Positions 1-32,850 of a stretch of 32,850 nucleotides of DNA are shown piece by piece (position 1 is the stretch's first letter; every line of letters starts with the position of its first letter). Both the position numbers and the translations under genes were made by a program. The stretch is from Methanomassiliicoccaceae archaeon (GTDB lineage Archaea; Thermoplasmatota; Thermoplasmata; Methanomassiliicoccales; Methanomethylophilaceae): the NCBI GenBank assembly GCA_003555025.1, contig PWHV01000029.1, positions 1 through 32,850 of the forward strand, written 5' to 3'. The notes under the pieces were generated by a model, which was given only the letters and a program-made list of their open reading frames with translations, searched no databases and had not been told where the DNA came from.

Positions 1-209
1 ACCGACCACGCCTTGCCCATGTTGCGCATTAAGTGGTCCATGAACAGGCGGTAGGGGACGCTGTCACGCAGCCCCTGGCCCCCGGAGCGGGAGTCGTGGC
101 TGCGGGGCAGGTAGCCTATCTGGGCGAGGAAGGTCTCCGCCACCTCTTCGGCGTCGCCCAATGATTCCAGCGGCGTGTTGCTGATCACGTTGAGTTCGAA
201 CATGCTCAT
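1..209 (-). CDS. Unidentified protein, N-terminal part only (runs off left edge)
   Basis: The frame starts at ATG 209-207 and stays open to the window edge, giving about 69 residues that begin MSMFELNVISNT. A second in-frame ATG lies two codons in. The visible part is mostly helical and acidic, then has a stretch PYRLFMDHLMRNMGKAWSV that resembles the lead-in to a winged-helix DNA-binding domain of archaeal regulators. That reading is a guess, because the diagnostic part lies outside the window. A TATA-like element on the same strand lies about 28 bases before the ATG, which suits a leaderless transcript. The gene is transcribed divergently from the ABC importer. Confidence 0.7.
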   Translation of the reverse strand, partial: MSMFELNVISNTPLESLGDAEEVAETFLAQIGYLPRSHDSRSGGQGLRDSVPYRLFMDHLMRNMGKAWS

Positions 210-232
210 TCCTTATGGCAGATAGTTGTTTA

Positions 233-245
233 GCATATTTATTAA
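233..245 (-). promoter_or_regulatory. TATA box of the left-edge gene
   Basis: On the minus strand this reads TTAATAAATATGC, in an AT-rich gap and about 28 bases upstream of ATG 209, the archaeal spacing for a leaderless mRNA. The whole gap 210-447 is AT-rich and holds two divergent promoters and one small inverted repeat. I see no gene in it. Confidence 0.5.
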
Positions 246-375
246 TTAGTTGCGTTGCTTTCGATAGGACGTCGAATCCCGTAGTATCTTGGTGATTGAT
301 TATTAGCACAAACAGGATATTTTTTCCTCAGAGTTTATCAATTTTAGGTTCTTTGTAGTGATTAGATAACACAAT

Positions 376-393
376 TAGGTTAATAATGACCTA
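376..393. repeat. Inverted repeat TAGGT-N8-ACCTA, possible operator
   Basis: Two exact 5-base arms are separated by 8 AT-rich bases. The right arm overlaps the TATA-like sequence CTATATG (about 391-397) that would drive the substrate-binding protein gene. A repressor bound here could block TBP. Such short arms can arise by chance in AT-rich DNA. Confidence 0.25.
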
Positions 394-441
394 TATGTAA
401 TAACGATTAAATAGGATGTTACCGTGGATCGTCACAGGTGA
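389..441 (+). promoter_or_regulatory. Promoter and Shine-Dalgarno of the ABC importer
   Basis: ACCTATATGTAATA (389-402) is the best TATA candidate. It predicts a transcript start near 420 and a leader of about 28 bases. The leader contains AGGTGA (436-441), a good Shine-Dalgarno 6 bases before ATG 448. Confidence 0.45.
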
Positions 442-447
442 AATTCA

Positions 448-1605
448 ATGCTTAGCAAGAACATGATCGTGGTCGCAGTGGTCGCCGTTCTGGTCATAGC
501 GTCGGTAGGGGTGATACTCCTGGTGGAGACTGAGGACAAGGATCCTCAGATCAACATACTGGCGCAGGTGAACTCGGAAGGCTCTGCGATCTTCGTCAGC
601 GGTGAGATAAACAGCTTGGAGGACTTCGGGGGCAAGATCTTCGCAACCCCGGGACCGGACTCCATCCAGCACATGATGCTTATGAACTACATCACCGAGG
701 AGACGGATTACGATTTCCGTGCCGCTCCGGGGGAAGGTGTTGAGAAGAGCGATGACGTGGTCTACTGGACTCAGGTTGGTCCCGTGCAGATGAAGGATTT
801 CCTTGAGGATGGCACCATACAGGGCGGCATCGCCTGGGAGCCCTACAACTCGCAGATAGTGGCTGAGGTCGATGGGGCTTGGATCTACAAGTGGTCCGAC
901 GAGCTCATCGAGGCCCACCCCTGCTGTGTCTTGGCCGTGAATTCGGAGTTCGAACAGAACAACCCCGAGACGGTGGAGAGGTTCGTCGCCGCCCATGTGG
1001 TGGCCACCGCCTGGATAATGGAGACCGTCCAGGACAACACATCCGCCAACTACAGTTACATGGTCGATATCGGGTCCAAGTTCGCCTTCGGTGACAACTC
1101 GACCGAGGACAAGGAGGTGACGAAGGACTCGCTGTCGCATGTGGCCTTCGACTATGCCATCACCGATGCGTGGAAGTCCTCTTTGGAGGATGTTGTTGAC
1201 ACCTACGCCACCCTGGGCCTCTTCGAGAAGGACCCTGAATCCCTCGGATACGACACCAACGAGGAATTCGTGGACACGATTGTGAACACCACGTACCTGG
1301 AGAACGCCGCCAACGTGTCCGAGGCGGATGAGGCCGATGAGTTGCTCGATGTCCGCGTCGGATGGCTCGCCGGCGACATCCACCAGCTCGCCAGGCTTGT
1401 TGCCATGGACGAGAACATCGGCGCGGGACTGGGCTACGGTGACCGCAGCATATTCGAGGCCTTCGGCCTCAACATAATCGGCGGCGACGGAAACCCCTAC
1501 GCCAACGGCGGCGTGGTCATGGACGCGTTCTTCAGCGACGACATCGACATCGGCTACCTCGGCGCCCCGCCGGCCATACTGAGGACCGTCAACGCGATGG
1601 CCTGA
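448..1605 (+). CDS. ABC importer substrate-binding protein, NMT1/SsuA/TauA type, circularly permuted
   Basis: Solute-binding protein of the sulfonate/nitrate/taurine family. Residues 7-26 form a hydrophobic N-terminal anchor with no lipobox cysteine, so it is probably membrane-tethered on the outside. The domain order is odd. Residues from about 32 (DPQINILAQVNSEGSAIFV, then SLEDFGGKIFATPG) correspond to the second half of TauA/SsuA-type proteins. Residues 301-385 (DVRVGWLAGDIHQLARL, later DAFFSDDIDIGYLGAPPAI) correspond to the first half. The protein ends RTVNAMA, exactly where a normal protein would continue into the sequence seen near residue 32. An acidic linker, about 285-300, joins the swapped halves. 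The AGGTGA ribosome site decides the start. It is followed by permease and ATPase genes. Substrate unknown. Confidence 0.9.
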   Translation: MLSKNMIVVAVVAVLVIASVGVILLVETEDKDPQINILAQVNSEGSAIFVSGEINSLEDFGGKIFATPGPDSIQHMMLMNYITEETDYDFRAAPGEGVEKSDDVVYWTQVGPVQMKDFLEDGTIQGGIAWEPYNSQIVAEVDGAWIYKWSDELIEAHPCCVLAVNSEFEQNNPETVERFVAAHVVATAWIMETVQDNTSANYSYMVDIGSKFAFGDNSTEDKEVTKDSLSHVAFDYAITDAWKSSLEDVVDTYATLGLFEKDPESLGYDTNEEFVDTIVNTTYLENAANVSEADEADELLDVRVGWLAGDIHQLARLVAMDENIGAGLGYGDRSIFEAFGLNIIGGDGNPYANGGVVMDAFFSDDIDIGYLGAPPAILRTVNAMA

Positions 1606-1630
1606 AGATATCGGAACTAAGAATACAAAC

Positions 1631-1655
1631 CTTTTTCTCCAACCCTTTCTTTTTT
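1631..1655 (+). terminator. T-rich terminator candidate after the binding-protein gene
   Basis: Two T runs (1632-1636 and 1650-1655) lie in a pyrimidine-rich stretch just after the stop at 1603-1605. Archaeal RNA polymerase ends at such T tracts. Partial termination here would make more binding protein than permease and ATPase, as is common for importers. Confidence 0.4.
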
Positions 1656-1667
1656 GACACTGTCAAA
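1653..1667. repeat. Perfect palindrome TTTGACA-C-TGTCAAA
   Basis: Seven-base arms around a single central C, 17 bases upstream of the permease ATG and overlapping the T-rich terminator candidate. The loop is too short for an RNA hairpin, so if functional it is more likely a dimeric protein-binding site than a stem-loop. Confidence 0.4.
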
Positions 1668-1684
1668 GGCCAGTAGAGCGTGGA

Positions 1685-2491
1685 ATGATGCCCCTGAGAT
1701 ACGACCCCGACAAGAAGCTCCATCAGTTCGCCAGGGTCCTGGGCATAACCATCGTTTCACTGTCCCTGCTGGTCCTCGTATGGTGGATGATCGCCCTGCT
1801 TATCGACATCCCTTATCTGCCCACGCCCGTGCGGGTCTATGACGCTTTCTGGCGCCTCATGGAGTTCGGCGATGTGGCCACGGGCCTCACCATGGGCGAG
1901 CATGTCCAATCCAGTCTGCAGAGGTTCGCGGGCGGGTTCGCCATCGCTTTCGCCATCGCCGTCCCGCTGGGCCTGGCCATGGGCTACTCCCAGACCACAG
2001 AGGAGTTCTCCAACCCTATAATCGAGGTCATCAGGCCCATCGCCCCCATGGCGTGGGCCCCGCTCTTCATACTCTCCATGGGTGCGCTACTCGGACCGAT
2101 GATGGTGGTCTTCATAGGGGTGTTCTTCCCGGTGCTCTCCAACACCATTTTCGGAGTGAAGAAGATCGACCCCTACATGGTGGACGCGGCCCGCACATTG
2201 GGGGCCAACAACCTCCAGGTGTTCTACAAGGTGATGTTCCCCTGCACCGTGCCGTTCATAATGAACGGCATAAAGATAGGGCTGGGCATCGGCTGGATGT
2301 GCATCGTGGCGGCGGAGATGATCATCGCGTTCGGCGGCGGCGTGGGTTACTTCATACTGACACAGTCGCAGATAGGCAACTGGTCCAACGTCTTCGTCGG
2401 CCTGTTCCTGGTCTCCGCGCTGGGTATCCTGACCACCGGGCTCGCCGACCGCGTGCACCGCATCGTCGTGAGGAGGGTGGGGATGGAATGA
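1685..2491 (+). CDS. ABC importer permease, SsuC/TauC type
   Basis: Integral membrane subunit of the importer. The 268 residues hold about six hydrophobic segments. The cytoplasmic EAA-type loop that contacts the ATPase is visible: DAARTLGANNLQ, then a proline after KVMFPCTVPF. Length is normal for the BPD_transp_1 family. Start ATG 1685 is followed directly by another ATG. The spacing to the binding-protein gene is 79 bases and includes a T-rich stretch and a palindrome. The stop overlaps the next start as ATGA (2488-2491), which implies translational coupling with the ATPase. Family is clear; substrate is not. Confidence 0.93.
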   Translation: MMPLRYDPDKKLHQFARVLGITIVSLSLLVLVWWMIALLIDIPYLPTPVRVYDAFWRLMEFGDVATGLTMGEHVQSSLQRFAGGFAIAFAIAVPLGLAMGYSQTTEEFSNPIIEVIRPIAPMAWAPLFILSMGALLGPMMVVFIGVFFPVLSNTIFGVKKIDPYMVDAARTLGANNLQVFYKVMFPCTVPFIMNGIKIGLGIGWMCIVAAEMIIAFGGGVGYFILTQSQIGNWSNVFVGLFLVSALGILTTGLADRVHRIVVRRVGME

Positions 2492-3255
2492 ACGAGAGCC
2501 TGAGCATCAAGAACCTGGAGAAGGTCTTCAAGACCGAGGACGACGAGGTGGTGGCGATCGCCGACTTCAACCTCGATGTGAAGAAGGGGGAGTTGGTCAG
2601 CCTCCTCGGGCCCTCCGGCTGCGGCAAGACCACCATACTGCGGATGGTGGCGGGACTGCTCGAGCCCAGCTCCGGGGATGTCGTCGTCGCCGGCAACAAG
2701 GTCAGCGGGCCGGGCTCCGACCGCGGCATGGTGTTCCAGGAGTTCGCCCTCTTCCCTTGGAGGTCAGTGCGGAAGAACATCGAGTTCGGTCTGGAGCTCT
2801 CCGGCGTGCCCAAGGCGGAGAGGGAGCAGAGGGCCAACGAGTACCTGGAGATGGTGGGCCTGGAGAGGTTCGCCGATGCCCGGATACACGAGCTCTCCGG
2901 GGGAATGAAGCAGCGGGTGGGCATCGCCCGCGCCCTCGCCAACGACCCCGAGGTCCTGCTCATGGACGAGCCCTTCGGAGCGTTGGACGCGCAGACGCGC
3001 AACATCATGCAGAAGGAGCTGCTCAAGATCATCAAGAGGACGGAGAAGACCATCCTCTTCGTCACCCACTCGGTGGACGAGGCCGTTTTCCTCTCCGACC
3101 GCATCGTGGTCCTCACCAAGCGGCCGGGGAGCATCAAGGAGATCATCGAGGTCCCCTGGCCGCGGCCGCGGGACCGCGCCTCGCCGGAGGTGACGGAGAT
3201 GCGCAAGAGTATACTCGATGAGCTTGAGAAGGAGAACGTGATGAACGACGACTAA
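2488..3255 (+). CDS. ABC importer ATPase, SsuB/TauB type
   Basis: Nucleotide-binding subunit, 255 residues. Walker A is GPSGCGKTT (41-49), the Q-loop is VFQEF (82-86), the signature is LSGGMKQR (136-143), Walker B is VLLMDE (156-161), and a switch histidine lies in FVTHSVDEA. All key residues are intact. The start codon overlaps the permease stop (ATGA) and follows an AGGAGGG ribosome site at 2471. The frame is also open upstream of 2488, but that part runs antisense-like through the permease gene and has no ABC features. The last four bases overlap the stop of the convergent regulator. Confidence 0.96.
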   Translation: MNESLSIKNLEKVFKTEDDEVVAIADFNLDVKKGELVSLLGPSGCGKTTILRMVAGLLEPSSGDVVVAGNKVSGPGSDRGMVFQEFALFPWRSVRKNIEFGLELSGVPKAEREQRANEYLEMVGLERFADARIHELSGGMKQRVGIARALANDPEVLLMDEPFGALDAQTRNIMQKELLKIIKRTEKTILFVTHSVDEAVFLSDRIVVLTKRPGSIKEIIEVPWPRPRDRASPEVTEMRKSILDELEKENVMNDD

Positions 3256-3770
3256 AGCTCGTCCTTCACTTTCTCTATGGCGCGTATGATGCTGTTACCG
3301 GGGATGACCACCGATACCGGTATGGTGAGGATCTTCTCCACCGTGGGGGCGATTATGGGGGCGCAGACGACGGCCAAAGCGCCGTCCCTCTCCGCCTTCA
3401 CCGAGGCGACGATGGCGTCCTCCATCGTTGATGCGGGGTACTCCTTCACCGTTACCGGCTCTTCGCCGACGCGGACTATCCTCTCCTCGATGGACTGCAG
3501 CACCGGCCGCGAGGCGATCACCGCCACGAAATGGCCGCCGTGGGAGTCGCTCATGCGGCGCACCGCCTTGATTATCTGCCGCACGGTGCGGAGGTTGGGC
3601 TCGCGCTGCTCCTCCAGTATCTTGTACATGGTCGAGGGGGAGAGGTCGGCCCGTTGGCAGAACTCGTTGACGCTGATCGCCAGGTCCTCCTCGAGTATCT
3701 TGCGCAGCGCCTCCTGGAAGCCGCCCTCCTTGCGCAGCATCCCCGCGGCCAGCTCGTTGACCAGCGACAT
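3252..3770 (-). CDS. HTH transcriptional regulator (XRE-like) with a C-terminal ligand-type domain
   Basis: 172 residues from ATG 3770. Residues about 25-75 form a lambda-repressor-like helix-turn-helix (SVNEFCQRADLSPSTMYKIL, then EPNLRTVRQIIKAV). The C-terminal half is an alpha/beta segment (FVAVIASRPVLQSI; DGALAVVCAPIIAPTVEKIL) that looks like a small sensory or dimerisation domain. Its start overlaps the stop of the thioredoxin reductase-like gene (TGATG), so the three genes thioredoxin, reductase, regulator form one coupled operon. It may control that operon or a redox response; this is inference from position. Stop is TAG, overlapping the ABC ATPase stop by four bases. Confidence 0.85.
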   Translation of the reverse strand: MSLVNELAAGMLRKEGGFQEALRKILEEDLAISVNEFCQRADLSPSTMYKILEEQREPNLRTVRQIIKAVRRMSDSHGGHFVAVIASRPVLQSIEERIVRVGEEPVTVKEYPASTMEDAIVASVKAERDGALAVVCAPIIAPTVEKILTIPVSVVIPGNSIIRAIEKVKDEL

Positions 3771-4666
3771 CAGAGACCCCGGGCGTACTTGGCGGCCATC
3801 TCTCCGGCCACGCCCCCTTCGCCCGCCGCCTTGGCCACCTGCCATGGCTTGCCGGTGATGTCCCCGCAGGCGTAGACCCCTTCCACCCCGGCGGAGAAGT
3901 CCTTGTCGACGTTTATCTCGCCATCGGGGGTGGGCATCACGCCCAGGTCCATGGCCATGTCGGTGGTGGAGCGCGCTCCCAGCTCAATGAAGACCCCGTT
4001 CACCTCCAGCTCGCTGCCGTCCTCAAGAACAAGGGCGGACACTTTGTCGTCCCCGATTATCTCCTTGGGCGGCGAGGACACGGGCTCGGCGCCCGCGTTC
4101 AGCGCCTTCTCCCTCAAATTCTCAGAGGCATCCACCTCCTCAGCGACCCAATAGACCTTGCTGGCGTAGTGGGTCATCAGCTCCGCGGACACCGCCGCCT
4201 CGCTGCCGGCGCCGATCACCGCCACCGGCCTCCCCTTGTAGAAGTTGCAGTCGCAGGAGGCGCAATAGCTTACGCCCTTGCCGAAGAGCTCCTTCTCCCC
4301 GGGAATCTTGAGCTTCTTGCGCATGATGCCGGAGGCGATCACCACCGCCTTGGCCTCGATCTCCGTGCCGGAGTCGGAGAGCAGCCGGAACGCCCCCTCT
4401 GATGAGGACATCTCGATTATGTCCTCCTGCAGCAGCTTGGCGCCGAAGGACCGCGCCTGCTCCATGCCAATGTTCAAAAGCTCCTTGCCCGTCGCACGGA
4501 GCACACCGAAGTAGTTCTCCACCTCGGCGCCGTGCAGCGCGCTGTCCTCGGACCTGCCCATGACGATTGTCTTGGCTTTCTTGCGGGAGGAGCTGATCGC
4601 CGCCTGGAGACCGGCGGCCCCCATCCCCACGATGGCGACGTCGTAACTCAACTGGAACACCTTCAC
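3770..4666 (-). CDS. trxB: Thioredoxin reductase-like flavoprotein
   Basis: 298 residues. The FAD-binding motif GMGAAG is at 14-19. The redox-active pair CASC is at 135-138, and a second FAD motif, ACGDITG, is near 266-272. The nucleotide-binding site is unusual. Instead of the GGGxSA type it has GAGSEA (152-157), and the region that normally holds the HRR arginines for NADPH reads VYWVAEEVDASE. It therefore probably does not use NADPH. Thermoplasma reductase also lacks NADPH use, and a Methanocaldococcus enzyme uses F420H2. The start is GTG at 4666, overlapping the thioredoxin stop as GTGA. The partner is presumably the thioredoxin just upstream. Confidence 0.9.
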   Translation of the reverse strand: MKVFQLSYDVAIVGMGAAGLQAAISSSRKKAKTIVMGRSEDSALHGAEVENYFGVLRATGKELLNIGMEQARSFGAKLLQEDIIEMSSSEGAFRLLSDSGTEIEAKAVVIASGIMRKKLKIPGEKELFGKGVSYCASCDCNFYKGRPVAVIGAGSEAAVSAELMTHYASKVYWVAEEVDASENLREKALNAGAEPVSSPPKEIIGDDKVSALVLEDGSELEVNGVFIELGARSTTDMAMDLGVMPTPDGEINVDKDFSAGVEGVYACGDITGKPWQVAKAAGEGGVAGEMAAKYARGL

Positions 4667-4986
4667 ATCTTTGACTGCAGGTACTTCTTGATGTCTTCCT
4701 TGGGCCTGACACCGACCAGGGGCTCCTGCATGACCCCGTTCTTGAACACCAGCATCGTCGGTATGGCCGATATGTTGAACCGGTAGGATATGCCCGGGTT
4801 CTCGTCCACGTTCAGCTTGCCGATGGCCGCCTTGCCCGCCATCTCGTCGGCCAGCTCATCCAGTATGGGGGTCAGCATATGGCAGGGTTTGCACCACTGG
4901 GCCCAGCAGTCGACCAGCACCAGGGGGTTCCCCTCGATGAAGCTGTCGAAATTGTTGTCGGTGAGAGTTACGGTGTTGCCAGACAT
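4663..4986 (-). CDS. trxA: Thioredoxin
   Basis: Dithiol-disulfide carrier of 107 residues, normal length. The active site is WCKPC at 31-35, a Lys variant of the usual WCGPC, preceded by LVLVDCWAQ. The cis-proline motif is AIPTMLVF. The frame is open upstream of ATG 4986, but that start has a strong GGAGG ribosome site about 7 bases away, so it is preferred. It is first in an operon with the reductase-like flavoprotein and an HTH regulator. A TATA-like element lies about 60 bases upstream, so this mRNA has a leader. Confidence 0.95.
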   Translation of the reverse strand: MSGNTVTLTDNNFDSFIEGNPLVLVDCWAQWCKPCHMLTPILDELADEMAGKAAIGKLNVDENPGISYRFNISAIPTMLVFKNGVMQEPLVGVRPKEDIKKYLQSKM

Positions 4987-5044
4987 TCTTTTTCCTCCAG
5001 AGTCCAAACGATTATTTGGATTGGACAACAATTGCACAAGCGGG

Positions 5045-5076
5045 ATAAATAGCTTTCACAGAAACCATTTAATAAA
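5045..5076. promoter_or_regulatory. Divergent promoters for thioredoxin and PRC-barrel genes
   Basis: ATAAATA (5045-5051; TATTTAT on the minus strand) would drive thioredoxin, and TTTAATAAA (5068-5076) would drive the rightward gene. Each lies about 60-65 bases from its start codon, leaving leaders of roughly 35 bases that carry Shine-Dalgarno sequences on both sides. Confidence 0.45.
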
Positions 5077-5136
5077 CCCTTCCGGACGGGGCATCGCTAA
5101 TAAATGCCTGATGCATTTCATGTGGAGGGTATACGG

Positions 5137-5406
5137 ATGCATAGGGACGCCACGAGGCTGATCGGCAAGGAGGTGTACACCCCGCGGGGCAGGCTGCTGG
5201 GTGAGGTGAGCAACCTCATCCTCGACCTGGATCTGAACAAGGTGGACGGCATATTCCTGGATTGGACCGACCCCGGATTGGTGGAGGATTCGATGGCGGT
5301 GAACGTCCCCTATCGCTGGGTGCAAGCGGCGGGCGACGTGGTGCTGCTGCGCCACTTCCCCGAGTGGGTCTCCGCTGGCGACGAGGACACCCACGCCACC
5401 CTATAG
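5137..5406 (+). CDS. PRC-barrel domain protein
   Basis: 89 residues, a single PRC-barrel domain: RLIGKEVYTPRGRLLGEV, then a beta-rich core and VPYRWVQAAGDVVLL. Stand-alone archaeal PRC-barrel proteins include the haloarchaeal CdpB proteins, which work with SepF in FtsZ-based division. Whether this one does so cannot be told from sequence. ATG 5137 is chosen over ATG 5104 because GGAGGG lies about 8 bases before it. It stands alone, divergent from thioredoxin, and its TAG stop overlaps the TAG stop of the facing HD-domain gene (CTATAG, 5401-5406). Confidence 0.85.
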   Translation: MHRDATRLIGKEVYTPRGRLLGEVSNLILDLDLNKVDGIFLDWTDPGLVEDSMAVNVPYRWVQAAGDVVLLRHFPEWVSAGDEDTHATL

Positions 5407-5976
5407 CCGGGCGCAGGGCCCGGTGAGAGGAGGGCGGCGGCCGATCCTCGCCGTCAAAGAGTCCAGGTCCCTGCCGCAGAGTCCCGTCAGCTCGGAATGC
5501 AGCGCCTCCACCCTCTCGGCCGCGTGGTGCTGGCCTCGGGACCTGAGTTTCTCCGCCGTCGCCTTGCTGGGCACCAGGCGGTCGTCCGAGGTCAGGTTGT
5601 CGGCGTGCGCCACCACCTTCTGCTCCAGGTTGCGGGGGAAGTAGTCCCCGGGCGGAAGGCCCAGTGCCCGGGCCTCCTCGTCGTCGATGCCGGCGCCGAT
5701 GTGGCGGCGGATTATTTCCACCAGCTCATCGGAGAGGCCGCGATCCTCGGCCATGGACGCGCCCACCGCCGCGTGCATCATCCCCATCTCGCGGCAGCGC
5801 CCCAGGTCATGCAGCAACGCCCCGCTGGAGACGGTGGCCAGGTCAGCGCCGCAGAGGGCGGCGACCCGCACCGCCAGTTCGCGGACGGTGCAGCAATGGA
5901 TGATCACGCGCTCCGAGCAATCCTCCTCGCGGAGGATTCGCAGGCAGCCCTCGTCATCAGGAAAGGTCGACGACAT
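5401..5976 (-). CDS. HD-domain protein, TIGR00295-like
   Basis: 191 residues. An HD metal phosphohydrolase pattern is visible: HCCTVRELAVRVA supplies the first histidine, GALLHDLGR the HD pair, and AHADNL a later aspartate. This matches the archaeal family known as TIGR00295, whose substrate is unknown to me. The C-terminal 60 residues are charged and helical. Its start overlaps the end of trm56 by 20 bases, so it is last in the leftward operon regulator/trm56/HD. The stop TAG is shared with the PRC-barrel gene. An RNA- or nucleotide-related job would suit its neighbours but is only inference. Confidence 0.85.
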   Translation of the reverse strand: MSSTFPDDEGCLRILREEDCSERVIIHCCTVRELAVRVAALCGADLATVSSGALLHDLGRCREMGMMHAAVGASMAEDRGLSDELVEIIRRHIGAGIDDEEARALGLPPGDYFPRNLEQKVVAHADNLTSDDRLVPSKATAEKLRSRGQHHAAERVEALHSELTGLCGRDLDSLTARIGRRPPLTGPCARL

Positions 5977-6469
5977 TCTTACCCCTCTCGTCAGGCACCA
6001 CCTTCATCCTCCCGCCGCGCTCGCTGTAAAGGGCCTCTCCGCCGGTGAGGCGATCGAGGAATATCGCCAGGGCGGCGATCTCCGAGTGCGGCTGGTTGCC
6101 CACCGACACGTTGCAGTCCGCCGCCTGATAGACCTCGGCGGGGACCTTCTCCGCCCCCACCACCACCAGCACGTCCTCGCCCCGCAGCTGCTCCACCGCC
6201 TCGTCAACCCTCACGCCGTACATGGTCAGATGCGCCACCTTGCCCTCGAATTCGTGGATCGCCTTCCGCCACTGCACGCCCGTCTCGATGGAGAAGTCGC
6301 CGCCGAAGCGTTCCACCACCCCGCGCACGTTCTCCTCCAGTTTGGGGTCGCGGCTGTCCACCAGCACGCGCTTCGCCCCCAGGGCGCGGGCGGCGAGGGC
6401 GGCGTGGGTGGTCACCCTCTTGTCCCTTTCGGGCCGATGTCCTATGCGTAGAACCTGTATCTCGGCCAT
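5957..6469 (-). CDS. trm56: tRNA (cytidine(56)-2'-O)-methyltransferase Trm56
   Basis: Archaeal SPOUT enzyme that methylates the 2'-OH of C56 in the tRNA T-loop. The diagnostic N-terminus LRIGHRPERDKRVTTHAALA is present, with the knotted SAM site VVVGAEKVPAEVYQAAD and VGNQPHSEIAALA. 170 residues, normal for the shorter archaeal forms. ATG 6469 is chosen because it places the conserved LRIGHRP motif near the N-terminus; an upstream TTG at 6481 is possible but weaker. It lies 8 bases after an HTH regulator and overlaps the HD-domain gene. Confidence 0.96.
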   Translation of the reverse strand: MAEIQVLRIGHRPERDKRVTTHAALAARALGAKRVLVDSRDPKLEENVRGVVERFGGDFSIETGVQWRKAIHEFEGKVAHLTMYGVRVDEAVEQLRGEDVLVVVGAEKVPAEVYQAADCNVSVGNQPHSEIAALAIFLDRLTGGEALYSERGGRMKVVPDERGKNVVDLS

Positions 6470-6477
6470 CGGCGCTC

Positions 6478-6975
6478 TCAATCCTTGCCCATCTCAATGC
6501 GGTGGCCACGGTAGTCCAGCTTGACCGATCGTCTCACCAGGCTGCGCAGCATGGTGGAGGTCACCCCCAGGGCCTCGGCGACATCGCCGGAGAACTTGCC
6601 TCGGTCACCCACGATCTCGATTATCGTGCCCTCGATCTCAGCGAAGTCCTCCTCGGACATCATGGCGGCGGAGAGCACGTCGCTGATCTCGTAAACGGGC
6701 CATTGCGCATTTATGTGAAAAGAAGTGTAATAGGTATGGTAAGCCTTCTCTGGAAAACTGCCTTCGGTGGACTGCCACCTCGATTCCACCAGTTTCATCT
6801 TCTCAAAGAATGTGATGGCGTCCCTCCCCTCGGCGCCATACTTCTCCTCTATCTCCTTCGAGGTCCTCCATTCCAAGGTCACTTCCTTCAAGACCTCCCT
6901 TTTCACAAGAGTGTCCACGGCCCTCAGCATCGGAACCAATTCCGAGGGTTCGTTTATGACCTTGATACGATTCAT
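6478..6975 (-). CDS. HTH transcriptional regulator (ArsR-like winged helix)
   Basis: 165 residues. The N-terminal half has a winged-helix pattern (LVKREVLKEVTLEWRTSKEI, then GRDAITFFEKMKLVESRW). The C-terminal part has a second helix-turn-helix-like stretch, GKFSGDVAEALGVTSTMLRS. It resembles predicted archaeal regulators of the COG4738 kind, recalled rather than searched. It heads the leftward operon with trm56 and the HD protein. A TATA element lies about 27 bases before the ATG, so the mRNA is probably leaderless. Confidence 0.82.
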   Translation of the reverse strand: MNRIKVINEPSELVPMLRAVDTLVKREVLKEVTLEWRTSKEIEEKYGAEGRDAITFFEKMKLVESRWQSTEGSFPEKAYHTYYTSFHINAQWPVYEISDVLSAAMMSEEDFAEIEGTIIEIVGDRGKFSGDVAEALGVTSTMLRSLVRRSVKLDYRGHRIEMGKD

Positions 6976-6996
6976 ATTCTAGTCAATGCACGAACA

Positions 6997-7010
6997 ATCA
7001 TATAAAGTCA
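6997..7010 (-). promoter_or_regulatory. TATA box for the regulator/trm56/HD operon
   Basis: The minus strand reads TGACTTTATATGAT, centred about 27 bases before ATG 6975, which predicts a leaderless transcript. The rest of 6976-7123 is AT-rich and holds the divergent promoter of the small gene at 7124. Confidence 0.55.
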
Positions 7011-7091
7011 ATCCCAGAGTTTATATTCGGTTAATCCTTAACAACCTTTCCGCGCTCCGTTCTGGAACTCTATGCGGGAACCGCTAGAATA

Positions 7092-7100
7092 AGTTTATTA
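7092..7100 (+). promoter_or_regulatory. TATA box for the 53-residue Cys protein
   Basis: AGTTTATTA lies about 28 bases before ATG 7124, in an AT-rich gap. This supports transcription of the small gene as a leaderless or nearly leaderless mRNA. Confidence 0.45.
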
Positions 7101-7123
7101 ACGGACTTTTCTATAATGGGCCG

Positions 7124-7285
7124 ATGGCAAAGGAGAGAAAGATGGAGCGGAGGTTCCAATGCCTCAAATGCTACAAGACGTTCAAGGACGAGCAGAAGGC
7201 GTTGGACTGTTGCAAATCCATCACCCAATCCTGGTACACCAATTATGAGAAGTGGGGCCGCCACAACTGGCTCCTCGGCCGCTAG
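7124..7285 (+). CDS. Small Cys-rich protein, possible zinc finger (53 residues)
   Basis: Starts MAKERKMERRFQCLKCYKTF and ends WLLGR. Cysteines at 13, 16, 29 and 30 (CLKC, then DCC) could bind one zinc ion, although the second pair is adjacent rather than CxxC. The second half is aromatic and basic (WYTNYEKWGRHNW). Basic residues and a metal site suggest nucleic-acid binding, but I recognise no family. Reality is supported by a TATA box at leaderless spacing, by codon use like its neighbours, and by a stop that overlaps the facing gene stop (CTAG, 7282-7285), the pattern seen at other convergent ends here. Confidence 0.65.
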   Translation: MAKERKMERRFQCLKCYKTFKDEQKALDCCKSITQSWYTNYEKWGRHNWLLGR

Positions 7286-7842
7286 GCCAAGATCCAGAAC
7301 GTGAGGGCGATCCCCGCCAGGGGCAGCACTATCATCGAAAAGTCGTCATCGATGCTCTTCAGCTTAAGGCCCTCAACCCATATCGCCAGCGCGGTGGCCG
7401 CCACCGCCGCCGCTATGACATGGGCATGCACGCCGAAGTACCATGACATCGACCCCGCGGCGAGCAGGAAGTAGACCAGCGTCGGCAGCGAGGGATTCAG
7501 CCTCGAGGACCGCAGGCGCAGTTCCCCGATGAGGGGGTCCACCAGACCCACGCCCAGGAACACCGGCATCGTCCATCCCAACGGGAAGAACGGCAGCGTC
7601 AGCACCGCCGCCAGCGTGAACCAGGCGGCCGCCGACATGCGGTGCTTCTCGTAGTCGCGCATACCCAGTATCTCCGGCTTGGCCCACAGCCGCCACGCCT
7701 CGAAGGCGAACACCGCGGCGGCGGCGGAGAAAAGCACGGCGTCCTTGGGGACGCCCAGCAACGCCTCCGGGAGCAGATAGTAGACCAGGAAAACGGGGGC
7801 GCTGATGTGCACCGCCCTCCTCACCAGATGCCCCCTGTCCAT
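7282..7842 (-). CDS. Multi-pass membrane protein, SEC59/phytol kinase-like
   Basis: 186 residues with about five or six hydrophobic segments. The N-terminal RRAVHISAPV and C-terminal VEGLKLKSIDDDFSMIVLPL match the ends of the dolichol kinase/phytol kinase/CTP-transferase superfamily, where E and DDN residues near the C-terminus are conserved. The usual central GD-x-A motif is replaced by VDPLIGELRL, so activity is uncertain. A role in polyprenol or archaeal lipid metabolism is plausible. Start is ATG 7842; TAG stop overlaps the small Cys protein gene. Confidence 0.65.
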   Translation of the reverse strand: MDRGHLVRRAVHISAPVFLVYYLLPEALLGVPKDAVLFSAAAAVFAFEAWRLWAKPEILGMRDYEKHRMSAAAWFTLAAVLTLPFFPLGWTMPVFLGVGLVDPLIGELRLRSSRLNPSLPTLVYFLLAAGSMSWYFGVHAHVIAAAVAATALAIWVEGLKLKSIDDDFSMIVLPLAGIALTFWILA

Positions 7843-7930
7843 GAGTCGCTATACCCGCAGGGCGCAAAAACCTTTTCCCGCTGGAATCATTGATATATTG
7901 TCAAGGCTTTTTTTCCCAGTAGGTGAGGCC

Positions 7931-8248
7931 ATGGACTCGGAAGGCTCGTTGTTAAGCAAGCTATCGGCGGAGATTGAGCTGTTGGAGCGGCATGTGATGA
8001 TGCTGCGGACGCTGCGGCGGAACGAGCCAATGGGCATCATACGGCTCTCCGAGCAGCTCTCCCTCCCGCAGCACAAGGTCCGCTACTCACTCCGCATCCT
8101 GGAGAAGGAGGGGCTGATCGTGCCTTCGCCCGACGGCGCCATGACCACCGACTCCTACCAGGATTTCCTCGCCGAGTTGGAGGGTTTCCTGGAGGCCTTT
8201 TCGCGCCGGGCCGAGGAGCTGCGTGGCAGTCTGGCGGACAGGACGTAA
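7931..8248 (+). CDS. Small winged-helix transcriptional regulator
   Basis: 105 residues. A short helix (LLSKLSAEIELLERHVMML) leads into a helix-turn-helix (GIIRLSEQLSLPQHKVRYSL) and wing (LEKEGLIVPSPDG), followed by a C-terminal helix likely used for dimerisation. The frame is open further upstream, but AGGTGAGG directly before ATG 7931 fixes the start. A TATA-like stretch TGATATATT lies about 35-40 bases upstream. Targets unknown; it stands alone between a membrane protein gene and tRNA-Asn. Confidence 0.82.
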   Translation: MDSEGSLLSKLSAEIELLERHVMMLRTLRRNEPMGIIRLSEQLSLPQHKVRYSLRILEKEGLIVPSPDGAMTTDSYQDFLAELEGFLEAFSRRAEELRGSLADRT

Positions 8249-8251
8249 CCC

Positions 8252-8260
8252 TTTAATATG
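8252..8260 (+). promoter_or_regulatory. TATA box for tRNA-Asn
   Basis: TTTAATATG lies about 30 bases before the first tRNA base at 8287. Confidence 0.5.
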
Positions 8261-8286
8261 AGCGCCCTATTTGCTGAATATCACCT

Positions 8287-8359
8287 GCCGTCGTAGCTCA
8301 GTTGGTAGAGCGTGTGACTGTTAATCACAAGGTCCACGGTTCGAGCCCGTGCGACGGCG
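8287..8359 (+). tRNA. tRNA-Asn (anticodon GTT)
   Basis: The acceptor arm GCCGTCG (8287-8293) pairs with CGACGGC (8352-8358), with discriminator G at 8359 and an encoded CCA at 8360-8362. The anticodon stem TGTGA/TCACA encloses CTGTTAA, giving anticodon GTT at 8320-8322. The D-arm (GCTC/GAGC) and T-arm (CACGG, TTCGAGC, CCGTG) are complete. There is no intron. It has its own TATA box. Confidence 0.97.
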
Positions 8360-8481
8360 CCATCCCCCTCTTCTCGACTTAACAATTATTACGGCAAATC
8401 AAATATATCTGTATCGCCATGCTCCGCATCAACCCCTTGCCAAACCCCCTTCCAAAATTTTTTCTTAGCTAGCGGCGAAAA

Positions 8482-8490
8482 CTATATATC
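8482..8490 (+). promoter_or_regulatory. TATA box and BRE for the CAT-anticodon tRNA
   Basis: CTATATATC lies about 30 bases before the tRNA start at 8516, preceded by a purine-rich GCGAAAA that suits a TFB recognition element. The gap 8363-8515 also holds a second TATA-like site (8402-8408) and a T run (8458-8463), but no convincing gene. Confidence 0.55.
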
Positions 8491-8515
8491 TTCTGGCAAA
8501 ATAACCACCGTGCAC

Positions 8516-8589
8516 GGGCCTGTAGCTTAGTCTGGCGGAGCGTCTGGCTCATAACCCGATGGTCGTCGGTTCAAATCCGGCCAGGCCCA
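8516..8589 (+). tRNA. tRNA with CAT anticodon, elongator Met or Ile2
   Basis: The acceptor GGGCCTG (8516-8522) pairs with CAGGCCC (8582-8588), discriminator is A 8589, and CCA is encoded at 8590-8592. The loop CTCATAA gives anticodon CAT at 8550-8552. The T-stem GTCGG/CCGGC has one G-U pair. The anticodon stem TCTGG/CCCGA has a T-C mismatch at its third pair (8545 with 8557). It lacks the G-C triplet of initiator tRNA, so it is not an initiator. CAT can also belong to tRNA-Ile2 after agmatidine modification by TiaS; sequence alone does not let me choose. Confidence 0.9.
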
Positions 8590-8698
8590 CCACCCTCTTT
8601 TCCCCCATCCCGGCGGCCCTGGTTCGGCAAAAGTGTTTTCAGGCCGTAATGCGGAGACTTTGCCGTGGCCCGCTGACGGGCCGCAGGAGACCGGCTTC

Positions 8699-9721
8699 AT
8701 GGACATGAAAGAGAGGCTGATGGCCGCCCTCGACGGCGAGAAGGTGGACAGACCACCCTGCGCCAGCCCGTTGCAGACCGGCACCTTGGACCTTATGGAG
8801 GCGTCCGGCGCCTGGTGGCCGGAGGCCCACCGGGACGCGGGGAAGATGGCGAGGCTGGCGCTGGCGGCCCACACCGTGGCCGGCATCGAGAGCGTCCGCG
8901 TTCCTTTCGATGTTTCCATGGACGCCTCGGCCTTCGGCGCCGTCACCGGCATGGAGACGGTGAAGCGCCACCCGGCGATATTGGAGCGGCCCATGACCAC
9001 CGAGGAGGAGCTGCGCGCCGCCTCGGTGCCCGACCCTCTCGCCGATGGGCGGGCGCCGGCGGTGCTGGGCGCGCTGGAGGAGCTCTCCCCTCAGCTTGAC
9101 GGGGTGCCGTTGATCTTCGCCACCGTCTCCCCTTTCATGCTCGCCTGCCAGCTGCGGGGTGACGAGATGGCCATCATGGACGTGGCCTATGACCCTGACT
9201 TCCTCAAGGGCATCCTGGACATCGCCGCCCGCTGGAACATCGAGTTCTCCCGCGCCGCCATCGCCGCCGGGGCGGACGTGGTGACCATGGTTGACGCCAC
9301 CTCCTCGGGCACCATACTGAGCCCGCAGCAGTACGCCGAGTTCGCCCTCCCTTACCAGAAGAGGGTGGCGGCCGCCGTCGCGGCGGAGGGCGGCAGGTCG
9401 GTGCTGCACATCTGCGGCGAGACCCATCAGAACCTGGCGCTCATGGCCGAGGTGGGCGCCGACGGCATCAGCGTCGACCAGGTGATGGACATCGCCTGGG
9501 TGGCGGAGAGGCTCCGCGGCGTCTGCGCCGCCCTGGGCAACGTCAGCCCCACCACCACGCTGCTGAGCGGGTCGCCCGCCGAGGTGAAGGCCGAGGTGGG
9601 GCGCTGCATCGACGCGGGGACGGACGTGGTGTGTCCGGGGTGCGGCTTCGCCTCCGAGACTCCGCTGGCGAACATGAGGGCGATGACGGAGGCCGCGCTC
9701 GATCGGGCTAGGGGGGCGTGA
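8699..9721 (+). CDS. Methylcobamide:coenzyme M methyltransferase, MtaA/MtbA family
   Basis: Zinc enzyme that moves a methyl group from a corrinoid protein to coenzyme M, making methyl-CoM in methylotrophic methanogenesis. 340 residues in the uroporphyrinogen decarboxylase fold. The zinc ligands are visible: His237 and Cys239 in HICG, and Cys315 in CPGCG. The N-terminus KERLMAALDGEKVDRPP and the early QTGTLDLMEASGAWWPEAH match MtaA closely, which favours MtaA/MtbA over true UroD. AGGAGA about 9 bases before ATG 8699 supports this start. No corrinoid protein or substrate-specific methyltransferase lies nearby, so methanol versus methylamine use is open. The HdrD-like gene follows. Confidence 0.88.
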   Translation: MDMKERLMAALDGEKVDRPPCASPLQTGTLDLMEASGAWWPEAHRDAGKMARLALAAHTVAGIESVRVPFDVSMDASAFGAVTGMETVKRHPAILERPMTTEEELRAASVPDPLADGRAPAVLGALEELSPQLDGVPLIFATVSPFMLACQLRGDEMAIMDVAYDPDFLKGILDIAARWNIEFSRAAIAAGADVVTMVDATSSGTILSPQQYAEFALPYQKRVAAAVAAEGGRSVLHICGETHQNLALMAEVGADGISVDQVMDIAWVAERLRGVCAALGNVSPTTTLLSGSPAEVKAEVGRCIDAGTDVVCPGCGFASETPLANMRAMTEAALDRARGA

Positions 9722-9759
9722 GCGGCGCCGGCGGAGTATAGCCAGACCGTCACTGGGAT

Positions 9760-9773
9760 AAAATTAAATATAC
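9760..9773 (+). promoter_or_regulatory. TATA box for the HdrD-like gene
   Basis: AAAATTAAATATAC is a strong AT-rich element in the GC-rich gap 9722-9859. It predicts a transcript start near 9795-9800, leaving a leader of about 60 bases that ends with GAGGTG (9849-9854), a Shine-Dalgarno for ATG 9860. Confidence 0.55.
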
Positions 9774-9803
9774 TGGTACCCTGTTAAGTACGATTTCACA
9801 ATC

Positions 9804-9860
9804 ATGGGTCTCCATGAACAGGATGGCCCGTTCACTACAAGGAAGCCTGAGGTGTCCTGA
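9804..9860 (+). CDS. Possible leader peptide (18 residues) coupled to the HdrD-like gene
   Basis: MGLHEQDGPFTTRKPEVS starts a few bases after the predicted transcript start, so it could be read leaderlessly. Its TGA stop (9858-9860) overlaps the ATG of the HdrD-like gene as TGATG. Position and coupling are suggestive, but an open frame this short is expected by chance fairly often. Confidence 0.25.
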   Translation: MGLHEQDGPFTTRKPEVS

Positions 9861-11026
9861 TGGGAAACATGCCGCGAATCCAAAAGGAGATGTTAGCCTG
9901 TCTCCAGTGTGGTTATTGCATCGATGTGTGCGAGGCCCATGCGCAGACCCCGTGGGAGTCGGTGACCCCCCGCGGTAAGATCTATTACCTGACTCAACTG
10001 GACAAGAAGAACCCCATGGACCGCCTGTTGGGCCGCAAGGTGGAGCTGAGCGACGAGTTCGTGGAGGCGATGTACAAATGCACCGGCTGCGGCAGCTGCG
10101 AGACGGTGTGCCACGCCAACATCGAGCTGGTCGAGTTCTGGGAGAAGGTCCGTGACTGGATGGTGGAGGAGGGCGCCGGCCCCATGCCCGCCCATTCCAA
10201 GCTCAAGGAGCGCATCGCCCAGGGACGCAACCCCTACGGGGAGCCCCCTTCAGAGAGGGACGCGTGGTGGCCGGAGGAGGTCCCCCGCGAGGAGATCCCC
10301 GACGTCATATTCTTCGCCGGCTGCACCGGCTCGTACCGCATGCAGGACATCGCCCAGGCGGGCGTGGAGGTGCTGAACCGCGCCGGCGTCAAGCTCAACT
10401 GCCTCGGCCCGGACGAATGGTGCTGCACCTCGCCCGCGCTCAGGACGGGGCATAGGGACACCACCATGACAGCATCCAACGAGGTTGTGGACGCCGCCGA
10501 CTCCATGGGCGCCAAGGACATGGTGATGACCTGCGCCGGATGCTACAAGACGGTGAAGAAGGACTTCGGCCGCTTCTACTCCAAGACATCCCAGGACGTC
10601 AACCACTTCACCCAGTACGTGGAGCAGCTGATCAAGGACAAGAAGCTCAAGCTGACCGGCAAGCTCGAAGCAAAGGTCACCTACCACGACCCCTGCCACC
10701 TGGGGAGGCACGCCGGCGTCTACGACGCGCCGCGCAACATACTCAAGAAGATCAAGGGGCTGGAGTTCGTGGAGATGGAGCGCAGCAAGGAGAGTTCCCG
10801 CTGCTGCGGCGCCGGCGGCGGCTACAAGAGCGCCTTCAACGAATTCGCCGTGAACGTGGCGGCGGAGAGGGTGCGCGACGCCGAGGAGGTAGGCGCCGAG
10901 ATAATCGCCACCGCCTGCCCGTTCTGCGTCCTCAACCTGAAACAGGGCGCCAAGAAGATCGGCTCCTCCGTCAAGGTCATGGACATCTCGCAGCTACTGC
11001 TGCAGGTCACCGGCCCGGTGGAGTGA
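9860..11026 (+). CDS. hdrD: HdrD-like heterodisulfide reductase subunit
   Basis: 388 residues. Two [4Fe-4S] motifs come first (Cys14/17/20/24 and Cys74/77/80/84). Two cysteine-rich CCG domains follow. The first runs from FFAGCTGSYR through CCTSP to CAGCYK; the second from HDPCHLGRH through RCCGAGGGY to CPFCVLN. These domains bind the noncubane clusters that reduce CoM-S-S-CoB. Methanomassiliicoccales carry HdrD and are thought to couple it to an Fpo-like complex. Glycolate or lactate oxidase iron-sulfur subunits share the layout, but no flavin subunit is adjacent and the methyltransferase is just upstream. Shine-Dalgarno GAGGTG supports ATG 9860. Confidence 0.85.
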   Translation: MGNMPRIQKEMLACLQCGYCIDVCEAHAQTPWESVTPRGKIYYLTQLDKKNPMDRLLGRKVELSDEFVEAMYKCTGCGSCETVCHANIELVEFWEKVRDWMVEEGAGPMPAHSKLKERIAQGRNPYGEPPSERDAWWPEEVPREEIPDVIFFAGCTGSYRMQDIAQAGVEVLNRAGVKLNCLGPDEWCCTSPALRTGHRDTTMTASNEVVDAADSMGAKDMVMTCAGCYKTVKKDFGRFYSKTSQDVNHFTQYVEQLIKDKKLKLTGKLEAKVTYHDPCHLGRHAGVYDAPRNILKKIKGLEFVEMERSKESSRCCGAGGGYKSAFNEFAVNVAAERVRDAEEVGAEIIATACPFCVLNLKQGAKKIGSSVKVMDISQLLLQVTGPVE

Positions 11027-11095
11027 GCCCCTCAACCCTCTTCCCACTCTTTCACACACAAAGCTTAATCGTTGCCTGAGGGGCATATAGGCGTG

Positions 11096-12813
11096 ATGCT
11101 CACCGAGCGCCAGCGGTACATCCTCAAGCAGCTACGCCGACGTATGGCGCACCTGATCAACGCCGACTTCCACGACTACCTGCGGAAATGGATACCGCTG
11201 GCGGTCGCGGTGGGCGTGGCCGGAGGGCTGTTCTCGGTGGCCTTCCAGCTGATGATCGACGCGGTCTGGACCGCCTCCTACGGCAGCCCGCCCCCCGCCA
11301 CCTGGTGTTCCTCCTCCCCGCCCTGGGAGGCCTGGTCGCCGGCCTGCTGCTCACCCGCTTCCCCCAGGGCAGAGGCTTCGGCAACGACGCGGTCATCGAT
11401 TCCATCCACCACCATGGCGGGAGGATAAAATGGTACATGGCGCCGGTGACGCTGGTGGCTTCCGCGCTCACCATCGGCTCCGGCGGCAGCGCCGGCAGGG
11501 AAGGTCCTTCGGCGCTGATCGGCGCCAGCGTCGCCTCCACCGTCGGCGCCCGCGTTAGGCTGAGCCGCTCCGACATGCGGATACTGCTCATCGCCGGCAC
11601 TGCCGCCTGCCTCTCGGCGCTCTTCAAGGCCCCGCTGGGCTGCGCAGTTTTCGCTTTGGAGGTGCCCTACAAGAACGACATGGAGTCCAGTGCCGCCATA
11701 CCTTCGTTGATGGCCAGCGTGGTGGCCTATCTGGTGGCGGTGCCGGTCTTCGGCCTCGGGCCGTACATGGACGTCCCCGACCTGGCCTTCGGCTTCGATG
11801 CCGGCTCCCTGCTCTTCGTGGCGCTGGTGGGCGTCGCCGCCGGGGTGCTGGGCGTCCTGTTCATACTGGTGTTCCGCCTGGTGCGGCGGCTGTTCTCCTC
11901 CCTGCGGGGACCGTTCTACGCCAAGGTGGCGCTGGGGGGTCTGCTCACCGGGCTGGTTGGGCTCATCGCACCGGAGGTGCTCGGCCTGGGGGAGGACACC
12001 GTGGAGACGCTGGTGAGCGGGGGGACGATGGCCCTCAGCGTGCTCCTGCTGCTGCTGGCTATGAAGCTGCTCGCCACCGTCTTCACCATCGGCTCGGGCG
12101 GTTGCGGCGGCGTCTTCTTCCCCTCGCTGTTCATGGGGGGGTTGCTGGGTGCGCTGATGGCGTCCCTCTTCGGCCTGTCGGGAGGGGGACTGTACGTGGT
12201 GGTGGGAATGGGAGCGATGATGGCGGCGGTCACCAAGACCCCCATAGCGGCGCCGATTCTGATCACCGAGATGGTGGGGGGTTACGCCCTGATAATACCG
12301 GTCATAATCGGCTCCGCTTTGGCTTACATCGTGAGCGGGGACTACAGCCTCTACGACCGGCAGCTCACCCGCCGCTCTTTCGCCTTCGACATCAGCACCC
12401 TCAGCAACGTCCGCGTCCGCGACATGATGAGCTCGCCCGTGGCCACCGTGTACCAGGATTTCACGCTGCAGGAGGCCGCCGAGCGGGTCCGCGGCCTCGA
12501 CCATTACGTGTACCCGGTGGTCGACGATCACGGCCGCGCGGTCGGCCAGGTGGCCGGGGATGTCATAGAGCACAGGGCGGAAAGGGAGCCGGAAAAGCCG
12601 GTCAAGGCTGTGATGCGCTACAGCATGCAGAAGGTGCCCGCCGACATGGAGGGGGTGGACGCCTTCGAGCTGATGAACGCCGCTTACACCCCCCAGGCAG
12701 TGAGGATGATGGTGGTGGACCCCGAGGACGACGAGACCGTGGTGGGAATACTGGCGAGGGCCGACGTGCTCATGTGGCTGGAGAAGCTGGACGAGAGGCA
12801 CCACCAGTACTGA
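11096..12813 (+). CDS. ClC chloride channel/antiporter with two CBS domains (one frameshift)
   Basis: The N-terminus (MLTERQRYILKQ, then IPLAVAVGVAGGLFSVAF) is in one frame up to about 11290. The rest, from about HLVFLLPALGGLVAG, is in the -1 frame. Adding one C to the C6 run at 11291-11296 restores a single protein. ClC motifs follow: GFGNDAVI, GREGP (11494-11508, with the gating glutamate that favours Cl-/H+ exchange), and GVFFP (12109-12123). Two C-terminal CBS domains begin near VRDMMSSPVATV and VKAVMRYSM and may bind adenine nucleotides. Start ATG 11096 has a weak ribosome site but a TATA-like AAGCTTAAT about 30 bases upstream. A sequencing indel is the simplest explanation; a real null allele is possible. 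Confidence 0.88.
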
Positions 12814-12827
12814 CCGCCTGGCCGGCA

Positions 12828-12836
12828 AATTATATT
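12828..12836 (+). promoter_or_regulatory. TATA box for the glycosyltransferase gene
   Basis: ATTATATTA predicts a transcript start near 12858. That would make ATG 12859 leaderless, or give ATG 12904 a leader of about 45 bases. Confidence 0.45.
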
Positions 12837-12903
12837 ACATCGTAAAGCGTCAACAGCCATGCCCTGCCTTTGCACGCGGGGAGGTTTCGTTGGTGTGGTG
12901 CGG

Positions 12904-14040
12904 ATGAACGGCGATGAGGAAAGGACCATCTGCATCATCTCCTCGGTGGAGGAGCCCAGCTTGGCCGGCGTGGTGCCGGTGCGGGACATGGTCAGGATCC
13001 TGCTGCACACCCACGGCCACGTTCTGCTGGCGACCTCCAGCGGCCTGGTGGCCGCCCTCGAGGGCACCCCGGGCCTCGAGGTCCATGCAATCGACCGGGC
13101 CAGCGGCGGCCTGCCCGCCCGGCTGGCCCGTTACCTACTGTCCCAGTTGCGCAACGCGCGCATCATGGTCTCGCATTGGAACGAAGTTGACGATTGGCTG
13201 TTCTTCGTCGGCGGCGACACCCAGACCCTGCCGGCCGTCCTGGCCAAGATATCCGGCCGGCCGGCCTACCAGCTCTTCGGGGCCGCCTCCAAGCGGACCT
13301 TCCGCTCCTACGGCGCGTCGCCGCTGATGGTTGCGATGCTCAGCATGGCATCGAGGCTCAACTGCGCGCTCGCCGACCGCATCGTCGTGTATTCCAAGAG
13401 CGGCATCAAGGACTACGGCCTGGAGCCGTTCGCGCACAAGACCGCGGTGAGGTCGCGCCACATCGTGGACGACGAGCAGTTCCGCCCCCAGGCCCGCATC
13501 GGCGACCGTCCCCTGGAAATCGGATACATGGCCCGCCTGGCGCCAGAGAAGGGGATACTGGAGTTCGTGGAATCGCTGCCCGGGATATTGGAAGGGGAAC
13601 CTGACTGCGGCGTGAGGATAATGGGCACCGGGGAGCTGGAGCCGCGGGTCAAGGGCATGCTCGGAGAGATGGGCCTTGAAGAGAGGGTGGAGCTGAGCGG
13701 CTGGGCCCCGCACGGGGAGATGCCACGGCACCTCAACAGCATCCGCCTGTTGATAATCCCCTCGCACACCGAGGGGCTGCCCAACGTCATGCTGGAAGCC
13801 ATGGCCTGCGGCACCGCCGTGCTCGCCAGCGACGTGGGCGCGGTGCCGGAGGTCATCCGTGATGGCGAGACCGGCTACCTGATGCGGGGGAACGGGCCGG
13901 CCACCATAGCCGCGCGGGCGCTGGAGGCGCTGCGCGACCCCCGCCTGGAGGAGGTGGCCGCCGCCGGCGGGGACCTGGTGCGCCGCGAGTACCGCTTCGA
14001 GGTGCAGGCGGAGAAATGGCGAAGCCTCTTCCAGGACTGA
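12904..14040 (+). CDS. GT4-family glycosyltransferase
   Basis: 378 residues from ATG 12904. The C-terminal Rossmann domain has the GT4 signature: RLAPEKGILEFVESLPGIL, MGTGELEPRVKGML, and the E-x7-E element in SHTEGLPNVMLEAMACG. It transfers a sugar from a nucleotide donor while retaining configuration; the acceptor is unknown. There are no membrane helices, so it is probably cytoplasmic. An in-frame ATG at 12859 would add MPCLCTRGGFVGVVR, which does not look like a GT4 N-terminus, but the TATA box spacing would make that start leaderless, so the start is open. It is alone between the ClC and Lhr genes. Confidence 0.88.
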   Translation: MNGDEERTICIISSVEEPSLAGVVPVRDMVRILLHTHGHVLLATSSGLVAALEGTPGLEVHAIDRASGGLPARLARYLLSQLRNARIMVSHWNEVDDWLFFVGGDTQTLPAVLAKISGRPAYQLFGAASKRTFRSYGASPLMVAMLSMASRLNCALADRIVVYSKSGIKDYGLEPFAHKTAVRSRHIVDDEQFRPQARIGDRPLEIGYMARLAPEKGILEFVESLPGILEGEPDCGVRIMGTGELEPRVKGMLGEMGLEERVELSGWAPHGEMPRHLNSIRLLIIPSHTEGLPNVMLEAMACGTAVLASDVGAVPEVIRDGETGYLMRGNGPATIAARALEALRDPRLEEVAAAGGDLVRREYRFEVQAEKWRSLFQD

Positions 14041-14071
14041 GTGGCACCACCGTTCGGGGCGCTTCGACATC

Positions 14072-14079
14072 TTTAATAA
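14072..14079 (+). promoter_or_regulatory. TATA box for lhr
   Basis: TTTAATAA lies about 29 bases before ATG 14105, the leaderless spacing. Confidence 0.5.
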
Positions 14080-14104
14080 CATCCTCGCTCTGGAAACCGG
14101 GCCG

Positions 14105-16846
14105 ATGTCCTTCGAGATGCTCGACCCACGCATTAGCGGGCTGCTCCGCCGCCGGGGCATAACGTCGCCCACGCCGCCGCAGCGCGAGGCCATACCGCTG
14201 GTGCTGCAGGGGGCTCATCTGCTGGTCATCGCTCCGACCGGCATCGGCAAGACCGAGGCGGCCATGCTGCCGGTCTTCCACCGCATACTGCAGGAGGGGG
14301 GCGAGGGGATCTCCTGCCTCTACATCACACCGCTGCGGGCCCTCAACCGCGACATGCTCCGCCGGCTGCAGGAGATGGGCCGAGAGCTGGGGGTGAGTGT
14401 GGGGGTGCGGCACGGAGACACCTCCCAGGCCGAGAGGGCGAGGCAGTCCCGCCAGCCGCCGCAGGTCCTGATCACCACCCCGGAGACCCTGCAGGTGCTG
14501 TTCACCGGCAAGCGCCTGCGGGAGCACCTGCGCAATGTGCGGCACGTGATCGTGGACGAGGTCCACGAGCTCGCCTCGAACGAGCGCGGCGCCCAGCTTG
14601 CGGTGGGCCTGGAGAGGCTCGTCTCGTTCTGCGGCGAGTTCCAGCGCATCGGCCTCTCCGCCACCGTGGGCGACGAGCACTGGACGAGACGCTACCTCGA
14701 AGGCGCGGGGAGGCGGGCGGAGCTGCGCTCCTTCCCGGTGGAGAAGGAGGTCCTCATGAGCGTCCAGGCCCCGGAGCGCCAGCAGGAGGACGGGAGGCTG
14801 GCCGAGGAGCTCCGCGCCGACCCGGAGATGGTCTCCATGATGAGGCTGGCGCGGGAGCACATAGAGAGCAGCCAGTCCTGCCTGTTCTTCGTGAACACCC
14901 GCGAGGCGGCTGAGGTGATCTCCGCCCGCTACCACATCTGGGACGCTTCGTTCCCCCTGGGAGTCCATCACGGCTCACTCTCCAAGGAGATACGGGTGGA
15001 CATGGAGGAGCGCTTCAAGTCGGGGGAGCTCAAGGCCCTGGTTTGCACATCGTCCCTCGAGCTGGGCATCGACGTGGGCAGCACCGACCTGGTGATACAG
15101 TACAACTCCCCGCGCCAGGCCTCGCGGCTGACGCAGCGGATCGGCCGCGCCGGCCACCGCATCGACCAAGTGACCAAGGGCGTGGTCCTAGCCACCGACC
15201 CCGACGAGCTGCTGGAGTCGATGGTGATCTGCCGCCGCGCCCAGGAGGGGGACATGGACAAGGACGTCGCCCGCCCGGCGCCGCTGACGGTCCTCGCCAA
15301 CCAGCTGGTGGCGATGGCCATGTCGGGCGCGGCGGAACTGGACGAGGCCTACCGCCTGGTGACCGGCGCGAGCCATTTCCAGGACCTGCCCCGGGAGGCC
15401 TTCGACCGCACCGTGGAGCAGCTGGCGTCCATCAGCCTCGTCTACGTCGGCGATGGGAGCTACAGGCGCAGCCGCAAGGGGATGAAGTACTTCTACGACA
15501 ACATCTCGATGATCCCCGACGAGCGCACCTTCCTCATCCGGGACATCGGCACCCGCGGCATCGTCGGCACCCTCGACGAGAGCTTCGTGATGAGCTTCGC
15601 CGAGCCCTTCGCAACCTTCATCGCCCAAGGCCGCAGCTGGAGGATAATCGAGGTGCGCGAGGACGAGCTGCTGGTGGAGAGGGTGGGCGACATCGGCAAC
15701 GTCCCGTCCTGGATCGGGGAGGACATACCGGTGCCCTGCGGCGTTGCCATGGAGGTGGGCCGACTGCGGCGCCTCGGCGGCCCCGACGGCTACGAAGGCG
15801 GCGAGGAGGCCAAGAGGAGGGTCCACGAGTACCTGGACAAGCAGAGGGAGGAGGGCCTCATGCCCTCCGACGAGCTGTTGACCATCGAGACCGGTGACAA
15901 GCTGGCCATAATAAACTCATGCCACGGCAGCAAGGTAAACGACACCGTGGGCAAGATGCTGTCGGTGCTGCTGTCGGCTCGCCTGGGAGAGGGGGTCGGC
16001 ACCAGCTCCGACGCCTACCGCATAATGCTGGAGCTGCCGCGCCGCATCGACGGAGCGGTGATATCCGAGACCCTCTCGTCGGTGAGGCCGGAGGCCCTCG
16101 ACGGCCTGTTGCGGCTGGTGGTGCGCAACTCCAACATCCTGCGGCGCCGCTTCGTCTACGTGGCAAAGAAGTTCGGCATCGTGGACCGCGACGCGGACTA
16201 CCGCTACATGCGTATGCAGCGGCTGATGGACGTCTACGAGGGGAGCCCCGCGTACGAGGAGGCCATGGACAAGGTCCTGCGCGAGGATATGGACATCGAG
16301 AGCGCGCGCGAGTTCTTCCGCCGCCTGCGGGACGGGGAGCTGCTCATGCAGACCTGCCGCATCGGCCCGGTCGGGAGGGCGGGCATAAAGGACATCAAGG
16401 AGCTGGTGCAGCCGGCGCGGGCGGACCGCTCCATACTGATGGCGCTGAAGAAGCGTCTGGAGGACGAGACCCTCCACCTCAGCTGCCTCAGCTGCCACGG
16501 CCAGTGGCGGCAGCCGCTGGCCTCCGCGCCGAGGAGGATGGAGTGCCCCCGTTGCGGAGGCCTGATGTTGGCCGCCCTCAAGGGATACGAGAAGGACAAG
16601 GTCGCGTTGCTGCGGCAGGAGAAGCCCAAGGGGGAGTCGAAGGCAGAGGTCGGGCGCATGGTGAAGAACGCCGAGCTGGTGCGGGAGTTCGGGGGCAGGG
16701 CGCTGCTGGTCCTCGCGGCGCGGGGCGTGGGGCCGGACGCCGCCGCCCGCATCCTGCGGGGCCACCACCAGGACGAGGACGCGTTGCTGCGGGACATACT
16801 GGCGGCGGAGATAGACTACGCGCGCACCAAGCGCTTCTGGGACTAG
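14105..16846 (+). CDS. lhr: Lhr-family superfamily 2 helicase with C-terminal Cys4 motif
   Basis: 913 residues. Helicase motifs in order: Walker A APTGIGKT (43-50), [23 protein letters not shown] (151-154), SAT (185-187), [11 protein letters not shown] and [10 protein letters not shown] winged-helix and Lhr core domain follow. Near the C-terminus Cys794/797 and Cys814/817 form a probable zinc knuckle. Lhr enzymes unwind branched or RNA:DNA duplexes and act in DNA repair or RNA metabolism. Its Q-motif region is TPPQREAIP. Start ATG 14105 is supported by the TATA box at leaderless spacing. The TAG stop overlaps the facing gene stop as CTAG (16843-16846). Confidence 0.94.
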
Positions 16847-17460
16847 CGCACCGGGTTGCGCAGCTCGCCGACGCCCTCGATGGCGGCGAGCACCTCGTCG
16901 CCGGGCACCACCGGGCCCACCCCCTCCGGGGTGCCGGTCATGATCACGTCGCCGGCCTCCAGGGTCATGAAGCGGGAGATGTGGGCGATCAGCCTCGGGA
17001 CCGGGAATATCATCCGCGACGTGCTGCCGTGCTGGCGCAGCTCGCCGTTGACCTTCAGGCTCAGGTCCAGGTTTTGCAGGTCGTCGACCGCGTCCAGCGG
17101 CAGCGGCTCCGACAACGGGGCGAAGGTGTCCATGCCCTTGGCCATCGACCATGGGCCGCCCTGGTCGCGCGGTGTTCTGGAGGTCGCGGGCGGTGACGTC
17201 GTTGGCCACCGCCAAGTGCGACACGTGGGGGAGGGCCTCCGCCTCGCTGACGCGGCGGCAGCCGCTTCCGATGATGACCGCCAGTTCCACCTCGTGGTCC
17301 CCCCTGCCGACGCCGGGAGGGACCACTATGGGCTCGCCGTCGCCGATGACGGCGCTCGAAGGCTTGAGGAATAGATGGGCTCGCGGGGCAGCGAGGCGCG
17401 GGCCTCCTGCAGGTGGGGGCGGTAGTTCCAGCCCACCGCGGCGATCTTCCCGGGCCTCAT
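16843..17460 (-). pseudogene. Fumarylacetoacetate hydrolase-family protein with two frameshifts
   Basis: The pieces together spell one normal FAH-family protein of about 206 residues. It starts [17 protein letters not shown] at ATG 17460. After EPIY the frame breaks (one base missing at the AA pair 17370-17371) and continues as [23 protein letters not shown] and [10 protein letters not shown]. It breaks again near 17170 (one base missing in a GCGC stretch) and continues as [14 protein letters not shown] to the end. The metal ligands of the family (E and E in DHEVEL, D in ANDVTARD) are present. Members hydrolyse or decarboxylate 2,4-dioxo acids; the substrate is unknown. ATG overlaps the rlmE stop (ATGA), so the two are co-transcribed. 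Two indel errors or recent decay are both possible. Confidence 0.82.
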
Positions 17461-18131
17461 GGCAGGCTCCCCTTCTTGGAGAACTCCGGCGCATCCTCCT
17501 CATTCTCGGCGGCCTCGTGGGCGTCCACGGCGCCGCGGAACCCGGCGGCGATGATGTAGAGCTCCGAGGAGGTCTTGCGGCTGGCGTCCGGTGAATGGAC
17601 CTTGACATCATCGAACGCGGCCTCCACATCCTGGAGGAGACGGGGCATGAGGTCTCCCTGGAACACCTTCATCACCATCTTGCCCCCCTCCTTGAGCGTG
17701 GTGGACGCCGCTGCCAGGCAGTGCTCGCAGAGCTCCACCGAGCGGGCGTGGTCGGTGGAGTAGGCGCCGCTGATGTTGGGGGCCATGTCGGAGATGATCA
17801 CGTCGGCGCGCCCGTCGAGCATCCCGCGGAGGCGACGCAGCGATTCCGGCGAACGGATGTCGCCCTTGACGGTCCTGGCGCCGGGGACCTTTCTGATAGA
17901 GCGCAGGTCGATGCCGGCCACCGTGCCGCCCGGCTCCACCAGGTCCACGGCCACCTGCAGCCAGCCGCCGGGGGCGGCGCCGAGGTCCAGGACCTTGTCG
18001 CCGGGGCGGAACACGCGGAAGCGCTCATCGATCTGGATGAGCTTGAAGGCCGCCCGCGAGCGATAATCCATCCTCTTGGCCATGCGGTAATAGTGCTCCC
18101 CCTTCCTCTCTGCGACCCAGCGCCTGGTCAT
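17457..18131 (-). CDS. rlmE: 23S rRNA (uridine-2'-O)-methyltransferase, RlmE/FtsJ family
   Basis: 224 residues from ATG 18131. The SAM-binding motif is [11 protein letters not shown]. The catalytic tetrad of the family is visible: K30 in SRAAFKL, D in ISDMAP, K in MVMKVF, and E in SSELYI. RlmE methylates the 2'-OH of a uridine in the A-loop of 23S rRNA; tRNA-directed relatives exist. The C-terminus has an acidic extension after AAGFRG. The frame is open upstream, but ATG 18131 is about 28 bases after a TATA box, so a leaderless start is likely. It is followed, with ATGA overlap, by the FAH-family gene. Confidence 0.93.
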
Positions 18132-18154
18132 CGCATGATTGATTCCGGGGCTCC

Positions 18155-18190
18155 GATATATGCTTTCTGCTGCGGAGAACAATAATATAC
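18155..18190. promoter_or_regulatory. Divergent promoters for rlmE and purM
   Basis: GATATATGC (18155-18163) is about 28 bases from the rlmE ATG on the minus strand. AATAATATAC (18181-18190) is about 30 bases from the purM ATG. Both spacings suit leaderless transcripts. Confidence 0.55.
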
Positions 18191-18218
18191 GGGTGTCCAA
18201 GATTACCGTGCGAGGGCA

Positions 18219-19238
18219 ATGACGCGCGAACCATGGACCTACGCCAAAGCGGGCGTGGACATCGACCGGAAATCAGGGGCCATAGGGTCTTTGGTAAAGC
18301 AGCTGGCGTACCGCCGCCAGGGAAGGGGCACGAGGGTGGACGCAGAAGGGCAGTTCGCCGGCCTCATCGACTTCGGGGACGTCTATCTCACCCTGTGCAC
18401 CGACGGGGTGGGCACCAAGCTGCTGCTGGCGGAGGAGCTGGGGGTCTGGGACACCGTGGGCATCGACTGCGTGGCCATGAACGTCAACGACACCGTCTGC
18501 GTCGGCGCCGAGCCGGTGGCGTTCGTGGACTACATCGCCATCGACCGCCCTGATGAGGCCCTCACCGCCGAGGTGGGCAAGGGCCTGGAGCGGGGCGCGG
18601 CCCTCTCGAACATGGACATCGTCGGCGGGGAGATCGCCGTGCTGCCGGAGATGGTCAAGGGCCTGGACATCTCAGGGACCTGCCTGGGCTATATGGAGAA
18701 GGACCGCCTCGTCGACGGCCAAGGTGTGGAGGAGGGCGACCTGCTGGTGGCCCTGCGCTCCTCGGGCATACACTCCAACGGCCTCACCCTGGCGCGCAAG
18801 GTGCTGGAGAGCGAGGGCGTCCCCCTGCTCGACAGCGCCCCCGGCCTGGAGGGCAGCGTGGGCATGGAGCTTCTCCGCCCCACGGAGATATACGTCCGCC
18901 AGGCGCTGACCGCGCTGGATGAGGGGGATGTCCACGGCCTGGTGAACATCACCGGCGGAGGCATGAGAAACCTGCTGCGCCTGCGCCGCGGCCTCTGCTA
19001 CGAGATAAGCGGGCCGCCGCAGCCGCAGCCGATATTCGGGCTGCTGCAGGAATGGGGCTCGATAAGCGACGAGGAGATGTACCAGACCTTCAACATGGGC
19101 ATGGGCTTCATCATGGCCATGCCCGAGGACGACGCCGAGGCGTTCGTCAAGCGGTCAGAGGACGCGGCGGTGGTGGGCTCCGTCGTCGCCGGGGAGGGCG
19201 TCCGCCTGCCCGATGGCATCAGCTATCTCAATTATTGA
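18219..19238 (+). CDS. purM: Phosphoribosylformylglycinamidine cyclo-ligase (AIR synthetase)
   Basis: PurM closes the imidazole ring of aminoimidazole ribotide in purine synthesis, using ATP. 339 residues, normal length. Family landmarks: YAKAGVDIDRKSGAIGSL, LCTDGVGTKLLLAEELG, GIDCVAMNVNDTVCVGAEP, ALRSSGIHSNGLTLARK and NITGGGMRNLLRL. The gene stands alone, without other pur genes nearby. ATG 18219 follows a GAGGG stretch with short spacing and a TATA box at leaderless distance. Its stop overlaps the facing DUF531-like gene stop by seven bases. Confidence 0.96.
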   Translation: MTREPWTYAKAGVDIDRKSGAIGSLVKQLAYRRQGRGTRVDAEGQFAGLIDFGDVYLTLCTDGVGTKLLLAEELGVWDTVGIDCVAMNVNDTVCVGAEPVAFVDYIAIDRPDEALTAEVGKGLERGAALSNMDIVGGEIAVLPEMVKGLDISGTCLGYMEKDRLVDGQGVEEGDLLVALRSSGIHSNGLTLARKVLESEGVPLLDSAPGLEGSVGMELLRPTEIYVRQALTALDEGDVHGLVNITGGGMRNLLRLRRGLCYEISGPPQPQPIFGLLQEWGSISDEEMYQTFNMGMGFIMAMPEDDAEAFVKRSEDAAVVGSVVAGEGVRLPDGISYLNY

Positions 19239-19783
19239 TCGGTCCGGGCGGCGATGGCGGCGACCACCGCGCCCAGCGCGGTGCAGGTCTCCAAGGACAT
19301 CCGTCTCCCGGTGACGTCGAGGTCGCTGCGGGCGATCTCAGCGACCTTGCGCGGCAGCCCGTGGGGCCCGAGACCAAAGACCAGCAGCACGCTCCCTCCC
19401 TCTTCGAGTATGGCCGCCACCTCGCTGACGCCGGCCTCCCTGCCCTCCCGGGGCCGGGAGGTGGTGGTCACCGGCTCCCCCAGCTGCGGGGGGAAGCCCT
19501 TGCCGGGAGCGGGGAAGGATTGGAAACGCCCCGCGGCGCTGAGGCTCTTCAGGTAACCGCCGTCCTCGCCGATGCTGGTGCCGGAGGCCACCCATTCCGC
19601 CACCTCCGCCGGCCGGGACAGGTCATCGGGGAAGGGGAAACCGAGGGTGGCGAGGTTGGCATCGAAGGCCAGCGCCAAGGGGCCCGCCCGCGCCAGGGCG
19701 CGCCGGTGGGCCTCGCGGAAGCGCCGCGGGTCGTAGGAGTTGTACAGGCCGATGGTGAGGCGGCCGCGGCGGCCAGCCTTCAC
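19232..19783 (-). CDS. DUF531-like protein, possible SPOUT-type fold
   Basis: 183 residues. It opens with RLTIGLYNSYDPRRFREAH and has a C-terminal GSVLLVFGLGPHGLPRKVAE followed by RRMSLETCTALGAVVAAIAA. The glycine-rich LGPHGLP loop near the end resembles the cofactor loop of knotted SPOUT methyltransferases. I place it in the archaeal DUF531 family from memory. If right, an RNA methyltransferase role is plausible but unproven. Start is GTG 19783, overlapping the deoxyhypusine synthase stop as GTGA, so the two are translationally coupled. TAA stop overlaps purM. Confidence 0.75.
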   Translation of the reverse strand: MKAGRRGRLTIGLYNSYDPRRFREAHRRALARAGPLALAFDANLATLGFPFPDDLSRPAEVAEWVASGTSIGEDGGYLKSLSAAGRFQSFPAPGKGFPPQLGEPVTTTSRPREGREAGVSEVAAILEEGGSVLLVFGLGPHGLPRKVAEIARSDLDVTGRRMSLETCTALGAVVAAIAARTDQ

Positions 19784-20847
19784 GGGCCCACTCTTTCGAT
19801 GGCCTTGAGCTCGTCGCCTTCCCAGTGGAAACGCAGGCGGTCTCGGCCCTTCCAGACGCCCTTCTGCAGTATATGGCCGGCGATGAGGCTGAGACCGATG
19901 GTGGCCTCCACGTAGGCCACCGCCTTGCGGGCCTCGCGGTTGATCTTCCCCCAGGACTGCGCCTCCTCGAATGTGCATCCCGAAAGCCCTCCCCAGAAGG
20001 GCACGTCGGTGGTCACCTGCACCGCGTAGTGGTGGCCGCCCATGTCGTGGCCCAGCATCTCGGCGATGACCTCGAGCTGCTGGATGAAGTTCTTCGGTAT
20101 CCCGCCGCCGATGTACATGACGGCGGTCTTCTCCGACCTTATCTTGACCTGGGTGAGCTCGTAGTTGTCGCGGATGGGGTCGAGGCTCATGGTCGGCTCG
20201 CCGCTGCCGCGCTTGCGCGCGTACATATGCGTCAGCCCAATCCCTATGGACGAGTCGTTCAGCGCCGGGGCGAACACCGGCACGCCGTGGCGGTGGGCGT
20301 TGCAGAGGATGGACTCATCATCGTCCAGATGGGCGCCCAGTATGTCCAGGAACTCGCGGGACGAGTACGGCCTCGGCTCCAGGGACTCGGCGATGCGGCC
20401 GATGTACTCATCGGTCTCGCGGAACTTCTCCTCGTCCACGAGGGTGTCGTAGATGCGGTCGAGGTAAAGCTCCCTCAAGCCGAGGTCGTCGGCGTGGGGC
20501 GAGCACTTGTAATGGTGGAACCCGCGGGCCTGGTAGAAGTCCTGGTACGGTATGGCGCCGATGGTCACTATCACGTCCACCACGCCGCGCTTGATGAGGT
20601 CGCATATCACCTTGCGCAAGCCGCCGGCTATCAGCGCCCCGGAGAGTCCGAGTATCACCGTGGGGCGGTCCTCGTCCTCGAGGGCGTTCTCCAGGGCGGC
20701 GGCGCAGGTGGCCAGCGCCCGGCTCTGGATGGAGCTGTCCTTGTAGGCCTCCATCAGGTCGGTGACGCTCTCTATGCGGTCGAAATCGATGGGCTTGACC
20801 TTGTCCTTGAGCACTTCCTCTCTTCGCAACCGATCGCCTCCCGGCAT
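19780..20847 (-). CDS. dys: Deoxyhypusine synthase
   Basis: Transfers the aminobutyl group of spermidine to a lysine of aIF5A, the first step of hypusine formation. 355 residues. The catalytic lysine K301 lies in SWGKINREARKAV. NAD and substrate regions include LGLSGALIAGG, VDVIVTIGA, FAPALNDSSIG and GGGIPKNFIQQ. ATG 20847 has no strong ribosome site and sits one base after the stop of a small upstream gene. A GTG at 20814 preceded by GAGAGGAA is an alternative start. Second gene of a three-gene leftward operon. Confidence 0.95.
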   Translation of the reverse strand: MPGGDRLRREEVLKDKVKPIDFDRIESVTDLMEAYKDSSIQSRALATCAAALENALEDEDRPTVILGLSGALIAGGLRKVICDLIKRGVVDVIVTIGAIPYQDFYQARGFHHYKCSPHADDLGLRELYLDRIYDTLVDEEKFRETDEYIGRIAESLEPRPYSSREFLDILGAHLDDDESILCNAHRHGVPVFAPALNDSSIGIGLTHMYARKRGSGEPTMSLDPIRDNYELTQVKIRSEKTAVMYIGGGIPKNFIQQLEVIAEMLGHDMGGHHYAVQVTTDVPFWGGLSGCTFEEAQSWGKINREARKAVAYVEATIGLSLIAGHILQKGVWKGRDRLRFHWEGDELKAIERVGP

Positions 20848-20848
20848 C

Positions 20849-21016
20849 TCAGACCCTGTGCCCGCCGCTCTGGCGGGGGCGGCTCCGTATGGCCTGCAGA
20901 TCGCCGTCCAGGAATATCTCCAGGTCGGGGTTGTCTGACTGGATCTCCTCGATCTTGCGGAGTACCTCGGTCAGGGTTATGCCGCTGTCCCTCACGTCGA
21001 TGAATACCTCTCGCAT
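20849..21016 (-). CDS. Small hypothetical protein (55 residues) upstream of deoxyhypusine synthase
   Basis: Begins MREVFIDVRDSGITLTEVLR and ends SGGHRV. The predicted order is strand, helix (TLTEVLRKIEEIQ), strand (DLEIFLDGD), then a basic tail (RSRPRQ). I recognise no family. It has a TATA box about 35-40 bases upstream and GAGGA a few bases before the start. It ends one base before the deoxyhypusine synthase ATG (TGAGATG), so it is the first gene of that operon. It is probably real because both its start signals and its tight spacing are good. Confidence 0.7.
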   Translation of the reverse strand: MREVFIDVRDSGITLTEVLRKIEEIQSDNPDLEIFLDGDLQAIRSRPRQSGGHRV

Positions 21017-21050
21017 CCGTCCCCGTCCTCATCGCTTGGATTGACGGGAG

Positions 21051-21060
21051 CATATAAAAC
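21051..21060 (-). promoter_or_regulatory. TATA box of the small protein/deoxyhypusine synthase operon
   Basis: The minus strand reads GTTTTATATG, about 35-40 bases before ATG 21016, leaving a short leader that carries a GAGGA ribosome site. Confidence 0.55.
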
Positions 21061-21114
21061 CTTTGCACGGCCCGCGAGGCCCATGGGCGAATGGCGTCAG
21101 CCAGGAGGACATAT

Positions 21115-21126
21115 GCTTTATATTCG
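21115..21126 (+). promoter_or_regulatory. TATA box for the 74-residue protein and KaiC-like gene
   Basis: GCTTTATATTCG is centred about 28 bases before ATG 21147, which predicts a leaderless transcript. Confidence 0.55.
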
Positions 21127-21146
21127 CTACGTTAATAGTATAACGG

Positions 21147-21371
21147 ATGGCCCCGGCCATCAAGGGTGAGGTCTTGAAGGCCACTACACTGCTGGACTAC
21201 GAGCGGGGAGAGGTGCCCGGAGCCCGGGACTTCTTCGAGGCAAACCGCCATATGGGGGCGGAGGAATACCGCTCGCTGATTGTCCAGGCCTACGGGCCGG
21301 CGGCGTCCCGAGCGCCCGCGGTGAAAGCGATGGTCAACGAGGCAGTGCTGCTCTACCTCATCGGAGAATGA
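21147..21371 (+). CDS. Hypothetical protein (74 residues)
   Basis: Mostly helical: MAPAIKGEVLKATTLLDYER, then VPGARDFFEANRHMGAEEYR and PAVKAMVNEAVLLYLIGE. No metal site, membrane segment or known motif is visible. The start lies at leaderless distance from a clear TATA box. It ends 16 bases before the coiled-coil/KaiC-like gene, so they are probably co-transcribed and may work together. No function assigned. Confidence 0.75.
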   Translation: MAPAIKGEVLKATTLLDYERGEVPGARDFFEANRHMGAEEYRSLIVQAYGPAASRAPAVKAMVNEAVLLYLIGE

Positions 21372-21387
21372 CGCGCGGACGGTTAGC

Positions 21388-23151
21388 ATGGAGGACGACG
21401 AGGGGAACAAAGGCAGCGACTCGCTGCGCAAGTGGCTCAAGGGCGACGACTCCAGCCTGGTCTCCTGGCTCTCGGGGGGGACGCAGGCGGCGGAGGGCGA
21501 GGAGTCCTTCGAGCTGAGAAAGAGGATCATGCAGCTGGAGGACGAGAAGGCTCAGCTGACCGAGGAGCTCGAGGCCGCCCGCGAGGGCGCCGCGGGCACC
21601 CACGCCACGCTTGACGATGTCCTCGACGCCCGCCCTTCACTGCGCACGCGCCTGGAGCGTTTCCGCATGCGCATGGACGGCCTGTCCAACAAATTGGGCT
21701 CGGTGGCGGAGCAGCTCTGTCCCGAGACGCAGAAGTACATCGAGGTGCAGAAGCGCATAGAGGCGCTGGACTCGGAAATGAGGGGGGTGCTCCGCAACCT
21801 TCTGGAGCGCCCGGAGGCGCTGGACCAGCACGCCAAGGAGGCCGCCGAGGTAGAGAACAAAATGGAGGAAGAGACCCCGGCGCTGGAGGCCAAGATGGCC
21901 GAGATCGAGGCCGATGTGGAGAACAAACGCATCGCCGACGCTATGACCAAGGAGAAGCTGGAGCTCGTCGAGATGGGGCGCGAGGATGCCGATGCCTTCC
22001 TCGATCAGCGCATGAAGGAGCTGGAGAACTGGAAGGAGGAACGCATCACCCTGGAGCGGGAGAACCAGCGCCTCCGCGTGCAGCTGGAGGACCGCTCCGA
22101 GGAGCTCAACCGCCTGCGCAGCCTGCTGCGCTACAAGGAGGAGGAGCTGGTGCGGCGCGAGGAGGACCTCATCTACCGCGAGAGGATGGTCGACGAGGAG
22201 CAGAAGCGCTTCGCCAGCGAGAAGGCCCAGGTCGACGGCATCGACGAGCTGAAGATGCAGAAGCGCCTCGAGGATCTGCGCGGCGAGGTCACCAACAAGG
22301 AGGAGGAGATCCGCAAAAAGGAGAGCTACCTCAACAGCAAGATGGAGGAGCTGCGCCGCCGCGAGCTAGACCTCATCGAGGAGGAGATAGACGTCCGCGA
22401 GGAGGACCGCCTCGCGGAAGTGAGCGCCAAGAAGGCGCACACCGGCAACCAGCGCCTCAACGATTTATTGCTGGGAGGCTATCCGTTCGGCAGCAGCCTG
22501 CTGGCCTACGGGCCCTCCTTCGTGGGCAAGGAGATACTGGTCAACGAGTTCGTCGCCGAGGGGCTGGTAAAGGGCGTGCCGGCGCTATGGGTCCTGACGG
22601 ACAGCAGCCCGACGGAGATTCGGGCGGAGATGGAAAGGATCATCTCCGGCTACGAGGAATACGAGAAGCTGGGGCTGGTCAAGTACGTGGACGCCTACAG
22701 CCGCACCGTGGACGAACCAGGGGACGACCCTTACACGGCGTACATCGAATCCCCGGAGAGCCACGACGCCATCTCGGCGGCGGTGGACAAGATCGCCGCC
22801 GAATTCAAGCAGGACCATGACTACTACCGCCTAGGTTTCCGCTCCCTCTCCAACCTCATAGCCTATTCGGACATCAACAAGGCCTTCCGCTTCCTCAGCC
22901 CCTTCGTGGGCAAGCGTAAGAAGGACCGGGCGGTGTCGCTCTTGGTGCTGGAGAAGGGGCTGCAGCAGGAGCAGGAGATCCAGATGCTGAGCATGATCGT
23001 CGACGGCATGCTCGATTTCAAGATCGACAACCAGCGCAACTTCTTCGCCGTCAAGGGAATAACCGACGTGCAGACCCGGAACGATGTGCGCTACACATGG
23101 AGCGACCGGGGCCTGAACATAGGCTCCTTCACCCTGGACCACATCAAGTGA
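21388..23151 (+). CDS. Long coiled-coil protein with degenerate KaiC/RecA-like domain
   Basis: 587 residues. Residues about 45-345 are charged heptad-like helix (for example EEIRKKESYLNSKMEELRR), one of the longest coiled coils expected in such a genome. From about 351 (HTGNQRLNDLLLGGYPFGSS) a KaiC/RAD55-like ATPase fold begins. The P-loop reads GPSFVGKE (375-382): the Ser/Thr after Lys is replaced by Glu. The expected Walker B strand reads AVSLLVLEKG, with no clear aspartate. So it probably binds nucleotide poorly or not at all. It may be a scaffold or regulator; ArlH of the archaellum is a KaiC-like partner of a secretion ATPase, and an ATPase operon lies 1.5 kb away, but a link is speculative. 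Confidence 0.85.
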   Translation: MEDDEGNKGSDSLRKWLKGDDSSLVSWLSGGTQAAEGEESFELRKRIMQLEDEKAQLTEELEAAREGAAGTHATLDDVLDARPSLRTRLERFRMRMDGLSNKLGSVAEQLCPETQKYIEVQKRIEALDSEMRGVLRNLLERPEALDQHAKEAAEVENKMEEETPALEAKMAEIEADVENKRIADAMTKEKLELVEMGREDADAFLDQRMKELENWKEERITLERENQRLRVQLEDRSEELNRLRSLLRYKEEELVRREEDLIYRERMVDEEQKRFASEKAQVDGIDELKMQKRLEDLRGEVTNKEEEIRKKESYLNSKMEELRRRELDLIEEEIDVREEDRLAEVSAKKAHTGNQRLNDLLLGGYPFGSSLLAYGPSFVGKEILVNEFVAEGLVKGVPALWVLTDSSPTEIRAEMERIISGYEEYEKLGLVKYVDAYSRTVDEPGDDPYTAYIESPESHDAISAAVDKIAAEFKQDHDYYRLGFRSLSNLIAYSDINKAFRFLSPFVGKRKKDRAVSLLVLEKGLQQEQEIQMLSMIVDGMLDFKIDNQRNFFAVKGITDVQTRNDVRYTWSDRGLNIGSFTLDHIK

Positions 23152-23577
23152 TCAGGCCACTTCCGGCCCCGGAGGCGGGGGGCGCTTCACGTTCACCCGC
23201 GGCAGAGGGAATGGAGGCGGCAGCTTGGCCTCGCGCGCCACCAGCACCGCCGAGACCATGCAGCTGGAGACGATGGAGCTGTGTATCGCGTTGGCCTCCT
23301 CGCTCGGTATCTGGCCCCTCTCCATCCAGGATGTGGCGACCTCCTGGGCGGGGCCGCGGAAGAGCAGTTCCCCCTCGATGTTGACGTACCCCATGCCGGA
23401 ATAGCTGACGCAGAAGCGGAAGGCGACCGCCCCTTCCGTCTCGGACAGGGCGGTGACCTGGGTGATGGCGCTGTTCTGGTCGATGCGGACGTCCGCCGAC
23501 CCCCCTCCCATCCTCTGGAAGCGCTTGGCATCGAGGCCGGTGATCTCGAACCTGGTTATCTCCACGGGCGATGGCAT
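23152..23577 (-). CDS. Hypothetical protein, possible SecB-like fold
   Basis: 141 residues, beta-rich in the middle (VTALSETEGAVAFRFCVSYS, GYVNIEGELLFRG), then a helix and a tail LPPPFPLPRVNVKRPPP. The ending recalls the FPPLxLxPVNF ending of SecB chaperones, and a SecB-like protein is known in Methanocaldococcus. The rest of the match is weak, so this is a lead and not a call. ATG 23577 is preferred over GTG 23589 because GGAG lies 7 bases before it. Its stop abuts the KaiC-like gene stop directly (TGATCA). TATA-like GATTTATCG lies 20-25 bases upstream. Confidence 0.7.
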   Translation of the reverse strand: MPSPVEITRFEITGLDAKRFQRMGGGSADVRIDQNSAITQVTALSETEGAVAFRFCVSYSGMGYVNIEGELLFRGPAQEVATSWMERGQIPSEEANAIHSSIVSSCMVSAVLVAREAKLPPPFPLPRVNVKRPPPPGPEVA

Positions 23578-23628
23578 GGCAATCTCCACGGCCGATAAAT
23601 CGTTTTTCTATAGAACAGGCACGGATGG

Positions 23629-23701
23629 TGCCGCGGGCCGGACTCGAACCAGCGACTTCAAGATCTTCAGTCTTGCACTCTCCCAACTGAGTTACCGCGG
23701 C
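23629..23701 (-). tRNA. tRNA-Phe (anticodon GAA)
   Basis: On the minus strand the acceptor GCCGCGG (from 23701) pairs with CCGCGGC (ending 23630), discriminator A is at 23629, and CCA is encoded at 23628-23626. Anticodon stem CAAGA/TCTTG encloses CTGAAGA, giving GAA at 23668-23666. The T-arm is GCTGG, TTCGAGT, CCGGC. No intron. Confidence 0.97.
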
Positions 23702-23728
23702 GTGTAACGCCTTAAAGACACAGTCCTG

Positions 23729-23740
23729 TTATAAACTTTA
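23729..23740 (-). promoter_or_regulatory. TATA box for tRNA-Phe
   Basis: The minus strand reads AAAGTTTATAAC about 30 bases before the first tRNA base, close to the archaeal consensus. Confidence 0.6.
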
Positions 23741-23767
23741 CTGATTGGCCCACCGGAAATCGCCCTC

Positions 23768-23781
23768 AATTAATATATATG
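23768..23781 (+). promoter_or_regulatory. TATA box for the pilus-like operon
   Basis: AATTAATATATATG is a strong AT-rich element about 40 bases before ATG 23814. A second weaker candidate, CGATATACTT, follows at 23791. It is the only clear promoter before the five-gene operon. Confidence 0.5.
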
Positions 23782-23813
23782 TAGAGTCTGCGATATACTT
23801 GCACTGGCGGGGC

Positions 23814-24656
23814 ATGCTGATGAACAAGTTCGATAGAACGATGCGCTGGAAGAGGAGGATGCGCGGAGATGACGGCGTGGCGTCCGTCATCGGCACCATA
23901 TTCGCAATCCTGGTGCTGCTCACTCTGCTCTCCCTGCTGATAACCACCTACATACCCGCCTGGGAGAAGCAGAACGAGCAGGAGTTCATGAACGAGACGC
24001 TGTCCCGCTTCTCCACCGTGAAGAGCGTCAACGGCCTGATGGAGACCGACGACCAGCAGTTCGTGTCCATCCCCTTGGCCCCTTCCAAGGTCCCGCTCTT
24101 CGGCAAGACGGTGCTCGGCAAACTGGACTTCACGCCGTCCAAGGTCTCGGATACCAGCATAAGCGTAGACTTCGCCGGGCTGAGCGAACCTATAAAATCG
24201 ACCGGATCCCTGGAATACCTGGTGTACCAGAACTCGAAGCTGGAGCAACGGATCTCCTACGAGATGGGCGCGGTGGTGGTGTTCCAGCCCGACGGGGGTC
24301 TGGTGAAGGTGGCGCCGCAGATCGCCGCCTCACCCAGCTCCGGGGGCGGATACGACCTGCGGCTGACCATGTACGAACTCGTTGGCGATGACAGCGAGAG
24401 GATCGGCGATGGTGCGTCCGGCGTCAGACTCGATGTCAACGACATTCAGCATTATGAGCTCACCCCGGGCGATGATACGGTCACCATGGTCATCGGCAGC
24501 GCCTATGCCGCGGCCTGGGAGGATTGGCTCAACGAACGCTTCATGCCAGAGGTGGCCGACAGCGTCAGCCGCGACGGCGGCGAGGTCACCGTGATCTTCA
24601 ACGACCTGAACGAAATTGAGATAACGAAGGTCTGGACCGAGGTGGTCCTGGAGTGA
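23814..24656 (+). CDS. Type IV pilin-like or pseudopilin protein
   Basis: 280 residues. The N-terminus is basic (MRWKRRMR), followed by GDDG (18-21) and a hydrophobic helix VASVIGTIFAILVLLTLLSL. This is the layout of archaeal class III signal peptides, with likely prepilin peptidase cleavage after Gly21. VASVIG resembles the AVSPVIG start of many archaeal pilins. The rest is a beta-rich outer domain, larger than a typical major pilin, so a minor or tip pilin is likely. ATG 23814 or 23820 could be the start; the weak GGCGGGG nearby does not decide. Its TGA overlaps a GTG of the ATPase gene (GTGA), and it heads the operon. Confidence 0.82.
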   Translation: MLMNKFDRTMRWKRRMRGDDGVASVIGTIFAILVLLTLLSLLITTYIPAWEKQNEQEFMNETLSRFSTVKSVNGLMETDDQQFVSIPLAPSKVPLFGKTVLGKLDFTPSKVSDTSISVDFAGLSEPIKSTGSLEYLVYQNSKLEQRISYEMGAVVVFQPDGGLVKVAPQIAASPSSGGGYDLRLTMYELVGDDSERIGDGASGVRLDVNDIQHYELTPGDDTVTMVIGSAYAAAWEDWLNERFMPEVADSVSRDGGEVTVIFNDLNEIEITKVWTEVVLE

Positions 24657-24661
24657 TCCCC

Positions 24662-26344
24662 ATGGAGGCCAGGCGCGACGAGAAGGGGGCGGGCGGTAAG
24701 CTGCTGGACCGCTACGCCAAGTTCCTGCGCAAGTCCTCCATGAAGCCGACCATGATCAAGGTGGCGCGGGCGAAAGAGGAGGACCCCGGAGGGGAGACGG
24801 TGGGCGTGATTGTCATACCAAGCTACCCCGTGGATGAGATGGAGGTCTTGGAGACCTACCCGATACGAGAGGGCTACTGCTACATCCAGGTGGTCTACGA
24901 CAAGCTGCTGAACGAGTACCGCCTCGATGTCATCGAGCCCGAGCTGGACGACTTCCAGCAACGGCTGCTGGAGCGGATAAAAGACACCCTGCAGCGCACC
25001 CTGGGATATGACTGGGAGCGCCTGGGGAAGATGGAGAAGTCCCGATACATAAGCGAGAGCGTGATGGGTTTCCTGGAGAGCCGCAGGATCGAGGTCGACA
25101 AGACGGCGCAGGCCAAGATCGGCTATTATATAATTCGCGACCTGGTGGGGTACGGGCCCATCGACGTGCTGGTGCGCGACGACAGCATCGAGGACGTGTC
25201 CTGCGACGGTCACGGCATCAGCATCTACCTCTATCACGCGCGCTACGAGAGCATAAGGAGCTCGGTTATGTTCGAGAGCAAGGATGAGCTGGACTCGTTC
25301 ATCATCGCCCTGGGGCAGCGTTGCGCCCGGCAGATAACCGTCTCCTCCCCGCTTCTCGACGGCACCACTCCCGAGGGGCACCGCGTGCAGGCCACCTACT
25401 CCGACGAGGTGACCGCCCACGGGTCCACCTTCACCATCAGGCGCTTCAAGGACCGCCCGTTCACCCCCACCGACCTGGTGCGGGGGAGGACCGCCTCGGC
25501 GGAGATGATAGCCTATATCTGGATAGCGGTGGAGAACGGCGAGTCCTGCCTGGTATGCGGCGGCACCGGCGCCGGCAAGACCTCGACCCTCAACGCCCTG
25601 GCGCTGTTCATACCCCCGGGGGCCAAGGTGGTGAGCATGGAGGACACCCGCGAGATCAACCTCCCCCACGACAACTGGATTCCGAGCGTCACCCGGGCGG
25701 GCTCCGGGCAGAGGGACCAGGATGGCAAGGCCGCCGGCGACATCGACATGTACGACCTGGTGCGGGCGGCGATGAGGCAGCGGCCCAACTACATCATCGT
25801 CGGCGAGGTCAGGGGCAAGGAGACCTACAACATGTTCCAGGCGATGGCCACCGGCCATACCACCTACTCCACCATGCACGCCGACTCCGTCAAGTCCATG
25901 GTCAGCCGTCTGGAGAACCCGCCCCTCAGCATCCCCCGCATACTGCTCACCTCGCTGCGCAACGTCATAATCCAAGCGCCGGCGCGGGTCGGCAAGGACA
26001 TGGTGAGGCGGGTCCGGGAGCTGGTGGAGATCGTCGGTTTCGAGCCGGACACCAACGAGCTCATCACCAACACCGTTTTCCAATGGGACCCGGTGAGCGA
26101 CGAGTTCATCTTCAAGGGGCAGAGCTACATGTTCGACAAGATAATCGAGCTCAAGGGCATAACCCACGAGGAGATGGACAATGAGTTCCAACGCCGGGTG
26201 GACATCATCCGCTACATGGAGAAGAAGAACATCAACGACCACCGGCAGATATGGGCGTTGATAAACCGCTACAGCAACGAGCCGGACAAGGTGATGCGCA
26301 TCGTGGCCACGCGCCTGGCCCAGGAGGAAGAGGATGTCGCCTGA
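24662..26344 (+). CDS. Type IV pilus/secretion ATPase, GspE/TadA type, copy 1
   Basis: Hexameric motor that drives pilin assembly or secretion. Walker A is GGTGAGKT (300-307), the Asp box is MEDTREINLPHDNWIPS, Walker B is VGEVRGKE, and the His box is TGHTTYSTMHAD. About 560 residues, typical of archaeal forms with an N-terminal domain. ATG 24662 has GGAG 8 bases upstream; GTG 24653 inside the pilin stop (GTGA) is also possible. A 10-residue insert (SGQRDQDGKA) after the Asp box is absent from copy 2. The next gene overlaps its end by 11 bases. Confidence 0.96.
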   Translation: MEARRDEKGAGGKLLDRYAKFLRKSSMKPTMIKVARAKEEDPGGETVGVIVIPSYPVDEMEVLETYPIREGYCYIQVVYDKLLNEYRLDVIEPELDDFQQRLLERIKDTLQRTLGYDWERLGKMEKSRYISESVMGFLESRRIEVDKTAQAKIGYYIIRDLVGYGPIDVLVRDDSIEDVSCDGHGISIYLYHARYESIRSSVMFESKDELDSFIIALGQRCARQITVSSPLLDGTTPEGHRVQATYSDEVTAHGSTFTIRRFKDRPFTPTDLVRGRTASAEMIAYIWIAVENGESCLVCGGTGAGKTSTLNALALFIPPGAKVVSMEDTREINLPHDNWIPSVTRAGSGQRDQDGKAAGDIDMYDLVRAAMRQRPNYIIVGEVRGKETYNMFQAMATGHTTYSTMHADSVKSMVSRLENPPLSIPRILLTSLRNVIIQAPARVGKDMVRRVRELVEIVGFEPDTNELITNTVFQWDPVSDEFIFKGQSYMFDKIIELKGITHEEMDNEFQRRVDIIRYMEKKNINDHRQIWALINRYSNEPDKVMRIVATRLAQEEEDVA

Positions 26345-27353
26345 GATATCGGACGTCTTCTCCCGCCTGGACCCCAGCAAGTCCAAGACCTATTCCAAGA
26401 CCAAGCGCTCGGAGGACGCCGCCGAGCACGAGCACCCCCGGCTGATAAAGCTGCAGAAGGGCCTCAAGCCGGACCACATCAAGCTGACACCGTACCAGGC
26501 CTTCTGTTGGAAGGTCCTGGGCAACGCCGCCATGAAGGCCAAGGCCAACATCAAGTTGGAGGACGCCCTGTTGCAGGCGCACATGCCTCTGTTGGCAGAG
26601 GAGTACAAGGCCTACATGTGGTTCACCTCCCTGCTGGCGGTGCTGCTCGCCGCTGTGGTGGGCATCGTTCTCCTGGCGGTGCTGGAGCCTTTCGAGGTCG
26701 CCCTGGCGGCGGCGGTCATGCTGCCGCTGATCGCGGGCATGGCGGTCTACGGGCTGCTCAGCATCATACCCGGCTCCAACGCCAGCAGCCGGGGCCGGGA
26801 CATCAACAAACGCATCGGCCCGGCGATGAGCTTCATCTCCGCCCTGGCATCGGCGGATGTGAACGTGGACGTGATATTCAAGGAGCTTGCCCGCCAGAAC
26901 ATCTACGGCTCGGTCAAGGAGGAGGCGGAATGGATCACCCGCGACACCGAGCTCTTGGGCATCGACGTGATCACCGCCGTGTCCCGTGGAGCGCAGCGGA
27001 CCCCCTCCGACCGCTTCCAGGACTTCCTGCAGGGCGTCGTCACCCCCTCCACATCCGGCGGCCAGCTCAAGCCGTACTTCCTGCAGAAGGCGGAGCAGTA
27101 CGAGAGGGAGATGAAGATACAGAACCGGGCGATGCTGGAGAACCTGGGCCTCATGGCCGAGACCTACGTGACGGTGGTCGTGGCCTTCCCGCTGTTCCTG
27201 GTAATCATCATGGCCATAATGGCCATCATCGGCGGCCTCGACTCGGGTATCGCCATAACCCTGCTGTACTTGGTGGTGGCTCTCATGGTCCCGGTGTCGC
27301 AGATAGGCTTCATATTCTACGTGTGGAACATGACCGAGGAGGCGCGGGTATGA
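26334..27353 (+). CDS. Type IV pilus platform membrane protein, TadB/C/ArlJ-like, copy 1
   Basis: 339 residues with a GspF-type domain. A cytoplasmic charged N-terminus of about 90 residues is followed by paired membrane helices (MWFTSLLAVLLAAVVGIVLL and VALAAAVMLPLIAGMAVYGL). A cytoplasmic helical bundle follows (SFISALASADVNVDVIFKEL; QRTPSDRFQDFLQGVV), then two C-terminal helices. It should form the inner-membrane platform turned by the ATPase. Strong AGGAGG lies before ATG 26334, inside the end of the ATPase gene. Its TGA overlaps the next ATG (ATGA). Confidence 0.92.
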   Translation: MSPEISDVFSRLDPSKSKTYSKTKRSEDAAEHEHPRLIKLQKGLKPDHIKLTPYQAFCWKVLGNAAMKAKANIKLEDALLQAHMPLLAEEYKAYMWFTSLLAVLLAAVVGIVLLAVLEPFEVALAAAVMLPLIAGMAVYGLLSIIPGSNASSRGRDINKRIGPAMSFISALASADVNVDVIFKELARQNIYGSVKEEAEWITRDTELLGIDVITAVSRGAQRTPSDRFQDFLQGVVTPSTSGGQLKPYFLQKAEQYEREMKIQNRAMLENLGLMAETYVTVVVAFPLFLVIIMAIMAIIGGLDSGIAITLLYLVVALMVPVSQIGFIFYVWNMTEEARV

Positions 27354-28231
27354 GGACCGAGGTCATCAAAGAGGACATAATGGACATCTCCCGCCTGCAG
27401 GGGTCCAAGGGCCGCGACTACGGATATCCCATGCTCGGCCTCAGCCTGGGCATCGGAATGGTGTTCTTCGCGGTCGCTGCGCTGGTGCAGACGGGGGGCA
27501 TGACCTTCGCGCTGGAGTGGTACGAGCTCATGGCCATCGGCCTGCTGGTGATACTCGGACCCTACGGGTTCTACGGAACCTCGGTGGCGAAGAAGAAGGC
27601 GGACATCGAGGCCCGCCTCCCCGATTTCCTCCGCGACGTGGCGGAGGCGGGGCGCTTTGGCATGACCCTGCCCGAGTCCATCCAGGTGGCTTCACGGGGA
27701 AAGTACGGAAAGCTCTCGCCGGAGATAAGGAAGATGGCGGCGCAGATCGAGTGGGGCGTGCCCGCCACCGAGGCCCTCACCCTCTTCGTGGACCGCATCC
27801 AGACCCCGCTGGTGGAGAGGATGATCGCCATCATAGTCAAGGCCAACAACGCCGGTGGCAACGTCTCCGACGTGCTGCAGATGGTGGCCAAGGACGCCCG
27901 CGAGGCCCGGCTCATGGAGGAGGAGAGGAAGGTGGAGATGGTCATGTACATGATGGTCATCTACATCGCCTTCTTCGTGTTCATCGCCACCATATTCATC
28001 ATGAACAGCGTCTTCCTGCCGGCTATGCTCGACATCAACGTCGAGGGGGCGATGATAAACGTCCCCATCATAACCGAGGTGCAGGTGGTCTTCGTGGTCT
28101 CGGTCATCGTGTACGCGGTGGGCAACGGCATCATGGCGGGGGTGCTGCAGGACGGGAGGATCGCGAACGGAATGAGGCACGGCTTCATCATGCTCCTGGC
28201 GGGCATGGTGTCGCTGGCGATACTGGGGTGA
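27350..28231 (+). CDS. Type IV pilus platform membrane protein, TadB/C-like, copy 2
   Basis: 293 residues. Two N-terminal helices are followed by a GspF cytoplasmic bundle (LPDFLRDVAEAGRFGMTLPE; NNAGGNVSDVLQMVAKDARE) and two or three further helices. Together with the preceding gene it makes a two-subunit platform, as TadB and TadC do in Tad systems. The start overlaps the previous stop (ATGA). The frame is open far upstream through the preceding gene, but that part is an out-of-frame reading with no membrane helices. GGTGA just before the next start lies within its last codons. Confidence 0.92.
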   Translation: MRTEVIKEDIMDISRLQGSKGRDYGYPMLGLSLGIGMVFFAVAALVQTGGMTFALEWYELMAIGLLVILGPYGFYGTSVAKKKADIEARLPDFLRDVAEAGRFGMTLPESIQVASRGKYGKLSPEIRKMAAQIEWGVPATEALTLFVDRIQTPLVERMIAIIVKANNAGGNVSDVLQMVAKDAREARLMEEERKVEMVMYMMVIYIAFFVFIATIFIMNSVFLPAMLDINVEGAMINVPIITEVQVVFVVSVIVYAVGNGIMAGVLQDGRIANGMRHGFIMLLAGMVSLAILG

Positions 28232-28236
28232 ACTGA

Positions 28237-29907
28237 ATGGCGCGCAAGAACGGCGATGTGGGCACCAAGACGCGGGGCAGTTTCACCTCCAAGTACGGCT
28301 CGGTGCTCCTGAACATCAAGGACAAGCCCATGCGGGTGAAGATACCCACCCAGATCAAGGAGGAGCGCGAGATAACCCACATACCCCCCATCATGGGGGA
28401 CGATGTGCGGATGGTGGAGATTCACCCGGTGGAGGAGCCCTACACCTACGTGCGCATAAACTACGACCGAGCCCTGGGGGAACACCTCTACGAGGTAATA
28501 GAGCCACAGCTCTCCGAGGACGAGGAGCTGCTGCTGGAGGCCCTCAAGGAGGCATTGACCAGCACCCTCAACCAGACCGGGGAGGAGACCGGCGACGAGG
28601 AGCGCAAGGAGATACTCCGCATCGCCCTCGACCGCCTGCTGCAGAGCATGGAGATCGTCCTCGGCGAGTCGTCCAATGAGCGGATATACTACTACCTGCG
28701 CCGCGACTTCATCGGCTACGGGGCGATAAACGTGATGATGACCGACGCGGGGGTGGAGGACTGCTCCTGCGACGGCGTGGACATCCCCCTGTTCATATAC
28801 CACCGCAAATACGGCTCCATCCGTTCCAACATCAGGTTCGACAACGAACCCGAGCTGGACCGCTACGTGTCATGGCTGGCGCAGAAGTGCGGCAAGCACA
28901 TCTCGGTGGCCAACCCCATGCTCGACGCCACCATGCCCGACGGCTCGAGGCTGAACGCCACCCTGTCCAAGCACGTCACCAAGCGGGGCTCGTCCTTCAC
29001 CATCAGGCGCTTCCGCGAGAACCCCTTCACCCCAGTGGACCTGGTGCGCTTCCGCACCATGTCACTGGAGATGGTCGCCTACACCTGGCTCTGCATCGAG
29101 TACGGGAACTCCATCATGGTCTGCGGCGGCACCGCCAGCGGCAAGACCACCACCCTCAACGCCACCCTGCTGTTCATACCGCCGCAGATGAAGATCGTCA
29201 GCATCGAGGACACCCGCGAGCTCAACCTTCCCCACGAGAACTGGATACCGAGCGTGACCAGACAGGCCTTCGGAGCGGAGATGGGCGGGGAGGTGACGAT
29301 GTTCGACCTCCTACGCGCCGCGCTGCGGCAGAGGCCGCAGTACATGATGGTGGGCGAGGTCCGCGGGGCCGAGGCCTACGTGGTCTTCCAGGCCATGGCC
29401 ACCGGCCACCCCTCCTATTCCACATTCCACGCTGAGGACGTGCAGTCCATGGTCCATCGGATGGAGAACGAGCCCATCAACCTGCCCCGGGCGCTGTTGA
29501 GCTCCTTGGACGTGGTGCTGCTCCAGGGGCAGGTGAAGGTGGGCGACAAGATGACCAGGCGCGTCAAGGCCGTGACCGAGATGGTTGGGATGGATCCGGA
29601 GAGCGGGGAGCTCATCACCAACACCGTCTTCACCTGGAACCCGGCCGATGACACCTTCTACTTCTCAGGCCACTCCTATGTCTACGAGAAGATCAGGAGC
29701 ATAAGGAACTGGTCGCCGCGGCAGATGGAGCGCGAGGTCAAGCGCCGCATAGACATCCTCGACTACATGAAAGCGACCGGGGTGGACAACTTCCGCAAGG
29801 TGGCGTCCATCATCTCTTCCTACTACAAGGACCCGGACAACGTCATAACCGAGATGCGGCGCAAGCTCAAGGAGATCAAGGGGGCCGAGAAGCCCCCCGA
29901 GGAGTGA
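28237..29907 (+). CDS. Type IV pilus/secretion ATPase, GspE/TadA type, copy 2
   Basis: 556 residues, a full paralogue of copy 1. Walker A is GGTASGKT (297-304), the Asp box is IEDTRELNLPHENWIPS, Walker B is VGEVRGAE, and the His box is TGHPSYSTFHAED. All motor residues are intact, so this looks like a second working ATPase rather than a relic. The N-terminal domain shares EEPYTYVRINYDR with the matching part of copy 1 (REGYCYIQVVYDK). ATG 28237 lies 5 bases after the platform gene, with GGTGA upstream. It ends 6 bases from the facing surface-protein gene. Two motors in one operon could serve extension and retraction, or two substrates. Confidence 0.95.
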   Translation: MARKNGDVGTKTRGSFTSKYGSVLLNIKDKPMRVKIPTQIKEEREITHIPPIMGDDVRMVEIHPVEEPYTYVRINYDRALGEHLYEVIEPQLSEDEELLLEALKEALTSTLNQTGEETGDEERKEILRIALDRLLQSMEIVLGESSNERIYYYLRRDFIGYGAINVMMTDAGVEDCSCDGVDIPLFIYHRKYGSIRSNIRFDNEPELDRYVSWLAQKCGKHISVANPMLDATMPDGSRLNATLSKHVTKRGSSFTIRRFRENPFTPVDLVRFRTMSLEMVAYTWLCIEYGNSIMVCGGTASGKTTTLNATLLFIPPQMKIVSIEDTRELNLPHENWIPSVTRQAFGAEMGGEVTMFDLLRAALRQRPQYMMVGEVRGAEAYVVFQAMATGHPSYSTFHAEDVQSMVHRMENEPINLPRALLSSLDVVLLQGQVKVGDKMTRRVKAVTEMVGMDPESGELITNTVFTWNPADDTFYFSGHSYVYEKIRSIRNWSPRQMEREVKRRIDILDYMKATGVDNFRKVASIISSYYKDPDNVITEMRRKLKEIKGAEKPPEE

Positions 29908-29913
29908 TGGGGC

Positions 29914-32850
29914 TCAGCCCTTTCCTTTGCTGTCTTTCTCCCCCTCGTCTTTGGGCTCAGCGGCCTCCTCGGCACCCTCCTCGGGCTCCTTCGGCTTGCG
30001 CTTGACCACGACCTTCTTGCGCTGTGGCTCGCCGGTCCTTATCTCCGGCTTCTTCTCCGCCTCTTCGCGGCGGACGACGCGGCGGGCCACCTCGGGCTCG
30101 TCTCCTTTCCCGAAGACGTGGCCGCAACGGTGGCAGTTCTTGCTGCCCACCACGTTGGGGGAGCCGCAGTCGGGGCAGGAGATGGTCTTCTCCACCTTCT
30201 CGCCCTCATCCCGGGCCAGCCAGTCCTCGAAGCTGATGTATTCGGGGTGGGACTTCCACCACTTCTTGAACTTCGGTTCGGAGAACTTCCTCCCCATCTC
30301 CTCTTTTGCGGCCTCGCGGTAAGTCCCCAGGAAGGCCTCGTAGGCCTCGCGCCTCTGCTGCATGTGGTCGCTCTCCTCCTCGCCCACGATGGTGCTGCCG
30401 ATGAAGGTCGCTCCGCACTCGGGGCAGCTGCTGGAGTCGGACGGTATCCAACTGGAGCACTCGCTGCACTTGGCGGTGCCCGTCTCGAAGTCGGTGCCGC
30501 AGTTGGGGCAGCTCCGAGAGGACTCCGGTATGAGGGCGTGGCACTCGCCGCACTCCGCCATCTTGCCCAGGCTGTAGCGGTACACGTAGAGGCTGAAGGC
30601 GCCGAGGATGGCGGCGATCACCGCGATGATGATGAGCCAGACCCAAATGGGTTGGTCGGTGATGGCCGTGGCCGGGTTGACGGTGATCGTCAGGGGAACG
30701 CTGGTGGCGCTCTCGCCGTCGACGGTCACCTCGCTCATAAGCTCCGCCGCACCGGCCATGTCGTCGGTGGCCTCTATCTCGACCTGATAGAAGCCGTTGC
30801 TGTCGGTCTCGGCGCTGCGCTGCGCCACCGGGTTGCCGTCCTTGAGCACTGACACGGTGACCGTCTCCCCTGCGAGGGCCTGATCGCTGTCGTGCTGGTT
30901 GACCGCCGAGCCGGTTATGACTATGGCGTCGCCCGCATCGTAAACCACCCAAGGGGTGCTGATGGTGACCCTCGGCTCCAACGGGTCCACCGTGAAGGCG
31001 GTGTCAAAACGGTTGTTGTCGTAGTCCCGCTCGGGCTCGGTGCGGAACTCGTTTATATGCGATTCTAGCGTGTAATCTTTAGGATCGGCGTCGACCTTCC
31101 ATTGCACAGTGCCGCTAAAGTTGCCGTCGGCGGGGACGTCGATTGACCTTCCGTCGTAGGTAACGGTGGTGTTGACTATCTGCTCCCTTTCCGTTCCTTC
31201 GACCAGGTACATGGTGAGCCTGGCGCCGTCGAAGTCTGCAAGCCCTGTGTTGTAGACGGTGAAACCTATGTCCACGGTCTTGCCCACCGACGCGTTCTCC
31301 GGCGGTGCTACCCCGGCATTGGCCACCGACCCGCCCCCTGGAAGGACGGCGGGAGACAGCACCAGGTCGGCCCGGTCATCGATGAAGACCGTGCTTGTGC
31401 TTGCCGTGTTCTCAGAGTAGTCCGACTCCGGTATCCCTCCCGCCACGAACTCGCCGTGGTTGACTGTTACGGTGAATTCCATTGTGGAGGTTTGCTTCTC
31501 GCCGGGGGACTTGGCGCCCTCCCACACGAACGATGGGAATACGGTCTGCCCGGCATCTATCCGGTCTATCGTCTGCTCAGCGAGGAGCAGCTCAGGGCCT
31601 CCATCCTCGGAGTAGGTGATGTTGATGTCCACTTCCGTCGCATCATAGACGCCCTGGTTCCTTATCTCGTAAGCCAAAATCATGTTGTCATCGATGTTCA
31701 GGTCGCCGGTGGGAGACCTCACCAGATCGACGATGGCCAGATTCACGGTCATGTCTATGCTCGCGGACGTGCCGTTGATTATCCCATCGTCCGACAGCAC
31801 AACCGTGTCCAGTGAGAGGTCGCCGGGATGTGTCTGTTCGAAGAGAAGCGCCACTGTGGTGCTCTCACCGACCTCGAGCTCTTCGACACCGCTGCTCACG
31901 TTGGACGTGCCGTTGACGACGAAGTCGACCTGGAATTCTTCGACGAGGTCCCTGTCGCCCTCGTTGGTGACGTCCACCGCGAGATAAGTGCCGGTCTCAT
32001 TCCGTATTTGGTACGGCTCGGAGAGGTTGAGGGCGGGAGCGCTGCCCGTTATGGTCATCGGTTTGCTGACGTCCTCGTTCAAGGGCTGGTCCAGATATGG
32101 ATAGGAGCCGAAGCTTATGTTGCCGTGTCCTATGACGTAGCCGCCAGGGCCCGAGCTGGCCTCCAGAGACCAGGCGTGATGGGATATGCCGCTACTGTCG
32201 ATCCTGTTGGAGAGCAGCGGGAGAACGACCCCTCCGTCCGAGCCGGTGCAGTTGAAGTCGTCGGCATCCCTGTCGAGCCAACCGAGGACCGATGGCGGCG
32301 GTGTCGAGTCGTCGCCGTTGTATGGGGTGTAGGTTGCCGGATCCTTGCTGACCTCTTCATGGGCGTTCACCGCGACATTGGCTATCGGCTCATCGAGCGA
32401 GTTTTGGAGAGTGATGTTGGCCCATTTGTAAATGAAAGCCTGAGGTTGATACGTTATGCTTAAATTTAGATATTCAAAGGATACGGAATCTTCAGGTCCA
32501 TTTTCAAAAATAAAACTTGTATTAGATAAATCTGATATTTTGTAATTGGGTAATTGGTAATCTTGTGTAGTTGGACCGATTTCGGGTTCAATTGTAGTAT
32601 TATAAATATTATTTTCTAGTTGATATTGGAGCAGGGGGCCTTGGTTATAATTATTACCAGCTGAACTTTGAAGGATAATTTTTGAGTCCACTAGCCCCTC
32701 AGGCAACCCTGTCAGATTCATTAAGACGGACATGGTGTTATCCGCGGCAACATCATAGGTCTCCCCGTCATCCAGCATCAGATCCCCGATGTCCTCGCCG
32801 GTGTCATCGTCGTCCGTCTGGTTGAGCGGGCGGACCGTCACCGTCCGGTC
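29914..32850 (-). CDS. Large surface protein: CARDB-like repeats, one membrane helix, three zinc ribbons (start beyond window)
   Basis: At least 978 residues; the frame is open to the right edge. The outer part (about 30650-32850) is beta-rich, with CARDB-like repeats (YLAVDVTNEGDRDLVEEFQ; MILAYEIRNQGVYDATEVDI; VDIGFTVYNTGLADFDGA) and many N-x-S/T sequons suited to glycosylation. One helix (IWVWLIIIAVIAAILGAFSL, near 30600-30640) crosses the membrane. The cytoplasmic part has three C-x2-C pairs of pairs: CGECHALIPESSRSCPNCG, CSECSSWIPSDSSSCPECG and CPDCGSPNVVGSKNCHRCG. A Lys/Glu-rich tail follows. Adhesion outside with a metal-bound docking module inside is a reasonable inference. It faces the pilus operon end to end. 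It contains an AT-rich island. Confidence 0.88.
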   Translation of the reverse strand, partial: DRTVTVRPLNQTDDDDTGEDIGDLMLDDGETYDVAADNTMSVLMNLTGLPEGLVDSKIILQSSAGNNYNQGPLLQYQLENNIYNTTIEPEIGPTTQDYQLPNYKISDLSNTSFIFENGPEDSVSFEYLNLSITYQPQAFIYKWANITLQNSLDEPIANVAVNAHEEVSKDPATYTPYNGDDSTPPPSVLGWLDRDADDFNCTGSDGGVVLPLLSNRIDSSGISHHAWSLEASSGPGGYVIGHGNISFGSYPYLDQPLNEDVSKPMTITGSAPALNLSEPYQIRNETGTYLAVDVTNEGDRDLVEEFQVDFVVNGTSNVSSGVEELEVGESTTVALLFEQTHPGDLSLDTVVLSDDGIINGTSASIDMTVNLAIVDLVRSPTGDLNIDDNMILAYEIRNQGVYDATEVDINITYSEDGGPELLLAEQTIDRIDAGQTVFPSFVWEGAKSPGEKQTSTMEFTVTVNHGEFVAGGIPESDYSENTASTSTVFIDDRADLVLSPAVLPGGGSVANAGVAPPENASVGKTVDIGFTVYNTGLADFDGARLTMYLVEGTEREQIVNTTVTYDGRSIDVPADGNFSGTVQWKVDADPKDYTLESHINEFRTEPERDYDNNRFDTAFTVDPLEPRVTISTPWVVYDAGDAIVITGSAVNQHDSDQALAGETVTVSVLKDGNPVAQRSAETDSNGFYQVEIEATDDMAGAAELMSEVTVDGESATSVPLTITVNPATAITDQPIWVWLIIIAVIAAILGAFSLYVYRYSLGKMAECGECHALIPESSRSCPNCGTDFETGTAKCSECSSWIPSDSSSCPECGATFIGSTIVGEEESDHMQQRREAYEAFLGTYREAAKEEMGRKFSEPKFKKWWKSHPEYISFEDWLARDEGEKVEKTISCPDCGSPNVVGSKNCHRCGHVFGKGDEPEVARRVVRREEAEKKPEIRTGEPQRKKVVVKRKPKEPEEGAEEAAEPKDEGEKDSKGKG
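32440..32710. other. AT-rich island inside the surface-protein gene
   Basis: Base composition drops sharply from GC-rich to strongly AT-rich here while the frame stays open. The encoded stretch is rich in Asn, Ile, Tyr and Gln (for example SKIILQSSAGNNYNQGP; NNIYNTTIEPEIGP). Codons use A/T at third positions, unlike every neighbour. This suggests an exchanged or recently acquired segment of the outer domain. Confidence 0.6.

Follow-up and report, generated by a model that had tools for sequence, protein, structure and literature searches.

The locus and its binding-protein gene

The DNA analysed, here called the window, is the whole stretch of 32,850 nucleotides (positions 1-32,850) of contig PWHV01000029.1 from a Methanomassiliicoccaceae archaeon (assembly GCA_003555025.1). 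The features on which this work centres are:

448-1605, forward strand: circularly permuted substrate-binding protein of the NMT1_2 / SsuA-TauA type, 385 aa, register arr2 (TM-S1-S2-F)
448-540, forward strand: N-terminal hydrophobic helix (residues 4-25, a helix in the AF2 model) and linker, either a membrane anchor or a signal left uncleaved
544-726, forward strand: S1 block, residues 33-93, with motifs VNSEGSA and ATPGPDSIQH; comes after F in ordinary proteins
748-1317, forward strand: S2 block, residues 101-290, with motifs WEPY and HPCC; from segment order reading, circular profile and HHalign
1342-1602, forward strand: F block, residues 299-385, with motifs GDIHQLAR, YANGG and DIGYLGAPPAI; N-terminal in ordinary proteins
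1685-2491, forward strand: permease (BPD_transp_1; TauC/SaoP-like), beside the binding-protein gene in almost every relative
2488-3255, forward strand: ATPase (ABC_tran; SaoA/TauB-like), its start overlapping the permease stop
3252-3773, reverse strand: helix-turn-helix regulator-like protein, conserved beside the operon
3770-4666, reverse strand: thioredoxin-reductase-like protein (Pyr_redox_2), part of a conserved block
4663-4986, reverse strand: thioredoxin, part of the same conserved block

Judged from its sequence, ORF 448-1605 encodes, in a permuted register, the substrate-binding component of a NitT/TauT-type ABC importer found in Thermoplasmata archaea. It is a single-copy gene in its genome and the first gene of an operon whose BPD permease and TauBC/SsuBC-type ATPase are of the taurine/nitrate/SaoPA type. 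The protein scores 76.9 bits against PF13379 (NMT1_2), above the cut-off of 24.7. Against the NCBIfam profile SsuA_fam (TIGR01728) it reaches 69.6 with a cut-off of 163.5, placing it outside that subfamily, and it falls far under the NCBIfam cut-offs for SsuA, TauA and SaoX alike. A sequence search of the PDB gave only weak matches, to NrtC/CmpC regulatory domains. The same genome also encodes a separate, ordinary-order member of Pfam NMT1_2 (G000:C12, profile 7-238); thus the organism has both permuted and ordinary kinds.

Among relatives the binding protein, permease and ATPase are kept together almost everywhere. At many loci they lie within a wider block that reads TPR-u257-Elp3-u149-[binding protein]-permease-ATPase-HTH regulator-thioredoxin reductase-thioredoxin, of which the window retains the regulator, thioredoxin reductase and thioredoxin downstream. 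The helix-turn-helix protein at 3252-3773 (reverse strand) and its homologues share a conserved C-terminal half that belongs to no named family, and adjoin the operon across the class; it is probably the operon's regulator. The Elp3, thioredoxin and thioredoxin reductase neighbours name no ligand, the transporter is not discussed in the consulted passages of Borrel et al. 2014 (PMC4153887), and a literature search on 'SaoX' returned nothing relevant. We considered uptake of coenzyme M and do not claim it, since neither neighbours nor literature name a ligand.

Circular permutation of the window protein

Proteins of the NMT1-like/SsuA-TauA kind typically have the linear order F-S1-S2; the window protein is ordered S1-S2-F. 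The original prediction, made from the DNA letters, held that the usual second half stands first and the usual first half last, and profiles, orthologues and HHalign all confirm it. Pfam NMT1_2 matches residues 29-193 only, corresponding to profile positions 75-241 of 252, so the N-terminus lacks the first third of the profile. When the C-terminal block is placed in front, the match grows to 28-241 and the score rises from 76.9 to 87.6 bits. A Pfam scan of the F block by itself gave no match, and F was therefore checked by HHalign and against orthologues.

The ortholog search covered 121 related genomes. The C-terminal part of the window protein aligns with the N-terminal part of three ordinary-order orthologues, in which the remaining protein comes after F: residues 292-383 with G101 (55 % identity, E 6e-23) and with G084 (53 %, E 3e-21), and residues 301-383 with G089 (44 %, E 5e-16). 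Across the joint, ordinary-order orthologues read ..GSPPAILKSLNLKIDIIIVAMVNSEGSS.., where the end of F leads straight into the residues equivalent to position 32 of the window protein and those after it. Joining the window protein's C-terminus (..GAPPAILRTVNAMA) to its own residue 32 (DPQINILAQVNSEGSA) reproduces this sequence, GSPPAILKSLNLKIDIIIVAMVNSEGSS, exactly the junction that had been proposed. The proposed boundary at 300/301 was right to within a few residues, F starting near 297-300 and S1 near 33. When segments from the window family were compared by HHalign with 14 ordinary-order paralogues, F aligned at columns 68-132 (E 1e-10), S1 at 138-192 (weak alone, E 0.13) and S2 at 191-354 (E 8.5e-13).

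We also aligned each protein to a circular profile, built from rotated sequences and doubled, whose period is 343 positions. The whole window protein aligns, without any large missing or duplicated part, and occupies 337 of the 343 circular positions with none redundant. A complete first domain followed by a truncated second one, the arrangement under which the predicted permutation would have failed, is excluded: the first beta-alpha-beta-alpha-beta block is missing from residues 33-293 and is precisely what residues 297-385 provide.

Related genomes had been named as a place to look for the same order, and about 65 members of the window's family do retain S1-S2-F, several in single-contig genomes; it is thus not an assembly error. 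Most of the genomes are metagenome assemblies, and an artefact of assembly or binning must be weighed on that account. The registers nevertheless recur in many genomes from two collections, reading frames are open across the joints, and single-contig genomes carry arr2 (G009, G020, G044), arr3 (G043) and arr0 (G084); we regard an artefact as having a negligible chance. The window protein might also be a non-working relic of a fused dimer in which an incomplete first copy is trailed by a fragment of the second. Such a remnant would show this order, and fused tandems do exist in relatives (see below). Against it, S1-S2 and F make up exactly one circle, the order and the binding residues are conserved family-wide, down to about 30 % identity, and AF2 packs the protein as one confident fold, leaving this explanation very improbable.

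Four registers at one syntenic site

That the same gene exists in multiple registers is evident only from relatives outside the window. Order was read with three segments defined on window residues, S1 (about 33-93), S2 (about 101-290) and F (about 299-385). Full-length proteins give one continuous match to the doubled profile, covering nearly the full circle once with few or no positions reused. The ordinary register, arr0 (F-S1-S2), was found in five genomes. Three permuted registers accompany it: arr1 (S2-F-S1), cut near circular position 150; arr2 (S1-S2-F), cut near position 82, in which the window protein covers 82 to 424; and arr3 (S2b-F-S1-S2a), cut near position 194 inside S2. The original prediction had allowed that relatives in TauA order would tell against it; that order does occur, in these five orthologues, and nearly all the others are permuted, in three different ways. 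The window's own family carries arr2 and arr3, and arr1 is the rule in the order's other families and in class-level relatives.

A scan of named genomes with a 7-row alignment as query (one of 15 rows proved too diverse to give patterns) added 47 loci, partly overlapping the genomes of the other search: 40 copies of arr1, three of arr2, two of arr0 and one of arr3, the rest partial. By their titles these belong to Methanomassiliicoccales, to other Thermoplasmata-type archaea or to unclassified euryarchaeal archaea. Scanning the contigs of named genomes with a single protein returned no relatives. Plasmid records held only distant homologues matching the S part, and the one from Halocatena is in ordinary order.

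Since our own profile was made from rotated sequences, third-party curated profiles served as a control. The NCBIfam SsuA profile aligns positions 21-216 with residues 73-276 of the arr0 protein L167, positions 77-221 with residues 38-195 of the window protein, and positions 121-276 with residues 24-188 of the arr1 protein L136. Pfam NMT1_2 runs unbroken (profile 6-244) in the ordinary-order protein of G089; in the arr1 protein of G107 the later part of the profile (151-239) lies upstream of the earlier part (27-113).

The ten-gene block is complete around the arr0 gene L167 and around many arr1 loci (L134, L138 and L174 among them), and is partly seen around the arr2 genes L129 and L130, which lie on short contigs. 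Since the registers share their gene neighbours, the ordinary and permuted copies are orthologues at one site and not paralogues.

In all registers an N-terminal hydrophobic segment precedes the fold. A lipobox-like ..TGC/AGC follows this segment in L131, L154, L159 and L169, which suggests that some members have a lipid anchor and others a plain transmembrane helix.

A few members have unusual structures. L089 (G114:C70), L090 (G105:C31) and L105 (G022) are permuted and carry long extra C-terminal parts, which by eye resemble fibronectin-III/PKD/beta-helix stretches or a carboxypeptidase-regulatory-like tail. The S1 end of L077 (G119:C53) is seemingly frameshifted relative to the near-identical L155, and in G086 (Methanomicrobia archaeon DTU008) the gene falls into two reading frames, broken inside F (L095/L168), by a frameshift, a sequencing error or pseudogene formation.

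Predicted fold and candidate ligand site

The original prediction held that the permuted order could keep the fold, and structure prediction is consistent with this: AF2 models the window protein as one complete two-lobe chain (pLDDT 91.8, pTM 0.86). A model of an arr1 relative (92.7, 0.86) contains the same secondary-structure elements in rotated order. In these two models the cut points of the registers sit at different places in the secondary structure, and in the window model all of them fall in loops or linkers: at about 290-299 for arr0, 32-34 for arr2, 93-101 for arr1 and about 141-144 for arr3. The arr2 cut comes just before the first lobe crossing; those of arr1 and arr3 are in lobe 2. 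According to the original prediction, the new termini might place the membrane anchor on another face of the binding cleft, which could alter how the protein docks on the permease; a similar idea was put forward for TpMglB-2 (PMC4990184).

Foldseek matched the window model to NrtA, CmpA, SsuA, TauA and Thi5 with partial TM-scores of about 0.44 in a sequence-ordered comparison, and such partial scores are expected where a permuted chain is compared in sequence order. For the arr1 model the best matches among solved structures were OpuAC entries.

The presumed cleft carries the conserved motifs DxHQ, SIQ[HYF], WEP and HxCC in all registers. The candidate cleft residues D310, H312, Q313, S46, Q74, W130, H157, C159 and C160 are kept in the four registers and mostly differ in ordinary paralogues. 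Since these residues and the permease and ATPase partners are retained throughout, we infer that ligand capture and delivery are unchanged, and that every register would recognise the same ligand and pass it to the same permease. The vicinal cysteines of HPCC (157-160) and the DxHQ motif (310-313) are family-specific and absent from ordinary paralogues, and might point to an unusual ligand related to thiols or metals.

Number and direction of the permutations

To explain the four registers, the binding-protein tree requires four or more changes; with an outgroup and wider sampling the minimum becomes six, the outgroup being counted as its own state. The ATPase tree, which is independent of the permutation, needs seven, and permease and ATPase together need six. 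A single origin of arr3 is rejected on both the binding-protein tree (AU p = 1.3e-11) and the ATPase tree (3.9e-8), and the two arr3 groups also differ in fine breakpoint (193/531-532 versus 194/536). The register arr2 occurs only in the window's family and arr1 both in its sister families and beyond the order, which makes arr1 to arr2 the natural direction; arr2 most likely arose from arr1. Three permutations are firm, arr1 to arr2 once and arr2 to arr3 twice.

The place of the ordinary order in this history is less settled. By genome taxonomy arr0 and arr1 occur together inside genus g21 (G084 and G101 arr0, G111 arr1) and inside genus g23 (G089 arr0, the others arr1). At least one switch between arr0 and arr1, in either direction, is certain, and two or more additional ones are likely. 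Because the two orders share these genera, returns to ordinary order suggest themselves, and the nested arr0 genes may be reversions.

An alternative account would derive everything from one ancestral ordinary gene by as few single permutations as possible, arr0 to arr1 to arr2 to arr3, with no reversion and with the scattered arr0 genes retained or laterally moved. The trees leave room for it, since the tests allow both a single clade of all permuted forms, apart from arr0 and the outgroup (p 0.11), and a single arr0 clade (ATPase p 0.071; p 0.32 for the three arr0 genes within the order), and the arr0 genes L169 and L206 branch near the root. The outgroup branches are long. However, arr3 needs two origins regardless, arr0 and arr1 lie within single genera (g21, g23), and the arr0 gene L167 has the complete ten-gene block in common with the arr1 gene L174. 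We therefore hold the minimal series to be a tentative and rather doubtful alternative. The fuller reading, in which one orthologous gene in an essentially unchanged position was permuted at least five times within one archaeal class, with parallel cuts at almost the same site and returns to ordinary order, driven by in-frame tandem duplication and with a labile register possibly selected for the attachment of the tether, has about an even chance.

Fused tandem copies and a proposed route between registers

In-frame fused tandem copies of the gene exist in four genomes. In G115 an arr1 copy occurs twice in a protein of 731 aa (L006, 511-2706), the copies abutting at residues 390/392; in G044 (L059), G050 (L063) and G409 (L210) an arr2 copy occurs twice, in proteins of 770-793 aa. 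The two copies in G044 are very similar (end branches of about 0.07), so this duplication is recent. In the G115 fusion the first copy lacks the HPCC and SIQH residues and the second retains both. Such genes fit what permutation by duplication predicts. They are not sisters of the permuted lineages that they could have produced, and therefore show that the step happens, not that the present genes came from it.

We place at about 90 % the probability of the following reading: the binding protein of a NitT/TauT-type importer occurs in four registers of one operon gene, with the history arr1 to arr2 to arr3 (twice), a tandem-duplication mechanism and an unchanged function. The register arr1 would already have been in place in the ancestor shared by the methanogen order and its relatives in the class; arr2 would have arisen from it at the base of the window's family, and arr3 from arr2, twice. 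The few ordinary-order genes among arr1 relatives would be reversions, or a retained or imported ancestral lineage. At each change an in-frame tandem duplication would yield a fused dimer, and a new start inside the first copy together with a new stop inside the second would leave one complete circle cut elsewhere. Such a change could lead in a single step to any other register, with the circle read once after an N-terminal anchor in each. That these particular genes passed through fused dimers is what we infer from the tandem copies found in their relatives.

The same final order could be reached without a dimer, if F (or S) had once been a separate gene and was re-attached at the opposite end. 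However, none of the searched loci contains F, S1 or S2 as an intact gene of its own, and the sole split gene, L095/L168, whose pieces overlap in F, has the appearance of a frameshift or pseudogene; in-frame fused dimers, on the other hand, do exist. We consider fission and fusion improbable, though it may have had a part in the deeper arr0/arr1 step, and prefer the route by tandem duplication.

Relation to known permuted proteins

The SsuA, TauA, NrtA, CmpA and Thi5 (NMT1-like) proteins share sequence family and, by prediction, fold with the window protein; they have the order F-S1-S2, and ordinary paralogues lack the window family's DxHQ and HxCC. Several circular registers within one protein family are known from the permutation classes of the DNA methyltransferases. 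These enzymes are listed as a case of circular permutation (PMC2395249). Their registers span a deep superfamily with many functions, whereas those described here occur in orthologous operons of closely related archaea.

Among binding proteins, TpMglB-2 (Tp0684) of Treponema is a permuted type I glucose-binding protein for which, together with Gram-positive relatives, the designation 'Type Ic / Cluster Bc' was proposed; its fold and ligand binding are kept, and its authors raised a link between permutation and tethering, without direct evidence (PMC4990184). Much like the window protein, TpMglB-2 has the first three strands of lobe 1 at the C-terminus and an N-terminal tether. It differs in being bacterial, of the type I sugar-binding fold and described in one register, whereas the window family is of the TauA/SsuA kind (type II), archaeal and found in four registers in one syntenic operon. 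Assignment of the window protein to Type Ic / Cluster Bc was considered and rejected, as both sequence and Foldseek comparisons match it to the NrtA/SsuA/TauA group and not to MglB-like proteins.

Glycine-betaine-binding OpuAC and ProX form a circular-permutation family of CPSARST (PMC2395249) and, like the window family, belong to type II and are circularly permuted relative to each other. They are distant homologues (<24 % identity) compared by structure and belong to a different ligand family; unlike the window family, they present no series of registers within one operon. In the open-access literature, with subscription papers mostly outside the search, we found no permuted protein of the NitT/TauT type and no orthologous gene in multiple registers. 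Single permuted binding proteins are thus already known, and repeated permutation of one syntenic operon gene is apparently unreported.

Natural permutations have usually been inferred between distant homologues, with the result that the steps are lost. Here close relatives have the same operon, conserved flanks and conserved candidate binding residues, together with four registers and possible intermediate dimers. The system therefore allows direct tests of how permutation happens and whether it is reversible, and of how register affects folding, ligand affinity and the docking of a tethered binding protein. It also bears on annotation, as linear profiles split or shorten these proteins and Pfam covers less than half of the window protein.

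Follow-up and report, generated by a model that had tools for sequence, protein, structure and literature searches.

Most archaeal pili have one motor ATPase, and both Archaeoglobus fulgidus GspE and Haloferax PilB3 are known as single ATPases. The locus described here raises the question of what a pilus-like operon with two complete motors and two platform genes would use them for. The window, a stretch of 32,850 nucleotides from a Methanomassiliicoccaceae archaeon, is an entire contig (C34) of a draft genome (1.41 Mb, 97.4% complete). Five genes, all on the forward strand, lie end to end over positions 23,814-29,907 in the order pilin-like protein, ATPase 1, platform 1, platform 2, ATPase 2 (table 1), with overlaps of 4, 11, and 4 bases and a final gap of 5 bases between platform 2 and ATPase 2. 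Both the open reading frame coordinates and the Pfam matches (cut-offs: T2SSE, 24.9 bits; T2SSF, 25.2 bits) confirm the order given in the initial annotation, which had described all spacings as overlapping or under 6 bases. The genes at this locus presumably make a pilus.

Table 1.— Features of the operon and its surroundings, in positions of the window.
Feature	Position	Strand	Evidence or remark
Coiled-coil protein with KaiC-like domain	21388..23151	+	Upstream of operon
145-aa protein	23152..23589	-	Upstream of operon; no known Pfam family
tRNA-Phe	23626..23701	-	Directly upstream of pilin gene
Pilin-like protein, 280 aa	23814..24656	+	PF23960 (DUF7289) 36.7 bits, cut-off 27; ATG chosen at 23814
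ATPase 1 (ATP1), 563 aa, VirB11/TadA/ArlI-like secretion ATPase	24653..26344	+	T2SSE 112.4 bits, PilB3_C 30 bits
ATP1 residues 234-256, predicted arginine-finger loop	25352..25420	+	Alignment-based equivalence to CpaF D215/R223
Platform protein 1 (PLAT1), predicted N-terminal half of ArlJ/AapF-like platform; TadC-like position	26334..27353	+	T2SSF 48.2 bits
Platform protein 2 (PLAT2), predicted C-terminal half; TadB-like position	27350..28231	+	T2SSF 79 bits
ATPase 2 (ATP2), 556 aa, paralogue of ATP1	28237..29907	+	T2SSE 123.3 bits, PilB3_C 31.9 bits
ATP2 residues 228-250, predicted arginine-finger loop	28918..28986	+	G-S-R state, same as single-motor relatives
Convergent neighbour, 975 aa up to contig end, CARDB repeats and zinc ribbons	29914..32841	-	Pfam; zinc ribbons C-terminal; gene cut by contig end

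Judged by profile alignment, the two platform genes are the N- and C-terminal halves of one ArlJ-type platform and not two platforms: PLAT1 aligns to positions 10-245, and PLAT2 to positions 272-537, of the 555 positions of the ArlJ model NF004704. TadC and TadB have been described as matching halves, interpreted as the outcome of a fission (Denise et al. 2019, PMC6668835), and two tadC genes are reported for many euryarchaea (Makarova 2016, PMC4858521). The platform split is more widespread than the second motor, because 26 of 140 loci comprise just a single ATPase and, behind it, the two platform halves (A-P1-P2). The suggestion that two motors feed one platform heterodimer fits these observations, as the platform genes correspond to ArlJ halves and the predicted platform-contact surfaces of the ATPases show no excess divergence (see below).

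Both ATPases are assigned by their sequences to the archaeal TadA/ArlI (VirB11-like) family, as paralogues, and not to PilT. Their best solved relatives are, in this order, A. fulgidus GspE, FlaI, and CpaF, and ATP2 matches A. fulgidus GspE (2OAP), its closest solved relative by sequence, with 453.9 bits; the PilB3_C domain is present in both ATPases. Against the PilT family model TIGR01420 they score only 46.5 and 55.3 bits (cut-off 319.1), and an AIRNLIRE-like stretch, sought in both, is absent, the best match covering 3 and 4 of 8 letters. Scores are also under the cut-off for the TadA-type model TIGR03819 (148 and 157.9 bits; cut-off 373.15) and for the ArlI model NF058587 (408 and 461 bits; cut-off 550). 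In this last respect the operon differs from the archaellum, and the FlaH-FlaI-type locus of this genome is separate, on contig C27. Altogether the genome has four T2SSE matches, namely ATP1, ATP2, the archaellum ATPase on C27, and an orphan TadA-like ATPase (locus L004, C19:26630-27196). Many genomes of the window's family that have no T2SSF match keep one T2SSE match, mostly with an E value of about 1e-18 to 1e-26; this lone match is perhaps the C19-type ATPase, kept after pilus loss.

The Walker A, Asp box, Walker B, and His box motifs listed in the initial annotation are borne out in both ATPases. Nine positions (the Walker A Lys and Thr, the Asp-box Glu and Asp, the Walker B Glu, the His-box His, and the equivalents of CpaF R347, R223, and D215) are invariant in 77/77 ATP1 and 77/77 ATP2 sequences, 71 of the 77 per paralogue being distinct and short fragments, the divergent loci L045 and L046, and out-of-class pairs being excluded. 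Equivalence to the CpaF residues follows from sequence alignments together with the residues as reported in PMC12019362.

The pilin-like gene that heads the operon is the only DUF7289 gene in the genome. Its product has an archaeal pilin-type hydrophobic start, in which GVASVIGTIF or a similar stretch is conserved across 31 aligned sequences, and the AlphaFold2 model (mean pLDDT 90.1) predicts a helix at residues 3-75 followed by a beta-rich head, giving a lollipop shape; a Foldseek search of this model against the PDB returned no match with E <= 0.001. The protein is probably a large minor or priming pilin. Clade 2 minor pilins are described as all-beta proteins of about 250-550 aa (Makarova 2016, PMC4858521), which the 280-aa protein resembles, and it may belong to the same family. 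No prepilin peptidase was found in the part of the window examined, in line with the initial annotation, and PF01478 gave no match at E <= 0.001 in the genome. We initially read this as absence of the enzyme from the genome, and dropped that reading for a divergent homologue on another contig (C22:11900-12793), a candidate prepilin peptidase that carries a GGAD motif and shares 59% identity with a protein of the same genus that weakly resembles PF01478. As the genome carries this candidate elsewhere, the missing peptidase near the operon is probably immaterial.

A convergent relative of the CARDB-repeat neighbour, up to 2354 aa long in the loci seen, comes after ATP2 in several DHVE2 loci and in most loci of the window's order, and the protein is a possible surface partner or adhesin of the machine. 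On the other side, most loci of the order have the genes for the KaiC-like-domain protein and the 145-aa protein upstream of the operon in the same arrangement.

To what extent the arrangement is shared can be seen from the genomes of relatives. T2SSE matches in 101 genomes (relatives and the genome itself) are often paired, about 3.6 kb apart. Among 40 loci selected from the order and class (20 picked for ATPase pairs and 20 by T2SSF matches across the class), 39 show ATP1-PLAT1-PLAT2-ATP2, the sole exception (L043) being a wrongly chosen T2SSF match. Within the larger set of 140 loci, made up of these 40, 80 named loci, 19 from the rest of the phylum, and the window, the full order is found in 84 (78/131 once loci sharing an ATPase sequence are removed), so the concern that the order might be conserved in no relative does not hold. 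The pilin gene comes first in 66 of the 84 and last in 5, two pilin genes are present in 1, and none was found in 12; three of the 84 (L132, L136, and L139) lie outside the class. The loci without the full order comprise the 26 single-motor loci and others, many of them cut at contig ends.

A census of 300 genomes of the class, counted by hand from the table, gave exactly two ATPase matches in 176 genomes, at least three in 12, a single one in 35, and none in 77; the no-match genomes listed (20 of the 77) all belong to the window's own family (f1). Some lineages of the class have lost the operon. As for the 35 genomes with one match, nine (f22) carry a second match of greater divergence, some 3.2 to 3.4 kb distant. 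Another 14 contain pieces of a further ATPase, mostly lying at a contig end or in a disrupted frame; some of these pieces could come from different ATPases. Ten loci were fetched from the remaining 12 genomes: In nine, the contig ends within the operon or at its border, and the tenth (G371) is a different, divergent ATPase/platform set. The G364 locus begins at base 2 of its contig. This G371 set, from an f14 genome (L180, C101), has the order ATPase-PLAT1-PLAT2, and similar-scoring ATPases (537-549 bits) occur in two relatives (G431 and G433). In G114, ATP1 is present with no match for ATP2; this genome was considered as a natural ATP2 knock-out and dropped because a run of undetermined bases follows PLAT2. 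No intact one-motor locus could be demonstrated in the 300 genomes, the two ambiguous cases being G114 and G371. The two motors are retained together even when separated: The metagenome-assembled genome of Aciduliprofundum sp. ARK-15 has an operon without ATP1, and its true ATP1, scoring 892 bits with the ATP1 profile versus 729 with the ATP2 profile, lies on another contig.

Phylogenetic analysis of the ATPases (70 rows from 228 sequences) places the ATP1 and the ATP2 proteins of the Thermoplasmata in one clade each, with support of 100/100. The tree was rooted on the single-motor loci because FlaI and the C19 TadA-like ATPase proved unsuitable as outgroups, with branches 3.1 and 10 changes long that joined inside ATP2; these two were left out, as were 14 other rows comprising near copies and the long L045, L046, and L124 rows. 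The second ATPase accordingly falls in the same family as the first, and the fear that it might group with an unrelated system was unfounded. Other arrangements within the Thermoplasmatota are A-P1-P2-A (the three out-of-class loci named above) and the tandem A-A-P1-P2 (L094/L138, L133, L135, and L144). The tandem pair of the f45 lineage (L135 and L144) forms one clade inside the single-motor group (100/100), and joining the first f45 copy to ATP1 is rejected (AU test, p 1.4e-39); on this tree, the f45 lineage of the phylum duplicated its motor independently, in tandem and upstream of the two platform genes. Neither a grouping of ATP1 with the upstream copies of L132, L136, and L139 (AU test, p 0.48) nor a sister relationship between ATP1 and ATP2 (p 0.42) is rejected. 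The duplication took place at or before the base of the Thermoplasmata, the tree not telling which, and neither motor copy is younger than the class.

Comparison of the paralogues (77 sequences each) revealed 20 positions that are fixed differently between ATP1 and ATP2, several of them in the N-domain loop holding the arginine equivalent to CpaF R223. The consensus of this loop is LDGTTPEGHRVQATY in ATP1, LDATIPDGSRLQATL in ATP2, and LDATLPDGSRIQLTL in the single-motor relatives, and the residues fixed in ATP1 only include G237, E241, H243, and Y249. The H/S difference (GHR in ATP1, GSR in ATP2) is also kept in the divergent f22 loci L045 and L046, and all out-of-class ATPase pairs have S at this position. 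Across 277 conserved columns, 30 are split between the paralogues; 7/20 of the conserved columns in the arginine-finger loop are split, as against 1/25 in the platform-contact elements, which thus show no excess divergence, with the contacts defined by published AlphaFold3 models of CpaF and hence being those of another system. The cluster in the loop has a hypergeometric p of 0.0025, having been noticed first and tested afterwards, and a scan over all places gives p values of 0.084 (window of 23), 0.026 (window of 20), and 0.052 to 0.112 (windows of 12, 15, and 30). The fixed differences therefore cluster marginally around what the alignment identifies as an arginine finger, and the two motors may dock alike and differ in nucleotide handling. 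Out of 132 columns conserved in the single-motor relatives, 13 are lost in ATP1 and 7 in ATP2, suggesting that ATP2 is nearer to the ancestor. Gene-distance correlations with the two platform genes are 0.947 and 0.916 for ATP2 and 0.886 and 0.882 for ATP1; as the genomes are related, nothing is concluded from them.

Parts of this arrangement are already known. In 2016, Aciduliprofundum boonei was noted to have paired ATPases within a single locus, where two distinct ATPases accompany one pilA-like pilin gene, as here; the available part of that report gives this in one sentence, without order, platform, or conservation (PMC4858521). A close precedent, compared by description, is CdiP of Cuniculiplasma divulgatum, also of the class Thermoplasmata, which has two ATPases (CdiPE1 and CdiPE2) in one operon and a platform divided into N-half and C-half genes (PMC12448462, ISME J 2025). 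Its pilins lie about 500 kb away (PMC12448462), whereas here a pilin-like gene heads the operon. According to that article, two ATPases are unique among reported archaeal operons and the need for the second is enigmatic (PMC12448462). The bacterial Tad pilus likewise has a VirB11-like motor and a platform encoded by two one-domain genes (PMC12019362, PMC6668835); it differs in that a single ATPase, CpaF, both extends and retracts. The titles and abstract openings of the open-licence literature yielded no paper describing the arrangement across the Thermoplasmata or in the Methanomassiliicoccales. What is new here is its spread through the class, its age, the joint retention of the motors, their intact active sites, and the fixed differences between the paralogues.

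We consider it probable that the locus encodes one pilus machine with one two-part platform and two active, specialised motors. Both motors would act on the PLAT1/PLAT2 platform, with a division of labour between them. The machine would be an archaeal type IV pilus of the euryarchaeal PilB3/GspE2 branch, in which PLAT1 and PLAT2 would form one heteromeric membrane platform of the ArlJ/AapF type encoded in two genes, as for TadC/TadB. ATP1 and ATP2, both predicted to be catalytically complete, would use a common N-domain face and pore loop for docking and would insert pilins into the fibre. The pair would have been made by duplication at or before the base of the Thermoplasmata; as a weak guess, ATP2, richer in ancestral single-motor residues, might be the main assembly motor, with ATP1 as a derived partner responsible for a different gear or direction.

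How the labour might be divided can be read in several ways. Tentatively, the motors could form an antagonistic pair, with extension of the fibre by one ATPase and retraction by the other; such a pair would parallel PilB/PilT but descend independently from an ArlI-like motor. The presence of two complete motors on a single platform would suit this pairing, as would fixed differences in the nucleotide-sensing arginine-finger segment, where direction could be set, and the choice of CpaF between extension and retraction has been placed in nucleotide handling (PMC11300603). The type IVa PilB and PilT are likewise two paralogous motors on one platform, but neither ATPase here is of the PilT family, and the pair would have a separate origin. 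Two motors are also not required for both movements, because CpaF, and AapE as reported in PMC12448462, manage extension and retraction with one. Moreover, C. divulgatum, with its two ATPases and split platform, is described in the same report as showing no twitching (PMC12448462), and bacterial retraction motors are reported to be often lost (PMC6668835), yet the 300 genomes of the class offer no demonstrable intact one-motor locus.

Less probable is a mixed motor, in which ATP1 and ATP2 share one hexamer (3+3) and each pairs with one half of a trimer of PLAT1/PLAT2 heterodimers. The two-part platform would offer two kinds of docking site, because in the CpaF model each CpaG or CpaH is in contact with a single ATPase subunit (PMC12019362); joint retention even with the genes apart fits an obligate complex, and the fixed differences adjoin an active-site arginine finger. 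The A-P1-P2 loci speak against it: As they are common (26/140), a two-part platform does not call for two ATPases. Every catalytic residue is, moreover, kept in both paralogues, so neither has turned into a structural subunit. A stronger form, which we regard as quite unlikely, would have ATP1 and ATP2 alternate in an obligate hetero-hexamer on the PLAT1/PLAT2 trimer, retained on an all-or-none basis since the origin of the Thermoplasmata, with the independent f45 doubling taken to show that doubling is favored on this type of platform.

That the motors are alternatives, swapped on one platform according to condition or pilin set and without antagonism, is also rather unlikely. Duplicated ATPase/TadC modules have been argued to share pilins and may be differently regulated (Makarova 2016, PMC4858521), major pilins are often encoded elsewhere, and the genome has a single DUF7289 gene; the four genes, however, form one tight operon in most loci, which suggests joint expression. 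Redundant copies without separate function are very improbable even though tandem duplication occurred a second time in the f45 lineage, as the age of both copies equals or exceeds that of the class, 20 positions are strictly fixed in different states, and the copies persist together.

Returning to the preferred reading of two specialised motors on one platform, an arrangement regarded in 2025 as unique, on the evidence of one species, is the norm across the Thermoplasmata. Archaeal pili have been thought to run on one motor; an ancient, class-wide pair of active motors on one platform would provide a natural system for distinguishing between two directions, a mixed ring, and two gears.
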